Positions 1 to 64,000 of a DNA stretch of 64,000 bases are shown here, one piece after another. The DNA is taken from the NCBI RefSeq assembly GCF_012275535.1, contig NZ_JAAVTK010000003.1, forward strand, positions 372,001 to 436,000, written 5' to 3'. A program made the position numbers and the translations under genes. The first letter of the stretch is position 1. Every line of letters starts with the position of its first letter. Under the pieces are notes generated by a model. That model was not told where the DNA came from and did no database searches. It saw only the letters and a program-made list of their open reading frames with translations. Source of the stretch: Hymenobacter artigasi. GTDB lineage: Bacteria; Bacteroidota; Bacteroidia; Cytophagales; Hymenobacteraceae.

Positions 1-1133
1 AGGGTTTCGGGAGGCAGCAGCGTGGTGTGGCCCCGCCAGAAGGCCGAGTCGTAAGCCACGGCATTGCGCAGAAATACGTCGTGGTATTGGGCGCGCTCCA
101 GGTAGCCGGGCCGGACCGTTTGCGCCGTGTCGATGGCCGTGGTCAGGAATTCGCCGAAGTAGTTGAGCGGCGGGCCGATGGGCAGGCGGGCGCGGGTTTG
201 CCACCACACGGTTTTGAGGTGCCAGCGGCCAGCGTAGGGCTGGTAGGCCACGCGCAGGGCCCGCGAGTCGGCCAAGTTAGGAGAGTGCCGGAGGCCGGCG
301 GGCGTGTAGCGCCACTCGGCCCCCAGAAAAGCGTAGGTATCCTGGTCGATGTACATCCGGCCCGCAAAATCGGCGCGGCGGTTGCCCGCTTTGGGCGCGA
401 ACGTGACGACGTACACCGGCCGGTCATGGTAGCTGCTGCCGGGTGCGAGCCGGTAGTCGTAGTCCCGAAAATGGCCGGGGTCGATAAACTGCGCCCGCCG
501 GTGCACGAAATCCGCCAGATGCGCGATAAACGGCCCGCCGGCCCAGTCAATCCGCACCAGCTTATCCGAGCGCAAATCGACCTTGCGCGACTGCCGAATC
601 TGGACTTCGCCCGTACTGGTGCGTTGCGGATACGGCGCTTTGTACACCGTCAGCAGGCCCTCCACCAGGTAGCGCGGCCGCCCCAGGCTGTCATTGTCCG
701 ACTCCCGGTAGAAGCCCGTGAGCTGCGTGGGCCGCCCCGGGTAGTTGCGCGGAATACGCGCCACGGCCTCCCGCACAATGCCCAATACCGAACCCGTGAC
801 CTGCACCTCGCCCAGCGCGGCCGGGCTCATTTTCAGCTCAATCAGCAGTTCCGGCCCCGGCAGCGGCGGCAGCATTTGGCGGTAGCTCTGGTAGCCCAGC
901 AGGGCCACCGTCAGCGGTTGCCCAGCGTAGGCCGGCGGGATGCTCAGCGCGAAGCGGCCAGCGTCGTTGGTGCTGGTTCCGATGCGGTTATCAGCCACGC
1001 CCACCTGGGCGTTGGGAATGGGCTGGTGGGTTTCGGCATCGAGCACCCGGCCGCGCAGCACCAGTTGGGCGCGGGCCGGCATGGCCAGCAGCACCAGCCA
1101 CAGCAATAGAAAATGTCGCTTCAAAACGGGCAT
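1..1133 (-). CDS. Carboxypeptidase-regulatory-like domain protein, 3' end outside window
   Basis: The reading frame is open from an ATG at 1133 to the left edge, so at least 377 residues are present and the C-terminus is missing. It starts MPVLKRHFLLLWLVLLAMPA, a clear Sec signal peptide. It is followed by a carboxypeptidase-regulatory-like (CarboxypepD_reg) beta-sandwich: LRGRVLDAETHQPIPNAQV at about 25-43, then TNDAGRFALSIP. Such domains open many Bacteroidota outer-membrane or surface proteins. The remainder (FYRESDNDSLGRPRYLVEG onwards) resembles the uncharacterised body of these surface proteins; I infer export but cannot give a substrate. It lies downstream of asd on the same strand, separated by a long inverted repeat, so co-transcription is uncertain. 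It could also be the N-terminus of a longer DUF5686-like outer-membrane protein. Confidence 0.75.
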   Translation of the reverse strand, partial: MPVLKRHFLLLWLVLLAMPARAQLVLRGRVLDAETHQPIPNAQVGVADNRIGTSTNDAGRFALSIPPAYAGQPLTVALLGYQSYRQMLPPLPGPELLIELKMSPAALGEVQVTGSVLGIVREAVARIPRNYPGRPTQLTGFYRESDNDSLGRPRYLVEGLLTVYKAPYPQRTSTGEVQIRQSRKVDLRSDKLVRIDWAGGPFIAHLADFVHRRAQFIDPGHFRDYDYRLAPGSSYHDRPVYVVTFAPKAGNRRADFAGRMYIDQDTYAFLGAEWRYTPAGLRHSPNLADSRALRVAYQPYAGRWHLKTVWWQTRARLPIGPPLNYFGEFLTTAIDTAQTVRPGYLERAQYHDVFLRNAVAYDSAFWRGHTTLLPPET

Positions 1134-1145
1134 GGGCTGGACGCG

Positions 1146-1239
1146 GCAGAGACGCATCTTTGCGTCTCGTCACTGAACGGTTTTGCCCGCGCCTTTCGCG
1201 TGAGCCGCTCAACGACAAGACGCAAAGATGCGTCTCTGC
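1146..1239. repeat. Long inverted repeat, family A (copy 1)
   Basis: Arms at 1146-1171 and 1214-1239 (26 nt, core GACGCATCTTTGCGTC) are nearly perfectly complementary around a 42-nt loop. Each arm is itself a small hairpin. The same core recurs at 11641-11720. It lies between asd and the gene downstream. Confidence 0.85.
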
Positions 1240-1252
1240 AACGTTTCTACCG

Positions 1253-2251
1253 CTACTTCGCCGGCACTTGCTGGCTCAGCAGGTACTCGGCAATCTGCAC
1301 GGCGTTGGTGGCGGCCCCTTTGCGCAGGTTGTCGGCTACCACCCACATATTGAGGGTTTTGGGCTGGGTTTCGTCGCGGCGCAGGCGGCCCACCAGCACG
1401 GCGTCTTTGCCGTGGCTGTCTTTGGGCATGGGGTAGGAGTTGGTGGCGGGGTCGTCCACCAGCTCTACGCCGGCGGTGTTGGCGAGAATTTCGCGCACCT
1501 CGGCCATGTCAAACTCCTCGGCAAACTCCACGTTGAGGGACTCCGAATGCCCGCCCATCACCGGGATGCGCACGCAGGTGGCCGTGACGCGGATGCTGTC
1601 GTCGCCCATGATTTTCTTGGTCTCGTTCACCATTTTCAGCTCCTCCTTGGTGTAGCCGCTGGGCTCGAACACGTCGATGTGGGGCAGCACGTTCAGGTCG
1701 ATGGGGTGCGGGTAGGCGGGGTTGCTGGCAGTTTGGCCGGCGCGCTCTTCGAGGAGCTGGTCCACGGCTTTTTTGCCGGTGCCGGTCACGCTCTGGTAGG
1801 TGCTCACCACGATGCGGCGCACCTTGTATTTCCGGTGCAAATCGTTCAGGGCCACCACCATCTGAATGGTCGAGCAGTTCGGGTTGGCAATGATTTTATC
1901 CTCCGGCGTGAGGGTGTCGGCGTTCAGCTCGGGCACCACCAGCTTCTTGGTGGGGTCCATGCGCCAGGCCGAGGAATTGTCGATAACGGTAGTGCCCACG
2001 GCGGCAAAGCGTGGCGCGTGCTCCTTGCTCACGGAGCCGCCGGCCGAGAAAATGGCAATGTCGGGCCGGGCCGCAATGGCGTCGTCCATGCTCACCACGG
2101 GGTATTTTTTGCCCTGAAACTCAATAAACTGGCCCACCGATTTGGCCGAAGCCACGGGCAGCAGCTCGGTGAGGGGAAATTGGCGCTCGGCCAATACTTT
2201 CAACAGCTCGGTGCCCACCAGGCCGGTGGCACCCACAACAGCAATTTTCAT
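1253..2251 (-). CDS. asd: Aspartate-semialdehyde dehydrogenase
   Basis: This cytoplasmic enzyme reduces 4-aspartyl phosphate to aspartate semialdehyde with NADPH, the branch point to lysine/diaminopimelate, threonine and methionine. The Rossmann start MKIAVVGATGLVGTELLKVL and the active-site NPNCSTIQM (Cys about 126) are both present, as is the conserved GGHSESLNVEF segment. At 332 residues the length is normal. The frame extends to an ATG at 2278, but the start at 2251 puts the family's usual MKIAVVGATG at the N-terminus. The product feeds homoserine dehydrogenase, encoded about 36 kb away in this window. Function is assigned from strong family resemblance. Confidence 0.96.
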   Translation of the reverse strand: MKIAVVGATGLVGTELLKVLAERQFPLTELLPVASAKSVGQFIEFQGKKYPVVSMDDAIAARPDIAIFSAGGSVSKEHAPRFAAVGTTVIDNSSAWRMDPTKKLVVPELNADTLTPEDKIIANPNCSTIQMVVALNDLHRKYKVRRIVVSTYQSVTGTGKKAVDQLLEERAGQTASNPAYPHPIDLNVLPHIDVFEPSGYTKEELKMVNETKKIMGDDSIRVTATCVRIPVMGGHSESLNVEFAEEFDMAEVREILANTAGVELVDDPATNSYPMPKDSHGKDAVLVGRLRRDETQPKTLNMWVVADNLRKGAATNAVQIAEYLLSQQVPAK

Positions 2252-2653
2252 ACAGGTAAGAAATGATGGGGCTGCCATTCCATCAGGCCGCCTTATGCAA
2301 AGGTCGCCAGGAATTGGTTAATCGCCTCATCGCTCCAGCGCCGTCTTGTGTGTGGCCAGGGCACTTGCTGCCTATGTAGCCTACATAATCAGGACCCCAA
2401 GCTGCGAGCGAAGTATCCGGTCAGTTGCCGCGTTTTTGCCTACTGCACAGAGAGAATTCCCACACATGTCACAAGAGCCAAAATTTGTATTTTAAATACC
2501 AAAGTGCAAAACACATAATACATTCGATTATTAAGCAAACAGTATTTCAGAAGTAATTTTATTAGTTTAATTAAATTAAAAATAATTTTTCTGTATTTTT
2601 TTTATAAAATCAAATACATTAAATTTGTATTACACATTTACAAACGCCTTTAT
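2252..2653. other. AT-rich divergent intergenic region
   Basis: About 400 bp between asd and the beta-helix gene. The asd-proximal half has ordinary base composition. From about 2470 it becomes extremely AT-rich. I see no ORF or RNA gene; it probably carries the promoters of both flanking genes. Confidence 0.7.
2620..2627 (+). promoter_or_regulatory. Candidate -7 box of the beta-helix gene
   Basis: TAAATTTG matches the Bacteroidota -7 consensus TAnnTTTG and lies 26 bp before the ATG at 2654. No clear -33 TTG at the expected distance. The same TAAATTTGTA string occurs upstream of the T9SS gene ending at 25004 (minus strand). Confidence 0.4.
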
Positions 2654-4561
2654 ATGCAGTTTAGAATTATACTTTTCCTTGTATTATCTTTTTTTCTGCC
2701 TTACACATTATTTGCTACCACCTATTATGTGAGCAATACGGGCAATGATGCTAACGCCGGGACTTCCCAGGCACAGGCATGGCGCACGACAGCCCGCGTC
2801 AGCGCGGCCCATTTCCAGCCAAACGACCGGGTTTTGCTGGCTGGCGGGCAGGTATTTGCCGGGGGCATCTGGCTGCGGGGCAATAGCCAGGGCACGCCCG
2901 CTCAGCCAATAGTCTTCCGGTCGTATGGCGCGGGGCGAGCTACTATTCAGAGTGATTCTTCCTATGGGTTTTACGCGCATAATGCCGCCGGCATCGAGCT
3001 GCGGCAACTCAATTTCGTCGGGGCGGGGCGGGTGCACAGCCGGAATTCGGGCGTTGTTTTCTACCTTGACTCGGCCCATTCGAACCTGCCGCACCTGCGC
3101 TTCGATAGCCTGGACGTGAGCGGCTACCGCAATGCGGGCCTTTCCATTGGTAGCTGGAGCGGCACCAGCGGCTACAGCGATGTACGCATCACCAACTGCC
3201 AGCTGCACGCCAATGGCGAAGCGGGGCTGAGCTCCTACGCTGAATATCCGCTGTTGGGCCACCATAACTGGTACGTTGGCAATTGCTCGGTGTATGATAA
3301 CGCGGGCCGGGCCGACGTCACGACCACGCACACCGGCAACGGCATCGTGCTGTCGGGCATCGACCAAGCGCTGGTAGAGCAGTGCACGGCTTACCATAAT
3401 GGCTGGCTGAATGCCAATGCTTCGGGCGGCCCGGTGGGTATCTGGGGCTGGAACTGCAACCGGCTTATTATTCAGCGGTGCGAATCGCACCACAACCAAT
3501 CCGGCACGGCCCTCGACGGCGGTGGCTTTGACCTGGACGGCGGTTGCACCAATTCGATATTGCAGTACAATTATTCGCACGACAACCAGGGCCCAGGCTA
3601 TTTGCTGGCCCAGTTTGGCGGCGCACCGGCGATGCACGACCTCACCGTGCGCTATAACATCAGCCAGAACGATGCCCGGGGCTATAGCCAGGGAGCCATC
3701 GAGCTATATTCCTCGGGGTCTAACGGAGGCATTGTCCGGGCCGATATATACAACAACTCCGTGCTGCTGGACCAGCCGGCCAACGGCACGGCCCCCAAGG
3801 CCGTGTACGTAATAAGCGGCGGAATCACCGACGTGACCCTGCGCAACAACATCCTGCAAACGGCGGCGGGCCTGCCGGTACTGGTTACGAGCACCACCAC
3901 TGGCCTGCGCCTAGAAGGCAACTGCTACTGGACGCCCAACGCCGCCCTGGCTATCAACTGGCAGGGCGCGCTTTACACTTCGCTGGCCGCCTGGCGGGCT
4001 GGCACTGGCCAGGAAACGCTAGGAGGCACGCGCCGCGACACAGGCATCTGCGCCGACCCATTTCTTACCGCTACCACGGCCGTTGGCATCGTACCCATGA
4101 CCAATGGGCTGGCCGGCTACGTCCCGCGCCGGCCTTCGGTACTGATGGGCGCCGGCCTTAGTCTCAGCGCTGAGTTTGGCATCGACCCCGGCACGCGTGA
4201 CTTCTTTGGCAATCCCGCACCCGCGCCCGGTACGGCAGGCAACATCGGGGCTGCCGAGGCACAGACGGCGGTGGTGAGTACGACCACCCGCGATACCCCC
4301 ACCACGGCCTGGTTCCAAGTATACCCGACGGTCATTCGCGACGAAATCCGGGTCGTTTGCGAGCACAGCCTGCCTTCGTCGGTCAGCTTCCAGCTATTCG
4401 ACATGCTGGGCCGCGAATGCCGGACGTGGAGCCGCCCCGGCACCCAGCTGCAGGACGGCGGCCTGGCCCTGCCGGTAGCCGGCCTGGCCCTGGGCCACTA
4501 CGTGCTGCGCATCCAAAGCGAGAGTCATTCGCAGCGTCAGTCTTTGGTGGTAGCCGAGTAA
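2654..4561 (+). CDS. Secreted right-handed beta-helix protein with T9SS type A C-terminal domain
   Basis: A 635-residue exported protein. Residues 1-21 are a signal peptide (MQFRIILFLVLSFFLPYTLF). TYYVSNTGNDANAGTSQAQAW is the typical opening of pectate-lyase-like parallel beta-helix proteins (DUF1565/PbH1 type). Short strand repeats rich in N, S and G run to about 400 (for example ITNCQLHANGEAG, LRNNILQTAAG). FGIDPGTRDFFGNPAPAPGTAGNIGAAE at about 510-540 is the usual end of such helices. The last 80 residues (VYPTVIRDEIRV, LFDMLGREC, LGHYVLRI) are a T9SS type A sorting domain, implying transport across the outer membrane. Many such proteins bind or cleave acidic polysaccharides; no catalytic residues can be assigned here. 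Its 3' end overlaps the convergent hydrolase-like gene by 25 bp. Neighbours suggest a glycan-related role. Confidence 0.88.
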   Translation: MQFRIILFLVLSFFLPYTLFATTYYVSNTGNDANAGTSQAQAWRTTARVSAAHFQPNDRVLLAGGQVFAGGIWLRGNSQGTPAQPIVFRSYGAGRATIQSDSSYGFYAHNAAGIELRQLNFVGAGRVHSRNSGVVFYLDSAHSNLPHLRFDSLDVSGYRNAGLSIGSWSGTSGYSDVRITNCQLHANGEAGLSSYAEYPLLGHHNWYVGNCSVYDNAGRADVTTTHTGNGIVLSGIDQALVEQCTAYHNGWLNANASGGPVGIWGWNCNRLIIQRCESHHNQSGTALDGGGFDLDGGCTNSILQYNYSHDNQGPGYLLAQFGGAPAMHDLTVRYNISQNDARGYSQGAIELYSSGSNGGIVRADIYNNSVLLDQPANGTAPKAVYVISGGITDVTLRNNILQTAAGLPVLVTSTTTGLRLEGNCYWTPNAALAINWQGALYTSLAAWRAGTGQETLGGTRRDTGICADPFLTATTAVGIVPMTNGLAGYVPRRPSVLMGAGLSLSAEFGIDPGTRDFFGNPAPAPGTAGNIGAAEAQTAVVSTTTRDTPTTAWFQVYPTVIRDEIRVVCEHSLPSSVSFQLFDMLGRECRTWSRPGTQLQDGGLALPVAGLALGHYVLRIQSESHSQRQSLVVAE

Positions 4562-5952
4562 CGAACCGCCGCAGCTGGCGCAGCCCGCACCAATACCGGA
4601 ATATTGGCTGTAGCCATGCTGCCGTGCCCATCGAATACGCGAGCGTAGAGCCGGTAGGGGCCCGGCTTGGTGGGCATACGCACCTGGGCCTGCTGCCGCC
4701 CGGTTTGCCTCACCAGTCCTGCCAGGGGCTCCAGCGGCGTCACTACTTCCTTGGTATTCGCTTTGGCGCGCATTTCGGGCAGTATTTCCCAGCGCGTCGT
4801 GAGCGAGTCGCCCTCCGGGTCGGATACCGTCACGACAGCCGGGTACGAGTGGCCAGCCACCAGTTGCACGTTGCTAATGGCACTTTTGCCATCCAGCCGC
4901 ATTTCAGTCAGGTGCGGACTCCGGTTGGGCGGGTAGCGTCCCAGCCATAGCAGTTGCAACTCATCAACCATCTCGGTTTTTTCGCCGGCCGGCCCAAATA
5001 TGCTGAACCAAGTGGGCGTATATTCAAACTTGGAACCCCAGTAAAAGATGTAGCTCCCCAGACAGGCAGAATCGTGCGGGATGACCTGACGGTACCGCTC
5101 ACTCATAAAGGCCGCTTTGGTGGCGCTGGTTTGCTCAATCGGCACGTGCCAGTTGGTCGAGTCCGTTTCCCAATAACCTTTGGCCCCGTACTCACTGATG
5201 ATATAAGGGCCCCGCCAGCCACTTTTTTTCAGCTGTGCCGGCAATTGACTCAACCCCCCATAGATATTGATGGACAGGATATCTACTGCTGGTGCCAGCT
5301 GCTGGAGCTCGGCCACCCTACCCACAAAAAGGGCGAGGGCCGTGGTAACCGGGTGGTCAGGGTCCAGCTCATGAATCATGCGGGCTAGTTCATTGATGGC
5401 GCTGAACAGCCGGGGGCCCGTAGAGGTAAGTTCCAGCTCATTGCCTACGCTCCACATGAGCAGCGCCGGATGGTGACGAAAGCGCAATACCTCTTGCCGT
5501 ACCCGCAGCCGCTGGGCTTCCACCATAGCCGGGTCATAGTAGGTAAAATTCTCGCTTTCAGGCTCTAGCCAAATACCCAACATCACCGTCAGGCCCTGGT
5601 TATGGGCGGCGCTGAGGAGCGGTCCCGCATAGTCGGTACTCCACAGCCGCACGGTATTGCCACCAGCCTCTCGCAATCGGGCAAACTGCTGCGTCCCGCC
5701 GCCGCCCCGTAGAAAATAAGGCTTGCCGCCGCGCAGCAAGCGGTAGCCGTGTCCGGTTTTTTCTACCCGCACGGCAGTAGCGGCCTTGGAAACAGCAGCC
5801 TCGTGGGTTGCCCCCACGGGGGGGCCCTGCGGGGAAGTACCGCAGCCTTGGAGCAGGCTCGCCAACGTCGCCACCAGCACCAGTTGCCAGCCCCGGAAGA
5901 ATATACAAAGGCCCGCGCAAGAGCTGGCAGAAGGGCGTGAAGAGAAAAACAT
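4537..5952 (-). CDS. Glycoside hydrolase-like lipoprotein (GH2/GH5-type TIM barrel)
   Basis: From the ATG at 5952 the protein has 471 residues; an in-frame ATG at 5991 would add 13. A hydrophobic stretch ends in SLLQGC, a lipobox, so it is probably membrane-anchored in the periplasm or on the outer membrane. The barrel begins at RLLRGGKPYFLRG and runs through GGNTVRLWSTD. MWSVGNELE carries the likely acid/base Glu (about 172) and IISEYGAKGYW the likely nucleophile Glu (about 254), as in GH2 and GH5 clan A enzymes. The C-terminal 120 residues form a separate beta-rich (Ig/PKD-like) domain. It is divergent from the glycosyltransferase gene and convergent with the beta-helix gene. I infer trimming or remodelling of a polysaccharide; the substrate is unknown. 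Confidence 0.82.
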   Translation of the reverse strand: MFFSSRPSASSCAGLCIFFRGWQLVLVATLASLLQGCGTSPQGPPVGATHEAAVSKAATAVRVEKTGHGYRLLRGGKPYFLRGGGGTQQFARLREAGGNTVRLWSTDYAGPLLSAAHNQGLTVMLGIWLEPESENFTYYDPAMVEAQRLRVRQEVLRFRHHPALLMWSVGNELELTSTGPRLFSAINELARMIHELDPDHPVTTALALFVGRVAELQQLAPAVDILSINIYGGLSQLPAQLKKSGWRGPYIISEYGAKGYWETDSTNWHVPIEQTSATKAAFMSERYRQVIPHDSACLGSYIFYWGSKFEYTPTWFSIFGPAGEKTEMVDELQLLWLGRYPPNRSPHLTEMRLDGKSAISNVQLVAGHSYPAVVTVSDPEGDSLTTRWEILPEMRAKANTKEVVTPLEPLAGLVRQTGRQQAQVRMPTKPGPYRLYARVFDGHGSMATANIPVLVRAAPAAAVRYSATTKD

Positions 5953-6254
5953 ATGGGAAAAATCAGTCTGCTTGGTCGAGGCGTTTCGCAAGCAAATTAC
6001 ATTAATGCTTTGCTTATTTCAATAAATAAGCACAATTAGTTACCAATAACAGCAAAGCTCATCTGTAGTATAATCCTCAATTTTATTGTTTTATTTTTAA
6101 TTAAAGTACTCGTTTCAGAAAACTGCCTTATTTTTGCCTAAATTATTATACAAAATTCTTGAATGTCTTACAAATAATCAAACCGTAAATTATGTTGAGT
6201 ACGTAATATCATTTTTAACTTATATAAAAATGATTACCCATAAGATTCCATTTT
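5953..6254. other. AT-rich divergent intergenic region
   Basis: About 300 bp between the hydrolase-like lipoprotein and the glycosyltransferase. It is very AT-rich, with no convincing ORF or RNA gene, and presumably holds both promoters. Confidence 0.6.
6129..6136 (+). promoter_or_regulatory. Candidate -7 box of the GT2-GH26 gene
   Basis: TATTTTTG fits TAnnTTTG and lies 118 bp before the ATG at 6255. There is no clear -33 element. Confidence 0.3.
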
Positions 6255-8744
6255 ATGATATATGCTTTCCAGGCAAAAAATTCGACTATCAGCACTATCA
6301 AACCAGGTCCTACGCACTACCGCGTAACCTACCAGCCAATAGCAGGGCTGGCTACTATGCGCTGGCTGGTGGCCGCAGGCATGGCATGCATGTTTTTTTT
6401 TCTGTGGTGGTTCTTCACGACGCTACGCATCGGCTATGCTCCATTATTCTGGCTGCTGGCGATTTCGCTCGGTTTTAAGCTGCTGCGCATGCTGCACGAA
6501 TGGGTACACTATGTGCAGGTACGGGTACCTATGCCGCCTGCCCCCGCCGCCGCTATACGCCGGGTAGATGTGCTGACGACAGCTTGCCCCGGAGAGCCCC
6601 ACGGCATGATAATCAAGACACTGGAAGCAATGCAGGCTATTCGGCACCCGCACACCAGCTACCTCTGCGATGAAGGCAACGACCCCGTGCTAAGGGCAGC
6701 CTGTGCCCGGCTGGGCGTAGTACACGTAACCCGCGTGCTGAAGAAAGACGCCAAAGCGGGCAACATCAACAATGCGCTGCGCCAGGCAACCGGCGAAATA
6801 TGCGTGGTGCTGGACCCCGACCATGTGCCGACCCCCGATTTTCTGGACCAGGTGCTGCCTTACTTTGACGACGAGCGAGTGGGCTTTGTACAGGTGGTGC
6901 AGGCCTATGGCAACCAGCAGGAAAGCCTGGTGGCACGAGGTGCCGCCGAGCAGACCTACCACTTCTACGGCCCCCTCATGATGGGCATGAACGGGTATGG
7001 CACGGTACAGGCCATCGGAGCAAACTGCACTTTCCGCCGGGCCGCCCTCGATTCCATCGGGGGGCACGCGGCCGGGCTTACGGAGGATATGCACACGGCT
7101 ATGCGGCTGCACGCGGCGGGCTGGCAGTCGGTATATGTGCCTAAAGTAGTGAGCCGGGGCCTGGTGCCGGCTTCGCTGGCGGCCTACTACTCGCAGCAGC
7201 TTAAATGGTCACGCGGGGCATTCGACCTGCTGTTCCGCGTCTACCCCCGGCTTTTCGGAAAATTCACCTGGGCGCAACGCCTGCACTACCTGCTGCTACC
7301 GCTCTACTTTTTTTCCGGCATCATCGCCTTGATTGACTTGACGTTGCCCGTACTTTCCTTGGGACTTAGCCAGTTCCCGTGGCTGGTTGGCCTGGATGAA
7401 CTGGCCCTGCACGCGTTGCCAATGCTGGGTATGTCACTACTTATCCGCTGCTACGTGCAGCGCTGGTTGCGCGAGCCCGGCGAGAGCGGCCTGCACCTTG
7501 CGGGTGGGTTTTTGCGCATCGGCACCTGGTGGGTATACACGCTAGGCTTCGTGTATGCGGTGCTGGGCGTACGGGTTCCATACCTCCCTACTCCAAAAGA
7601 AGGCCGCCGGGACAACGAATGGTTGCTGGCGCTGCCCAACCTGCTGCTGGCCGTGCTATTGCTGCTGGCCTGCAAATATGGCCGGGTGACCGCCTATGGG
7701 TTTTATACCAACACCATGGTGGTGCTGGCCCTGGTGAATGTGGCTATTCTGGTGGCTGCCGCTGCCCTAGGGCAGCACGAGGCCACGCGCAATTTTATCC
7801 GGGATATGGCGGCTTGGCCGTTTCGCGGCGTGGTGTTGCGCCTGCACCGGTTGCAGGCAATGCTAGCACTGGCACTGGTGCCGCGCCTGCGTCGCTTCAG
7901 CCAGCCGGTGGCGGTGGCAAGTCTGGTTATCGTAGGCATATCCTATCATGTCCGGGCCGATTGGGTGGCCCAGGATATCCCCGAATGGCTGCTCACCAAT
8001 ACGCAGAGCATGCACGTAGGGCAGGATATTAATTCGACAGAGGCCAGCATGGTGGGCACTTTCGCCGCCATGGGCCTCACAAAATCAGTAGCTGTGGATT
8101 GTGATATTGCCGCTTTGCGTATTGAACTCCCAACGGCTTCATCGCAATTGCCAGCCTTGGTGAGCGACCTGGCCAGCCAGCAAAAAGTACCGCTGCTTAG
8201 CTGGCCGGTTAGTGCTGCTACCAGCCGGCAGCCCAGCTACTGGCACCATGTGGCCCGGCAGCTAAGGGAAGTGCCGGGGCCGGTGATGCTGCGCCCCCTG
8301 CTGAGCGCACCAACGGCTCTGAGTTATCGGCGTACCTGGAGGGACATGGTGGAGGTTTTTCGCCGCGAGGGCGTACGGAATGTGGTCTGGGTGTGGAGCC
8401 CCGAAGCGACGGACTCGCTGCTGCAACGGTTTCCGGGGGTTGCCTACACCGATTGGGTGGCGGGCTCGCTGCTGAACGGCCAGGGGCCACCCTATGGTAC
8501 GCTGCGGCCACAGATGGCCCAGAACCTGGCATTTCACCAGTTACCAGTGCTGCTGATGGCGCCGCCGCAAAATGGCGCTTCCGCCGATGTAGCCCGCCTG
8601 GGCTGGCAATATCCCGAGATTAAAGCAGTAGTTTTTGCGGCACCAACGCATACCACAACTCCCACGGCCAGTCGGGTTAGCCAGTCAGGCCAGTCAATAG
8701 CGGCTAGCTCACCGTTCTTGCATACCAGCCAGTTCTTATACTGA
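6255..8744 (+). CDS. BcsA-like membrane glycosyltransferase family 2 fused to a degenerate GH26-like domain
   Basis: 829 residues. Two membrane helices (about 36-80) precede a GT-A domain with the processive GT2 signature: CDEGND (D139), DPDH (187-190), TED (276-278) and QQLKW (314-318). At least four more helices follow (about 340-550), the arrangement of cellulose/hyaluronan synthase-like polymerases. From about 570 the sequence resembles a GH26 mannanase fold: YWHHVARQL, GPVMLRP, YRRTWRDMVEVFRREGVRNV, VWVWSPEA, AYTDWV. The expected acid/base Glu after LRP is replaced (LRPLLSAPT) and the nucleophile strand reads LLMAPPQNG, so this domain looks catalytically dead and may bind the nascent chain. 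A later start, Met35 at 6357, is possible. It is divergent from the hydrolase-like lipoprotein. The polymer made is not predictable from sequence. Confidence 0.85.
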   Translation: MIYAFQAKNSTISTIKPGPTHYRVTYQPIAGLATMRWLVAAGMACMFFFLWWFFTTLRIGYAPLFWLLAISLGFKLLRMLHEWVHYVQVRVPMPPAPAAAIRRVDVLTTACPGEPHGMIIKTLEAMQAIRHPHTSYLCDEGNDPVLRAACARLGVVHVTRVLKKDAKAGNINNALRQATGEICVVLDPDHVPTPDFLDQVLPYFDDERVGFVQVVQAYGNQQESLVARGAAEQTYHFYGPLMMGMNGYGTVQAIGANCTFRRAALDSIGGHAAGLTEDMHTAMRLHAAGWQSVYVPKVVSRGLVPASLAAYYSQQLKWSRGAFDLLFRVYPRLFGKFTWAQRLHYLLLPLYFFSGIIALIDLTLPVLSLGLSQFPWLVGLDELALHALPMLGMSLLIRCYVQRWLREPGESGLHLAGGFLRIGTWWVYTLGFVYAVLGVRVPYLPTPKEGRRDNEWLLALPNLLLAVLLLLACKYGRVTAYGFYTNTMVVLALVNVAILVAAAALGQHEATRNFIRDMAAWPFRGVVLRLHRLQAMLALALVPRLRRFSQPVAVASLVIVGISYHVRADWVAQDIPEWLLTNTQSMHVGQDINSTEASMVGTFAAMGLTKSVAVDCDIAALRIELPTASSQLPALVSDLASQQKVPLLSWPVSAATSRQPSYWHHVARQLREVPGPVMLRPLLSAPTALSYRRTWRDMVEVFRREGVRNVVWVWSPEATDSLLQRFPGVAYTDWVAGSLLNGQGPPYGTLRPQMAQNLAFHQLPVLLMAPPQNGASADVARLGWQYPEIKAVVFAAPTHTTTPTASRVSQSGQSIAASSPFLHTSQFLY

Positions 8745-9023
8745 TTCGAGCCACAATCCGGGCCCAACAACCCGGGTTTTCTGTTTGGCTAGCTCAAAAC
8801 GCGATACGGCTGCTTTTGCAGCTTCGAGAAATATCCTTTCCACGTAATGAACGCACATACTGTATAACAGCGGTGCTTTTGTTCGCTAATGGTAACGGAG
8901 CGCGGACAGGGCGACAGCATATATTTCGGCCAATTATGCATGCAGGGGCTTGCTGACGATACATTCACGCTATCCCTTGCAATAATATTACCTTGTGCAT
9001 AACTACGACTTATCTGCGCTTGC
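8745..9023. other. Intergenic region without recognised gene
   Basis: Apart from a terminator-like hairpin at 8758-8780, nothing recognisable is seen. A minus-strand frame crosses it, but it overlaps the next gene antisense and matches no family I know. TACCTTGT at 8989-8996 is a weak -7-like sequence ahead of the gene at 9024. Confidence 0.5.
8758..8780 (+). terminator. Terminator-like hairpin after the GT2-GH26 gene
   Basis: CCGGG (8758-8762) pairs with CCCGG (8771-8775) across a short loop and is followed by TTTTCTGTTT. Confidence 0.5.
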
Positions 9024-11618
9024 ATGAAGAAATTTTTATTCCTGCTCCTGTTCCTACCCGGCCTTGCCCACGCCCAGCTGGCCGATAATTTCAGCGATGG
9101 CAACTTTACCGCCAACCCCACCTGGACCGGCGACGCGGCCAGCTTCCAGGTAAATGCGCAGGTGCTGCAAAGCAATGGCCCGGCCGTCACCACCACGCAG
9201 GTTGCCCTCAGTACCCCTTGCCAGGCCACTATCGGCACGGTTTGGGAGTTCTGGGCTAATCTGCGGGTAGTCACCACTTCGGGCAACTATGCCGATGTGT
9301 GGCTCATCGCCTCGCAGGCCGACCTCAGGGCAACCAGCAACTCCGGCTACTTTGTGCGCCTTGGCGGCACCGGCGGCAAGGTGAGCCTGTTCCGCAAAGA
9401 CTCTACCCGCACCGCCGTGGCGGTCATCGACGGTGCGCTCAACAGCCTGTCTACCACCAACAACCTGGTGCGCGTACGCGTGACCCGCACCACGGCCAAC
9501 CAGTGGACCCTGGAGCGCGACCTCACCGGCGGACGCGCCTTCGTGGCCGAGGCGGCGCAGCCCTTGGATGCCACCTATCAGCGCAGCGTGGCCGTGGGCG
9601 TGTTCCTGAATTACTCCTCCACCAACAACCGCAATTTTTACTTCGATGACTTTGTGGTAACCGATGCCACGGCCCCCCTTCTCGCCCGCGCCGTGCCCAC
9701 CGATGCCCGGCAGGTAGACGTGGTTTTCAACGAAGCCGTGGCCGCCGCCAGTGCCGGCCTGCCCGCCAACTACCGCCTGCAAAGCGGCGCGGTGCCGGTT
9801 TCGGCGCAGCTCTCGGCTACCAACCCGGCCGTGGTGCGCCTGGCCTTCGCCGCCGATTTTGCGGCCCAGGACGTACTACAGGCCCGCAACGTGGCCGACC
9901 TATACGGCAACGTTGCGGCCGGTCCGCTCACGGCCGCCTTCACGTCGCTGCCCGCCGCTCCGGCCTTTGGCGACCTGATTATCAGCGAGATTTTTGCCGA
10001 TGAAACGCCGCAGATAGGCCTGCCGCTCTCCGAATACCTGGAAATTCACAACCGCAGCACCACCAAAACCCTGAGCCTGCGCGGCGTGCGCCTGGGCAAA
10101 ACCAGCAGCACCACCTTCGCAGCCTTCGCCGATACGGCTAAGCTCCTGCCCGGCCAGTATGCCATTGTGTGCGGCAGCACCCGCATCAGCCAGTTCACGC
10201 AGTACGGCAAGGTGTATGGGCCCACCAATTTCCCTTCGCTCAACAACGGCGGCGACCAGCTCATTCTGCGTGGGCGCGATGGCCGCACGCTGTTTGAGGT
10301 GGCGTATTCCGACACCTGGTACCGCGACGCGGTGAAAAAGGACGGCGGCTGGAGCTTGGAAATGATTGATACCAACAACTTCTGCGCGGGGGCCAGCAAC
10401 TGGACGGCCAGCACCAACGCCAGCGGCGGCACCCCCGGCCGCGCCAACTCGGTGCGCGCCGCCAATGCCGATGCCCTGGCCCCCAGCCTGCTCCGCGCCA
10501 TTGCCCTGAACGCGACCACCGTGCGGGCCTATTTCTCCGAAAAGCTCGATAGCGCCGCCGCCGCCACTGTGGGCCGCTACGCGCTGGCCACGCCGGGCCC
10601 GGCCATCACACGGGCCGCGCCCGTGGGGCCCGATTTCCGACAGGTCGACCTCACGCTGGCCACCGCGCTGCTCCCCAGCCGCCCCAGCGTCCTCACCGTG
10701 CAAACGGCCACCGACTGCGTCGGCAACGCCAGCGGCGTGTTGCAGCCCGCCACCTTCGCCCTGCCCGAAAAAGCCGTGAGCGGCGATGTGGTGATAAACG
10801 AGCTATTGTTCAACCCCCGCGTGAGCGCGGTGCGGTTTGTGGAAATCATCAACCGCAGCAACAAATTTATCGATTTGCAGGGCTGGCAAATCGGGAGCGT
10901 GAAACCGGATGGTACCGCCAGTACCACCGTGCTCAGCACCGGGCCGCTGGTGCTGGCACCGGGGCAGCTGCTGGCGTTCAGTAGCAGCCTGGCCATCATC
11001 ACCACGCAGTACCCCACCAGCAGCGACGCGGCCAATCTGGTTCAGACGGCCAGCCTGCCCACCTTTGCTGATGTGGGCACGGCATTTCTGGCCGACGGCA
11101 AGGGCTTCGAAATCGACCGGTTTGTGTATAGCAAAGCGCTGCACCTGAGCCTGCTGGTCACCCAGGACGGCGTGTCGCTGGAGCGCATTCGCACCAATGG
11201 GCCTACGCTGGGCAGCAACTTCCATTCGGCGGCCAGCGCGGCGGGCTATGCCACGCCCGGCCGGCCCAACTCGCAGGCCCAGGACGAAGCCGGCGGCGAC
11301 CAGGAACTAACCATAATGCCCGAAGTCTTCACCCCCGACGACGACGGCCAGCAGGATTTTGCCACCCTCAACTACCACCTCGACGCCCCCGGCTACGCCG
11401 CCAGCGTAACGGTGTACGACGCCCTGGGCCGCCTCACCCGCCGCCTCACCCGCAACGAAACCCTGCCCACCAACGGCTTCATTCAGTGGGACGGCACCGA
11501 CGAGAAAGGCCACAAGGCGGCCGTGGGGTACTATATTCTACTGGTCGAGCTCTTCCGCCCAACCAGTGGCGAGAAGCGCGAATACAAGAAAACGGTGGTA
11601 CTGGGCGCACGGTTTTAA
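9024..11618 (+). CDS. Secreted lamin-tail domain protein with FlgD/CHU-like C-terminal domain
   Basis: 864 residues with signal peptide MKKFLFLLLFLPGLAHAQ. After an N-terminal jelly-roll-like segment (about 20-210) come an Ig-like region (DVVFNEAVAAASAGLPANYRL) and two lamin-tail domains: FGDLIISEIFADETPQIGLP at about 315 and GDVVINELLFNPRVSAVRFV at about 590. The tail has EVFTPDDDGQQDFATLNY and GRLTRRLTRNE...GYYILLVEL, the FlgD-like/gliding-motility-associated C-terminus used by T9SS clients. It is therefore expected at the cell surface or outside the cell. Lamin-tail domains in bacteria are often fused to nucleases, but no nuclease motif is visible here. It stands alone, with an inverted repeat immediately downstream. 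Confidence 0.85.
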   Translation: MKKFLFLLLFLPGLAHAQLADNFSDGNFTANPTWTGDAASFQVNAQVLQSNGPAVTTTQVALSTPCQATIGTVWEFWANLRVVTTSGNYADVWLIASQADLRATSNSGYFVRLGGTGGKVSLFRKDSTRTAVAVIDGALNSLSTTNNLVRVRVTRTTANQWTLERDLTGGRAFVAEAAQPLDATYQRSVAVGVFLNYSSTNNRNFYFDDFVVTDATAPLLARAVPTDARQVDVVFNEAVAAASAGLPANYRLQSGAVPVSAQLSATNPAVVRLAFAADFAAQDVLQARNVADLYGNVAAGPLTAAFTSLPAAPAFGDLIISEIFADETPQIGLPLSEYLEIHNRSTTKTLSLRGVRLGKTSSTTFAAFADTAKLLPGQYAIVCGSTRISQFTQYGKVYGPTNFPSLNNGGDQLILRGRDGRTLFEVAYSDTWYRDAVKKDGGWSLEMIDTNNFCAGASNWTASTNASGGTPGRANSVRAANADALAPSLLRAIALNATTVRAYFSEKLDSAAAATVGRYALATPGPAITRAAPVGPDFRQVDLTLATALLPSRPSVLTVQTATDCVGNASGVLQPATFALPEKAVSGDVVINELLFNPRVSAVRFVEIINRSNKFIDLQGWQIGSVKPDGTASTTVLSTGPLVLAPGQLLAFSSSLAIITTQYPTSSDAANLVQTASLPTFADVGTAFLADGKGFEIDRFVYSKALHLSLLVTQDGVSLERIRTNGPTLGSNFHSAASAAGYATPGRPNSQAQDEAGGDQELTIMPEVFTPDDDGQQDFATLNYHLDAPGYAASVTVYDALGRLTRRLTRNETLPTNGFIQWDGTDEKGHKAAVGYYILLVELFRPTSGEKREYKKTVVLGARF

Positions 11619-11640
11619 GCCGGACGCTTAGAATTTGAAA

Positions 11641-11720
11641 CGATGTAGAGACGCATCTTTGCGTCTTGTCGTTGAAGGAAATCGCCCAACGACAAGACGC
11701 AAAGATGTGTCTCTACATCG
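11641..11720. repeat. Long inverted repeat, family A (copy 2)
   Basis: Arms 11641-11674 and 11687-11720 (34 nt, one mismatch) flank a 12-nt loop. Its core GACGCATCTTTGCGTC is identical to the repeat at 1146-1239. It sits between two convergent genes and could act as a bidirectional terminator. Confidence 0.88.
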
Positions 11721-11766
11721 TTCCAGCGGTATTCTCCGCTGACTCAAACAGCTGCTAAGCAGCAGC

Positions 11767-13011
11767 CTACCACTTCCGAAATTCCAGCTGCTTGTTCACG
11801 TAGTCAATCGTGGTGCGGTACTGGCTGAGCAGCGGATAGCCCAGCAGGCCCTGCAAGAGCGTTTTATCGGGGTTTTGGTTGAACTGGGAGATGTCGGAAA
11901 ATACGGTTTGCTGGTTGCGGAAGGGCAGCGGGCCAGCCAGGCGCACATCGGCCAGCTGGCCGCTGGTCACGGTGCGCAGCGCGCCATCGCCGCCGTGCAG
12001 GGTGCTTTTTTCCGGCTTGCGCAGTTTATTGGCAAAAGCGGCTTCGAACTGCTGGTCGAGCAGGTTGTTCTGCGCCCCGCAGTCGATTCCCATCTGGAAG
12101 GTCTGGCCGTTGGCCGTCATGGCCACCACGGGCAGGTGGCCCCGTAGCGTGAAGGGCACGCGCATGAGCGGCGCGGGCAGGGCATCGGGCGTAGTGGGCT
12201 TGCGCAGCAGCACCTTTTGGGCGCGGTAGTCCAGGGTCAGGGCGTACTGGTTCAGCAGGTTGAAGCCGATAATGCCCAGCAGCTCCACGCCGGTCTGCTG
12301 TTCGAGGCCGGTCAGGTCGAGCGTGGCGACTTCCTTGTTTTCGAAGCGGATACCACTCCAGTCAAACGTTTTGGTGAGGTGGTACGACATGCCGCCCACG
12401 GCTCCGTTCACGCCCTTGGCCCCGTTCACGGCAAGCGTGGTTTCGGTGGCGGCCGGCGGAAACGTCTTTTTATTCAGCATAAGGGCCGGCGCCCCCGAAT
12501 CGAGAAAAAACCAGCCCCGGCGGCCATCGGCTTCGGCTTCCACCAGCAGCAGGTCGTGGCTGATGCGCACGGGTACGTCGAGGCTTGGCGGCGTGGTCAG
12601 GTCTTCGGGCTTGAAGGCGGTATCAATCTTTTTCAGGCTGGCCTGGGCCAGATTCAGCTCGGCAAACGTGCCGGTGGGCGTCAGCAGAAAGTCATATTCT
12701 TTCTCCGTGCCCTTGCGGGTAATGGCACACACGTAGCGCGTGTTGGCCCCTTCGGTGGTCTGGCGCACCACCCGGAAACCTTCGAGAGGCCCAAACTGCG
12801 GAATGAGCTGGGCCAGCACCCGCGCCGTGTAGGCCGGCGGCAGGCTGCCGAGGCGGGTTTCGGGCGTGAGGTAGGGCTGCAGGGGCTCCACCGATTTGGC
12901 ATTGATGGCGGCCACCAGCTGGTCGAGCGGAGCTACGCCGGTAGCTTCCTGGGCCAGCGCGGCAGCCAGGAAATTCAGACAGAAGCAGCAAGTCAGGAAA
13001 AGTTTTTTCAT
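11767..13011 (-). CDS. Secreted retropepsin-like aspartyl protease family protein
   Basis: 414 residues from the ATG at 13011 (MKKLFLTCCFCLNFLAAALA signal peptide). An upstream ATG at 13107 would bury that signal and is not preferred. Residues about 25-130 form an alpha/beta N-terminal domain of DUF3887-like appearance. Two retropepsin-like halves follow: WFFLDSGAPALML (first catalytic motif, DSG) and MGIDCGAQNNLLD (second, DCG), each with a downstream GILGFNLL- or GLLGYPLL-type flap segment. Such proteins in Bacteroidota are annotated aspartyl protease family, with unknown substrates. The second motif has Cys where Ser or Thr is usual. It is divergent from the DUF1800 gene. Confidence 0.82.
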   Translation of the reverse strand: MKKLFLTCCFCLNFLAAALAQEATGVAPLDQLVAAINAKSVEPLQPYLTPETRLGSLPPAYTARVLAQLIPQFGPLEGFRVVRQTTEGANTRYVCAITRKGTEKEYDFLLTPTGTFAELNLAQASLKKIDTAFKPEDLTTPPSLDVPVRISHDLLLVEAEADGRRGWFFLDSGAPALMLNKKTFPPAATETTLAVNGAKGVNGAVGGMSYHLTKTFDWSGIRFENKEVATLDLTGLEQQTGVELLGIIGFNLLNQYALTLDYRAQKVLLRKPTTPDALPAPLMRVPFTLRGHLPVVAMTANGQTFQMGIDCGAQNNLLDQQFEAAFANKLRKPEKSTLHGGDGALRTVTSGQLADVRLAGPLPFRNQQTVFSDISQFNQNPDKTLLQGLLGYPLLSQYRTTIDYVNKQLEFRKW

Positions 13012-13154
13012 CGGGAATACCTGTTGTGGGCAACACCGTTGGGACGCAATAACTGCCCGTAAAGCGTGCCAATGACCAGCCCACCGCCGCCGGGGTTGCG
13101 CCGGCAATTGTCTGGCCGGCTTAAACCTCGTGCCCGGCCCGGCGTCTTACCGGT

Positions 13155-14726
13155 ATGAACAGCACCCAGCAATTGCAGCATCTCTATTGGCGCGCCGGCT
13201 TCGGCCCGCGCCCGCAGGACGTGGCCGCCGGCCTCAGCCCGCGCAAAGCCCTGCGCCAGCTGCTTCTCGATTCGGAGCACTATGAGCCCCTCGCCGGCCC
13301 CACCCTGAGCTACACCGACCCGCAGGGCATGGTGATGACCGACCCGGCCTCGACCAAAAACAACCCCGTGCCCAACGGCATGGTGACCACCCCCGACCAG
13401 CCCGCGCCCCCCGGCGCGCCCGCCACGCCCGTGGCCGCCATGCGGCCCCGCGCCGCTTTTAAGGGCGGCACCATTGCGGCCGGCGTGCCCCGCCTGCGCC
13501 GCGCCGACCTCACGCCCGCCCAACGCAAAATGCAGAACGAAGGCATCCGCGATGCCTTCAATAACATGAGCACGGCTTGGATGGAGCGCATGGCTACCTC
13601 GCCGACCCAGCTACGCGAGAAAATGACGCTGTTCTGGCACGGGCACTTTGCCTGCCGCGTGCGCCAGCCCGATGCCGCGCTCAGCCTGCACAACACCACC
13701 CGGCAGTACGCCCTGGGCAAATTCCCCGACCTGCTGCTGGCCGTGAGCCGGGAGCCGGCCATGCTCCAGTTCCTCAACAACCAGCAAAACCGCAAGGAGC
13801 ATCCCAACGAAAACTTCGCCCGTGAGGTGATGGAGCTGTTCACGCTCGGGCGCGGCAACTACACCGAAACCGACGTGAAAGAGGCCGCCCGCGCCTTCAC
13901 CGGCTGGGGCTACGACAGGCAGGGCAACTTCCGGTTTCAGCAGCGCGAGCACGATGCCGGCCCCAAAACCTTCCTGGGCAAAACCGGCAACCTGACCGGC
14001 GAGGACGTGCTAACGCACATTCTGGCCCAGCCCGCCGCCGCTACATTCCTGACCACCAAGCTCTACCGTTTCTTCGTGAACGACGTACCCAACCCGATGC
14101 ACATCGAGCCGCTGGCCGTGGCCTTCCGCAAGAGCGGCTACGACATTGCCGACCTCATGGAGCGCCTGTTTTCGGCCGACTGGTTCTACGAGCCCGCCAA
14201 CATGGGCACCCACATCAAAAGCCCGGTGGAGCTGCTGGCCGGCATCCGCCGCACCCTAAACGTGAAGGTGGACAACGCGCAGCCGCTGCTGGGCTACCAG
14301 CGCGCCCTGGGCCAGAACCTGTTTCAGCCGCCCAACGTGGCCGGCTGGCCCGGCGGCCGCAACTGGATTGATTCGTCGTCGCTGCTGCTGCGCCTGCAGC
14401 TGCCGGCCATCCTGTTCAAAAACGCCGAGTTTGCCGTGGCCCTCAAGCAGGACGAAAACGACATCGCCCCCAACCAGACTAAGGCCGAGCGCACCGTGCG
14501 GCCCGGCGCGGGTGCCCACCTGCCCCTCGGTCCGCTCCAGCTGCTGCTGGGGGCTACGCCTACTGCCCAGCAGCCCGAGAAGCTCAGCGGCTTCCTGCTC
14601 CAGGCCACTATTCGGCCCGAAAACCTGCAATTGGTGCAGCAGGCTGCCCAGCAAAAAGAGCCGACCGAGGCACTGCGCGCCACCTTAATGAACCTGCTGA
14701 GCCTGCCCGAATACCAGCTGGCGTAA
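13155..14726 (+). CDS. DUF1800 family protein
   Basis: 523 residues. It begins MNSTQQLQHLYWRAGFGPRP, the typical DUF1800 opening (H-LL-RAGFG-). Further family hallmarks are MTLFWHGHFACR (about 157), NFAREVMELFTLGRGNYTETDVKEAARAFTGW (about 220), FLTTKLYRFFVND, and LFQPPNVAGWPGGRNWID. No catalytic role is established for the family. It is nearly always paired with a DUF1501 gene, as here (200 bp downstream, same strand), which suggests a joint envelope or secreted function. No obvious signal peptide is visible, so the protein may be cytoplasmic or exported with its partner. A Pro/Ala-rich insert lies at about 60-110. Confidence 0.9.
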   Translation: MNSTQQLQHLYWRAGFGPRPQDVAAGLSPRKALRQLLLDSEHYEPLAGPTLSYTDPQGMVMTDPASTKNNPVPNGMVTTPDQPAPPGAPATPVAAMRPRAAFKGGTIAAGVPRLRRADLTPAQRKMQNEGIRDAFNNMSTAWMERMATSPTQLREKMTLFWHGHFACRVRQPDAALSLHNTTRQYALGKFPDLLLAVSREPAMLQFLNNQQNRKEHPNENFAREVMELFTLGRGNYTETDVKEAARAFTGWGYDRQGNFRFQQREHDAGPKTFLGKTGNLTGEDVLTHILAQPAAATFLTTKLYRFFVNDVPNPMHIEPLAVAFRKSGYDIADLMERLFSADWFYEPANMGTHIKSPVELLAGIRRTLNVKVDNAQPLLGYQRALGQNLFQPPNVAGWPGGRNWIDSSSLLLRLQLPAILFKNAEFAVALKQDENDIAPNQTKAERTVRPGAGAHLPLGPLQLLLGATPTAQQPEKLSGFLLQATIRPENLQLVQQAAQQKEPTEALRATLMNLLSLPEYQLA

Positions 14727-14730
14727 GGTA

Positions 14731-14900
14731 AAACTCCCCTCCTTTTTTAAGGAGGGGATGTTCGAGCCGCAGGCCCGGACGGGGGTGGTAAAGTCGTTGA
14801 ACGATGGGCGAACAGTTCGGCCGCGAGTCGTTCAACGACTTCAACCACCCCAGTTTCAGCTTCGCTGAAACGCCCCCTCCTTTTTTAAGGAGGGGAGTTT
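14731..14900. repeat. Composite inverted repeat, family B (copy 1)
   Basis: 170 bp filling the DUF1800-DUF1501 gap. Outer arms (core CTCCCCTCCTT plus AAGGAGGGG) are each self-complementary. Inner arms carry GTCGTTGAACGA and TCGTTCAACGAC, and GGGGGTGG pairs with CCACCC. The same modular design recurs at 47851-48096. Confidence 0.85.
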
Positions 14901-14930
14901 GATGTCCTCTCAACCCTTACCAATAGAGCT

Positions 14931-16145
14931 ATGGCTTCCACCCGCCGCGAATTCCTCCGCACTTCCGCTTTAGCCAGCACCTTGCTGCTGATACCCAAGT
15001 TCCTGCACGCCCTGGACCGGGGGACAGGCCTTGCCGGCCTGCGCGATGCCACCGGGGCGCGCCGCCTCATTGTGGTGCAGCTCGGCGGGGGCAATGATGG
15101 GCTGAATACCGTCATCCCCTACCGCAACGACCTGTATTACAAGGCCCGGCCCACGCTGGGCATCAAAGAAGCCGACGGCATTCTGGCCCTGGACAAGGAC
15201 CTGGGCCTACACCCGGCCCTGAAAGGCCTGAAAGGCCTGTACGACCAGGGCCAGCTGGCCGTGCTAAACTCAGTGGGCTACCCCAACCCCGACCGCTCAC
15301 ACTTCCGCTCGATGGACATCTGGCAGTCCGGCTCGGGTTCCGACCAGGTGGTGAGCACCGGCTGGCTGGGCCGCTACCTCGACTCCAACTGCCCCGACTG
15401 CCAGCGGCCCTACAACGCCCTCGAAATCGACGACACGCTGAGCCTCGCCCTCAAAGGCGGCCAGCGCAAAGGCTTGGCCCTCAAAAATCCGGACAAATTT
15501 CACCAAATCAGCCAGAACCGTTTGCTGGCCAAAGTGAGCAAGGAAACCGCGCCCGCCCACCAGGAGCAGGTCGATTACCTGTACAAGACGCTGGCCGAAA
15601 CCGCGTCCTCGGCCGATTACCTCTACGACAAGTCGAAAATCTACAAGTCGGCGGTAACGTACCCGAACTCCGACTTCGGCAAAAACCTGAAAACCACCGC
15701 CGAGCTCATCAACTCCGGCGTCGAATCGCGGGTGTACTACCTGGCCCTGAACGGTTTTGATACCCACGTTCGGCAGCACGAGCAGCAGCAGCGCCTCTTC
15801 ACCGACCTTGGTGACGGCCTGGCCGCCCTGGCCGACGACCTGCGCCAGCACGACCAATGGAACAACACACTGGTACTGGTATTCAGTGAGTTTGGCCGGC
15901 GCGTGGGCCAGAATGCCAGCAACGGCACCGACCACGGCACGGCCAACAACGTGTTCCTGGCCGGCGGCGCCCTCCAGAAAAAAGGCGTAGTAAACGCCGC
16001 CCCCGACCTCGTGGACCTCGACCAGGGCGACCTGCGCCACCAGGTCGATTTCCGCAGCATCTACGCCAGCATCCTCAAAGACTGGCTCGGGGCCGACGAC
16101 ACGGCCATTCTGGGCAAGGGCTTCGAGCGAACGTCTTTCATTTAA
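14931..16145 (+). CDS. DUF1501 family protein with twin-arginine signal
   Basis: 404 residues. STRREFLRTSALASTLLLIP is a twin-arginine (Tat) signal, so the protein is probably folded and exported. The family core is sulfatase-like: RRLIVVQLGGGNDGLNTVIPY (about 44), LAVLNSVGYPNPDRSHFRSMDIWQ (about 107), YYLALNGFDTHVRQHEQQ, LVLVFSEFGRRVGQNASNGTDHG (about 315-337), which places D/H residues as in the alkaline phosphatase fold. The activity is unproven in the family. It is paired with the DUF1800 gene upstream. Its stop codon lies inside the left arm of the inverted repeat at 16141. Confidence 0.92.
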   Translation: MASTRREFLRTSALASTLLLIPKFLHALDRGTGLAGLRDATGARRLIVVQLGGGNDGLNTVIPYRNDLYYKARPTLGIKEADGILALDKDLGLHPALKGLKGLYDQGQLAVLNSVGYPNPDRSHFRSMDIWQSGSGSDQVVSTGWLGRYLDSNCPDCQRPYNALEIDDTLSLALKGGQRKGLALKNPDKFHQISQNRLLAKVSKETAPAHQEQVDYLYKTLAETASSADYLYDKSKIYKSAVTYPNSDFGKNLKTTAELINSGVESRVYYLALNGFDTHVRQHEQQQRLFTDLGDGLAALADDLRQHDQWNNTLVLVFSEFGRRVGQNASNGTDHGTANNVFLAGGALQKKGVVNAAPDLVDLDQGDLRHQVDFRSIYASILKDWLGADDTAILGKGFERTSFI

Positions 16146-16233
16146 CATTTATCAATTAACAGTTAACAGCCGTTCCACCTCCTCAATTCGGGCAGGTGAA
16201 ACGGCTGTTAACTGTTAATTGATAAATGTTAAA
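16141..16233. repeat. Perfect inverted repeat overlapping a stop codon
   Basis: Arms 16141-16174 and 16200-16233 (34 nt, built on ATTAACAGTTAACAG) are perfectly complementary. It includes the stop of the DUF1501 gene (16143-16145) and ends 4 bp before the stop of the convergent gene. Probably a bidirectional terminator. Confidence 0.9.
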
Positions 16234-16237
16234 TGAC

Positions 16238-17092
16238 CTACAGCGGCACGTTGAACCCGAACGCCCAGATGGCTTGCAGCGACCCGAAAACGTGGGTGGC
16301 GCGGCCCTGCCGGTCATCGCCGAGGTAGGTGTTGGTGTAGTCGGCGAAGGCACCCTGAATGTCGGTTTGCAGAAAGAAGTAGCGGAGAATATCCGCTTTC
16401 AGGCCCAAGCTGCTGCCCACCACCAGGCCGTGGTAGTGAAATGGCCCCTCCTGGTGGTTGCCCAGCACGGTGGAGATGGTGTAGGAAATCATGGGGCCGG
16501 CTCCCACCTTGCCCACGGCGCTCACTTTCAGCAAGCGACGCTCCCACAGCACCTTGTGTTTCACGAGGTTCACCATCAGGTAATTATTGCCATTGGTGTG
16601 CTGGAGGTGCACAAAATCGGGCGTTACCAGCGTGTCTTTGTCCAGGTAGCGCCCCCGAATCTGGCCCCGAACGTGGATAATCTGGTTGTCATCGACCACG
16701 TATTTGAGGTGGTTCCAGCTCACTTCAATGCCCAGGTTGTGCTTGTCCTTGAACAGGTAGCCCAGCGTCATGTCATACTGCGGGATGGTCCAAGAATTGA
16801 ACCGCCAGAAGTCCTTGAAATCGGGCTTGTCGCTAGCGTGCGCGTTCACGAAAGTGAAGTCGTAGTTGTCGGTTTTCGTGTTTTTGAAGCGGATATCGCT
16901 GCGCGTGTACCAGTCGCGGTTGTAGCCCCAGCTGAAATAGAGGCTGCCGTGCGGCTTGAGCTCAGGCGGGATGGGCGCGGCTGTGGGAGCTGATTCAGTG
17001 ATAATTGGGTCGGCCACCGGGGCCAGCGGCTGCGCAATAAGTGGCCCGGCCAGGCCCATCAACAGGCCCGACAATAAGAAGAAGAATCTCAT
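16238..17092 (-). CDS. Outer-membrane beta-barrel-like protein of unknown function
   Basis: 284 residues from the ATG at 17092, which gives signal peptide MRFFFLLSGLLMGLAGPLIA; an ATG at 17128 would add 12 residues. After a Pro-rich linker, HGSLYFSWGYNRDWYTRSDI starts a series of alternating polar/aromatic strands (FTFVNAHA, MTLGYLFKDKHNLGIEVSWNHLKYV, HGLVVGSSLGLKADI), ending AIWAFGFNVPL with an aromatic near the C-terminus. This is what small outer-membrane barrels look like. I do not recognise a named family. TACCTTCG (minus strand, 17145-17152) is a near match to the -7 box. Confidence 0.72.
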   Translation of the reverse strand: MRFFFLLSGLLMGLAGPLIAQPLAPVADPIITESAPTAAPIPPELKPHGSLYFSWGYNRDWYTRSDIRFKNTKTDNYDFTFVNAHASDKPDFKDFWRFNSWTIPQYDMTLGYLFKDKHNLGIEVSWNHLKYVVDDNQIIHVRGQIRGRYLDKDTLVTPDFVHLQHTNGNNYLMVNLVKHKVLWERRLLKVSAVGKVGAGPMISYTISTVLGNHQEGPFHYHGLVVGSSLGLKADILRYFFLQTDIQGAFADYTNTYLGDDRQGRATHVFGSLQAIWAFGFNVPL

Positions 17093-17220
17093 TGAAAATG
17101 AATAAATAAATTCCGCGATAAAGCTCAACGATAAAAGCGCGCGAAGGTAAGGCGCAAGTCTGCCAACTGGTTAGCTGAGTCAGTCAATTCAGCGAAGCAG
17201 CCCTGGCAAGGCCCATAAAA

Positions 17221-17238
17221 TTCGAAATTAATTTCGAA
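17221..17238. promoter_or_regulatory. Perfect 18-bp palindrome, possible operator
   Basis: TTCGAAATTAATTTCGAA is perfectly self-complementary. It lies in the divergent region 65 bp before the M48 peptidase start and 129 bp from the start of the gene on the other strand. It has no loop, so a DNA-binding site is more likely than a terminator. Confidence 0.35.
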
Positions 17239-17302
17239 GCGCGTGGTAGCTTGGTGGCAAAATTTACCTTTCCACCACTTTTTTAGCTTTACTGCTCGCT
17301 TT

Positions 17303-19396
17303 ATGACGCCGGCTCTCTACCCACCCAGCCCGGCCAGTTTGCCGGCTGGTTTCACGCGCCCCTCGGGCCGCTACATGGGGCTTGTGGCCGCCATGCTGGC
17401 GAGCATTCTGCTGTTTCTGGTGCTGTATGCGGCACTGCTGGCCGGGGCGGCGGGCCTGGTTTACCTCACGCTCACGCATCATTTCGAAAGCTATGGGCTG
17501 TGGACGGGCCTGTTCCACCTGGGCTGCGTGGTGGCCGCGCTCATGCTGGTGGCCTTCCTGCTGAAAGCGCTGTTTAAGCGCGGGCCCATTAGCTACCTGA
17601 GCCAGCACCCGCGCCTGAGCCGGGAGGCGCATCCGGCGCTGTTTGCGTTCGTAGACCAGCTCTGCGCCGAGGCGGGGGCCGACCGCCCGAAGTACATCTG
17701 CGTGAGCTCCGAAGTGAACGCGGCGGTGTTTTATGACAACGCCACGCGCAGCCTGTTCTGGCCCACGCGCAAAAACCTGCTCATTGGACTGGGGCTGGTT
17801 AATGGCCTCACGCTCTCGGAGTTTAAGGCGGTGCTGGCCCACGAGTTTGGCCACTTTGCGCAGCGCAGCATGCGTCTTGGCTCCTACGTGAACACGGCCA
17901 GCCGCCTGATTCACGACATGGTGTACGAGCGCGACAAATGGGACGAAATGCTGGTGCAGTGGCGGGCGCTCGACATTCGCGTGTCGGCGGCCGCGTGGCT
18001 GATAACGGCCCTGGTCTGGGTGATGCGCAAGCTGCTGCAGCTGGCTTATCAAGGCATACACTTGGTGCACGCCTCCCTTTCGCGGGAAATGGAATTTCAG
18101 GCCGACCGCGTGGCCGTGAGCCTGGCCGGCTCCGATGCCATGTGCCAGGTGCTCTATCAGTTGGGGCCGGTGAGCACGGCGCTGGGCGCGGCCACCGGGC
18201 AGTTGGGCATGGCCCTGGAGCACAAGCTCGCCACCGATGACGTGTTCTACCACCAGTCGGTGTACCTGGCCGAAAACCTGGCCCAGCGCGAAGCCCCGGC
18301 CCCGCCCGCACCCGGCGAGCCGCGCCGCCTGTTCCGGCCCGACGAAGTGAATGTGGTGGAGATGTACGCCAGCCACCCCGCCGACTACCTGCGCGAGGAG
18401 CAGGCCCAGGCCCACCCCGTGCCCGGCCCCACCGACGAGCGCTCGGCCTGGCTGCTATTCAACAACCCGGAGGAGCTGCGCCGGCTCGTGACCCAGTGCA
18501 TCTACCCGGAGGCAGCGGCCGGCAAGGCCCCCGAAGTGCGGCCGGCGGCTGAAATCGAGGCCTTCCTAGCCGCCGAGCGGGCCGAAATCACCTACGCGCC
18601 GATGTACGGCGGCACCTACGAGCAACGCATTATCACCACCCTCAACCCCGATAAGCTGGCCGACTTGGTAGATACCACTGCCCTGCCGGCGGGCACGCTG
18701 GCGGAAGCCCGCACCGCCCTCTTCGGCCCCGAGCTGAAGGCCCGCACCGACGCCCACACCGCTCGCCAGGCCAATTTACAGAAGCTGGCCCTGTTCCGGC
18801 AGGGCCATACCAAGGACAAGTTCTTCACCGTGGCCGGCACCCGCTACCCCGCCACCGAAGCCGCCACCGTGGCCGCCCGCCTGGAGCGCGAAAACGAGCT
18901 TTACCGCGCCGAATGCGCCGATTTTGACCGGCAGACGGCCTTACTCCATCACCACTTATTTGCCCAGGCCCCTGCGGCGCAGCGCGAGGAGTGGCTGGCC
19001 CGCTTCCGCTTTCAGTTCGGCATTCAGCGCGCCTATGAAACGGTACGCAGCGTGGATATGGAGGCCCACCGCCTGGTTTTTCAGATTCAGCAGCAGGACA
19101 CCATTCAGGAAGCCGATGTGGCGCGCTACGTGGCTGATTTTGAACAGCTCCGCACGCTGCTTGACGTAGCACTGGAAGAGGCCCGCACGGTGCCAATGCT
19201 ACCACTGGCCCATCTGGAAGGCTTTGCCACGCTCACCGATTTTGTGTTGCAAAACCGGGCGCTTCCCCAGTACGCCACCTTCACCAATGAGTGGATTAAC
19301 ACCTTCCTGAGCGGCACCACCCTGAGCGAGGAGCGGATGCGGCGGCTGTATTTCAAGAACCTGGGCGTGCTGCTCCGCTTGCAGGAGGCCGTGTAG
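17303..19396 (+). CDS. M48 family membrane metallopeptidase
   Basis: 697 residues from the ATG at 17303; the frame is open further upstream, but only with a GTG and no family similarity. Two N-terminal membrane helices (about 25-57 and 65-90) precede the zinc-protease domain. HEFGH (180-184, in VLAHEFGHFAQRS) binds zinc, and the helices at 225-255 are followed by SREMEFQADRVAVSLAGSDA, which supplies the third ligand Glu. The arrangement is that of HtpX/Ste24-like peptidases facing the cytoplasm. The long C-terminal region (about 330-697) is helical and charged, with no recognised domain. A role in membrane protein quality control is plausible by family. Confidence 0.88.
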   Translation: MTPALYPPSPASLPAGFTRPSGRYMGLVAAMLASILLFLVLYAALLAGAAGLVYLTLTHHFESYGLWTGLFHLGCVVAALMLVAFLLKALFKRGPISYLSQHPRLSREAHPALFAFVDQLCAEAGADRPKYICVSSEVNAAVFYDNATRSLFWPTRKNLLIGLGLVNGLTLSEFKAVLAHEFGHFAQRSMRLGSYVNTASRLIHDMVYERDKWDEMLVQWRALDIRVSAAAWLITALVWVMRKLLQLAYQGIHLVHASLSREMEFQADRVAVSLAGSDAMCQVLYQLGPVSTALGAATGQLGMALEHKLATDDVFYHQSVYLAENLAQREAPAPPAPGEPRRLFRPDEVNVVEMYASHPADYLREEQAQAHPVPGPTDERSAWLLFNNPEELRRLVTQCIYPEAAAGKAPEVRPAAEIEAFLAAERAEITYAPMYGGTYEQRIITTLNPDKLADLVDTTALPAGTLAEARTALFGPELKARTDAHTARQANLQKLALFRQGHTKDKFFTVAGTRYPATEAATVAARLERENELYRAECADFDRQTALLHHHLFAQAPAAQREEWLARFRFQFGIQRAYETVRSVDMEAHRLVFQIQQQDTIQEADVARYVADFEQLRTLLDVALEEARTVPMLPLAHLEGFATLTDFVLQNRALPQYATFTNEWINTFLSGTTLSEERMRRLYFKNLGVLLRLQEAV

Positions 19397-19423
19397 CAAA
19401 GCAGCCGGCCGCTTTTCCGGAAT

Positions 19424-20191
19424 CTACCGCCCAAACACGGCCGCGGCCAGCGCCAGCACGGCCCGGCGCGTGGCCTCCGGCTGCTCCAGGTACGAGAGGT
19501 GCCCGCTGCCCTCCAGGAACAGCGCCGCGCCCACCGGCGGCAGGGCAGCCTGGCGCACGGCATCATCGAAATGCACGGCCACGTCGTGCTTGCCAGCCAC
19601 CAGCAGCACCGGGAAAGGGGCTTTGGCCAGCACCTGAGTGCGCTCGGGGCGGGCGGCCATACCACGCAAGGCGCCGGTGATGGTGCTGGCGGGCGTGGCC
19701 TTGCCGATTTCTTCGAGCAGGCCGCGGGCATCGGTCAGCTTGTCGCGGTTGGGGGGCGCGAAGAGCGGGCGCACGAACGATTCCATGAACTTGCCCACGC
19801 CGTGGCGCTCCACGAAGCTGATGTTTTTCTCGCGGTTCTGGCGTTTCTCGTCGGTATCGGGCAGGGCCGTGGAGTTGATGAGGGCCAGGCCGGCCACGCG
19901 CTGGGGCCAGCGCTCGGCCAGGGCCAGGGCCACGTAGCCGCCCATGCTGTGGCACACGAGCAGCACGGGGTCGGGGCAGCCTTTCTGGTTGAGGTAGTCG
20001 ATGACGTGCCGCGCCTGCGCTTCCATCGAAAAATCGGGCACCGGGGCCAGGTTGGTGCCGTGGCCGGGCAGGTTGGGGGCGAGCAGCCGGTAGCCGTCGG
20101 GAAAAGTGCGGGTGAAGTCGGTCCACACCTCCCGGCTTTCGGCAAAGCCGTGGAGGAAAACGATGGTGGGCGGGTTAGAAGCGGGCGTCAT
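19424..20191 (-). CDS. Alpha/beta-fold hydrolase
   Basis: 255 residues starting MTPASNPPTIVFLHGFAES. HG (14-15) gives the oxyanion hole, and LLVCHSMGGYVALAL is the nucleophile elbow (Ser82). The Asp is probably in VAGKHDVAVHF and the His in GSGHLSYLEQP near the C-terminus. The substrate is unknown; relatives include esterases and haloperoxidase-like enzymes. The frame extends to 20224, but a -7 box (20197-20204) lies between that ATG and this one, which decides the start. It follows lacI on the same strand by 40 bp and converges on the M48 gene. Confidence 0.88.
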   Translation of the reverse strand: MTPASNPPTIVFLHGFAESREVWTDFTRTFPDGYRLLAPNLPGHGTNLAPVPDFSMEAQARHVIDYLNQKGCPDPVLLVCHSMGGYVALALAERWPQRVAGLALINSTALPDTDEKRQNREKNISFVERHGVGKFMESFVRPLFAPPNRDKLTDARGLLEEIGKATPASTITGALRGMAARPERTQVLAKAPFPVLLVAGKHDVAVHFDDAVRQAALPPVGAALFLEGSGHLSYLEQPEATRRAVLALAAAVFGR

Positions 20192-20196
20192 ACGGG

Positions 20197-20204
20197 CAAA
20201 AGTA
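20197..20204 (-). promoter_or_regulatory. -7 promoter box of the alpha/beta hydrolase
   Basis: TACTTTTG on the minus strand ends 5 bp before the ATG at 20191. Transcription would begin at or next to the start codon, giving a leaderless mRNA. Confidence 0.5.
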
Positions 20205-20231
20205 ACGTTTCGGCCTTTTCGCATCTACAAT

Positions 20232-21308
20232 TTATTTCGCGCCCTGCTCCACCTGCCGCACCGACGACTCCCGCACGAACAGCTGCGGCTGCAACACCAC
20301 CTGCCGCTGCGAAAACGCCGTGCCCTCGGCCGCTACTAAATCGGTGAAGAGGCGGAAGGCGGCCTGACCCATTTCCTCGCAGCGCTGGTCTACGGAGGTG
20401 AGGTTGGGCTCGGCCACCATGGTCAGGTCCTCGTTGCTGAAGCCGGCCAGGGCCACATCCTGCGGCACGCGCAGGCCCCGGCTTTTCAGCACCTGGAGGG
20501 CGCCGAGAATAGCCGAGTCGCCGGCCGCGAACACGGCGTCGGGGGGAGTGGATAGGGATAGGAGCGTTTGCATACAGGCCCGGCCGCCCTCCAGGGTCAT
20601 GTCGCAGGCAATAATCAGGCTTTGATCCGGGGCAAGGCCGTGGCTTTGCAGGGCGTCGAGGTAGCCCTGGCGGCGGTTACGGTAAATATTGATGTGCTGC
20701 GGGCCGGCCAGGTGCGCCACGCGGCGGCAGCCCTGCTCCAGCAGGTGGCGGGTGGCCTGGAGGGCCCCATCCTGGTCGTTGAGCACCACGGCATTTACGC
20801 TTTCGCCCTCCAGCAAGCGGTCGAAAAACACCAGCGGCACCCCACGCCGGAGCACCTTGTCGAAGTGCCGCAAATCGAGCGTGGTGCGCGAAACCGACAC
20901 CAGAATACCCGCCACCTGCGCGCTAAGCAGCGTTTCGAGATTTTTGCGCTCCTGGGCAACGTCTTCGCTCGACTGGCAGATGATGACGCTGTAGCCGGCC
21001 TTGCTGGCCGCCGTTTCGATGCCGTGCACCACCGAAGCAAAAAAGCGTCCTTCGATGTGGGGCACAATCACGCCCAGCAGCGTACTGGTGCCTTTGCGCA
21101 GCGACGAGGCCATGCGGTTGGGCTGGTAGTTCAGCTTTTTGGCCAGCTTGAGCACGGCCTGCTTGGTGGCCGGCCCAATGCTGTGGTGGTCGCTCAGGGC
21201 CCGCGAAATCGTGGTCATCGACACGCCCAGCTCCCGGGCCAAATCGGCCATGGAAACCGGGCTGTGGCCCGCGTCGGATGGTTTGGCAGAAGGGCGGCGT
21301 CCAGCCAT
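20232..21308 (-). CDS. LacI family transcriptional regulator
   Basis: 358 residues from the ATG at 21308; the upstream ATG at 21416 adds 36 residues with no family similarity. A helix-turn-helix at about 18-38 (SMADLARELGVSMTTISRAL) and the hinge helix NYQPNRMASSLRKG are typical. The sugar-binding core (TLLGVIVPHIEGRFFASVVHGIE onwards, through GYLDALQSHGL and DVALAGFSNEDL to NLTSVDQRCEEMGQAAFRL) is complete. The gene is divergent from tal-pgi, 202 bp apart, and upstream of the alpha/beta hydrolase. By arrangement it may control the tal-pgi fusion in response to a carbohydrate; the effector is unknown. Confidence 0.93.
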   Translation of the reverse strand: MAGRRPSAKPSDAGHSPVSMADLARELGVSMTTISRALSDHHSIGPATKQAVLKLAKKLNYQPNRMASSLRKGTSTLLGVIVPHIEGRFFASVVHGIETAASKAGYSVIICQSSEDVAQERKNLETLLSAQVAGILVSVSRTTLDLRHFDKVLRRGVPLVFFDRLLEGESVNAVVLNDQDGALQATRHLLEQGCRRVAHLAGPQHINIYRNRRQGYLDALQSHGLAPDQSLIIACDMTLEGGRACMQTLLSLSTPPDAVFAAGDSAILGALQVLKSRGLRVPQDVALAGFSNEDLTMVAEPNLTSVDQRCEEMGQAAFRLFTDLVAAEGTAFSQRQVVLQPQLFVRESSVRQVEQGAK

Positions 21309-21359
21309 TTTAATGATGCGATAAATAGCAATGCAGTGCGTAAAGCTAGTGGAAGTGCC

Positions 21360-21370
21360 GCAACGATTGC
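21360..21370. promoter_or_regulatory. Possible LacI-type operator
   Basis: GCAACGATTGC has GCAA/TTGC half-sites around a short centre containing CG, as LacI-family operators often do. It lies between lacI and tal-pgi. This is an inference from a short motif. Confidence 0.25.
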
Positions 21371-21510
21371 CTGACGGCCTGATGCAAACCTGCCCGCCAG
21401 CCGTATAAGGACGCAACTTTTATTGTCAATCTCTCAATTACGCCGGCCGAAACGGTACAACAACGCCCGTCTTTCCGGACCTTTGGCCCCTCTGAACCAA
21501 TTGCGACTCT

Positions 21511-24333
21511 ATGAACCCTCTCGTTGACATCCGCCAGTTCGACCAAAGCCTGTGGCTGGACTTTATTAGCCGCCCCATCATCATCGACGGCAAGCTCCAG
21601 CACCGCATCAGCACCGAAGCCCTGCGCGGCGTGACCTCCAACCCGGCCATTTTTGCCAAGTCCATCGGCGATACCGCCGACTATGATTCGGCCATCAAGG
21701 CGCTGGCGGTGCAGGGCAAAACCACCGACGAAATCTACACCAACCTGGCCGTATCCGACGTGCAGGCGGCCACCGACCTGTTCCGGCCCCTCTACGACGG
21801 CCCCGACCACGGCTCCGACGGCTACGTGAGCCTCGAAGTTTCGCCTGAGCTGGTGAATGACACCGAAGGCACCATTGCTGAGGCCCTGGCCCTGTGGAAA
21901 GCTGTGGACCGCCCCAACGTGATGATAAAAGTGCCGGCCACGCTGGAGGGTCTGCCCGCCATCCGCCGCCTCATCTCGGAGGGCGTGAACGTGAACGTGA
22001 CGCTGATTTTTGGCCTGGAGCGCTACCGTTTGGTGGCCGAGGCCTTTATCGCCGGCCTCGAAGACCGCGCTAAGGCCGGCAAGCCGCTGGCCCGCATCGA
22101 CTCGGTGGCCAGCTTTTTCCTGAGCCGCATCGACGTGCTGATTGACCCCATGCTGGAGAAAATTGCGGCTGAAGGCGGCGAGAAAGGTAAGCTGGCCGAA
22201 AGCCTCGTGGGCGAAGTGGCCCTGGCCAGCGCCAAACAGGCGTACCAGATTTACAAGGAGATTTTCGCGGGTCCGCGCTGGGAGGCGCTGGCCGCCCAGG
22301 GTGCTCCCACGCAGCGCCTGCTGTGGGCCAGCACCGGCAATAAAAACCCCAAATACGATAACCTGCGCTACGTAGACGGCCTCATCGGCCCGCATACCGT
22401 GAACACCGTGCCGGTGGAAACGCTGGACCTGTTCGGTAAAGAAGGCAAGGTGGCCGTGACCATCGAAGACAACCTCGACCAAGCCCGCAAAACCCTGAGC
22501 AGCCTACCCGAGTTGGGTTTGAACCTCGAAGAGTTGACCCAACACCTCGAAGAAGACGGCGCCACTAAGTTCAAGGAGCCCTTCGCCAAGCTCATGCAGT
22601 CCATCGAGAAGAAGCGCGCCCTGGCCGTGGAAGACCAGGTGGACGACTCCAAAATGGAGCTGGGGAAATACCAGGCCGCCGTGGATGCCCAGATTGCCAA
22701 GTTCAAGGCCGATGATTTCATCACCGGCTTCTGGGACAAGAAAGCGGACTTGTGGACGGCCGACGCCGACGGCCAGAAGAGCATCCGCAGCTTCATGGGC
22801 TGGCTGCGCGTGGCCGAAACCATGGTGGGCCGCGTGACTGAAATTGAGCAGTTTGTGCATTCGGTGCAGGCCGCCGGCTTCAAGCACGTGGTGGTAATGG
22901 GCATGGGCGGCAGCACGATGGCCCCCATCGTGTTCAAATCGGCTTTCGAGAAAGGCGAAAACGGCCTGCCGATGTCGGTGCTTGACACTACCGACCCCGG
23001 CGCGGTGCGCGCCATCGAAGCCTCGATTCCGCTGGCGGACACGCTGTTTATCGTGGCCAGCAAATCAGGCACCACGGCCGAGCCGCTGGCCTTCGGCGAC
23101 TATTTCTACGCCAAGGTGAAGGAGCTGAAGGGCGATAAGGCCGGCGAAAACTTCGTGGCCATCACCGACCCCGGCTCCAAGTTTGTGACCGATGCCACGG
23201 CCGCCAACTACCGCCACATCTTCCTCAACTTCCCCGAGGTGGGCGGCCGCTTCTCGGCCCTCACCTACTTCGGCCTGGTGCCGGCGGCCCTCTATGGCCT
23301 GCCGATTGGCGAGATTCTGGAGCGCGCCATTCTGATGATGCGCGCCTGCGGCGCCTACGGCGCTACCGATAAAAACCCCGGCCTGGAATTTGGCACCGCC
23401 CTGGGCGTGCTGGCCCAGCAGGGCCGCGACAAGCTCACCATCGTGGTGCCCGATGCCCTGCACGACCTCGGCCTGTGGCTGGAGCAGCTCATCGCCGAAA
23501 GCACCGGCAAGGAAGGCAAGGGTATTCTGCCCGTGGCCGGCGAGCCGCTGGGCGAACCCGCCATCTATGGCACCGACCGTGTGTTCGTGTACGTGGGCTA
23601 CAAGGGCCAGCGCGACGAGGTCAACACCGCCAAGCTGGACGCCCTGGCCGCCGCCGGCCACCCCGTCATCACGCTCTTGATGAAGGACTCTTTCGACCTC
23701 GGCCAGGAGTTCTACCGCTGGGAAGTGGCCACGGCCGTAGCCAGCGCCGTGTTCCAGATTAACCCCTTCGACCAGCCCAACGTGCAGGCCGCCAAAACGG
23801 CCACCGACAAGCTGATGAAGGCCGTGGAAGCCACCGGCCAGCTGCCCGAGGGCGACAAGCCAGCCGTCAGCGAAAACGGCGTGGATTACTACACCGCCGC
23901 CCACGGCGAAGGCGCCGCCGGTGTGCTGAAAGCCTTCTTCGCGCAAGCGAAGCCCGGCGATTTCATGTGCCTGCAGGCCTACCTGACCGAGACGCCCGCC
24001 GTGAGCGCCAGCCTGCTGGAGTTGCGCCAGCGCGTGCAGCAGGCGCTGCACATTGCCACTACCTCGGGCTATGGCCCACGCTTCCTGCACAGCACCGGCC
24101 AGTACCACAAGGGCGGCCCCAACACGGGCCTGTTCATCCAGTTCACCGACGACAACCCGCAGGACCTGGCCCTGCCCGGCCGCTCCTACACCTTCGGCAC
24201 CTTCAAAAATGCCCAGGCCCTCGGCGACCTGCAGGCCCTGCTCGACAACGACCGCCGCACCCTGCGCGTGAACCTCGGCAACGACGCCGAAGCCGGCCTG
24301 AAAACCATGCTGGCCGCGCTGGACCTGAAGTAA
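21511..24333 (+). CDS. tal-pgi: Bifunctional transaldolase / glucose-6-phosphate isomerase
   Basis: 940 residues with two fused enzymes. Residues 1 to about 375 are transaldolase: RGVTSNPAIFAKSI (39-52), the Schiff-base Lys140 in NVMIKVPATLEG, VNVNVTLIFGLERY and RIDSVASFFLSRID. From about 390 to 940 lies phosphoglucose isomerase: HVVVMGMGGSTMAP, FIVASKSGTTAEP, NPGLEFGTALGVLA and a C-terminal region containing TSGYGPRFLHSTGQYHKGG. Such fusions are known in several bacteria and link the non-oxidative pentose phosphate pathway to glycolysis in the cytoplasm (sedoheptulose-7-P + GAP to erythrose-4-P + F6P; F6P to G6P). Both active regions appear intact. The divergent LacI gene may control it. The ATG is preceded by GACCTTTG, a one-mismatch -7 box. 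Confidence 0.95.
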   Translation: MNPLVDIRQFDQSLWLDFISRPIIIDGKLQHRISTEALRGVTSNPAIFAKSIGDTADYDSAIKALAVQGKTTDEIYTNLAVSDVQAATDLFRPLYDGPDHGSDGYVSLEVSPELVNDTEGTIAEALALWKAVDRPNVMIKVPATLEGLPAIRRLISEGVNVNVTLIFGLERYRLVAEAFIAGLEDRAKAGKPLARIDSVASFFLSRIDVLIDPMLEKIAAEGGEKGKLAESLVGEVALASAKQAYQIYKEIFAGPRWEALAAQGAPTQRLLWASTGNKNPKYDNLRYVDGLIGPHTVNTVPVETLDLFGKEGKVAVTIEDNLDQARKTLSSLPELGLNLEELTQHLEEDGATKFKEPFAKLMQSIEKKRALAVEDQVDDSKMELGKYQAAVDAQIAKFKADDFITGFWDKKADLWTADADGQKSIRSFMGWLRVAETMVGRVTEIEQFVHSVQAAGFKHVVVMGMGGSTMAPIVFKSAFEKGENGLPMSVLDTTDPGAVRAIEASIPLADTLFIVASKSGTTAEPLAFGDYFYAKVKELKGDKAGENFVAITDPGSKFVTDATAANYRHIFLNFPEVGGRFSALTYFGLVPAALYGLPIGEILERAILMMRACGAYGATDKNPGLEFGTALGVLAQQGRDKLTIVVPDALHDLGLWLEQLIAESTGKEGKGILPVAGEPLGEPAIYGTDRVFVYVGYKGQRDEVNTAKLDALAAAGHPVITLLMKDSFDLGQEFYRWEVATAVASAVFQINPFDQPNVQAAKTATDKLMKAVEATGQLPEGDKPAVSENGVDYYTAAHGEGAAGVLKAFFAQAKPGDFMCLQAYLTETPAVSASLLELRQRVQQALHIATTSGYGPRFLHSTGQYHKGGPNTGLFIQFTDDNPQDLALPGRSYTFGTFKNAQALGDLQALLDNDRRTLRVNLGNDAEAGLKTMLAALDLK

Positions 24334-24356
24334 CCCCCGTAGCTTCGGCTGCAACT

Positions 24357-24401
24357 ACCACGCGGCGGTTCCCGGCAACGGGGGCCGCCGCGTGGTACTT
24401 T
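24357..24401 (+). terminator. Strong hairpin after tal-pgi
   Basis: ACCACGCGGCGG (24357-24368) pairs perfectly with CCGCCGCGTGGT (24385-24396), followed by ACTTTT. A rho-independent terminator is likely. Confidence 0.7.
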
Positions 24402-24403
24402 TG
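24396..24403 (+). promoter_or_regulatory. -7 promoter box ahead of the AAA ATPase remnant
   Basis: TACTTTTG, 25 bp before the remnant ATG at 24429. It overlaps the 3' edge of the tal-pgi hairpin and was presumably the promoter of the lost gene. Confidence 0.4.
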
Positions 24404-24428
24404 GGCCCATCCCTTTGTTGAGAATCCC

Positions 24429-24516
24429 ATGAATGAGCAACTAGCTTTCAGGAATTTCGGCCCGATAAAAGCCGCCACCGTGGACTTTAAGTGCGTCACC
24501 GTTTTCATCGGTATAT
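24429..24516 (+). pseudogene. N-terminal remnant of an AAA-type ATPase gene
   Basis: The frame MNEQLAFRNFGPIKAATVDF, followed by K-CVTVFIG, looks like the first 30 residues of AAA_15/RecF-like ATPases (x-FRNFGPIK...VTVFIGPQGSGKST). It breaks exactly where the Walker A motif should start and reaches a stop at 24524. Sequence on the far side belongs to a different gene on the other strand. I read this as the 5' stub left by a deletion or rearrangement. Confidence 0.55.
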
Positions 24517-24710
24517 TCGGGTAATAGGCATAGGGCCAAGCCCTCAAGATTCGCCGGGGCGGACGTGGAGCCGGTAGTATTCACGGCCAAGCCCACAGTC
24601 TGAGCGGCAGGTATGCTTTGCGCTACGCGGCGTAACGCGGCCTTTAGGCCTTCAAGGTAATCGAGCGGATGCTGGCGTAAATATTTTTTGGCGGGATTGC
24701 AGTATTGCAT
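24517..24710 (-). pseudogene. Ribulokinase (araB-like) internal fragment
   Basis: The minus strand encodes QYCNPAKKYLRQHPLDYLEG, then LKAALRRVAQS...GLAVNTTGSTSAPANLEGLALCLLPEY. This matches the region of bacterial ribulokinase around QFRQHPLDYLE and VDTTGSTPV. Only about 65 codons remain: both the start (FGTDS region) and everything after LLPEY are missing. The cut at LLPEY coincides with the end of the AAA-ATPase stub, so two gene remnants are joined head to head. It is a non-functional relic of an L-arabinose (ribulose) pathway gene. Confidence 0.6.
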
Positions 24711-24933
24711 TGTCTTACAGCGGACGCTCCCTATGTGGCACAGGCTACGAAGGAAAATACAAGCTTAGCATCAGCCGCAACCGTGCTGGCGAAGCGGCTG
24801 TCTGCAACGACCAGAATACCATTGACAGTGTCCTTCACCAAAATGGTTTTTATTGGCTGTCTTAAATCTAAGCAAAACACTTCCTCTGAAATGCCCTCGG
24901 TTGCCAGCCGCAAGCAGCGGCCTGCCCAAACGC
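24711..24933. other. Gene-poor scar region
   Basis: Between the araB fragment and the next terminator. A minus-strand frame (24731-24952) is open, but I recognise no family in it. It probably belongs to the same rearrangement scar. Confidence 0.4.
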
Positions 24934-24971
24934 AAAAAAGCCTGAAACCCACTTGGGTTTCAGGCTTTTTT
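24934..24971 (-). terminator. Terminator of the T9SS Ig-like protein gene
   Basis: AAAAAAGCCTGAAACCC and GGGTTTCAGGCTTTTTT are perfectly complementary with a 4-nt loop. U-tracts exist on both strands; the minus-strand gene ends 33 bp away. Confidence 0.85.
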
Positions 24972-25003
24972 GCAAGCCAGTAACGGTTGGTAAGCAGCGG
25001 CCT

Positions 25004-27211
25004 TTACTGGTGGCTCAAACGCAATACCTGCTGCCGGTCACCCTGCTGCACAGTGAGGTAATAGAGGCCCACGGGCAGGGCTTGGGCGTGAGGCAGAACT
25101 ATTTCTTGGCTGCCGGCGGCTTCGGTATGCGTCAACACCACTTGGCCCAGCGCATTGCGCACCGTCATCGTTACGGCTTCGGTGCTCAACGACAACACCT
25201 GCACCGCCACGCTGTTGCCATAGGGATTTGGGTAAACGGCGGCCTGGAAATCGGCTCTCGACTTTGCCACCCTCACAGTCCGGATGGGTGAATACATGGT
25301 TTCACCAGATACGTCGACCTGACGCAGGCGGTAGTATACCGTACCTGCCGCGGTCAATGGCAGGCGGGCGTCGCGGAAGGAGTACTCCGTGCGGCGTTGA
25401 ATGTTGCCGGCGGCTTCAACCTGGCCCACGGTTTCGAACGCTACACCATCTAGGCTGCGCTCAATGGCAAAGTAGGCACTGTTCTTTTCCAACGCTGTAC
25501 TCCAGCTTAGCTGCGGCGCGTTGGAAATCCAAGCGGCCTCAAAGCTAATCAACTCAACTGGCAGCGGCCGGTTGACACCTACTGTGGACTGCGCCGTATT
25601 ACAACCCGAAGCTACGTTAGTGGCAGTAGCGGTATAAACGGTCGTGTAAGCCGGCGACACCGTGATGGATGCCGAAGTATTAGGTAGTGTTGTTGTATTG
25701 TTGTTGCTGGTCGCCGTCCAGGTATAGGACGTTCCACCGCTGGCAGTAAGAGTCGTGGCTTCGCCGTAGTTAATGGTAGTCGAGGGCGGCGATACACTTA
25801 CGGGGTTCGTGTTCACGGTTACCGTCACATCTTGGCTGTTGTTGCCACAACTGGTAGCGGTGAGCACCCGGTAGGTAGCGTTCGTTGTGGGTGACACGGT
25901 CAGGCTGGGAGTTGTCGCAATGGCCGTTCCTAAGTCCGTCGACTTGTACCACTTGTAGCTTACGGCCGTGATGTTGGAACTAGCTATGAAGGTAGCCGAA
26001 CTGCCATTGCAAATGGCCATTGTTGTGGGCGTCACGGCAAAGGTGGCGGCCGTGGCTACATTCACAGTGGTCTGGCTGCTGGCCGTATTGCAGGGAGCCG
26101 TAGCCGTCACGGTATAAGTAGTGGTAGCGGTGGGGCTCACTGTAAGCGTGCGGCTCGTCTGGCCGGCAATAGGCGCACCGTTGGCCTGCCAGGCAAAGCT
26201 CACGTTGGGGTTGTTCGATACGGCCGTGAGCGTGGTAGAAGTACCCGAGCAGATGGTGCCGCCCCCGGAAGAAATAACGACAGTGGGCGGCCCAACGGTT
26301 ACCGGCACATCCTTGGTAATTGTTGTGCCACCACAGTCAGAGGGCGTAGCCACTACCTGGTAGGTAGTGGTAGTATTGGGGGCAACCGTCAACGTATTGC
26401 TGGTGGACAACACACCGGGCTGGCCCTTCACAAACCACTGGTATGTGGCACTGGTGCCACTGTAGCTGGCGGTGAGCGGCGTGCTCTCCCCCGCGCAAAT
26501 CACTGGCGCGCTCGGCGTCACGCTCACCCCAAATACTGGGACGGTAAGTTGCTGCGAGCTGAGGCCGCAGGATGTATTGGCCGTTACTGTGTAAGTCGTC
26601 GTCACGGTAGGAGCCACGGTGAGCGTGGCCCCGGTCTGGTTGGGAATGTTCGTGCCATTGGCCGACCACGTGTAGCCCCCGGTGCTGCCCGAAGCGGTGA
26701 GCGTGGTGCTGGTGCCCATGCATATGCCTGAAACGCCCGAAGAAGACAGCGACAGGGCTGGAGCCAAGGTAACATACACGTAGTCAATCTTACTGCAGTT
26801 GCCGGTGGGGTAGTTCTTGGCGTCGGCTCTTAATCTGAATAAGGTACTAGTTGTCAACTGAGGCGATATGGAGAGAATGGTGTTCGCTGGGGCCGTGATA
26901 CTAGCAATATCGACCACCACATCATTAGCAGGGTTTGGGTTTGCTGTGGTACCGCCCGATGTAATCACCCGCGACCAGGTCAGAATTGCATTGCTGGTTG
27001 AGCTGCCACTCAAGTCGTATCCGGCACCCGCTACCGGACATACATTAGCAGTAGCGCCGCTCTGGCCGTTGTTGACTACCTGCGAATTATTGAAGTAGCT
27101 AAAAGTAATTTGGTTGGAACAGGCGTTGCTTTGGCCAAAACTGACGAAAGAATAAAGGTCCAGTCCGCCAACTAGGAAAAGCCATATTAGGAAAGTAGGT
27201 AGTGCTTTCAT
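25004..27211 (-). CDS. Secreted multi-Ig-like repeat protein with T9SS type A C-terminal domain
   Basis: 735 residues with signal peptide (MKALPTFLIWLFLVGGLDLY...). From about 150 to 520 there are five Ig/PKD-like repeats of 75-80 residues, each with CxGxSTTLTA and TLTVxPTxTTTYTVTA-type strands. A T9SS-linked module begins LPVELISFEAAW with YFAIERSLDGVAFETVGQV and YYRLRQVDVSG. The final 75 residues (VYPNPYGNSVAV, VRNALGQVV, LPVGLYYLTV, QQVLRLSH) are the type A sorting domain. Thr/Ser-rich repeats suggest a surface adhesin or structural protein; no enzyme motif is seen. The coding sequence is less GC-rich than most neighbours. Confidence 0.88.
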   Translation of the reverse strand: MKALPTFLIWLFLVGGLDLYSFVSFGQSNACSNQITFSYFNNSQVVNNGQSGATANVCPVAGAGYDLSGSSTSNAILTWSRVITSGGTTANPNPANDVVVDIASITAPANTILSISPQLTTSTLFRLRADAKNYPTGNCSKIDYVYVTLAPALSLSSSGVSGICMGTSTTLTASGSTGGYTWSANGTNIPNQTGATLTVAPTVTTTYTVTANTSCGLSSQQLTVPVFGVSVTPSAPVICAGESTPLTASYSGTSATYQWFVKGQPGVLSTSNTLTVAPNTTTTYQVVATPSDCGGTTITKDVPVTVGPPTVVISSGGGTICSGTSTTLTAVSNNPNVSFAWQANGAPIAGQTSRTLTVSPTATTTYTVTATAPCNTASSQTTVNVATAATFAVTPTTMAICNGSSATFIASSNITAVSYKWYKSTDLGTAIATTPSLTVSPTTNATYRVLTATSCGNNSQDVTVTVNTNPVSVSPPSTTINYGEATTLTASGGTSYTWTATSNNNTTTLPNTSASITVSPAYTTVYTATATNVASGCNTAQSTVGVNRPLPVELISFEAAWISNAPQLSWSTALEKNSAYFAIERSLDGVAFETVGQVEAAGNIQRRTEYSFRDARLPLTAAGTVYYRLRQVDVSGETMYSPIRTVRVAKSRADFQAAVYPNPYGNSVAVQVLSLSTEAVTMTVRNALGQVVLTHTEAAGSQEIVLPHAQALPVGLYYLTVQQGDRQQVLRLSHQ

Positions 27212-27257
27212 TCTGAATAAGGGTTAGATTAGATTAGTGCAATTGAAGTACTGTTTA

Positions 27258-27265
27258 CAAATTTA
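27258..27265 (-). promoter_or_regulatory. Candidate -7 box of the Ig-like T9SS gene
   Basis: TAAATTTG on the minus strand, 46 bp before the ATG at 27211. It shares TAAATTTGTA with the promoter region of the beta-helix gene at 2654. Confidence 0.4.
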
Positions 27266-27618
27266 TACATAACTTCTGAATTTGTATTATAACTAAAAAT
27301 TAATCTAATAGCCAAGTCTTTACAGTTTCACAATATACTTTATCTAATCCCATAGAATGATGACATTCTACTCTGTTCAATATAAACAACAATTTAACAG
27401 CAATTATATCATACTTATAGTTGTGATGAAAATAAATATTAATAACATTTTATACATATAATATCCCCGCTCAGCCGCGCACTGTTGTTTCCACCATTTT
27501 ACTCCTATTTACCTACGTGCTTCAATTATTTACTTGGGCGACCTACTAAATTGCTCCAGCTATAATCGGTGCTTGCTACTGGTCATAAAGCCTACTTCTC
27601 TGACTGTATATACTAAGC

Positions 27619-27656
27619 AAAAAAGCCCCCGCAGCACTAGCTACGGGGGCTTCTTC
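27619..27656 (-). terminator. Terminator of dxs
   Basis: On the minus strand, AGCCCCCGTAG and CTGCGGGGGCT pair and are followed by TTTTTGC. It begins about 20 bp after the dxs stop. Confidence 0.8.
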
Positions 27657-27673
27657 TTATCTCAAAAACCCAG

Positions 27674-29620
27674 CTACCGCAGCACAGTCGCCAGCGAGTC
27701 AGCAGTCACTTTGGCACCCAGCTCGCGCACGGCCTGGGCAATACCAGCGGCATCAAATCCGCATTCTTTGTAAAGCTCATCCTGCGTACCATGCTCCACC
27801 ACGCGGTCTGGAATACCGAGGCGGACAACGGGCAGCTGGAAGCCGTGGTCGGCCAGGAATTCGAGCACGGCCGAGCCGAAGCCGCCGGGCAGGCATCCGT
27901 CTTCCACCGTCACGATGGCGCGGTAGCGGTGGGCCACGTCGCGCAGCATTTCCTCGTCCAAGGGCTTGCAGAAGCGCATGTCGTAGTGGCCCACTGAGAA
28001 GCCTTCGGCGGCCAGCGCGTCGGTGGCTTTTACGGCGTAGTTGCCGATGTGGCCGATGCTGAGGATGGCCACGCCGCCGGCTTCGCCCTCGCGCACCACG
28101 CGGCCCGTGCCGATGGCCACGCGTTGCAGCGGCGTGCGCCACTCGGGCATCACACCCTCACCGCGCGGGTAGCGGATGCTGAAAGGGCCGGCGTTTTCGG
28201 GCAGGGTGGCGGTGTACATCAGGTTGCGCAGCTCCTGCTCGTTCATCGGGGCCGAAACCACGATGTTGGGGATGCAGCGCATGAAGGCCAGGTCGTAGCA
28301 GCCGTGGTGGGTGGGGCCGTCGGCCCCGGCGAAACCGGCGCGGTCGAGGCAAAACACCACGTGCAGGTTTTGTAGGGCCACGTCGTGCACCACCTGGTCG
28401 TAGCCCCGCTGCATGAACGAGGAGTAGATGTTGCAGAACGGAATGAGCCCCTGCGTGGCCAGGCCGGCCGAGAACGTGACGGCGTGCTGCTCAGCAATGC
28501 CCACGTCGAAAGCGCGGGTAGGCATGGCGGCCATCATGATGTTCAGCGACGAGCCCGAGGGCATGGCCGGTGTCACGCCCATGATTTTGTCGTTGGCCTC
28601 GGCCAGTTCCACCAGCGTGTGGCCAAACACGTCCTGGTACTTGGGCGGCTGGGGCGCGGTGGGAACCTTTTTGTAAATCTCGCCCGTGATTTTATCGAAC
28701 AAACCCGGCGCGTGCCACAGCGTCTGGTCTTTTTCGGCCAGTGCGTAGCCCTTGCCCTTAACCGTCACACAATGCAGCAGCTTGGGGCCGGGAATGGATT
28801 TCAGGTCGTTGAGAATGGTGACGAGGTGCTGCACGTCGTGGCCATCGACGGGGCCGAAGTAGCGGAATTTCAGCGCCTCGAACAGGTTGCTCTGCTTCAT
28901 AAGGGTCGCCTTCATGGCGGCCTCTACTTTGCGGGCAATCTGCTGGGGGTTGGGGCCGAATTTGGAGAGCTTGCCGAGCACGTTCCAGAGCTCGTCGCGC
29001 ACCTTGTTGTAGGTGCGGGAGGTGGTGATGTCGGTGAGGTATTCCTTGAGCGCGCCCACGTTGGGGTCGATGCTCATGCAGTTGTCGTTCAGTACGACAA
29101 TCATGTTATTGTTGAGCACGCCGGCCTGATTCATGGCCTCGAAGCTCATGCCCGCCGTCATGGCCCCGTCGCCGATTACGGCGATGTGCTGGCGGTCAAA
29201 CTCGCCCTTGTAGTCCGAGGCCACGGCCATGCCCAGCGCCGCCCCGATGCTGGTGCTGCTGTGGCCCACGCCGAAGGCATCATACGGGCTTTCGCTGCGC
29301 TTGGGGAAGCCCGACATGCCTTTGTAGCGGCGGTTGGTCGGGAAATTTTCGCGGCGGCCGGTGAGAATTTTGTGGCCGTAGGCCTGGTGGCCCACATCCC
29401 AGATAAGCTGGTCGTGCGGCGTATTGAAGACGTAGTGCAGCGCCACGGTCAACTCAACCACGCCCAGCGAAGCCCCAAAATGGCCGCCGTAAATACTGAC
29501 GGAATCGATGATAAAGTCGCGCAGCTCGGTGCTGAGCTGGACTAACTGCTCGGGGGCGAGCTTTTTGAGGTCGTCGGGCGAGTCAATCGCCGCTAGCAGC
29601 GGGCCGGGTTCAACTATCAT
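27674..29620 (-). CDS. dxs: 1-deoxy-D-xylulose-5-phosphate synthase
   Basis: 648 residues, the usual length. This thiamine-diphosphate enzyme condenses pyruvate and glyceraldehyde-3-phosphate in the cytoplasm, the first step of the MEP isoprenoid pathway and a source for thiamine and pyridoxal precursors. The TPP motif is complete: GDGAMTAGMSFEAMNQAG followed by IVVLNDNCMSI. The N-terminal DLKKLAPEQLVQLSTELRDF, SVYGGHFGASLGVVELT and WDVGHQAYGHKILTGRR are typical; the transketolase-like C-terminal part has FDVGIAEQHAVTFSAG and CLDRAGFAGADGPTHHG. It is a single gene, divergent from the TonB receptor. TACCTTTG upstream serves as -7 box. Confidence 0.97.
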   Translation of the reverse strand: MIVEPGPLLAAIDSPDDLKKLAPEQLVQLSTELRDFIIDSVSIYGGHFGASLGVVELTVALHYVFNTPHDQLIWDVGHQAYGHKILTGRRENFPTNRRYKGMSGFPKRSESPYDAFGVGHSSTSIGAALGMAVASDYKGEFDRQHIAVIGDGAMTAGMSFEAMNQAGVLNNNMIVVLNDNCMSIDPNVGALKEYLTDITTSRTYNKVRDELWNVLGKLSKFGPNPQQIARKVEAAMKATLMKQSNLFEALKFRYFGPVDGHDVQHLVTILNDLKSIPGPKLLHCVTVKGKGYALAEKDQTLWHAPGLFDKITGEIYKKVPTAPQPPKYQDVFGHTLVELAEANDKIMGVTPAMPSGSSLNIMMAAMPTRAFDVGIAEQHAVTFSAGLATQGLIPFCNIYSSFMQRGYDQVVHDVALQNLHVVFCLDRAGFAGADGPTHHGCYDLAFMRCIPNIVVSAPMNEQELRNLMYTATLPENAGPFSIRYPRGEGVMPEWRTPLQRVAIGTGRVVREGEAGGVAILSIGHIGNYAVKATDALAAEGFSVGHYDMRFCKPLDEEMLRDVAHRYRAIVTVEDGCLPGGFGSAVLEFLADHGFQLPVVRLGIPDRVVEHGTQDELYKECGFDAAGIAQAVRELGAKVTADSLATVLR

Positions 29621-29924
29621 CGGGGCAGGCGTGGTGGGATGGGTGACGGAGAGTTAACCGCCTGACCCGCTAAAAGATTATCGGGCTGGCACAAAGGTAC
29701 GACGGCGGGCGAAGTGCGGTTGTTGCGCCCGAAGGAATTGGGGGCTTGGTCGGGGTTTGAGGTTTGGTAATCTAGTTTCCGACGGGAAACATACTGGCAG
29801 CAAAGACCTTTACGTAATGCGCAAGCGCTGAATAGCAATAAAGCAACCAATCAGTTTGCCCCACAAACAACAAAAGCACCGGGAGCATGCAACCTCCGGC
29901 CCCAATTACGACACTTTGGCCGTT
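29621..29924. other. Divergent intergenic region dxs / TonB receptor
   Basis: About 300 bp. The dxs -7 box lies at 29692-29699; no other gene or structure is evident. Confidence 0.6.
29692..29699 (-). promoter_or_regulatory. -7 promoter box of dxs
   Basis: TACCTTTG on the minus strand, 71 bp before the dxs ATG, matching TAnnTTTG exactly. A -33 TTG is not obvious. Confidence 0.5.
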
Positions 29925-32852
29925 ATGAATTGTATGAAACGACCCTTACCGGCTACTGCCGTATTATTCTCCGGCCTACTGGCAATCAGCCATTTGTCGT
30001 TCGCGCAGCAAGGCCCGCCTGCGGGCACTCGCCCGGCTTTGGCAGCTCCGGCCCGCGCGGCAGCGGGCCGCATCAGCGGCACCGTGACCGATGCCACCAC
30101 CGGCAAGCCGATTTCCTACGCCACGGTGGCGGTGCTGGATGCGGCCGGCGCGCCCGTGAACGGCGGCGTGGCCGGCGACGACGGCAAATTCGTGCTGGCT
30201 GGCATTCCGGCCGGGACTTACACGGTGCAAATCAGCTTTCTGGGCTATAAGAATGAGGACCGCCCCGGCGTGGTAGTGCCCGCCGGCGGCGTGGTGAGCC
30301 TGGGCACGGTGGCACTGGGCACTTCGGCCCAGAAGCTGGGCGAAGTAGTAGTGACGGGCCAAAAGGCCATCATCGAAGAGCGGGTAGACCGCACGGTGTA
30401 CAACGCCGAAAACGACCAGACCGCCCGGGGCGGCGACGCCACCGACGTGCTCAAGCGGGTGCCCCTGCTGAGCGTGGACCTGGATGGCAACGTGAGCCTG
30501 CGCGGCTCCAGCAACATTAAGGTGCTCATCAACAACAAGCCTTCGACCATTGCCGCCAACAGCATTGCCGACGCGCTGAAGCAGATTCCGGCCGACCAGA
30601 TTAAGACCGTGGAAGTCATCACCTCGCCCTCGGCCAAGTACGACGCCGAAGGCTCGGGCGGCATCATCAACATCATCACCAAAAGCAACAACCTGCGCGG
30701 GGCTACGCTGGGCATCGACGCCAGCGTTGGCGTTCGCAGCAGCAACCTGAGTTTGAACGGCGGCCTGCGCACGGGCAAAATGGGCTTTTCGCTGGGCGGT
30801 TTCGGGCGGGCGCAGTACAACGTGCCGGGCGAGTTCTCGAACACGCAGGTGACGCGCAGCCTTGCCGATGGCAAGGCTACGACCACGGTGCAATCGGCCA
30901 ATACCCGCCTGCAGCAGATTTTTGGGCGCTACACGCTGGGCTGGGACTACGACATCGACAAGTTTAACTCTCTGCAAGCTTCGGTGGCCTATGGCACCCG
31001 CAGCGGCCGCAACTACCAGGACGGCCTGCTGCGCACCAGCTACACCGGGGCCTTCGCCACCGGCACCCCTTCCGGCACCGACCTGCGCGACACCTACTCG
31101 AAAGACCTGTCGGGCACCGTGGATGCCAGCCTGAACTACACCCACAGCTTCGCGAAGCCGCAGCACGAAATCAGCCTGCTCACGCTGTTTAGCCGCAACG
31201 ACCGCACCAACAGCTACACCAACTCCATTCTGAGCACGACGCTGCCCAACAGCCCGGCCAGCATCGTGAACGACAACCCGAGCTACAACGAGGAATACAC
31301 CGTTCAGCTTGATTATCAGAACCCTATCAGCAAAACCCAGATTCTGGAGATGGGCGCGAAGAACATTCTGCGGCGCGTGAATTCGGACTATACCACCACG
31401 TCTTTCGGGGCCAGTGGCGAGGTAATACCTTCGGTGGGGCTATCGACCAACAACGTTTTCACCTACCGCCAGAACGTGACGGCCGGCTACGTGGCCTACA
31501 CCCTGGGCCTGCCCAAAGGCTTCACCCTGAAGCCCGGCCTGCGCTACGAGTACACGACTATCCAAGCCGATTTTGCCAAAACCGACACGGCGAAGACCAA
31601 CATTCCCAACTACGGCGTGCTGGTACCCAGCGTGAACCTCTCGCGCAAGCTCTCGAACGGCAACGTGCTGAAGCTGGCCTACAACCGCCGCATTCAGCGC
31701 CCGTCGCTGCAGTTCCTGAATCCCAACGTGAACGCGCAGAACCCCAAGAATATCAGCTTTGGCAACCCCAAGCTGGCCCCCGAATTCACCAACAACTACG
31801 AGCTGGGCTACAGCACCGCCTACAAGCGCCTGAACCTGAACTTCAGCACCTTCGTGCGCAATACCACGGGCTCCATCGAGGCGCTGCGCACCGTGCGAGG
31901 CGCCGATACGGTACAAACAAGCTACGCCAACATCGGCCAGCAGAACTCCTACGGCGGCAGCGTGTTCGCCAACATCAACAACGGCAAGCTAAGCCTGAAC
32001 GCAGGCGTGGATGCCTACTACACCACCCTCACCAACAACGTGCCCGACCGCAACTTCAACGCCTACAACGAAGGCTTTGTGATGAGCGGCCGCGTATTTG
32101 GCTCCTACAATTTCACGCCCGTGTGGGGCCTGCAGGCCTTCGTTTTCTATCGCGGCAACCAAGTGCAGCTGCAGGGCACCCAGAGCGGTTTCGGCGTGTA
32201 CAGCCTCAGCGTGAAGCGCGATTTTGCCGAGAAGCGCGGCAGCATCGGCTTTGGGGCCGAGAACTTCTTCACGCCCAGCATCACCATTCGCAACACCGTG
32301 GTGTCGCCCCTCATCGACCAGAGCAGCCGTAACGTGCTGCATAACATGAGCTTTAAGGTGAACGTGAGCTACCGCATCGGCAAGCTCACCGTAGCCCCGC
32401 CCCTGCGCCGCAGCAAAAGCATCAACAACGACGACCTGAAAGGCGGCGGCGATGGCGGCGGCGACCTGGGCGGTGGCGGCGCCGGTGGAGCACCGGCCGG
32501 TGGCGGCGGCCGGCCCAGTGGCGCCCCGGCCGGAGCCCAGCCGGCTGGTGCCCCCGGCACCGCCGCGCCCGCTGGTGCGGGTGCCCGCCCCGGCGGCTAC
32601 CCCGGCCAGCAGCGCGGCACTGCGCCCGCCGACAGCACTTCCGGCAAGCCTGCCACCGATAGCACTGGCGGCCAGCGCCCCGGCGGCTACCCCGGCCTGC
32701 GCCCCGCCACGGCCCAGCCTGCCGACTCGACCAACCGCCAAAACCCGGCCCCGGCCAGCAACCCCATCACCGCCCCGGCCAACGCGCCCTCGCCCGGCAC
32801 CAGCACGCCCAACGGCACGGTGCCCGCCGGCAGCCCCGGCGGGCGGCCCTAG
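29925..32852 (+). CDS. TonB-dependent outer-membrane receptor with long Pro/Gly/Ala tail
   Basis: 975 residues from the ATG at 29925; the ATG at 29934 gives the tidiest signal peptide (MKRPLPATAVLFSGLLAISH), and an ATG at 29856 is less likely. A carboxypeptidase-regulatory domain (ISGTVTDATTGKPISYATVAV) is followed by a plug with VVVTGQKAIIEERVDRTVYN and VEVITSPSAKYDAEGSGGII. The rest is a beta-barrel of the outer-membrane beta-barrel (OMP_b-brl_3) family, to about residue 835. After the last strands (NVSYRIGKLTVAPP) there are about 140 residues with GGGG tracts and two copies of RPGGYPG. The barrel would import or bind a ligand that cannot be named. There is no SusD-like partner beside it. 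Confidence 0.9.
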   Translation: MNCMKRPLPATAVLFSGLLAISHLSFAQQGPPAGTRPALAAPARAAAGRISGTVTDATTGKPISYATVAVLDAAGAPVNGGVAGDDGKFVLAGIPAGTYTVQISFLGYKNEDRPGVVVPAGGVVSLGTVALGTSAQKLGEVVVTGQKAIIEERVDRTVYNAENDQTARGGDATDVLKRVPLLSVDLDGNVSLRGSSNIKVLINNKPSTIAANSIADALKQIPADQIKTVEVITSPSAKYDAEGSGGIINIITKSNNLRGATLGIDASVGVRSSNLSLNGGLRTGKMGFSLGGFGRAQYNVPGEFSNTQVTRSLADGKATTTVQSANTRLQQIFGRYTLGWDYDIDKFNSLQASVAYGTRSGRNYQDGLLRTSYTGAFATGTPSGTDLRDTYSKDLSGTVDASLNYTHSFAKPQHEISLLTLFSRNDRTNSYTNSILSTTLPNSPASIVNDNPSYNEEYTVQLDYQNPISKTQILEMGAKNILRRVNSDYTTTSFGASGEVIPSVGLSTNNVFTYRQNVTAGYVAYTLGLPKGFTLKPGLRYEYTTIQADFAKTDTAKTNIPNYGVLVPSVNLSRKLSNGNVLKLAYNRRIQRPSLQFLNPNVNAQNPKNISFGNPKLAPEFTNNYELGYSTAYKRLNLNFSTFVRNTTGSIEALRTVRGADTVQTSYANIGQQNSYGGSVFANINNGKLSLNAGVDAYYTTLTNNVPDRNFNAYNEGFVMSGRVFGSYNFTPVWGLQAFVFYRGNQVQLQGTQSGFGVYSLSVKRDFAEKRGSIGFGAENFFTPSITIRNTVVSPLIDQSSRNVLHNMSFKVNVSYRIGKLTVAPPLRRSKSINNDDLKGGGDGGGDLGGGGAGGAPAGGGGRPSGAPAGAQPAGAPGTAAPAGAGARPGGYPGQQRGTAPADSTSGKPATDSTGGQRPGGYPGLRPATAQPADSTNRQNPAPASNPITAPANAPSPGTSTPNGTVPAGSPGGRP

Positions 32853-32875
32853 CCCTACAAGGCGGGTTATCAACC

Positions 32876-32914
32876 AAGAACGCCATGCTGGGCTCGTCCC
32901 GGCATGGCGTTCTT
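32876..32914 (+). terminator. Terminator of the TonB receptor gene
   Basis: AAGAACGCCATGC pairs with GCATGGCGTTCTT around a 13-nt loop, 24 bp after the stop. Confidence 0.7.
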
Positions 32915-33016
32915 CATTTCATCTCTACTGCTTGCGTAAGTTGGCGCGTACTCCGGCCCGACCGCCCCGGGCAGTCGGACCGGGATTTGCTAATCAGTCG
33001 TCGGCTGGCTACTTCC

Positions 33017-33024
33017 TACTTTTG
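33017..33024 (+). promoter_or_regulatory. -7 promoter box of the flippase-like gene
   Basis: TACTTTTG, 22 bp before the ATG at 33047; it also excludes the upstream in-frame ATG at 32885. Confidence 0.45.
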
Positions 33025-33046
33025 CCCGGCTGCTTTATTTCCTTCG

Positions 33047-34126
33047 ATGACCGATAAACCCCTCGCTCCCCTGCCCGAAGACGACGCGCACTTTTTACAG
33101 CGCTTGCAGCCCTCGCGGCTCATTCTGCCCGTCGTGATTGGCCTGAGCGTGGTGGGGTTCATGTTCTGGCGCAGCTACAAGCCCGGCGATTTGGCCCCCC
33201 TGGCCCACGCCAGCTATTCGTGGCTGCTGGTTACGCTGCTGGTGCTATTGGCCCGCGATTTTGGCTACATCTACCGCATCCGGCACATCACCGAGCGCGA
33301 GCTGAGCTACCGCCAGAGCCTCGACGTGATTATGATTTGGGAGTTTGCCTCCTGCGTGCTGCCATCGGCGGTGGGCGGCACGGCGGTTGCCTCGTTCATT
33401 CTGAACAAGGAAGGTATTCCGCTGGGCAAATCCATGGCATACATCATGGTTACGGCCCTGATGGACAACGTGTACTATGTCATCATGGTGCCGCTGGTTG
33501 TGCTCATCGCCGGGGCCGGGCTCTACCCGCACGAGGCCATGCAGGGCGCGTTTATTGCCACGCTGCGGGTGGCCTTTGTGGTGAGCTACGTGGCCGTCAC
33601 GGCCTACGCGGGGCTGATGCTGTACGCCATTTTCGTCAATCCGAAATCGGTGCGGCGGCTGCTGGTGCGGCTGTTCTCGTTCCGGCTGCTGCGGCGCTGG
33701 CAGCGCTCGGCCTACAAGCACGGCCAGGGCATGATGGAGGCGTCCATTCAGCTGCGGGGCAACCCGGCCATCTACTGGTGGCGCGCGGCGGGCAGCACCT
33801 TCTTCGTCTGGACGGCCCGCTACCTCGTCATCGGCTGCCTCATTGCCGCCTTCGTACCAATGGATACCGACACGTTCCTGTTCATTTTCGCCCGCAACCT
33901 CACCTACAAAGTGCTGCTGCTGCTGGCCATCACGCCGGGCGGCGCGGGCATTGTAGAGGGCGCTTTTCCCACGTTTTTCGGCAAGTTCATCGGCACGGCC
34001 ACGCTCACCAGCTTCATGGTGCTGCTGTACCGGGTGGTCACGTATTACCTGTATCTGGTGCTGGGCAGCTTTTTCCTGCCGCGCTGGGTGGGGCGGGTGT
34101 TTGCGAAGCGGCCGGCGCAGCAGTAG
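33047..34126 (+). CDS. Lysylphosphatidylglycerol synthase TM-like (flippase-like) membrane protein
   Basis: 359 residues from MTDKPLAPLPEDD. It has about eight hydrophobic helices: ILPVVIGLSVVGFMFW, YSWLLVTLLVLLARDFGY, SLDVIMIWEFASCVLPSAVGG, AYIMVTALMDNVYYVIMVPL and others, ending VLLYRVVTYYLYLVLGSFF. The motifs EFASCVLPSAVGGTAVASFIL and LLLLAITPGGAGIVEGAF are those of the UPF0104 / LPG_synthase_TM family, which includes MprF-type lipid flippases. There is no synthase domain, so only lipid or precursor translocation is a reasonable guess. It converges with the small lipoprotein gene on a shared terminator. Confidence 0.85.
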   Translation: MTDKPLAPLPEDDAHFLQRLQPSRLILPVVIGLSVVGFMFWRSYKPGDLAPLAHASYSWLLVTLLVLLARDFGYIYRIRHITERELSYRQSLDVIMIWEFASCVLPSAVGGTAVASFILNKEGIPLGKSMAYIMVTALMDNVYYVIMVPLVVLIAGAGLYPHEAMQGAFIATLRVAFVVSYVAVTAYAGLMLYAIFVNPKSVRRLLVRLFSFRLLRRWQRSAYKHGQGMMEASIQLRGNPAIYWWRAAGSTFFVWTARYLVIGCLIAAFVPMDTDTFLFIFARNLTYKVLLLLAITPGGAGIVEGAFPTFFGKFIGTATLTSFMVLLYRVVTYYLYLVLGSFFLPRWVGRVFAKRPAQQ

Positions 34127-34150
34127 CCTGAACGCGGTAGGTCGCGCCAC

Positions 34151-34199
34151 AAAAAAAGCCCCGAACCAGACTGGTTCGGGGCTTTTTTTGGTTGAATCC
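34151..34199. terminator. Bidirectional terminator
   Basis: AAAAAAAGCCCCGAACCAG and CTGGTTCGGGGCTTTTTTT form a near-perfect hairpin with U-tracts on both strands between convergent genes. Confidence 0.9.
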
Positions 34200-34207
34200 G
34201 GAGAAAT

Positions 34208-34627
34208 CTACTCCTTCTCCAGCATCAGGGCGGCACCGTCGGCCGACTTCAGCGTGAGCTTGTCGTCGGTGAGGGTTTCCACGGCGAAGGTGTTGCTGGT
34301 GGTGGCACCGTCGGGGGTCATGGTGATGGTTTTACCGGCTTGGTCGAACGTGTATTTGCCCGACACGGCTCCGCTGGCACCGGTCATGTTGTAGGTGCCG
34401 TTGGCGAAAATGCGCAGCTCCTCCTGCTTCTGGGCATCGGTTTGCTTCACTTTGTCGCCGGTGGTGTCGGTTTCCTTGGCGGTTTTCCACACTTTGCTAT
34501 CGGTGCCGTATAGCATATTCACGCCTTCTACCTTGCCCTTGTCGTTGCTGCACGAAGCGGCAAAGAGCGACACAAGCAGCAACAGGCTGGCGAAGTAACG
34601 GAGCGAAAAAAGGGACTGGAGTTTCAT
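34208..34627 (-). CDS. Small lipocalin-like lipoprotein
   Basis: 139 residues from the ATG at 34627 (MKLQSLFSLRYFASLLLLVS). LFAASC26 is a lipobox, so the mature protein is lipid-anchored. The body has a strand pattern seen in lipocalin-like DUF proteins of Bacteroidota: LRIFANGTYNMTGASGAVSG, KYTFDQAGKTITMT, VETLTDDKLTLKSADG. No function can be given. The frame extends to 34720, but that would put 31 unrelated residues ahead of the signal. A slightly long -7-like sequence (TACCCTTTG, minus, 34633-34641) lies just upstream. Confidence 0.82.
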   Translation of the reverse strand: MKLQSLFSLRYFASLLLLVSLFAASCSNDKGKVEGVNMLYGTDSKVWKTAKETDTTGDKVKQTDAQKQEELRIFANGTYNMTGASGAVSGKYTFDQAGKTITMTPDGATTSNTFAVETLTDDKLTLKSADGAALMLEKE

Positions 34628-34812
34628 GTGCACAAAGGGTAATGGTGAAAGAATGAAGGTGACGCGCAAGGTGCGGACTCGTCGGCTTACGATGCAGACG
34701 CAAAAGAGTTTAGGGCGCAACCCCGCCTAAGCTTGCCCGTATAGCAACCCGGTCGGCCCGCCTGCAAGCGTTTCCGGCAAAATCCATCTCTCCATTTATT
34801 ATCACCGAAACC

Positions 34813-35094
34813 ATGGGACTCTTCGATTTCATCAGCGACAAAGGCGACCAGAAGCCCGTAGAGCCCGCGGCTAAGCCGGCGGCTGGCGGCACCGATTTTT
34901 TTGGCAATGCCAAACCGGATGCTACCGGCGATACGTATACCGTAGTAAGCGGCGACTCTCTTTCTAAAATTGCAAAGCACCACTACGGCGACGCCGCCAA
35001 GTGGCACCAGATATACGACGCCAACAAGGCGCTCATCGGCGACAACCCTGACCTGATTGAAATCGGCCAGGTGTTGACCCTACCTAGTCTCTAG
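34813..35094 (+). CDS. LysM domain protein, YgaU/Kbp-like
   Basis: 93 residues, cytoplasmic by sequence (no signal peptide). After a short N-terminal segment MGLFDFISDKGDQK and a Pro/Ala linker, residues 42-93 are one LysM domain: YTVVSGDSLSKIAKHHYGDA, KWHQIYDANKALIGDNPDLI, EIGQVLTLP. The family member Kbp (YgaU) of E. coli has a BON domain before LysM; here BON is absent and only a short N-terminus remains. Binding to glycan or potassium-linked roles cannot be transferred with confidence. It is a single gene with its own terminator. Confidence 0.9.
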   Translation: MGLFDFISDKGDQKPVEPAAKPAAGGTDFFGNAKPDATGDTYTVVSGDSLSKIAKHHYGDAAKWHQIYDANKALIGDNPDLIEIGQVLTLPSL

Positions 35095-35120
35095 GTACTT
35101 TTTTGCAGAAAAAAGGTGAG

Positions 35121-35151
35121 AAAAGCCACTCTGTTTCAGGGTGGCTTTTTT
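35121..35151 (+). terminator. Terminator of the LysM gene
   Basis: GCCAC (35125-35129) and GTGGC (35141-35145), extended by A/T pairs, followed by TTTTTT. Confidence 0.8.
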
Positions 35152-35196
35152 GCGTTTGAAGGAATCGAACGAACGACTTCTAAACAAAGAAAAAAG

Positions 35197-35299
35197 GCCG
35201 TCATGCAGAGCGTAGCGAAGCATCTTTACCGCCACAACTAACCCATCCGATTGGAATGCTGGTGGCGGTAAAGATGCTTCGCTGTGCTCTGCATGACGG
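35197..35299. repeat. Long inverted repeat, family C (copy 1)
   Basis: Arms 35197-35235 and 35262-35299 share TCATGCAGAGCGYAGCGAAG followed by CATCTTTACCGCCAC, with a 26-nt loop. A close relative is at 38561-38669. Confidence 0.88.
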
Positions 35300-35364
35300 T
35301 CTGAAAAAACCGAAATCGAAAAATATTTTTACCCAACTGCTTGCCCATCCCAAAAATTCTCTCG

Positions 35365-35372
35365 TACATTTG
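35365..35372 (+). promoter_or_regulatory. Promoter of the met operon (-7 box)
   Basis: TACATTTG matches TAnnTTTG, with TTG at 35341-35343 giving a 21-bp spacer, close to the Bacteroidota -33/-7 arrangement. Transcription would start near 35378, some 45 nt before the riboswitch. Confidence 0.6.
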
Positions 35373-35423
35373 CCGATACCAAACAGGTACTCCCCGCTAA
35401 CGGTGGGCAGTTTTCAAGTTTTA

Positions 35424-35532
35424 TACAGAAGTGGCGAGAGACTAGGCTCCGTGACCCACTGGCAACCTTCGCAAAACGAAAGGTGCCAATTCCTACCCAC
35501 CCGCAGCTTCGGCCGCGCTGGGACAGATGATT
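35424..35532 (+). promoter_or_regulatory. SAM-I (S-box) riboswitch
   Basis: The conserved S-box core is visible: GAGACTAGGCTCCGTGACCC (35437-35456), then CTGGCAACC (35459-35467), a short stem-loop TTCGCAAAACGAA, GGTGCCAATTCC (35482-35493), a further hairpin CCCGCAGCTTCGGCCGCGCTGGG-like, and closing GACAGATGA. This class binds S-adenosylmethionine and reduces expression of methionine synthesis genes. Here it lies ahead of metY-metX-hom, as expected. The P1 stem is harder to define, so the ends are approximate. No obvious terminator directly follows; instead a small ORF starts 9 nt downstream, so control may act through that ORF or a structure in the 220 nt after it. Confidence 0.85.
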
Positions 35533-35540
35533 CGAGTGCC

Positions 35541-35702
35541 ATGGAAAATCCCTCAACCGCTGCTTTTTTTCTCCCGACTACTCTGGCTGCTTCGTGCGCC
35601 GTGGTGTCGGGTTTCTTCGTTTCGGCCGCTGGCGGCCGGGATGTGGCTTCGCTCTCGTCGCTGCGAATGCGAATGTGCTGTTGCCGCCCGTGTTGTTGCT
35701 AA
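35541..35702 (+). CDS. Candidate cysteine-rich leader peptide
   Basis: An ATG-started frame of 53 codons begins right after the S-box and ends MRMCCCRPCCC-stop. The final 11 codons contain six Cys, all in two triplets, which is far from chance in a region where Cys is otherwise rare. In-frame ATGs at 35667 and 35673 would give an 11- or 9-residue peptide. Cys-rich leader ORFs upstream of sulfur genes are known in Actinobacteria, where ribosome stalling reports cysteine or Cys-tRNA supply; I know of none combined with an S-box in this phylum. Downstream, 220 nt of GC-rich sequence capable of pairing (GGTGGCCC near 35750 with GGGCCACACC near 35801) precedes metY. Function is inferred from position and composition. 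Confidence 0.5.
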   Translation: MENPSTAAFFLPTTLAASCAVVSGFFVSAAGGRDVASLSSLRMRMCCCRPCCC

Positions 35703-37304
<1,602 letters not shown>

Positions 37305-37310
37305 TTGTTA

Positions 37311-37376
37311 GCGGTGAATGATTTATATCTGGCATCCTTCGCAAGCTCAGGATGCCAGATATAAATCATTCACTGC
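37311..37376. repeat. Inverted repeat after metY
   Basis: Arms 37311-37338 and 37349-37376 (28 nt, one mismatch; core TGATTTATATCTGGCATCC) with a 10-nt loop, starting 6 bp after the metY stop. Confidence 0.88.
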
Positions 37377-37388
37377 CAAAATTTTATC

Positions 37389-37494
37389 GCGGCTTTAGAA
37401 TCAGTGCATCGGCCCGGGCCTCTTCCGTGATGGGAAGAGAGGTGGGAGTGAGAAACTATTGTTCCGGACCGATTCGCTGGTTCTAAAGCGGCGC
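37389..37494. repeat. Imperfect inverted repeat before metX
   Basis: Arms at about 37389-37418 and 37463-37494 (GGCTTTAGAATCAGTGCATC against TTCGCTGGTTCTAAAGC) pair at roughly five of six positions across a 44-nt loop. It lies in the metX leader. Confidence 0.7.
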
Positions 37495-37509
37495 TATTTA
37501 ATTGTATTT

Positions 37510-38538
37510 ATGTCAACCCAACTGTTTGAACTCCCTGACCTGCAGCTGGAAAGCGGCGAAACCCTGACCGGGGCGCACGTAGCCTACCAGACCTGGGGCC
37601 AGCTCAACGAAGACCGCGACAACGTGGTGTGGATATGCCACGCCCTCACGGCCAATGCCGACGTGCTGGCCTGGTGGCCGGGCCTGGTGGGGCCGGGCTG
37701 CTACTACGACCCTTCGGAGTGGTTTATCGTGTGTGCCAACGTATTGGGCTCGTGCTACGGCACTACCGGCCCGCTCGATGCCGACCCGGCCACCGGCCGG
37801 GCGCGCTTCCAGCACTTCCCGCTGCTCAGCATCCGGGACCTGGTGGCGGCGCACGAGGCACTGCGGGAGGAGTTGGAGTTGGCGGATATCAACACGCTGA
37901 TTGGCGGCTCTTTGGGTGGGCAGCAGGCGCTGGAATGGGCCGTGCTGCGCCCCGATTTGTTCGACCATCTGGTTGTCATCGCTACCAATGCCCGGCATTC
38001 GGCCTGGGGAATTGCCTTTAACGAGGCCCAGCGGCTGGCCATTGAGGCCGACCCGACCTATGCCGCCGGCCAGCCCGGCGGGGGCGACGACGGCCTGCGC
38101 GCCGCCCGCGCCATGGCCCTGCTCAGCTACCGCAGCTACGAGGCCTACGCCGAAACCCAGACCGACACCGACACCGACGCGCTGCTGCGCCAGCACCGCG
38201 CCAGCGCCTACCAGCGCTACCAGGGCGACAAGCTGGTGTCGCGCTTCGACGCTTACAGCTACGTGTCATTGAGCCGGAGCATGGACACCCACAACCTCGG
38301 CCGCAACCGGGGCGGGGTGCCGGCAGCGCTGGCCCGCATTGGGGCGCGCACGCTGGTGCTGGGCATCACGTCGGATGTGCTGTTCCCGCTGAGCGAGCAG
38401 CGCGAGCTGGCGGCGCACATTCCGGGGGCCATGTATGCCGAGCTAGACTCGCGCTACGGCCACGACGGCTTTTTGCTGGAAACGGCGGCCATCACGCACT
38501 TTCTGGAGCTGTTTTACGCGCCCACGTTCGTGCATTAA
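37510..38538 (+). CDS. metX: Homoserine O-acetyltransferase
   Basis: 342 residues. It transfers acetyl from acetyl-CoA to L-homoserine, providing the substrate of MetY. The alpha/beta-hydrolase fold has the MetX signature: VWICHALTANADVLAWWPG, CANVLGSCYGTTGP, and the nucleophile elbow TLIGGSLGGQQALEW (Ser134). The catalytic Asp is in GITSDVLFPLSEQ and the His in YGHDGFLLE. The ATG at 37510 is chosen because it gives the family N-terminus (FELPDLQLESGETL); an open frame upstream starting with TTG runs through an inverted repeat. Family members may instead use succinyl-CoA, but the MetY partner argues for acetylation. Confidence 0.95.
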   Translation: MSTQLFELPDLQLESGETLTGAHVAYQTWGQLNEDRDNVVWICHALTANADVLAWWPGLVGPGCYYDPSEWFIVCANVLGSCYGTTGPLDADPATGRARFQHFPLLSIRDLVAAHEALREELELADINTLIGGSLGGQQALEWAVLRPDLFDHLVVIATNARHSAWGIAFNEAQRLAIEADPTYAAGQPGGGDDGLRAARAMALLSYRSYEAYAETQTDTDTDALLRQHRASAYQRYQGDKLVSRFDAYSYVSLSRSMDTHNLGRNRGGVPAALARIGARTLVLGITSDVLFPLSEQRELAAHIPGAMYAELDSRYGHDGFLLETAAITHFLELFYAPTFVH

Positions 38539-38560
38539 CAAGTGATTGATTGACTTTATC

Positions 38561-38669
38561 AGCACATCATGCAGAGCGCAGCGAAGCATGTTTACCGCGT
38601 AACTAATTATTAATAAGGATGATTTACCACTGCGGTAGAGATGCTTCGCTGCGCTCTGCATGACGTGCT
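38561..38669. repeat. Long inverted repeat, family C (copy 2)
   Basis: Arms 38561-38598 and 38632-38669 contain TCATGCAGAGCGCAGCGAAG and its complement, as at 35197-35299. It fills most of the metX-hom gap. Confidence 0.88.
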
Positions 38670-38690
38670 TTTTTAACGATAAAAAAGAAA

Positions 38691-39959
38691 ATGGACGTTG
38701 ATAAACAGCCGCTGCGCATCGGCCTGATTGGTTTCGGCTGCGTGGGCCAGGGTTTCTATGACATTGTGCAACAGCAGCCGGACCTGGGCCTGACCGTGGC
38801 GCGCATCGCCGTAAAAAGCCCCACCAAGCCCCGTACCCTGCCCACCGAACACTTCAGCTTTCACGCCGATGAATTGGTAGCCGATTCCACGCTGGACGTG
38901 TTGGTAGAAGTCATCGACGACCCGGCCGAGGCTTTTCGGCTGGTGAGCGCGGCCCTGCGCCAGGGCCGCCGCGTGGCCACGGCCAACAAGGCCATGCTGG
39001 CCCGGCACCTGCCCGAGCTGGTGCAGCTGGAGCAGGATTTTGGCGGTGCGCTGCTGTACGAAGCGGCCGTGTGCGGCAGCATTCCCATCATTCGCACGCT
39101 CGATGGCTACTTCAGCCACGAGCCGCTGCGGGCAGTGCAGGGCATCTTCAACGGCTCGTCGAACTATGTGCTGACGCGCATGAGCGAGGAGGGCTCCGAC
39201 TACGCGGCGGCGCTGGCCGAGGCCCAGGCCAAAGGCTTCGCCGAAACCGACCCCTCGCTGGACATGGGCGCATTTGACCCGCGCTCGAAGGCCGTGATTC
39301 TGGCGGCCCACGCCTACGGGGTTTTGCTGGAAGCTGATGAGGTGCTGAATTTGGGCATCGAAGCAATCAGCGCGGCGGATATTGCTTTCGCGGCGGCGCG
39401 GGGGCAGAAAATCAAGGTAGTAGCGGCCGTGCAGCGCCTGCCCAATGGCCACGTCACGGCGCTGGTTACGCCGCAGCTGCTGGGGCCGGAATCGCCTTTG
39501 TTTACCGTCGAGCACGAGTTTAATGGCGTGGTGATTGACGCCGAATACGCCGGCCCGCAGTTTCTGCGGGGGCGCGGCGCGGGCGGGCATCCCACCGGCT
39601 CGGCAGTGCTGGCCGATGTGCTGGCCCTGCGGCGCGGCTACCGCTACGGCTACGCCAAGCGGGCCAATGCCCCCGAAACGCAGCTGACCCACGCCCTGGA
39701 AATAGACGCCTACCTGCGCCACGCCGACGTAGGCGTGCTACGCGAAGTGCTGACGTGGCTGGAGCTACCCGCCGAAGCCTTGCAAACTGACGCGAACGGG
39801 CCTTATGCCACCGGCCCGGTAGCCCTCCAGCAGCTGTGGGCCTGGCGCCAGGAATTGCGGACCAATAGCCTGTTCATAGCGCGGCGGGGCGCAGTGCGTC
39901 CGCTGAGCGGGGCAGTGCAAACGGTGCAGGTCCGCACCGAGGCAACGGTCGTGGCATAA
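38691..39959 (+). CDS. hom: Homoserine dehydrogenase
   Basis: 422 residues. It reduces aspartate semialdehyde to homoserine with NAD(P)H. The Rossmann motif LRIGLIGFGCVGQGFYDI (6-23), VATANKAMLARHL (about 97) and the catalytic segment GIFNGSSNYVLTRMSEEGSDY...AEAQAKGFAETDPSLDMGAFD are typical; the Lys/Asp residues of the homoserine site are in place. The C-terminal 100 residues lack a clear ACT domain, so feedback control by threonine is not evident. It is not fused to aspartokinase. It follows metX by 150 bp, most of which is an inverted repeat, and supplies homoserine to MetX; asd upstream in the pathway is at 1253 in this window. Confidence 0.95.
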   Translation: MDVDKQPLRIGLIGFGCVGQGFYDIVQQQPDLGLTVARIAVKSPTKPRTLPTEHFSFHADELVADSTLDVLVEVIDDPAEAFRLVSAALRQGRRVATANKAMLARHLPELVQLEQDFGGALLYEAAVCGSIPIIRTLDGYFSHEPLRAVQGIFNGSSNYVLTRMSEEGSDYAAALAEAQAKGFAETDPSLDMGAFDPRSKAVILAAHAYGVLLEADEVLNLGIEAISAADIAFAAARGQKIKVVAAVQRLPNGHVTALVTPQLLGPESPLFTVEHEFNGVVIDAEYAGPQFLRGRGAGGHPTGSAVLADVLALRRGYRYGYAKRANAPETQLTHALEIDAYLRHADVGVLREVLTWLELPAEALQTDANGPYATGPVALQQLWAWRQELRTNSLFIARRGAVRPLSGAVQTVQVRTEATVVA

Positions 39960-39978
39960 TTCCCCCAAACGCCAAATA

Positions 39979-40006
39979 GGCCCGATATATCAGGGCCATT
40001 TCCTGA
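39979..40006. terminator. Weak terminator-like hairpin after hom
   Basis: GGCCC (39979-39983) pairs with GGGCC (39993-39997), followed by ATTTCCTG; it lies between convergent genes. Confidence 0.35.
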
Positions 40007-40071
40007 CTATTTGTTTATCAATCAATCAATTATTTGACGAATAATATTAGCCGAAAATCGGCTTGAGCCAA

Positions 40072-41313
40072 TCAGCGAAACTCGATGCGAACTGCTGGCT
40101 GGCCGGGAAACTTCAGTGAATAAATACCGCCCCGCAAATTGCCCCGGGGCAAACTCAGCTCGCGGGTGGTAGGGCTGATGGTACGTACCACGCGGCCGGC
40201 GGCATCGAGCAGTTGGGCTTCGGCGGCGGTAGCCCAGGCAGCGGGCAGCAGGATGCGGATGGCGTCGTCAGCGGGGTTGGGGTAGGCCTGGGGGGCGGGC
40301 ATGGGCACGGCCGGGGCCTGGGCGGCCGTCACCACCAGGCCGGGCAGGGCCAGTACGGGCCGCAGAAAATCGCGGATGGTGCGGAAGGTGGTATCGGCGT
40401 AGGCGGCGTTGGTTTCGAAGGGAATGTGGCCCGCGCCGCGCAGGGGCCGTAGCGTGTTGCGAATGCCCAGGGCGGTGGCGCGGGGGTTCAGCCGGCCGCT
40501 GCCGTACACGTATTTGGGCGGCAGGAACGAGCCCACCCGCCCTTGCAGGTAGGGCACGGTGCCGTCGGCGGTGCCGTGCACGCTCAGCAGCGGCGCGTTG
40601 CCGGCCTCGATGTAATTGGGGCTTTCGGTGGCTCCGCTCAGGTTGAGCACGGCCTGGGGCAGGCTGCTGTAGCCGGGGTTACCGCTCACGCCCTCTACGC
40701 CGCCCAGGGCGGCAATACCCACGTAGGCAGGCACTTCGGTGGCTTTATCAAGGTAACCGACTTCGAGCGCGGCAAAGGCCCCGGCCGACGAGCCGCCCAC
40801 GATGATGTAGCCGGGATTGACGCGGTAGGTGTTGGCAGTAGCCGCGTCTTTGCGGAAGAAGCGCACGGCGGCGCGCAAATCCTGCATGCCCCGAATGGCC
40901 GACTTGGCAATGTTCACGGTATCGAAGCCCCCGCCGAGGACGATGCTAAAGTCCAGCAGCCGGTAATCGATGCTGGCCGTGACGTAGCCCAGGCGGGCAA
41001 ATTTCGTGCACACGTCCACCATGTAGGCATCGGTGCGCAGGCCCGTCACGAAGCCGCCCTGGTGGGCGAAAATGATGACCGGCCGCCGGGCCAGCGCATC
41101 GCCGGTGGGCTGGTAAATATCCATGAGCAACGTCTGGTTGGCGCCCACCGAGTTTACGGCCGCCCCGAAAGCCACGCCCGAGGTCACGGTTACGTTGGGG
41201 AACAGCGGCCGGTAGTAGCGCCCGCCAGTGGTGTCGATAACGCCCTGGGCGCTGGCCGCCTGGGCGGCCGTGAGCAGCAGGGTGGCAAGGAAGAGAAAAA
41301 GTGTTTTCATCAC
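40072..41313 (-). CDS. Secreted alpha/beta-hydrolase (esterase-like) with T9SS type A domain
   Basis: 413 residues with signal peptide MMKTLFLFLATLLLTAAQAA. The esterase part runs to about 320: AHQGGFVTG (oxyanion loop, compare HGGG) at 84, LGYVTASIDYRLLDF at 108, IIVGGSSAGAFAALEV (nucleophile Ser176), HGTADGTVPY (Asp) and GAGHIPF (His). The last 75 residues (AYPNPADDAIRILLP, LLDAAGRVVRTISP, GGIYSLKFPGQ) are a T9SS type A domain, so the enzyme is exported and probably surface attached. The natural ester is unknown. It is divergent from the LD-carboxypeptidase gene; TATCTTCG at 41417-41424 (minus) is a near -7 box. Confidence 0.88.
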   Translation of the reverse strand: MMKTLFLFLATLLLTAAQAASAQGVIDTTGGRYYRPLFPNVTVTSGVAFGAAVNSVGANQTLLMDIYQPTGDALARRPVIIFAHQGGFVTGLRTDAYMVDVCTKFARLGYVTASIDYRLLDFSIVLGGGFDTVNIAKSAIRGMQDLRAAVRFFRKDAATANTYRVNPGYIIVGGSSAGAFAALEVGYLDKATEVPAYVGIAALGGVEGVSGNPGYSSLPQAVLNLSGATESPNYIEAGNAPLLSVHGTADGTVPYLQGRVGSFLPPKYVYGSGRLNPRATALGIRNTLRPLRGAGHIPFETNAAYADTTFRTIRDFLRPVLALPGLVVTAAQAPAVPMPAPQAYPNPADDAIRILLPAAWATAAEAQLLDAAGRVVRTISPTTRELSLPRGNLRGGIYSLKFPGQPAVRIEFR

Positions 41314-41464
41314 AAAAAGAGAAAATAGTAGCCGGATAATACAGCGGCGGCCGGTTTGGGCATCAATGCTGGCAGGCGAGCAGGCGTTGGGGTGGCCGGG
41401 TGGGGCCGCGCTGGTTCCGAAGATACAGCCTGCGTTATTTGCGGCTGCTTAATCTCGCTCCGTT

Positions 41465-42370
41465 ATGTCCATTTCCATCCCTCCCGCCCTGCGCGCCGGT
41501 CAGCGCGTCGCCATTGTGAGCCCCGCCCGCAAAATCCCGGCCCCCGAGCTGGCCCCCGCCATTGCCACCCTCCAAAGCTGGGGCCTGGAAGTGGTGCTGG
41601 GCGAAAGCATTGCCGGCGACCACCACCAGTTCGCGGGCGACGACGACCTGCGCCGCCGCGACTTCCAGCAGCAATTGGACGACCCCAGTATTCGCGCCAT
41701 CCTCTGCGCGCGGGGCGGCTACGGCACCGCCCGCATTGTGGACGGGCTGGATTTTGCCGGTTTCCGGGCCGCGCCCAAGTGGGTGGCGGGCTTCTCCGAT
41801 ATCACGGTGCTCAACTCCCACCTGCTGGCTTTGGGCTACGCCAGCATCCACGGCGTGATGCCGGTGCTGTTCCATCAGGCCGGCGGCGAGCTGGCGTTGG
41901 AAACCCTGCGCCGGGCCTTGTTCGGCGAAGCCTTTCAGCCCATCGAAGTGGCTCCGCACCTGCTCAACTGGCCCGGCACGGCTACCGGCGCGCTGGTAGG
42001 CGGCAACCTGAGCCTGCTCCAGACCATCACGGGCACGGCCTCGCAGGCCGGCTTCGCGGGCCGCATTCTGTTTCTGGAAGACCTCGACGAGTACCTCTAC
42101 CACATCGACCGGATGCTGCTGCACCTGCACCGCAGCGGGCAGCTGGCCGGGCTGGCCGGGCTGGTGGTGGGCCACTTCTCGGCCATGCGCGACAACGCCA
42201 TTCCCTTCGGCAGCACGGCCCTCGAAATCATCCACCGCTACGCGCGGATATATGATTTCCCGGTGGGCTACGGCTTCCCGGTGGGCCACGAGGCCGATAA
42301 CCTGGCCCTGGTGGTGGGCCAGACGGTGACGCTGACCGTGAACGGCGCGGGGGCACGGCTGGAGGCATAG
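41465..42370 (+). CDS. LD-carboxypeptidase family protein (peptidase S66)
   Basis: 301 residues, no signal peptide. Members cleave the terminal D-Ala from murein tetrapeptides during cell-wall recycling, or act on microcin-type compounds. RAGQRVAIVSPARKIPAPEL opens the domain, CARGGYGTARIVDGLDF follows, and WVAGFSDITVL has the nucleophile Ser111. The catalytic Glu is probably in ILFLEDLDEYLYHIDRML and the His in GYGFPVGHEADNLAL. All three hallmark segments are present, so it should be active. Cytoplasmic location fits LdcA-like recycling. It stands alone between a divergent esterase and a T9SS gene. Confidence 0.93.
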   Translation: MSISIPPALRAGQRVAIVSPARKIPAPELAPAIATLQSWGLEVVLGESIAGDHHQFAGDDDLRRRDFQQQLDDPSIRAILCARGGYGTARIVDGLDFAGFRAAPKWVAGFSDITVLNSHLLALGYASIHGVMPVLFHQAGGELALETLRRALFGEAFQPIEVAPHLLNWPGTATGALVGGNLSLLQTITGTASQAGFAGRILFLEDLDEYLYHIDRMLLHLHRSGQLAGLAGLVVGHFSAMRDNAIPFGSTALEIIHRYARIYDFPVGYGFPVGHEADNLALVVGQTVTLTVNGAGARLEA

Positions 42371-42719
42371 GCGGCGCTTCCTTTTTTCGGATTTTCATGC
42401 TTTGGCAAGCCGGCTGAATAAGCCGGTGGGCGAAGCGTGCTCAGATTTTGCCTGCGCAACCGGGGCGAAACCGCACGGCAGCCAGCTGCTGATGCCAATT
42501 CTGCCAATAGGTAAAACACAAACTCTTGCCCTTGTCTTGATTATAACAACATCTGGTTGAAAGAAAGAATGAAATTTTCAAGACATTGAAATATAAGCTA
42601 GTAAGGCTGTTGGTATGCGGTTAGATTTGTATAAACCATTGATTTAACTATTCCCATCCGACACATATTCAATAAGTATAATCCTAATTCCAACATATTT
42701 ACTTTTCTTCTCTTTCCAC
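42371..42719. other. Intergenic region, AT-rich in its second half
   Basis: About 350 bp. A small GC hairpin (CCGGC/GCCGG, 42410-42426) follows the LD-carboxypeptidase gene. From about 42530 the sequence is AT-rich and carries the promoter of the next gene. No RNA gene is recognised. Confidence 0.55.
42622..42629 (+). promoter_or_regulatory. Candidate -7 box of the T9SS gene at 42720
   Basis: TAGATTTG fits TAnnTTTG, 90 bp before the ATG. Confidence 0.35.
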
Positions 42720-45042
42720 ATGAAAAAACCCTACCTACCAGTACTGGCCTTCACACTTCTCGGGCTGGGCACGGCACAGACAGCTAATGCGCAATACGCA
42801 TTCACCGACATCAACTTAGCACCCTATTCACAGAATTTTGATACGATGAGCGGGACCGTGCGCCTCACGGCGGCGGGCAGCTTGCGGCTATCGTCGCTGG
42901 CGGGCGTGTATGCCGCCGTGCAGGCCGATGCCCAGTTCGGCAGCCAGTCGGCCAGCCCCGACAGTCTGGTGGCCAACGACGGTTCCACCGTGACCGGCAA
43001 CTATTACCACTTTGGCGCAGCCGGCAGCTCTGACCGGGCCTTCGGCGGCATTGCCGAAAGCGGCACGTACACCGGCACCGGCTTCGTGGGCATTCGCCTG
43101 CGCAACGACGCCAGCGTGACCATCCACCACCTGGAGGTGCAGTATGCCATGGAGCAGTGGTACAACTCGGGCAACGCGGCCGCTGCCTACGTGAACGTGG
43201 CCTACCGCAAAAGCAGCGGCGTGGCCGGCGAGAACATGGCCCAGCTCAGCAACGGGGCCGTAGGCGACGCCTGGACCGCCGTGGCCGCCCTCACAGTGGA
43301 AGCGCCTTCTACCGGCACCACCATTCAGAACCGCGACGGCAATGCCGCCTCGAACCGCCGCGTGGCCCAGACCATCCTCACCGGCCTCGACCTGGCTCCC
43401 GGTCAGGAAATCATGCTGCGCTGGGACTACGTGCTGAACCCCACCACCAACGGCAACGGTGTGAGCATCGACGACGTGCTGATTACTCCGCAAACCAGCG
43501 TCAGCATCGGCCAGGGCGGCACCAACCTGCGCTGGACCAATGCCCCGGCCACCCCCGGCGCCCCCAACCAAACCTACTACCTGGCCGGCACGGTGAACGC
43601 GGCCGACCTGGCCGCCATCGACGGGGCCAACGCGAAAATCATTGTGGGCACCCCGGCCCTCAACGGCCAGCCGGCCCAACCGGCCACCCTGGTCCTGAGC
43701 GACAACACGGCCCTGAACGTGCCGGTGGAAGTAGCCGCCGGCTCCATGCTGCGCATTGAGGAAGGCGCGGCCGCTGCGCCCCTCACGCTGGCCCTGCTGG
43801 CCCCCACCAGCACGGTGGTGTACGCGGGCACGAGTTCGCCACAAACCATTCGGCCGGCCAGCTACGGCCGGCTGCGGCTGGAAGGTGCCGGGGCCAAGAA
43901 CCTGGGCGGCAACATCCTGGCCCAAGGCAACCTGGAGCTGGCCGGGGCCCGGCTGACGCTGGGCAGCTTCGATGCGACCGTGGCCAAAGGCGCGGCCGTG
44001 GTGGGCGCCTCGGCCAGCGCCTACGTGGTGACGGACCGCGCCGGCCGCCTGCGCCAGTCGGTACTCAGCGACAATGCCGCCGTGGTATTCCCCGTGGGCA
44101 CCAGCGCGGCCTACCTACCGCTGACGCTGCGGCAGTCGGCCACGCGGTCGGAAGACGTATTTGCCGTGCGCGCGAGCGATGCCCGGTACGCCGGCTACGA
44201 TGCCACCGATGCCGGCATCGGCACACCCCTGGCGGTGGCCAAAAGCGTGAAAAATACCTGGCTGGTGAGCGAGGAAGTGAAAGGCAATGCCAACGTGACC
44301 ATGCAGGCCCAGTGGACCACCGCCGCCCAGAGCGCCGACTTCGACCCGGCCCAGGCCTACATCAGCCACTACCACAACAGCTTCTGGGACCGCACTGCTA
44401 CCGAGGTGGGTGCCACGCTGGTGCCCGCCACCACCGACACCTACACGCTGGCGCGCTCGGGCATCCGCAGCTTCTCGCCCTTTACCGTATCGGCCGATGC
44501 GGCGCAGCCGCTGCCCGTCGAGCTGAAGGATTTTGCAGTGAAGCGCGGCCCCAACGCGGTGTATGCGGCCTGGGCCACGGCCAGCGAGCGCAATAGTCAG
44601 CGCTTCATCCTGGAGCGCAGCCTGAATGGCGAGCAGTTCATCGAAGTCGGCACCTTGCCGGCGGCTGGCATCAGTACCAGCACCCTAAACTACACCCTGA
44701 CGGACAACCAGTTGCCTGCCTACGCCCCGACGCTTTACTACCGCCTGCGGCAGGTAGACGCGGATGGCAGCTTCAGCTAACTCGCCGGTGCGGAGCATTG
44801 TGCTCCTGGCTTCGGCAGCCCGCCTGCAGCTGTTCCCCAACCCAGCCATTGGCGGCCAGACGGCCCTCGTTGGCACCTTGCCCGGTACGCTGGTGCGCGT
44901 GTTCGACGGCATGGGCCGGACCGTGACCACCGCCCCGGCCGACGCCACCGGCACCGCCACCCTGAAGCTGTCCGCCGGGCTGGCCAGCGGCGTGTACGTG
45001 GTGCGCGCCGGGACTGCGGCCCTGCGCCTCACGGTAGAATAG
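42720..45042 (+). pseudogene. Secreted T9SS protein interrupted by a frameshift near its C-terminus
   Basis: The first frame (42720-44780, 686 residues) begins with signal peptide MKKPYLPVLAFTLLGLGTAQ and contains beta-sandwich domains (a jelly-roll segment about 30-250, then a strand-rich part). It ends at LPVELKDFAVKRGPNAVYAA...YYRLRQVDADGSFS-stop. In the next frame the sequence continues without loss: SPVRSIVLLASAARLQLFPN...GVYVVRAGTAALRLTVE, stop at 45042, a normal T9SS type A sorting domain. The stop TAA at 44778-44780 arises from one extra A in CAGCTAACTCGCC; removing it gives GSFSYSPVRSIVL. Without the tail, export through T9SS would fail. A sequencing error or a phase-variable site are alternatives. 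Function of the secreted part is unknown. Confidence 0.85.
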
Positions 45043-45064
45043 CTTCACCAGGAGGCATTGGAAC

Positions 45065-45101
45065 AAAAAAAAGGCGGGCCACATGGCCCGCCCTTTTTTG
45101 T
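45065..45101. terminator. Terminator after the frameshifted T9SS gene
   Basis: AAAAAAAAGGCGGGCC and GGCCCGCCCTTTTTT form a tight hairpin with a short loop. Confidence 0.88.
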
Positions 45102-45131
45102 TCTAAAGTCCCGCCGGCCGTTTTTATTAAG

Positions 45132-45160
45132 TTGTCATTCCTCCTGCGTCGGAATGACAA
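45132..45160. repeat. Short inverted repeat
   Basis: TTGTCATTCC (45132-45141) and GGAATGACAA (45151-45160) lie beside the stop of the M28 peptidase gene. TCATTCC is also the kind of end seen in the longer palindromes here. Confidence 0.6.
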
Positions 45161-45168
45161 TTTTCGCT

Positions 45169-46200
45169 TTACTCCATGTACAGCGTCTGCAACATGGTCT
45201 GGCCCACGGCTTTCATCGTGTTGCGGTCGATGATGGCCATGTTGTCGGTGGTGGCGTGGTGGTAGGCGGGGAAGTATTTGGCACCTACGGGTGGGTGGTC
45301 GTAAATGTCGATGGTAGGGATGCCTGCCTGATTCGTGTACACATGGTCATCGGTAATCGGGTCGGTGTCCTGAAAGCGAAAGAAGTTGGAGTAGCCAAGT
45401 TGGGCGGCGGTGTTCCAGATTTTGTCGAGTGGGCCACGGGCGTTGGTGCGCGAGGTGCCTTCGCGGGTAAAGTTTCCGCCCTTCGCCCCCACCATGTCGA
45501 GCAGCACGCCGTACTCGGCCTTGTAGCCGGCGGGCAGCAGGTTTTTAGCCCAATATTGTGAGCCCAGGCACCACGAATCGGTGCCGCTGCCGGCCAGCTG
45601 GTCCTTGAGGTCGGCCTGGGTGGTGTCGTCGTGGCCCCAGTCCTCGGCATCGAAGAAAATGAAGTCGACGCCCACATTGGGGGCTAAGCTGTCGGGCTGC
45701 AGGCTGAGCTGGCGGGCCATTTCCAGGGCCACGGCCACGGCGCTGGCCCCGTCGGAGGCGCCATCCATGGACTTGTTTTTCTTTTTGGGGTCGGGGTCAT
45801 CATCGGCGAAGGGGCGGGTGTCCCAGTGGCCGAAGATGGCCACGCGCCGCGCCGCCTGCGGCTGGTACTGCGCAATGATGTTGCGGGCGTGGATGTTGGT
45901 GCCATCAAACGTCATCGCCTCGAAGGGCTGCTCCATCACCTTCAGGCCGTAACTTTTTAGCTTGGCCACCAGCCAGTTGCCGGTGGCAATGTGGGCCTTG
46001 GAGTTGGGCACGCGCGGGCCAAAACTCACCTGCTTCGCCGTGAAGGCGTAGGCCGAGTCGGCGTTGAAAACCGGGGCTTTGGGCAGCTTGGCCGGAGCCG
46101 TGGTGTCGGCGGTTTCGGTGGCCTTTTTATCGGGGCAGCCGGTGAGGACGAGCAGGCCGGCCAGGGCGGCGAGGGGAAGGCGAAAGGTGCGGAATGTCAT
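45169..46200 (-). CDS. M28 family lipoprotein peptidase (glutaminyl-cyclase-like)
   Basis: 343 residues from the ATG at 46200; the earlier ATG at 46272 lies within an inverted repeat. MTFRTFRLPLAALAGLLVLT-GC22 gives a lipoprotein signal. The zinc-binding motifs follow the M28/glutaminyl cyclase pattern: FGHWDTRPFADDDPDP, MDGASDGASAVAVALEMAR, VGVDFIFFDAEDWG, and WCLGSQYWAKN. ITDDHVYTNQAGIPTIDIYD and PAYHHATTDNMAIID supply the last ligand region. It is either an aminopeptidase or a glutaminyl-peptide cyclotransferase, acting in the periplasm; the WCLGSQYWA segment favours the cyclase-like branch. It follows cysS on the same strand. Confidence 0.9.
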   Translation of the reverse strand: MTFRTFRLPLAALAGLLVLTGCPDKKATETADTTAPAKLPKAPVFNADSAYAFTAKQVSFGPRVPNSKAHIATGNWLVAKLKSYGLKVMEQPFEAMTFDGTNIHARNIIAQYQPQAARRVAIFGHWDTRPFADDDPDPKKKNKSMDGASDGASAVAVALEMARQLSLQPDSLAPNVGVDFIFFDAEDWGHDDTTQADLKDQLAGSGTDSWCLGSQYWAKNLLPAGYKAEYGVLLDMVGAKGGNFTREGTSRTNARGPLDKIWNTAAQLGYSNFFRFQDTDPITDDHVYTNQAGIPTIDIYDHPPVGAKYFPAYHHATTDNMAIIDRNTMKAVGQTMLQTLYME

Positions 46201-46203
46201 GCT

Positions 46204-46302
46204 GTAGGGGCGGGGCTTGCCCCCGCCCGTCGTTGAACAATGATTGTGAACGAGCCTCGGCCGTCGTTCCATTAGCCGGGCGGGGACAAGCCCCGCCCCT
46301 AC
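46204..46302. repeat. GC-rich inverted repeat between cysS and the M28 gene
   Basis: Arms 46204-46229 and 46277-46302 (26 nt; GTAGGGGCGGGGCTTGCCCC and its partner) with a 47-nt loop containing CGTCGTTGAAC, a word also found in families A and B. Confidence 0.88.
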
Positions 46303-46307
46303 ACCTT

Positions 46308-47828
46308 TTACTCTTCGCTATACGCCCACTCCACGCCGGCTTTGGTGTCTTTTATCACGATGCCCTGGTTTTTGAGGGCGGCCCGGATAACATCCACTTT
46401 ATCGTAGGCTTTGTCGGCTTTGGCTTCGGAGTAGAAGCCGAGGGTGAGTTCCAGCAGCTGCTCCACGTTGGCGCGGGGCTCGTCGCTCAGGCCCAGCACG
46501 TCCTGCACCATGGTGCGGTAGGTGGCGGCGGCCTGGGCGAAGGCCTCGGGGCCTACTTCGGCCAGCGCGGCGGGGTTGGCGGCCAGCGTGTTGAAGCGCT
46601 TGAGGAGGTCGAACAGCGCGGCCATGGCGCGGGGCGTGTTCAGGTCGTCGTCGAGGAATTCGGCGGGCTTGGCGGCCAATGTGGTGAGCTGGTGAGCTGG
46701 TGAATTAGCGAGTTTATCATTCGCTTCATCACTCACCAATTCACTACTCACTATTTCACCACTAAGCTTATCCAGCAGGCGCAGGCCGTTCATCAGCTTG
46801 CGGTAGCCTTTGCGGGCGGCTTGCAGGGCGTCGTCGCTCACGTCAACCGGGCTGCGGTAGTGGGCCTGCAGCAGGAAAAAGCGCACCACCATGGGCGAGT
46901 AGCCGAAGGCCAGCGGACCGGTCGGGCCCTTGAACATATCGCCCAGCAGCACGAAGTTGCCCAGGCTCTTGCTCATCTTGGTGCCGTTCACGGTTATCAT
47001 GTTGTTGTGCATCCAGATGCGGGCCTCGTCGGTGTGCGAGTGGCTGCCCTGGCTCTGCGCAATCTCGCACTCGTGGTGCGGAAACATCAGGTCCAGGCCG
47101 CCGCCGTGGATGTCACTCAACTCACCTAAGTACTTGCGGCTCATGGCCGAGCATTCCAAGTGCCAGCCGGGGAAGCCTTCGCCCCAGGGTGAGGGCCAGC
47201 GCATGATGTGCTCGGGCGAGGCCTTCTTCCAGAGGGCAAAATCCAGGGGGCTGCGCTTCTCGCTCTGGCCTTCCAGGTTGGCGCGGGTGCCGGCCAGCTG
47301 GTCCTCAATGCTGCGGTTCGAGAGCTTGCCGTAGCGCTTGCCTTCGGCGTTGTACTTCGGCACATCGAAATACACCGAGCCGTTGACTTCGTAAGCCAGG
47401 CCGTTGCCGATAATTTCTTCGATTACCTGAATCTGCTCGATGATGTGGCCGCTGGCCTGGGGCTCAATGTCGGGCGGCAGGCAGCCCAGGCCCAGCATGT
47501 GCTGGCGGTAGCGGTTGGTGAAGTGCTGGGCCACCTGCATGGGCTCGATGCGGGCGGCGCGGGCGGCCTTTTCCATCTTGTCCTCGCCGGTGTCGGCGTC
47601 GCTTTCGAGGTGGCCTACGTCGGTGATGTTGCGCACGTAGCGCACCTGGTACTGCAGGTGGCGCAGGTAGCGCGTGAGCACGTCGAACACCACCGGGCCG
47701 CGGGCGTTGCCCAAATGGGCCTCGCTGTATACGGTAGGGCCGCACAGGTACACGCCCACCTGGGGCGCGTGCACGGGCTGGAATTCTTCTTTCTTGCGGG
47801 TAAGCGTGTTATAAAGACTAAGCGACAT
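46308..47828 (-). CDS. cysS: Cysteinyl-tRNA synthetase
   Basis: 506 residues. It charges tRNA-Cys in the cytoplasm. The class I HIGH-type signature is [16 protein letters not shown] (His38), the zinc site uses Cys29 in YLCGPTVYS and the Cys/His residues in HLECSAMS and [13 protein letters not shown], and KMSKS is at 284-288. The DALR-type tRNA-binding region starts near [21 protein letters not shown]. Residues about 357-384 ([20 protein letters not shown] and following) look like an in-frame insertion encoded by a GTGAGT-rich quasi-palindrome (46681-46762). It falls in the linker after the catalytic domain, so the enzyme should still work. A -7 box is 4 bp before the ATG, implying a leaderless message. 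Confidence 0.95.
46681..46762. repeat. Quasi-palindrome inside cysS
   Basis: GTGGTGAGCTGGTGAGCTGG (46681-46700) and, on the other strand from about 46762, GTGGTGAAATAGTGAGTAG are related, and both arms are built of GTGA/GTGAATT words. The style matches the intergenic palindromes at 55681 and 56171, but this one is in frame within a coding sequence. Confidence 0.6.
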
Positions 47829-47832
47829 GGTG

Positions 47833-47840
47833 CAAAGGTA
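47833..47840 (-). promoter_or_regulatory. -7 promoter box of cysS
   Basis: TACCTTTG on the minus strand ends 4 bp before the cysS ATG, an exact consensus match placed so that the transcript would start at or near the start codon. Confidence 0.55.
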
Positions 47841-47850
47841 GCGGGAGGAA

Positions 47851-48096
47851 AACTCCCCTCCTTACCAAGGAGGGGATGTTCGAGCCGCAGGCTCGGACGG
47901 GGGTGGTTGTGGGCGTTGAACGAAGCCCAAACGAAACAGAGTACGGCTCAACGCTATTTAGCGGCTGGGTGTTCGAAGCTGGTTTGAGGTATTATGCGCA
48001 GGGAGTTCAACCGGCTTGTGCGGTATCGTTCAACGACACCAACCACCCCCGTTTCAGCTTTGCTGAAACATCCCCTCCTTGGTAAGGAGGGGAGTT
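47851..48096. repeat. Composite inverted repeat, family B (copy 2)
   Basis: Outer arms 47851-47878 and 48069-48096 (AACTCCCCTCCTTACCAAGG and complement) enclose GTTCGAGCCGCAGG, GGGGGTGGTTG with CAACCACCCCC, and TTTCAGCTTTGCTGAAA. The parts match those at 14731-14900; the central 120 bp differ. Confidence 0.88.
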
Positions 48097-48102
48097 ATTG
48101 TG

Positions 48103-49281
48103 CTACTCCGTTAACCGATAAAGCCCTTCGACCGGGAAATGGTCGCTCCACTTTATCTCGCGGTGCACCTTACAGCCCAGCACCTGCCACTGCGGGCTGG
48201 CAAACTGCTGGTCGATGCGCAGGCCGGGCAGCTTGCCATTGTACGTGGCCCCAATGCCGAGGCCCACGGTGGCCCAGGCGTTCTGCATGTGGTCGGCCAG
48301 CTGGTCGTAGACGTAGGAGTAGGGCAGGTCGTTGAAATCGCCGGCCAGCAGCACGGGATAGGGCGAGCGCAGCACGCGGGCCAGCACGGTATCGACCTGC
48401 ACGCCCCGGGCCACGGCTCCGTTGCGGAAGCGGCGCAGGAGGTTGGGGGCTTTCTGGCGCAGGCCGGCGCGGCTTTCGGTGGCCGTGGCAATGTCGCTTT
48501 CGGCCATGGCCATGCTTTGCAGGTGCACGTTGAAAACGCGAATGGTATCGGGACGGGTGTGGCCGGGGCCGGCGGGGCGGGCCAAATCGGCCCACATGGC
48601 GTGGTTCTGCGAGAGCTTGCCGAAGGGAATAACGCCCTGCCGCACAAGGGGAAAGCGCGAAAAAATGGCCAGCCCGAACTCGGCCCCAGCACTGTTGGTG
48701 AGGGTGGTGGACACGAAGGCGTGCCGCCCACTGCCCTTGCCCAGCTGGTCTTCCGACTGGAAAATACCGCCGCTTTCCTTCGAGCGGCGCGGCTCGTTGT
48801 AGAACTCCTGGAGGCAGAGCACATCGGCCGGGCTCGTGGCCAGCCACCGGATAAAGCCTTTGGAGGAGGCATAGTCCGGGTCGCGCAGCTGGGCATACAC
48901 GTTGAAGATGCGGACGTTGGCCGACAGCAGCGTAACGCTGTTCGAATGAGGCACGAAGAAAGCGGAATGAAGAATTTCTCCGTTGGATAATTTCACACTC
49001 GTCTGACTTAATTCTTCCTTAAGCGAAGCGTGCAAAGCCAGGCCGCGCTGCACATGCGGCCACGTAAGACCCAGGGCCACAATGGGCAGTAGCGCCACCC
49101 GCCAGTTGCGCCGCAGCCAGTACAAGGCCAGCAGGGCCGTGAGCAGCAGCGCCACCGGCGTGGTAAGCGCCCCAAACACCACCGGCCAGAACGCGCGGGC
49201 CGGCACCTGCTCGCAGGCAATGGCCAGCAGCAGCCAGCCCAGGGTAAGCAACGTGAATTTGAAAGCGAAAGAGCGGCGCAC
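48103..49281 (-). CDS. Endonuclease/exonuclease/phosphatase (EEP) family membrane protein
   Basis: 392 residues starting at a GTG. Two or three N-terminal helices (FKFTLLTLGWLLLAIAC; FWPVVFGALTTPVALLLTALLALYWL; VALLPIVALGLTW) anchor it. The EEP domain then has LLSANVRIFNV (Asn for catalysis), DVLCLQEFYNE (metal Glu), FGLAIFSRFPLV, IRVFNVHLQSM, PVLLAGDFNDLPYSYVYD (GDFND) and IKWSDHFPVEG (catalytic SDH). All key residues are present, so hydrolysis of a phosphodiester or phosphomonoester outside or inside the membrane is expected; the substrate is unknown. A segment at about 93-117 (ELSQTSVKLSNGEILHSAFF) looks like an insertion. Upstream, TACCTTTG is the -7 box. Confidence 0.88.
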   Translation of the reverse strand: MRRSFAFKFTLLTLGWLLLAIACEQVPARAFWPVVFGALTTPVALLLTALLALYWLRRNWRVALLPIVALGLTWPHVQRGLALHASLKEELSQTSVKLSNGEILHSAFFVPHSNSVTLLSANVRIFNVYAQLRDPDYASSKGFIRWLATSPADVLCLQEFYNEPRRSKESGGIFQSEDQLGKGSGRHAFVSTTLTNSAGAEFGLAIFSRFPLVRQGVIPFGKLSQNHAMWADLARPAGPGHTRPDTIRVFNVHLQSMAMAESDIATATESRAGLRQKAPNLLRRFRNGAVARGVQVDTVLARVLRSPYPVLLAGDFNDLPYSYVYDQLADHMQNAWATVGLGIGATYNGKLPGLRIDQQFASPQWQVLGCKVHREIKWSDHFPVEGLYRLTE

Positions 49282-49301
49282 GGCACAAGCAACGGAGTCC
49301 G

Positions 49302-49309
49302 CAAAGGTA
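49302..49309 (-). promoter_or_regulatory. -7 promoter box of the EEP gene
   Basis: TACCTTTG on the minus strand, 20 bp before the GTG at 49281; it supports that start. Confidence 0.5.
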
Positions 49310-49323
49310 ACGGCCCGCCGGGC

Positions 49324-49410
49324 GTAGGTGCGAAGCGGCGCTTTGCACTACATACCCACACCACATAGGCCCCGCTTAGAGTAGGTGCGAAGCGGCGCTT
49401 CGCACTATAT
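49324..49410. repeat. Direct pair of family D repeats
   Basis: Two copies of GTAGGTGCGAAGCGGCGCTT (starting 49324 and 49381) followed by YGCACTA, in the same orientation. Each copy is near-palindromic (GCGAAGC...GCTTCGC). Two related copies lie beyond the next gene at 53063-53151. Confidence 0.85.
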
Positions 49411-49541
49411 GCCCGCACCACACAAGACGCGCACGAATTTTGTGCGATTGCCGTTCCGCCCATGGCCCGCGCCCGGCGCGGGCCGGGCGCTACTTTTTTC
49501 CAATCTTTGCCTTTCCACTCCTTTCTGCCTCTGGCGTTTCT

Positions 49542-52500
49542 ATGCCGATACCTCTCCGCTCGTTGGGCCGCTTTGTGCTGGCTTTAGTAGGTTGTGCTGC
49601 CCTCCCGCGCCCGGCGCAGGCGGCGCGGGGCGCGGCCACCGCCCCCGCCACCCCCAGCCTCGAATTTGTGCAGAACAAAGGCCAATGGGATGGCCGCGTG
49701 CGCTACGAGGCCGCCCTGCCGGCTGGAACGCTGTTCGTGCTGCCCACCGCCCTCACCTACGCTTTCCTGGACCCGGCCGCCCTGCGCCACCACGACGGCA
49801 CCCCCCGCCCCGCCGCCGGCACGGCCAAAGCCGATGACATCGCGGCCCACGCCTACACCGTGCATTTTGAGCAGGCCAGCACCCGCGCCCGCCTCACGGC
49901 CGAAACCCCTACGGCCGGTGAGCGCAACTACTTTATCGGCAGCGATGAGCGGCGCTGGGCCAGCCACGTGGGCGCGTTCCGGCGGCTGCGCTACACCAGC
50001 CTATGGCCCGGCATCGACCTGACGCTGTATGAAAACGCCGGCCAGCACCTGGAGTACGACGTGCTGCTGGCCCCCCGCGCCAACCCCGCCCGCGTGGCCC
50101 TGCGCTACGACGGGGCCAGCGCCCTGGCCCTGGACGCGGCCGGCAACCTCGTCATTAAAACCACGGTGGGCACCACTACCGAGCTGGCCCCGCGGGCCTG
50201 GCAGCTCGATGCCGCCGGACAGCGCCAGCCGGTGGCCTGCCGCTACGTGCTCACGGGCCGCACCCTCACCTTCGCCCTCGGCAGCTACGACCGCGCCCGC
50301 GCCCTGACAATTGACCCCACGGTGCAGTTCTCGACCCTGAGCGGCTCTACGGCCGACAACTGGGGCTTCACGGCGACTTATGATAATGCGGGCAATATGT
50401 ATTCGGGGGGCATTGTGGCCAGCAATTTGGGCGGCACCTATCCGGCCACGCCCGGTGCGTTCCACACCGCATTCAGCAGCATCGAGGATATCGGCATCAT
50501 CAAGTACAATACCAGCGTGAGCGGCGCGGCGGCGCGGGTGTGGGCCACCTACCTGGGCGGCAACAGCGCCGAATTCCCCCACAGCCTGGTGGTGAACGCA
50601 CAAAATGAGCTGGTGCTGCTGGGCAGCACCTCCTCCACCGACTACCCCACCACGACCGGCGTGGTGCAGCGCAGCTTCGGGGGCGGCACTTACCTCGACC
50701 CTTTCGGCGACGGATTTCCGTACAACATGCCCAACGGCTCCGACCTCATCGTGACCCGTTTCAGCGCCGATGGCAGCCGCTTGCTGGCCAGCACCTACCT
50801 CGGGGGCTCAGGCAACGATGGCGTCACCACCTCCTCGCTGGCCGCCAACTACGGCGACTCTTTCCGGGGCGATGTGCTGCTGGATGGGGCCGGCAACGTC
50901 TACATCGCCAGCAATACCTTTTCGCGCAATTTCCCGCTGATGAACAACAGCTTCAATAACGTGCTGGCGGGCGGCGGGCAGTCCGATGCGCTCATCTGCA
51001 AGCTCACGCCGGGGCTGAACATCATGCTCTGGGCCGGCTACCTGGGCGGCACCGGGGCCGATGCCGCGTATTCGGTCCAGCTCGATGCGCAGGGCCGCAC
51101 TTACGTGTGCGGCGGCACTACGTCGCCCAACTTCCCCACCACCGCCGGGGCCTACCGCCCCACCGCGCCGGGCTCCATTGATGGGTTCGTGGCCCGCATC
51201 AGCACCGATGGCCGCACCGTGGAACGCGCCACCTACGTGGGCACGCCCGGCTACGACCAGGCTTTTCTCTTGCAGCTCGATGCCGATGGCGACGCTTATC
51301 TACTGGGCCAGACGCTGGGGCAGTATCCCACTACGCTGGGCCTCTACGCCACGGCGGGCGGCACGCAGTTCATTCAAAAGCTGAATCCCGACCTTACCAG
51401 CAGCCTTTACAGCACGGCGTTTGGCAGTGGCGGCAGCGCCAACGGCCCCAACCTGGTGCCCACCGCTTTTCTGGTCGATGACTGCGAGCGGGTGTACGTG
51501 TGCGGCTGGGGCGGGCAGGTGAACAGCCGGGGCAGCGGCTACCTGGGCGGCAGCACCAATGGCCTGCCCACAACCAACGGAGCCCTGCAAACCACCACCG
51601 ACGGCTCCGACTTCTACCTGGCCGAGTTCGCAGCCGGCATGACCGGGCTGGAGTACGCCACCTTCTTTGGCCAGAACGGGGTGCCCGAGCACGTTGATGG
51701 CGGCACATCGCGCTTCGATAAGCGCGGCGTGGTGTACCAGGCCGTGTGCGCCAGCTGCGGCAGCAGCCAGGGCTTCCCGCTGCCACCCGGCGCGGGCACT
51801 TACACCGTGCGCAACGGCAGCACAAACTGCAACAACGGCGCTTTCAAAATGAACTTTGAAGTAGTGCAGGCCGATGCCGGCCCGCGCCGCTACCTGTGCC
51901 TCGACAATGGCCCCGTGGCACTGGCCGGCAGCCCGGCCGGTGGCGTGTGGGCCGGGCCGGGCGTGCAGGCGGCTTCCGGCGGCGGCTACCGCTTTGTGCC
52001 CACCGCCGTGGGGCCGGGGCAGTACGTCATCAGCTATACCGTGGCTACTACCGGCATTTGCCGCAGCACCCGCAGCGTGCGCTACGTGGTGGCCCCGCCG
52101 GTGGTGCCCACGTTTGCGCCCGTGCCCCCGCAGTGCGTGGTAGGCGCGGCGGTGGCCCTGGCGGCCACGCCGGCCGGCGGCACCTTCAGCGGGCCGGGCG
52201 TGAGCAATGGCCGCTTCGACCCGGCCGCCGCCGGCACGGGCACCCACACGCTCACCTACAGCATTGCCGATTCAATGGGCTGCGGCACCCTCAGCCAACC
52301 GGTGGTGGTGAGCCGCCTGCCCGTCATCACGCCCGGCCGCGACACCAGCCTGTGCGCCGACCTGCGCCAGCCTTTCCAGCTGCGCGGCTACGCGCCGGCC
52401 GGCGGCGTGTGGAGCGGCACGGGCGTCACGGCCGGCGGCTACTTCACCCCGCCGAATACCGGCAACCGGGGCGGGGTATTTCCGCTCATCTACACCGTCA

Positions 52501-53060
52501 CGCAGGGCTCCTGCCAGGCCACGGCCACTCGCACGGTGGTGCTGGCCCCCGTGTCGGCCCAGGATGTGGGCCTGAACCTGCCGGTGTGCACTGCCGCGCC
52601 GCGCTACGCCGGCCTCGCGCCGTTCGACTGTCCGCTCTCGCCGGTGCTGCTGGCTCCGCACGCCACCTACCGCTGGGATTTTGGCGATGGCAGCCCGGTT
52701 AGTACCGATACCGAGCCCACCCACCGCTACACCCAGCCCGGCACGTATCGCGTTACGCTCACGGCGCGCTACGGCAACTGCGAGGTGCTGACCGGCTTCT
52801 CACCCGTAGAAGTGGGCGACGTGTTCATGCCCAACATCATCACGCCCAACGGCGACGCCGCCAATCAGAACTTTGAGCCCCGCTTCAGCTGCCGGCCGGC
52901 TTCGCTGGAAGTGTACACCCGCTGGGGCCAGCGCGTGTACCAGACCGATGACTACCACAACAACTGGGACGCTGCCGGCCTGCCCGATGGCATCTACTAC
53001 TACAAGCTGCGCGATGCCGACGACCGCCGCGCCAAAGGCTGGGTAGAAGTGCGCCGCTAG
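49542..53060 (+). CDS. Large SBBP-repeat protein with PKD domain and T9SS type B C-terminal domain
   Basis: 1172 residues from the ATG at 49542 (MPIPLRSLGRFVLALVGCAA signal); an earlier in-frame start at 49440 is less likely. LEFVQNKGQWDGRVRYEA and LWPGIDLTLYENAGQHLEYD are the conserved N-terminal region of this family. SBBP-type beta-propeller repeats follow at about 260-720 (WATYLGGNSAEFP, ASTYLGGSGNDGVT, WAGYLGGTGADAAYSVQLDAQGRTYVCG). Ig-like strands come next, then a PKD domain (YRWDFGDGSPVSTDTEPTHRYTQPGTYRV). The end VFMPNIITPNGDAANQNF...VYTRWGQRVYQTDDYHNNWD...YYYKLRDAD is the gliding-motility-associated (type B) domain used for T9SS export. A surface adhesin or motility-associated role is plausible. 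Family D repeats flank the gene on both sides. Confidence 0.9.
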   Translation: MPIPLRSLGRFVLALVGCAALPRPAQAARGAATAPATPSLEFVQNKGQWDGRVRYEAALPAGTLFVLPTALTYAFLDPAALRHHDGTPRPAAGTAKADDIAAHAYTVHFEQASTRARLTAETPTAGERNYFIGSDERRWASHVGAFRRLRYTSLWPGIDLTLYENAGQHLEYDVLLAPRANPARVALRYDGASALALDAAGNLVIKTTVGTTTELAPRAWQLDAAGQRQPVACRYVLTGRTLTFALGSYDRARALTIDPTVQFSTLSGSTADNWGFTATYDNAGNMYSGGIVASNLGGTYPATPGAFHTAFSSIEDIGIIKYNTSVSGAAARVWATYLGGNSAEFPHSLVVNAQNELVLLGSTSSTDYPTTTGVVQRSFGGGTYLDPFGDGFPYNMPNGSDLIVTRFSADGSRLLASTYLGGSGNDGVTTSSLAANYGDSFRGDVLLDGAGNVYIASNTFSRNFPLMNNSFNNVLAGGGQSDALICKLTPGLNIMLWAGYLGGTGADAAYSVQLDAQGRTYVCGGTTSPNFPTTAGAYRPTAPGSIDGFVARISTDGRTVERATYVGTPGYDQAFLLQLDADGDAYLLGQTLGQYPTTLGLYATAGGTQFIQKLNPDLTSSLYSTAFGSGGSANGPNLVPTAFLVDDCERVYVCGWGGQVNSRGSGYLGGSTNGLPTTNGALQTTTDGSDFYLAEFAAGMTGLEYATFFGQNGVPEHVDGGTSRFDKRGVVYQAVCASCGSSQGFPLPPGAGTYTVRNGSTNCNNGAFKMNFEVVQADAGPRRYLCLDNGPVALAGSPAGGVWAGPGVQAASGGGYRFVPTAVGPGQYVISYTVATTGICRSTRSVRYVVAPPVVPTFAPVPPQCVVGAAVALAATPAGGTFSGPGVSNGRFDPAAAGTGTHTLTYSIADSMGCGTLSQPVVVSRLPVITPGRDTSLCADLRQPFQLRGYAPAGGVWSGTGVTAGGYFTPPNTGNRGGVFPLIYTVTQGSCQATATRTVVLAPVSAQDVGLNLPVCTAAPRYAGLAPFDCPLSPVLLAPHATYRWDFGDGSPVSTDTEPTHRYTQPGTYRVTLTARYGNCEVLTGFSPVEVGDVFMPNIITPNGDAANQNFEPRFSCRPASLEVYTRWGQRVYQTDDYHNNWDAAGLPDGIYYYKLRDADDRRAKGWVEVRR

Positions 53061-53062
53061 GA

Positions 53063-53151
53063 CGTAGTGCGAAGCGGTGCTTCGCGTTCCCGCACGCAGC
53101 CCCCCCCCAATTTCGGCGGCACGGAGCTGCGAAGCACCGCTTCGCACTACG
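53063..53151. repeat. Inverted pair of family D repeats
   Basis: CGTAGTGCGAAGCGGTGCTT (from 53063) and its complement (ending 53151) flank a 40-bp centre that includes a C9 run. It includes the stop of the convergent cyanophycinase-like gene (53147-53149). Confidence 0.85.
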
Positions 53152-53971
53152 CCCCGGCGGGCCGCACCTCGCGCCCCGCAATGTCCACTGCCTGCCCCGC
53201 CACCAGCACGTGCAGCTGCAAGCCGTGCCCGCTGATAACCGCGCCATCGGGCAGGCCGGGCAGGTTGTTGTGGGTGGCCTGGGCCGCGTCGATAACCACC
53301 ACGGCTTCCTCGCCGAATACCTGAGCGGGCTGGCCGGGCCGAATGAGCAGGCCGGTTTCCTCGCTCAGGCCGATGCCCAGCAGGGCCGGCTGGGCCAGCA
53401 CGGCATGCATGAGGCGCGCATAGCGCCCGCGCTCGGCAAAGTGCTGGTCGAGCAGCACGCCGGGCAGCAGGTTCAGGCCGGGTTTCACCTCGATGCGGCC
53501 GCCCAGCAGGCTGCGCCAGCCGTGGCCGTTCACCAGCATGTACTCGGCCACGGCGGAGGCCCCGGCGCTGGTGCCGGCCAGGATGAAGCCGGCTTCGGTC
53601 TGGTATTTCTGCTTGAGAATGGCTAGAAATTCGGTACCGAGCAGGAAATCGGTGAGGCGTTCCTGGTCGCCGCCGCTCATGAAAACGAGCGCGGCCCGGC
53701 GCAGGCGCGTGAGCGTGGCGGGGTCGTCGGCGGGGTGGTCTTCATCTACTTGCAGGTGCCGGACGTGGGGGCAGCCCAGCTGGTGCCAGGAGTGGGCGTA
53801 GGCGGCGGCGGTGCGGGCGGGCTGGCGGCGGCTGGCCGTGGTGAGCACCTCAATGGGCAGGTTACGGTCGGGCAGCAGGCCGGCCAGCAGGGTCAGCAGG
53901 GGGTCGTCGTCGCCGCCACCGAGCACGGCGAGCGTGCCCAGGGGCGCGGCAACGGGAGAAGCATCAGGCAT
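53147..53971 (-). CDS. Cyanophycinase-like S51 family peptidase
   Basis: 274 residues, no signal peptide. LGTLAVLGGGDDDPLLTLLA opens the domain, ALVFMSGGDQERLTDFLLGT follows, and FILAGTSAGASAVAEYM contains the nucleophile Ser135 of the S51 family (G-T-S-A-G-A). LLPGVLLDQHFAERGRYARLMHA carries the His/Glu region of cyanophycinases, and LGIGLSEETGLLI completes the core. Cyanophycinase releases beta-Asp-Arg from cyanophycin; relatives are alpha-aspartyl dipeptidases. No cyanophycin synthetase gene is nearby, so the substrate is uncertain. It converges with the SBBP gene on a family D repeat. Confidence 0.9.
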   Translation of the reverse strand: MPDASPVAAPLGTLAVLGGGDDDPLLTLLAGLLPDRNLPIEVLTTASRRQPARTAAAYAHSWHQLGCPHVRHLQVDEDHPADDPATLTRLRRAALVFMSGGDQERLTDFLLGTEFLAILKQKYQTEAGFILAGTSAGASAVAEYMLVNGHGWRSLLGGRIEVKPGLNLLPGVLLDQHFAERGRYARLMHAVLAQPALLGIGLSEETGLLIRPGQPAQVFGEEAVVVIDAAQATHNNLPGLPDGAVISGHGLQLHVLVAGQAVDIAGREVRPAGA

Positions 53972-54061
53972 AAATACGGGTTTGGGGCGGCAAGATGGGG
54001 CTGCGGCGGGGATTTGGGGTCGCCGCGGCTGCCGCCGCTGTTACGGAAAAACCTGCGGAAA

Positions 54062-54167
54062 GTCCGTCATGCCGAGCGCAGCCGAGGCATCTCGCGTGCA
54101 GCAGTAAACCAATCGATTGAATTACTACCCCATGCGAGATACCTCGGCTGCGCTCGGCATGACGGTC
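54062..54167. repeat. Long inverted repeat, family C-like
   Basis: Arms 54062-54098 and 54131-54167 hold TCATGCCGAGCGCAGCCGAG then GCATCTCGC. The word pattern TCATGC-GAGCGCAGC-GA-GCAT is shared with the family C copies at 35197 and 38561. Confidence 0.85.
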
Positions 54168-54232
54168 GGCGTTGTTCAATACCCCCCAAACAACCACCGC
54201 CCTACCTTACCCATTTCCCGCCGGCTTGGCCC

Positions 54233-54240
54233 TACTTTTG
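54233..54240 (+). promoter_or_regulatory. -7 promoter box of mgtE
   Basis: TACTTTTG, 63 bp before the mgtE ATG. Confidence 0.45.
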
Positions 54241-54303
54241 TGGAGCTTATTCCCTTCATCAACCCCGCTTGCCTAGCGAAGCACCTCCCCTCCCCTCTTT
54301 TTC

Positions 54304-55680
<1,377 letters not shown>

Positions 55681-55768
55681 GTAAATGAGCAATTGAGTAA
55701 ATGAGTAAGGGCGTGAACGGCTCCACTACCGTTCACGCCCTTACTCATTTACTCAATTGCTCATTTAC
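55681..55768. repeat. Perfect inverted repeat between mgtE and arfB
   Basis: 40-nt arms (55681-55720 and 55729-55768; GTAAATGAGCAATTGAGTAA and on) with an 8-nt loop. The left arm starts one base after the mgtE stop and the right arm contains the arfB stop. A bidirectional terminator role fits, though no U-tract follows. Confidence 0.92.
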
Positions 55769-56166
55769 AACTTCCGCCGGTTGGCCTTCTTCTCCCCTTG
55801 AATCTTCTTGCCTTCCAGGCGCTTGCGCACGGCTCCTTTGCTGGGCTTGGTGGCTTTGCGGGGCTTGGGCCGGCGCAGGCTTTTCAATAATAATTCATGG
55901 AAGCGCGCCAGCACGATTTCCTTGTTGCGGAGTTGGCTGCGGTCGTCCTGCGCGGTGAGCAGTAGCAGGCCATCGGTGGTGAGCTGGCCGGCCAGCTTCT
56001 CCATTATCAGCTGCTTCTGGAGGTCGGTGAGTACCTGCGAATCCATCAGGTGCCAGCGTAGTTCCACTCGGGATTCTACCTTGTTCACGTTCTGCCCGCC
56101 CGGTCCGCTGGCCCGGCTGGTCTGGAAGGTGATTTCGGGCAGAAAGGCGGTAGTAGGAGGCAACAT
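55765..56166 (-). CDS. arfB: Alternative ribosome-rescue factor / peptidyl-tRNA hydrolase ArfB (YaeJ)
   Basis: 133 residues. EITFQTSRASGPGGQNVNKVESRVELRW has the GGQ motif (23-25), as in class I release factors; the ribosome-recognition domains 2 and 4 of true release factors are absent. The C-terminus is strongly basic (RRPKPRKATKPSKGAVRKRL, then GKKIQGEKKANRRKL) and would enter the empty mRNA channel of a stalled ribosome. It frees peptides from ribosomes lacking a stop codon. Length and layout match the E. coli protein. It lies in tandem with fabH and between two inverted repeats. Confidence 0.94.
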   Translation of the reverse strand: MLPPTTAFLPEITFQTSRASGPGGQNVNKVESRVELRWHLMDSQVLTDLQKQLIMEKLAGQLTTDGLLLLTAQDDRSQLRNKEIVLARFHELLLKSLRRPKPRKATKPSKGAVRKRLEGKKIQGEKKANRRKL

Positions 56167-56170
56167 AACG

Positions 56171-56256
56171 AAGGGTTGAGTTTTGAGGGTTGAATGTTGA
56201 GTTGAATATGTCAGGTTATTCGAAACTCAACATTCAACCCTCAAAACTCAACCCTT
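56171..56256. repeat. Inverted repeat between fabH and arfB
   Basis: Arms 56171-56201 and 56226-56256 (AAGGGTTGAGTTTTGAGGGT and on; 31 nt) are perfectly complementary with a 24-nt loop. The right arm contains the fabH stop. Confidence 0.9.
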
Positions 56257-57198
56257 ATTCAAGAGCATCGCGCCATACGAGTATCCGCCGCCGAACACGG
56301 TGATAATCACCTTATCGCCGCCCTTCAGCGTGTCCCACACTTCGGCCAGGCCGATGGCGGCCCCGGCGCAGCCGGTGTTGCCCAGGCGCTCGATGTTGTT
56401 CACGGTACGCTCCAACTCGATGCCGAGCTGCTTGGCCACGTTTTTCGAGATGCGCAGGTTGGCCTGGTGCGGGATGAGGTAGGTAAGGTCGGGGGTGGCG
56501 ATGTGGTGCTTGTCGAGCAGCGTCTGGGTTACGCGGGCCATGTAGGTGCAGGCCTGCTGAAACACGTCGCGGCCGAAGGGCATCACGATGCCTTTCTCTA
56601 CCGGTTTCAGGGTCACGGCCTCGTCGGCTTTGCCCACGGGAGCCGCACCGCCGGTGATGACCTCGGCAATGTGCAGGTCCTCGGGGCTGATGCGCTCCTT
56701 GCTGATGAGCAGGGCCGCCGCGCCATCGCCCCAGAGGTGGCCGGCCATGGTGTCGGCCTCGTTGTTGTAGGCGGTGTTGTGCTCGGTTACCACCACCACG
56801 GCGCGGGTGGCTTTGCCCATGGCAAAGTAGCCCTCCACAATTTCAACGGCGTTGAGCAGCGACGAGCAGGCCGAGGAAATGCTCACCGTCGGGATTTCGT
56901 TGATGCCCAAATCGCGCTGCACGGCGTGCGCGGCCGTGAAAATAGTATCGTGCGGCGTATAGGTGCCGGCCACGATAAGGTCGACACTAGCCTGGGCAAA
57001 GCTGGGAGCGGCAGCCAGTGCGGCGCGGGTGGCGGCAATGGCCATGGTGTTGGCATTCTCGCCGGGGGCCGCTTTGCGGCGCTCCTGGATGCCGGTGCGC
57101 TCAATTATCCACTCGCTGGCCAAGCCGTTGATTCGAGTGAAATGCGCGTTGGTGACGACGGCCTCCGGGAGGTAGGCCGCCACATGATGAAGATACAC
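56248..57198 (-). CDS. fabH: 3-oxoacyl-ACP synthase III
   Basis: 316 residues from a GTG at 57198, which gives MYLHHVAAYLPEAVVTN, the usual start. An ATG at 57258 is in frame, but the -7-like box (57242-57249) lies downstream of it. FabH condenses acetyl-CoA (or branched acyl-CoA) with malonyl-ACP to start fatty acid synthesis. The catalytic triad is present: Cys111 in SISSACSSLLNAVEI, His in YLIPHQANLRI and Asn in ERLGNTGCAG. The C-terminal VFGGGYSYGAMLL is typical. It is not beside other fab genes. It may be a paralogue for special acyl chains, since ketosynthase III enzymes of Bacteroidota can occur in several copies. Confidence 0.93.
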   Translation of the reverse strand: MYLHHVAAYLPEAVVTNAHFTRINGLASEWIIERTGIQERRKAAPGENANTMAIAATRAALAAAPSFAQASVDLIVAGTYTPHDTIFTAAHAVQRDLGINEIPTVSISSACSSLLNAVEIVEGYFAMGKATRAVVVVTEHNTAYNNEADTMAGHLWGDGAAALLISKERISPEDLHIAEVITGGAAPVGKADEAVTLKPVEKGIVMPFGRDVFQQACTYMARVTQTLLDKHHIATPDLTYLIPHQANLRISKNVAKQLGIELERTVNNIERLGNTGCAGAAIGLAEVWDTLKGGDKVIITVFGGGYSYGAMLLNKG

Positions 57199-57241
57199 GG
57201 GGTGGTATTGGGTGAAACACAAAGCCGGTTGGCGGCCCGGT

Positions 57242-57249
57242 AAAGGTAC
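57242..57249 (-). promoter_or_regulatory. Near-consensus -7 box of fabH
   Basis: TACCTTTA on the minus strand (one mismatch), 43 bp before the GTG start at 57198. Confidence 0.35.
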
Positions 57250-57320
57250 GGCCTGCATCCCCCGGCGGTCGGCGCAGGGTGGTTATATGCCCGAATTTTA
57301 CACCCGCAGGCCAGTTTGGA

Positions 57321-57388
57321 AGTTAAGAGTTAAGAGTTGATGCAGATTCACCAACCCTTAACTCCTAACTTTTAACTCTTAACTCTTA
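57321..57388. repeat. Imperfect inverted repeat of AGTTAAG units
   Basis: AGTTAAGAGTTAAGAGTT (57321-57338) faces AACTTTTAACTCTTAACTCTT (ending 57388). The right arm contains the stop of the GIN-domain gene. Confidence 0.8.
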
Positions 57389-58117
57389 TTCCTTCGTCAC
57401 CCGGCCGCTGCCGTGCGTGTTGCTGCTGAGCTGGGCCCCGCCGGCCACGTACAGGCTGCCCGAACCCGAAATAGCCCCCTCGGCCGTGCGGCTGGCATAC
57501 ACATGGGCATCGCCCGAGCCGCTGATGCGGGCGCGGCTGGTTTCGGTTTTCAGGTCGTGGGCCCGCACTTTGCCCGAGCCGCTGATGCGGATTTCGTTGC
57601 TGGGGCAGGTGCCGCCCACCCGCACATCGCCCGAGCCCGACACGGCCGTTTCGAGGCGCCCGGCCCGCAGCTGCGGCACCAGCAAATCGCCGGAGCCGCT
57701 CACGGCCAGTGTCATGGCATCGGCCTCCAGCGGGCCGTTTAGCTCCAGCTTGCCCGAGCCGCCCACGCGCAGCGCCGTGAGGCTGGGCACGGTCACGTAC
57801 ACCGTCACGGCGCCGTGGTTTTTGTAGTTGAACATGCCCTTGCCCGCGTTTTGGCGGTAGCCCAAGCGCAGTTGGCTGCCTTTCACTTCGGTCTCAAAAT
57901 CGGCCAGGTCTTCCTTGCTGGCTTCCACCACCACACTCTGGGGGCTGCCCTGCTTCACCACCACATGGGCCGAGCCGCCGAGGCTGATTTCGGTGAAAGC
58001 GCCCACTGTGCGGGTTTCGCGGTCGGCCAGGGGCCGGGGCGCGGTGAAGGACGAGAGCGTGCCCACGGCCAGGGCCAGCAGGCTGGCGCACATCGAGGTA
58101 ATCCGAAAATTCTTCAT
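57386..58117 (-). CDS. GIN domain (DUF2807) exported protein
   Basis: 243 residues with a signal peptide (MKNFRITSMCASLLALAVGT). The rest is the putative autotransporter-adhesin head GIN fold, a beta-helix-like repeat: VGAFTEISLGGSAHVVVKQGS, VEASKEDLADFETEVKGSQL, then repeated I/V-SGSGD-V units (MTLAVSGSGDLLV, LETAVSGSGDVRV, NEIRISGSGKVRA, ARISGSGDAHV, GAISGSGSLYV) ending STHGSGRVTKE-like. The domain is common and unexplained in Bacteroidota; envelope location is inferred from the signal. Downstream of the porin on the same strand. Confidence 0.9.
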   Translation of the reverse strand: MKNFRITSMCASLLALAVGTLSSFTAPRPLADRETRTVGAFTEISLGGSAHVVVKQGSPQSVVVEASKEDLADFETEVKGSQLRLGYRQNAGKGMFNYKNHGAVTVYVTVPSLTALRVGGSGKLELNGPLEADAMTLAVSGSGDLLVPQLRAGRLETAVSGSGDVRVGGTCPSNEIRISGSGKVRAHDLKTETSRARISGSGDAHVYASRTAEGAISGSGSLYVAGGAQLSSNTHGSGRVTKE

Positions 58118-58229
58118 GAGAAAAAAGGAGAAAGGGTGAGTTGGTGAACCCGGTTACCAGCATGATGCTGCGAACGTTACAGCGGTTGCCCGAAGTTATT
58201 TCTTTCTACCTTTTTTCTATTCCGTTTTC

Positions 58230-59666
58230 CTAAAACTCTACGTGCAGGCGAATGGCCACTACGTGCACCGGCCCACTACGGTCGCGGTTATACCCAGGGT
58301 TTACAACAAATTGATAATCAGGGCTAATTGATGCGTGATAGGTGGGCAGCGCGAAGCTGTAGTACACCTCGCCAATCTGCTCCAGGCCGTAGTTGAGGGC
58401 GCCATTGTTGGGCACGTAGCCCGTGCCGGGGCCGTCGCCCACCATGAAGCCGTAGCCGCCGGCCGCCAGGTAGGCGCGGTGCTCGGGGCTGATGCCGTTT
58501 ACGACAATGGCCGCGCCAACGCGGTCGTTGGGCCGTTGCCAGCGGTCGCCGGTGCTCACAATGCCGAGGCTGGCACTCTGGTCGATTTCGGTGAAGGCCC
58601 AGGTTTCGTTCTTGCCATCGTTGTAGCTCACGCGGGCAAACAGGCCCACGTTTTTGGCAATTTCCTGCTCCGCATTCAGGCCGAAGCCGATTTTGGTGTG
58701 GCCGTCGCGGCGCACCAGCGTCACGTCGGGCTGCTCGCCGGTGAGCTGGGCCAGCCGGACGGCCGTGTTGTAAGTCGCCATGGCCGCCACGTTGCGGAAG
58801 CCCAGCGCCCGAATGGTGCCCTGCCGGCCCCGGAGGTGGTACACTTTGGTCAGCTCCACGGTTTCGGCGTGGGCCGTGCCGTAGTCGAAATCGAGCGTGG
58901 GGCCATTGGCCTCGGTGGGCATGAGCGTGGTGGCAAAACGGGCCGCAAAGCCGGGCGTCACGTACTCAAAAACCCCGCCCACAGTGTAGCCCCGCGTGTT
59001 GGCGGCATAGTCCCAGCCGCCGGCGCTCATCAGGCTCCAGTTCAGGAACTGGGTGCGCGGGTCGTGCGAGTAGCTGTTCTGGTCGAAGAAATCAGCCGTG
59101 CTGAACTTGCCCACGTTGATGGCAAAGTAGCGCCGGGGCGTGGGGCCGGCTACTTGGTTGAGGTCGTCGTCGTCCTTATCGGTTTCCGAGCCCAACGCAA
59201 ACACTTGGCGCAGGTACAGCCGGGCCAGGTATAAGTTGGGGGATGGGTTGCCGATGCGGAACGTTTCGCCGTTGGTGAAGCCCGCGATGCCGCGCGCACC
59301 GCTCAGGCCAGTACCGCCCGCCACTTCGGGGTTGAAGTACACCGCCGCGCCCTTCCACAGCCGCCGGCCAATAAACAGCGTGCTCGTGAACGACAGCTTC
59401 GCCGATTCGCGGTCGGCCAGGCTAAATTCGCCCGCATACGGCGTAGTCAGGTCGTTATGCCATTGGTCGACAAGCGTTTGCTGGAAGTGCAGGCTCCACT
59501 TGCGCGGGGCCCCGGGGTCATTCGGATTAGGAAGGTGCGCGGGCTCCTGGGCCGAAGCGGCATTGGGCGGCGTGGCGGGAGTAGTAGAGCCGGGGGGCGT
59601 GACCTGGGCCAGCGCGGGCAGGGCCAGCAGCAGCGCTCCGGCAACAAGGATAGAGGTGTGTTTCAG
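58230..59666 (-). CDS. OprB-type carbohydrate porin starting at CTG
   Basis: 478 residues if translation starts at the CTG at 59666: (M)KHTSILVAGALLLALPALA, a complete signal peptide. No ATG, GTG or TTG exists in frame between the upstream stop codon (TAA) and the GTG at 59342; that GTG would remove the signal and the first barrel strands. The mature part begins with a Pro/Ala linker, then KWSLHFQQTLVDQWHNDL, and the OprB-like core YFNPEVAGGTGLSGARGIAGF, NLYLARLYLRQVFALG, YFAINVGKFSTADFFDQNSYSHDPRTQFLNWSLM and the closing VVNPGYNRDRSGPVHVVAIRLHVEF. Such outer-membrane porins admit sugars. A sequencing error in the upstream A8 tract or in the start codon is the alternative. Confidence 0.85.
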   Translation of the reverse strand: MKHTSILVAGALLLALPALAQVTPPGSTTPATPPNAASAQEPAHLPNPNDPGAPRKWSLHFQQTLVDQWHNDLTTPYAGEFSLADRESAKLSFTSTLFIGRRLWKGAAVYFNPEVAGGTGLSGARGIAGFTNGETFRIGNPSPNLYLARLYLRQVFALGSETDKDDDDLNQVAGPTPRRYFAINVGKFSTADFFDQNSYSHDPRTQFLNWSLMSAGGWDYAANTRGYTVGGVFEYVTPGFAARFATTLMPTEANGPTLDFDYGTAHAETVELTKVYHLRGRQGTIRALGFRNVAAMATYNTAVRLAQLTGEQPDVTLVRRDGHTKIGFGLNAEQEIAKNVGLFARVSYNDGKNETWAFTEIDQSASLGIVSTGDRWQRPNDRVGAAIVVNGISPEHRAYLAAGGYGFMVGDGPGTGYVPNNGALNYGLEQIGEVYYSFALPTYHASISPDYQFVVNPGYNRDRSGPVHVVAIRLHVEF

Positions 59667-59856
59667 AAAAAAAACCTGAGCAAGCCGAATAAAATGGGGT
59701 GCAAGATACCGCCCCTTTTATGTTGAACAAGTGAAGTTTATCCGTTTCCTGAAGTTGCGGCGGGCAGCTTGAGTAGCAGGCACGGGCCAAACCGGCTGGC
59801 CAACCTGGGCAACCCGGGCTTTTTGCCTTGCAGCCCGCTTTCCCTGCCCCACGCCC

Positions 59857-59864
59857 TACTTTTG
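59857..59864 (+). promoter_or_regulatory. -7 promoter box of the second alpha/beta hydrolase
   Basis: TACTTTTG ends 4 bp before the ATG at 59869, so the transcript is probably leaderless. Confidence 0.5.
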
Positions 59865-59868
59865 CCCC

Positions 59869-60651
59869 ATGCCGCTACTTCATTACCTCGACCAGGGCCA
59901 GGGCCGCCCGCTGGTTATCCTCCACGGCCTGTTTGGCACCCTCGACAACTGGCAGACCCTGGCGCGCCGCTGGGCCACCGAAACTGACCTGCGCGTTATC
60001 AGCGTGGATTTGCGCAACCACGGCCGCTCGTTTCACTCGCCCGAGCATACCTACGCCCTCATGGCGCAGGACCTGCTGGCGCTGTTCGACCACCTGCAGC
60101 TCGGCCCCGACACCACCCTCATGGGCCACAGCATGGGCGGCAAGGTGGCCATGCGCTTTGCCCTCGACCACCCCGAACGGCTGGCCAAGCTCATCGTGGT
60201 CGACATCGCCCCGCGCTTCTCCGACATGGAGCACCAGGACGACATCGTGGCCGGCCTGCAGTCCGTCGATTTCACCACCTGCACCAACCGCCAGGAGGCC
60301 GATGCCGCACTCGCCAAGTACGTACCCAACTTCGGCACCCGGCAGTTTCTGCTAAAAAACCTCTACCGCAAGGAGGACAACACCTTCGGCTGGCGCATCA
60401 ACCTGGAGGTGCTGGCCGCGCAGCTCGCCGCCATCGGGGAAGAAACCATGGGCGTCGCGCCATTTATGAAGCCCGCGCTGTTCATCCGGGGCGGCAAATC
60501 GGACTACATCACCGCCGAGGATAAGCTGACGAATATTCCCGCGCTGTTCCCCAACTCGCAGGTGGCGACCGTAGTCGATGCCGGCCACTGGCTGCACGCC
60601 GAGAAGCCGGAGGAGGTATTCGAGATGGTGAAGACGTTCGCGATGAGCTAA
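59869..60651 (+). CDS. Alpha/beta-fold hydrolase, YbfF-like esterase
   Basis: 260 residues, cytoplasmic. PLVILHGLFGTLDNWQTLARRW gives the oxyanion HG, DLRVISVDLRNHGRSFHS follows, and TLMGHSMGGKVAMRFALDHP is the nucleophile elbow (Ser88). LIVVDIAPRFSD is typical of the YbfF branch, where an Asp follows. The His is in VVDAGHWLHAEKPEEV near the C-terminus, and the acid is likely in FIRGGKSDYIT. YbfF acts on acyl-CoA and simple esters; the natural substrate here is unknown. It is followed by an RsmI-like gene, with a long inverted repeat between. Confidence 0.92.
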   Translation: MPLLHYLDQGQGRPLVILHGLFGTLDNWQTLARRWATETDLRVISVDLRNHGRSFHSPEHTYALMAQDLLALFDHLQLGPDTTLMGHSMGGKVAMRFALDHPERLAKLIVVDIAPRFSDMEHQDDIVAGLQSVDFTTCTNRQEADAALAKYVPNFGTRQFLLKNLYRKEDNTFGWRINLEVLAAQLAAIGEETMGVAPFMKPALFIRGGKSDYITAEDKLTNIPALFPNSQVATVVDAGHWLHAEKPEEVFEMVKTFAMS

Positions 60652-60653
60652 TT

Positions 60654-60788
60654 GTAGCTTGGACTCTGCGAGTCCGAGCAGCGAGCGCAGCGAGCATCTC
60701 GCGTCTGGTTATTGATTGCCAGTTAACAATGAGTCCTAATGCGAGATGCTCGCTGCGCTCGCGCTCGGACTCGCAGAGTCCAAGCTAC
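60654..60788. repeat. Long inverted repeat, family C-like
   Basis: Arms 60654-60702 and 60741-60788 combine GTAGCTTGGACTCTGCGAGT and AGCGAGCGCAGCGAGCATCT. The pattern GAGCGCAGCGA-GCAT is shared with family C. It ends 6 bp before the next ATG, within the leader of the methyltransferase gene. Confidence 0.88.
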
Positions 60789-60793
60789 TATTT

Positions 60794-61504
60794 ATGTCCG
60801 GAACCCTCTTCCTCATTCCCACGCCGCTGGCCGATGACACGGCCCCGCAGGTGTTGCCGCCGCAGGTGGTGGACGCCGTGGCGGCCCTCCCCTACTTCCT
60901 GGTCGAGAATGCCCGCACGGCCCGCCGCTTCGTGAAAAGCGTGGCCCCGCACCGCATTATCGAGGATATCCGCTTCGTGGTCATCGACAAAGACAGCACC
61001 GATGCGGAGGTGCGCGCCGCCCTCGCGCCGCTGGTGAAGGAGGGAATTGATGCCGGCATTCTGAGTGAGGCGGGCTGCCCGGGCATTGCTGACCCGGGCG
61101 CGGCGCTGGCGCGGGAAGCCCACCGACAGGGTCTGCGGGTGCGGCCGCTGGTGGGGCCATCGTCGCTGCTGCTGGCGCTCATGGCTTCGGGGTTGAATGG
61201 GCAGCAGTTTGCTTTCCACGGGTATTTGCCCATTGAGAAAGCGCCGCGCGTGGCGGCCATCAAGGCCTTGGAAAAGGAAGCGCAGCAGCGGCAGCAGTCG
61301 CAGCTGTTTATTGAAACGCCTTACCGGAACGGGTCGCTGTTCAGCGATTTGCTGGCGCATTTGCAGCCCGGCACCCGCCTGTGCGTGGCGGCTGATGTGA
61401 CGGGCGCAGGGGAGTTTATCAAGACGCTGACTGTTGCGGACTGGCGGCGGTTGCCGGCACCGGAGCTGCACAAGATTCCGACGGTGTTTTTGTTCGGGAC
61501 GTAG
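60794..61504 (+). CDS. RsmI-like SAM-dependent methyltransferase
   Basis: 236 residues from the ATG at 60794 (MSGTLFLIPTPLADDTAPQV); an upstream ATG at 60746 lies in the inverted repeat. It belongs to the tetrapyrrole-methyltransferase superfamily that includes RsmI, which 2'-O-methylates C1402 of 16S rRNA. Typical features are LPYFLVENARTARRF, GILSEAGCPGIADPGA (the GTPLISDPG equivalent), VGPSSLLLALMASGLNGQQFAFHGYLP and LFIETPYRNGSLFSDL. It is shorter than E. coli RsmI (286) and lacks its C-terminal domain; in Bacteroidota a second short paralogue of this kind is common, so the exact substrate is uncertain. Confidence 0.85.
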   Translation: MSGTLFLIPTPLADDTAPQVLPPQVVDAVAALPYFLVENARTARRFVKSVAPHRIIEDIRFVVIDKDSTDAEVRAALAPLVKEGIDAGILSEAGCPGIADPGAALAREAHRQGLRVRPLVGPSSLLLALMASGLNGQQFAFHGYLPIEKAPRVAAIKALEKEAQQRQQSQLFIETPYRNGSLFSDLLAHLQPGTRLCVAADVTGAGEFIKTLTVADWRRLPAPELHKIPTVFLFGT

Positions 61505-61513
61505 CGAACCACC

Positions 61514-61600
61514 TGTCATCCTGAGCACCGCGAAGGACCTTGTCACGCCAGAACGACTTGCTCCTGCGTGATAAGGTCCTTCGCGGTGCTCAGGATGACA
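61514..61600. repeat. Inverted repeat between the methyltransferase gene and amt
   Basis: Arms 61514-61548 and 61566-61600 (TGTCATCCTGAGCACCGCGA, then AGGACCTT) with an 18-nt loop, between convergent genes. TCATCCTGAGC is a variant of the TCATGC-GAGC words of family C. Confidence 0.88.
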
Positions 61601-61630
61601 AGCGCGGCGAATCCGATGTAGCTACTACGG

Positions 61631-62992
61631 CTATGCCCGCATCATTATCATTGGCTCGACGGGCAGGGCTTCGTGGGGGGCGGGCAATACGGTTTCGCCG
61701 TGCTGGCTCAGGTCGAGGCCGTCGGCTTCGTGGGTGGCATTTACCCGGATGGGGATGAGGACGTTGGTTACCTTATAGAGCAGGTAGGAGCCGCCGAAGG
61801 TGAACACCGAGATGAAGGCCAGCGCGCCGAGGTGGTGCAGCAGCAGCGTCCAGGAGCCGGTGGTGGCGAGGCCGCCTTCCTTGGCGAAAATGGCGGTGAG
61901 AATCATGCCCACGATGCCGCCCACGCCATGGCAGGGAAAGACGTCGAGGGTATCGTCGAGCGTGGTGCGGTTCTTCAAATCGACCGCGCCGGCGCTGATG
62001 GCGGCCGACACCACGCCGATGAACAGCGCCGGGCCGTAGCTCACGTAGCCCGCCGCCGGCGTGATGGCCACCAGGCCCACCACCGCCCCAATGGCCGCGC
62101 CCGCCGCCGAGGGCCGCTGCCCGCGTACGGCCTCAATCATCATCCAGGTGAGCATGGCGGCGGCCGAGGCCAGGTGCGTGGTAAAAAAGGCCTGCACCGC
62201 CGTGGCATTGGCCGCCAGCGCCGAACCGGCATTAAACCCAAACCAGCCAAACCACAGCAAGCCCGTGCCAATGAGGATGAACGGCACATTGGGCGGCACG
62301 TGGGTGTGGCCTTCGCGGTGCGAGTGGCGGCGGCCCAGGGCCAGCGCGCCCGCCAGCGCCGCGAAACCCGCCGAGATATGCACCACCGTGCCGCCAGCAA
62401 AATCGAGCACGCCCCACTTCATCAGGAAACCGTCGGGGTGCCAGGTCCAGTGGGCCAGCGGGCAGTAGATGAGCAAGCTGAACAGGCACATGAACAGCAG
62501 GTAGCCCCAGAACCGAATACGCTCGGCAAACGCCCCGCTGATGAGCGCGGGCGTGATGATGGCAAACTTGAGCTGGAAGGCCGCGAACAGCACCAGCGGC
62601 AGGTTGGGGGCCAGGCGCGGGTGCGGGGCCGTGCCCACGTTGTTGAACATGAAGAACGTGAGCGGATTGCCGATAACGCCACCGATGCTATCGCCAAACG
62701 CCAGCGAAAAACCCACCACGTACCACAGCAAGGAAATGACGCCCAGCGCGATGAAGCTCTGAAGCATGGTGGAAATAACGTTGCGCTTGCTCACCATGCC
62801 GCCGTAGAAGAAGGCCAGGCCCGGCGTCATCAGCAGCACGAGGCCGGAGGCGGAGAGCATCCAGGCCAGGTCGGCGGGTTCGAAGGCGTTGGGCTGGGCA
62901 TCGGGGTGGTTTTGCGGCAGGAAGGCCGCGATGCCAGCTACCAATAGCAGTAGGCCCAGGCAGGCAGTAGCGATAAGTTGCTTACGAGTCAT
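61631..62992 (-). CDS. amt: Ammonium transporter Amt
   Basis: 453 residues with a cleaved-type N-terminal helix (MTRKQLIATACLGLLLLVAG) and eleven membrane helices. The Amt/Mep/Rh signatures are WMLSASGLVLLMTPGLAFFYGGMV, LLWYVVGFSLAFGD, FAERIRFWGYLLF, CPLAHWTWHPDGFL, FAGGTVVHISAGFAALAGAL (first conserved pore His), and VFPCHGVGGIVGMI (second pore His). The inner-membrane channel carries ammonium. No glnK gene is adjacent in this window, unlike in many bacteria. Upstream on the same strand is a histidine kinase gene, 129 bp away. Confidence 0.96.
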   Translation of the reverse strand: MTRKQLIATACLGLLLLVAGIAAFLPQNHPDAQPNAFEPADLAWMLSASGLVLLMTPGLAFFYGGMVSKRNVISTMLQSFIALGVISLLWYVVGFSLAFGDSIGGVIGNPLTFFMFNNVGTAPHPRLAPNLPLVLFAAFQLKFAIITPALISGAFAERIRFWGYLLFMCLFSLLIYCPLAHWTWHPDGFLMKWGVLDFAGGTVVHISAGFAALAGALALGRRHSHREGHTHVPPNVPFILIGTGLLWFGWFGFNAGSALAANATAVQAFFTTHLASAAAMLTWMMIEAVRGQRPSAAGAAIGAVVGLVAITPAAGYVSYGPALFIGVVSAAISAGAVDLKNRTTLDDTLDVFPCHGVGGIVGMILTAIFAKEGGLATTGSWTLLLHHLGALAFISVFTFGGSYLLYKVTNVLIPIRVNATHEADGLDLSQHGETVLPAPHEALPVEPMIMMRA

Positions 62993-63121
62993 ATCAGGGT
63001 GTGATTTCTAATGCCACTTAGCGAAGTTAAGCGACAATTCAAATCAAACTCCTATTTTTCGAAGGCACCAGTTTGTGGAAACGTTATTTATTTCAAAAAA
63101 TACCCTCATTATAAGTGGGCA

Positions 63122-64000
63122 TTATTTAAAATCAATACTAAAGCCGGTGCGGCCGTCGGCATTGGTATCGAGCCGGAAGGAAAAGCCGTGGGCCAGCAGC
63201 ACATCGCGCACCAGCGTGAGGCCAATGCCCTGCCCGTCGCGCTTAGTGCTGAAGAAGGGCGTGAACAGGCGCTGCCGCACTTCGGGCGTGAGGGCGGGGC
63301 CGTCGTTTTCGATGGTGAGCGTGGGCGGGCTGAGCGTGGCGCTCACCCAGATATTGCCGTCCTGGCCGATGGCTTCGAGGGCATTTTTGGCGACGTTTAG
63401 CAGGGCTTGCTCCAACTGCTGGGCATCGAGGCACACCAGCAAGGGCTCGTCGGGCAAGTCCAGGTGCCACTGGATGCGGCGCTCGGCGCTTTGGGGCTGC
63501 AGCAGGCGGGCAGTGGCGCGCAGTAGGGCGCACACATTGGTGGGCTGGGGGGCGGGTGGGGGCAGGCGCACCAGCTGCGCAAAGCTGCCAATGAAGTTGG
63601 CCAGTTGGGTGTTGCGGGCCATGCTCACGTCGAGGGCTTCGGTGAAATCGGGCTGGTCGGCGGGGGCGAGCTGGGGCGCGTAGTGCTGAAAACTGTGCAG
63701 AATGGAGTTGATGGCCCCGATGGAATTGTTGATTTCGTGGGCCATCATCCGAATAAGCTGCTCGTAGGCCTGCTTTTCCTGCTTGATGAGCTCCTGGGTT
63801 AGCTCTTCGAGCACCACGAAGTGGCGGGTAAAGCCCCGGTCGAGAAAGTGGGCGGCGGTGGCGCGGTAGGTGGCCAGGCCCGAGAGGCGCAGCGCCTGGG
63901 GCTGGCTGTCGGTGAGGGCGGCCAGGGCCGGGCCCCAGGCCCCGGGCAGCGCGGCGGGCAACTGGCCGGCCAGCGCGGCGGCGGGCTGGCCAATGAAGCG
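63122..64000 (-). CDS. Sensor histidine kinase, 5' end outside window
   Basis: The frame is open through the right edge, so the N-terminal sensor part is missing; at least 292 residues remain. LTQELIKQEKQAYEQLIRMM is a coiled linker, and MAHEINNSIGAINSILHSF is the H-box (phospho-accepting His in HEINN, as in NtrY-like kinases). The ATPase domain has NVAKNALEAIGQDGNI (N-box), LTIENDGPAL (G1) and FFSTKRDGQGIGLTLVRDVL (F and G2 boxes). It therefore looks functional as far as seen. Its response regulator is probably beyond the edge. The adjacency to amt might reflect a nitrogen-related role, but this is speculative. Confidence 0.88.
   Translation of the reverse strand, partial: RFIGQPAAALAGQLPAALPGAWGPALAALTDSQPQALRLSGLATYRATAAHFLDRGFTRHFVVLEELTQELIKQEKQAYEQLIRMMAHEINNSIGAINSILHSFQHYAPQLAPADQPDFTEALDVSMARNTQLANFIGSFAQLVRLPPPAPQPTNVCALLRATARLLQPQSAERRIQWHLDLPDEPLLVCLDAQQLEQALLNVAKNALEAIGQDGNIWVSATLSPPTLTIENDGPALTPEVRQRLFTPFFSTKRDGQGIGLTLVRDVLLAHGFSFRLDTNADGRTGFSIDFK

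Follow-up and report, generated by a model that had tools for sequence, protein, structure and literature searches.

Cysteine leader ORFs were predicted in Actinobacteria before cys operons and cbs, and termination by Rho was proposed for them (PMC1262725). Mycobacteria carry polycysteine upstream ORFs (uORFs) that are leaderless (Canestrari 2020, as cited in PMC13236596). Another cysteine uORF, the uORFC-8-2 motif found before cysS in Rhodobacterales, has tandem Cys codons and was read as ribosome-mediated attenuation (PMC8632094). Riboswitches that control the translation of a uORF are described from Mycobacterium tuberculosis, for the M-box/rv1805A and the B12-riboswitch uORFs (PMC12810186, PMC11260477), with Rho-dependent termination as the outcome in the M-box case (PMC12810186). 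Leader-peptide attenuation before amino-acid operons is described for Flavobacterium psychrophilum, without the pairing of an S-box and Cys codons (PMC9723704).

We analysed the metY leader of Hymenobacter artigasi within a window of 64,000 nucleotides (contig NZ_JAAVTK010000003.1, positions 372,001 to 436,000). At this locus an S-box is followed by a short ORF that ends in Cys codons. The locus shares with the actinobacterial leaders the short ORF, Cys runs near the stop, sulfur genes behind and the lack of a conserved intrinsic terminator, but those leaders have no riboswitch in front, come from another phylum and have no evident sequence homology to this one. Whereas the mycobacterial uORFs are leaderless, the ORF studied here lies downstream of the S-box in the same orientation, with a promoter-like motif before the S-box; judged from its sequence, it does not belong to the leaderless type. 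A uORF with tandem Cys codons is common to uORFC-8-2 and this leader, but uORFC-8-2 usually has two Cys, at positions 14 and 15, contains an intrinsic terminator and lacks a riboswitch. The M. tuberculosis uORFs belong to riboswitches with other ligands and have not been described as sensing amino acids by their codons, whereas the uORF here would add a second metabolic input. With the classical S-box attenuators the locus shares the RF00162 aptamer, and the metB-like and hom leaders of the genus share their layout; the leaders with Cys codons differ from these attenuators in that a conserved terminator or antiterminator is missing and the Cys ORF starts right after P1. Each of the parts has precedents in other phyla. 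Our searches of the open-licence literature found no description of an S-box paired with a Cys leader in Bacteroidota; the sequence-only reading of this DNA likewise knew of no such description. The pairing is real, conserved and built from known parts, and its function is predicted.

The metY leader and its genes

The features of the leader and the genes behind it are:

35341..35372, + strand: candidate Bacteroidota-type promoter, TTG at 35341-35343 and TACATTTG at 35365-35372
35418..35533, + strand: SAM-I (S-box) aptamer, Rfam RF00162
35541..35702, + strand: leader ORF of 53 codons with the end MRMCCCRPCCC-stop (ORF list; frame conserved in relatives)
35676..35699, + strand: Cys codon runs TGC TGT TGC - CGC CCG - TGT TGT TGC, adjoining the stop (sequence)
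35925..37304, + strand: metY, O-acetylhomoserine/O-acetylserine sulfhydrylase (PF01053; TIGR01326 671 bits, above cut-off)
37459..38538, + strand: metX-like homoserine O-acetyltransferase (NF001209 332 bits, cut-off 331; TIGR01392 359 bits, below its cut-off of 500)
38691..39959, + strand: homoserine dehydrogenase, hom (PF00742, E 2.4e-50)

The aptamer scored 63.5 bits against the RF00162 gathering score of 44.4 (E 2e-12). It therefore agrees with the family in sequence and structure, with mismatches within P1 in this copy, and RF00162 was the sole family matched in an Rfam scan of the window. Compared with the TAnnTTTG promoter consensus quoted in PMC9723704, TACATTTG matches, and it occurs at the equivalent place in loci L006, L007, L008 and L009; together with the TTG it makes a candidate promoter before the S-box.

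The leader ORF extends from the ATG at 35541 to the TAA ending at 35702, with the translation MENPSTAAFFLPTTLAASCAVVSGFFVSAAGGRDVASLSSLRMRMCCCRPCCC and a 3' end that reads RMRMCCCRPCCC-TAA. Its Cys codons occupy 35676-35684 and 35691-35699, which bears out the earlier count of six Cys codons among the last nine sense codons. The same reading had placed the ORF directly behind the S-box, correctly, at a spacing of 9 nt; we found the ATG 7 nt past the last aptamer base, a trivial difference. The frame is also open in the 5' direction through the aptamer (ORF 35256-35702), so openness alone is weak evidence and it is conservation that points to the ATG at 35541, whose ATGGAA was present in 16 of 16 sequences in an alignment of close relatives. 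The stop codon is separated from metY by 222 nt. The leader peptide had no family match in Pfam or NCBIfam. The locus has the anatomy of a Cys-codon leader, namely a short ORF with a Cys run near its stop that lies before sulfur or cysteine genes.

Cysteine leaders in Hymenobacter and related families

The same genome contains four S-boxes, located before metY, cysH, an amino-acid permease gene and metH. The cysH S-box is followed by a leader reading GTG...RRMCCCMGCS... and the permease S-box by a leader ending ...VAGCCCC-stop; behind the metH S-box there is no Cys-rich leader ORF. To describe the genus we used 80 MetY loci from named genomes, 30 S-box loci and another 40 S-box regions. We grouped them by the gene that follows the S-box and excluded from the counts seven loci in which that gene was unclassified. 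At least four Cys codons within 12 codons were found in 47 of the 48 metY leaders, in all four metY leaders with an intervening peroxiredoxin-like gene, and in every S-box leader before cysH (17/17), the permease gene (7/7) and an ATP-grasp gene (5/5). No S-box leader before metH (0/10), a metB-like gene (0/12) or hom (0/8) had such a run in this genus. Under a stricter threshold of at least four Cys codons within 10 codons, 79 of the 81 metY, cysH, permease and ATP-grasp leaders (the Cys-class leaders) were positive, against none of the 30 metH, metB-like and hom leaders. Dinucleotide shuffles passed the stricter threshold at rates of 5.6% (Cys-class) and 0.4% (metH, metB-like and hom), and the Cys-rich ORF behind the S-box is not a product of chance. 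Because the sequences are related, the Fisher p of 4e-25 for the split between the two groups is a description and not a probability. The exceptions are two metY leaders (L062 and L067) that keep only two Cys and end RMRMCWGCRM-stop.

At six loci (L042, L044, L070, L084, L090 and L092) a gene, peroxiredoxin-like where it was read, lies between the S-box with its Cys leader and metY, so the leader would control that gene first. Another five loci (L037, L039, L158, L164 and L170) have an S-box and a Cys leader before the ATP-grasp gene. The gene is a distant relative of RimK ligases (62 bits, below cut-off) and a candidate for a role in thiol or Cys-peptide metabolism. Cys codons in the cysH and ATP-grasp S-box leaders, for example L156, L165 and L170, are preceded by the conserved DNA segment GCTGTACAGCATGG (peptide AVQHG), which includes the palindrome CTGTACAG.

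Beyond the genus, 23 S-box leaders carried a Cys-rich ORF, and they represent at least eight other families of the order. By downstream gene, these ORFs occurred in 17 of 24 leaders of metY, two of three of cysH, both of those before a NirA/CysI-like reductase gene and one of eight of metX, and in none of the 14 metH S-box leaders of the order. The Cys leader is thus a feature not of metY alone but also of cysH, the NirA/CysI-like reductase, the permease and the ATP-grasp gene. Many leaders of the order are pure poly-Cys adjoining the stop (CCCCCCCC-stop, CICCCCCCCCC-stop), with up to nine Cys. Several more metX leaders of the order end CC or CCC. S-box metX leaders from one family (L229, L241, L243 and L281) end CC, CCC or CCCC-TQ, possibly a weaker form of the same device. 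The metY leaders behind S-boxes in Pedobacter and Pontibacter end CMCCCIQ, CMCCRIY or CMCCCCC, and a Lewinella leader before metY ends CCCCCC-stop with no S-box core matched.

Cys leaders also occur without an S-box, before genes that we named from their sequences rather than by family search. A MFFLSHTCCCCCCC-stop leader directly precedes cysS (L295), and this poly-Cys leader is a natural positive control for the predicted Cys sensing. In another family of the class, three genomes have leaders reading ...NMRMCCCCCC-stop before a PhyH-like dioxygenase gene (L304, L305 and L308), in which MRM again precedes the Cys run.

The sequence-only reading had proposed to compare related metY leaders for conservation. 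In this comparison the Cys run, its reading frame and its place after the S-box were retained in metY leaders of Hymenobacter and beyond; the exact string CCCRPCCC proved to be local and is replaced elsewhere by poly-Cys, CMCCC or CCSACCCCC. This variation bears on the alternative that the Cys-rich peptide itself acts, as a metal- or redox-sensing nascent chain or as a small protein. A precedent is the nascent exported protein of another bacterium that is outlined in PMC9973294 as sensing copper via translational control. We consider this alternative very improbable for the Cys leaders, given that the number and spacing of Cys vary freely (from CCCRPCCC to CCCCCCCC, CMCCCIQ and CCSACCCCC), that the remainder of the peptide is hardly conserved, and that the downstream genes are those of sulfur assimilation and, without an S-box, cysS.

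Coding signature of the leader frame

Among metY leaders the leader frame was open in 50 of 50 sequences, against 22 and 26 for the other two frames. In 13 close relatives, all 13 gaps inside the ORF were multiples of three, and most gaps outside it were not. This coding signature comes with a weak codon-position bias. In the close metY group the minor-allele counts at the codon positions were 114, 121 and 137; the weakness of this bias indicates that the upstream peptide is little constrained and that what persists is the frame with its Cys codons rather than a protein. Cys positions concentrate at the last codons of the leader ORFs, and both Cys codons are in use (TGT 313, TGC 194).

The Cys codons might alternatively be a by-product of an untranslated nucleotide-level element, such as a UGUUGU-rich site for RNA pairing or for a protein. 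One further feature of the locus is relevant here:

35810..35822, + strand: CGGCAGCACGGGC, can pair with the Cys-codon region 35687-35698 in the window's subclade (duplex energy)

In this subclade CCCGUGUUGUUG is able to form a duplex with CARCACGGGC, which lies about 120 nt further 3' and is present in 11 of 13 close relatives. The duplex of CGGCAGCACGGGC with the Cys codons had a z of -0.87 in the window, and there was no general effect across leaders. As a general attenuator, pairing of the Cys codons with an anti-Cys segment farther downstream was rejected, since it is confined to the window's subclade and its mean z is about that of a mid-ORF control. An untranslated element is also hard to reconcile with the mixed use of TGC and TGT, with a frame that stays open and tolerates only indels of multiples of three, and with runs that stop exactly at the stop codon in unrelated families. 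It is the least probable of the explanations that we weighed.

Met makes up about ten times as large a share of the non-Cys residues in the final 14 codons as in the preceding part of the leader, both in the genus (0.183 vs 0.017) and in the order (0.104 vs 0.010; Fisher 2.7e-8). The Met codons next to the Cys run might sense Met supply, which we offer as a suggestion only because some of them could be alternative starts.

Expression platforms and a proposed two-input model

The two groups of S-box leaders differ in what follows the aptamer. The metB-like and hom leaders of Hymenobacter have the textbook S-box layout: a terminator was found in 20 of 20, together with a segment complementary to the 3' strand of P1, the antiterminator (z -3.6 and -2.0). 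The Cys-class leaders contained no P1 complement (mean z 0.35, -0.92, 0.83 and 0.13 in the four main classes) and had terminator-like structures at shuffle rate only. The classical platform of a terminator and a P1-complementary antiterminator is thus not conserved among the Cys-class leaders, and membership in the aptamer family does not depend on it.

For most of the cysH, permease and ATP-grasp leaders, the start codon lay 11 nt past the 3' strand of P1. The distance was 9-10 nt in most metY leaders with P1 located, that is, 21 of 48 by a simple motif, about five of which gave a distance near zero. Outside the genus, Cys-class leaders start roughly 11-18 nt past the A-rich P1 strand. The fixed spacing from P1 to the start and the missing terminator in the Cys-class leaders would suit an aptamer that controls initiation of the uORF, as in the M-box type. 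Folding without ligand (no SAM, no pseudoknot) did not show P1 occluding the start and gave no difference, and is uninformative on SAM gating. Initiation in this phylum is presented in PMC6847099 as dependent on mRNA structure and not on Shine-Dalgarno (SD) pairing, so a P1 stabilised by SAM should impede leader translation. The S-box here probably controls the start of translation at the leader ORF rather than working via a terminator of its own.

The RNA inside and after the leader ORF has three further features:

35573..35622, + strand: hairpin H1 (35573-35611) with a U-rich tail (35612-35622), inside the leader ORF (-21.5 kcal/mol, z -4.3)
35695..35721, + strand: hairpin H2, spanning the last Cys codon and the stop (z -4.8)
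35703..35742, + strand: C-rich, G-poor stretch of rut-like base composition directly 3' of the leader stop

H1 keeps 90% of its pairs in 16 close relatives, with little covariation. By its predicted fold it may be a terminator in the window's subclade that would be melted by translation of the ORF, and as a terminator it would allow an ordinary S-box mechanism there. We rejected H1 as a general S-box terminator, as terminator-like structures occur at shuffle rate in the wider metY leaders. The strength of H1, its U-rich tail and its retention in the 16 close relatives, along with the use of terminators by other S-boxes of the genus, would suit two independent attenuators in tandem, in which the S-box terminates via H1, the Cys leader acts separately downstream and the nearness of the ORF start to the aptamer has no regulatory meaning. 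We regard such an arrangement as unlikely: the Cys-class leaders are without a P1-complementary antiterminator, terminator-like hairpins are no more frequent than in shuffles beyond the close subclade (the seven permease leaders have none from the S-box to the leader stop), and H1 itself sits within the translated ORF.

Folding predicts H2 in 14 of the 16 close relatives. In the metY class, the first 40 nt past the stop have a mean C content of 0.42 and G of 0.17, against 0.27 and 0.33 in the 60 nt before the stop; this excess of C over G after the stop stands out in the metY leaders, is moderate in those of cysH and is lacking (first 40 nt) in the permease and ATP-grasp leaders. An intrinsic terminator after the leader ORF was rejected as a candidate, having been found in four of 48 metY leaders, below the 31% of shuffles. 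A hairpin in a cysH leader (CCCGCTAC..GTAGCGGGTTTTT in L002) was not conserved. No mutually exclusive terminator and antiterminator after the leader ORF took a conserved form across leaders. Termination by Rho is likelier than a conserved intrinsic terminator, and by analogy with the actinobacterial Cys leaders the leader is possibly a Rho-type variant of a Cys-codon attenuator.

We assign a probability of roughly 0.55 to the reading that metY, and at other loci of the genome cysH and the permease gene, are under the control of a leader RNA with two inputs, with SAM gating the ORF, Cys codons sensing supply and termination following. The SAM gating, the stalling and the part played by Rho are what we infer from the anatomy. 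The S-box, whose structure is evident, would bind SAM; because the 3' P1 strand of the aptamer lies where ribosomes would land to begin the leader ORF, bound SAM should lower the translation of this ORF. At low SAM the ORF would be translated up to its terminal Cys codons, which are conserved and often have Met beside them, and a shortage of Cys-tRNA would hold up the ribosome at the stop codon or immediately before it. The stalled ribosome would then cover the stop-codon hairpin and the C-rich stretch and block early, probably Rho-dependent, termination. If the leader were left untranslated, or if the ribosome were released at the stop with Cys plentiful, transcription would terminate before the structural gene. 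The genes would be on when SAM and Cys, and perhaps Met, are low. These comparisons support the proposal of the sequence-only reading that the transcript may respond to both SAM and cysteine.

We hold more tentatively, at somewhat less than even odds, the broader proposal that the S-box uses the Cys (and Met) leader ORF as its expression platform. SAM would set whether the ORF is translated and stalling at specific codons would set the result, so that SAM, cysteine and methionine supply pass through a serial AND gate; the arrangement would extend across Cytophagales and Sphingobacteriales and mark the S-box genes of sulfur assimilation. If true, one small ORF would couple a metabolite aptamer to a sensor of tRNA charging, making a two-input logic element of natural origin, in a phylum with little-studied RNA regulation and ribosomes that are not reliant on Shine-Dalgarno sequences. 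For the genus it gives a rule for reading genomes: an S-box with a poly-Cys leader indicates sulfur-assimilation genes, and an S-box with a terminator indicates metB-like genes or hom.

The metY-metX part of the locus is flanked by two copies (35202-35295 and 38568-38662) of a palindromic intergenic repeat, CATGCAGAGCGTAGCGAAGCATCT, which occurs in both orientations and has four matches in the window against none expected by chance.
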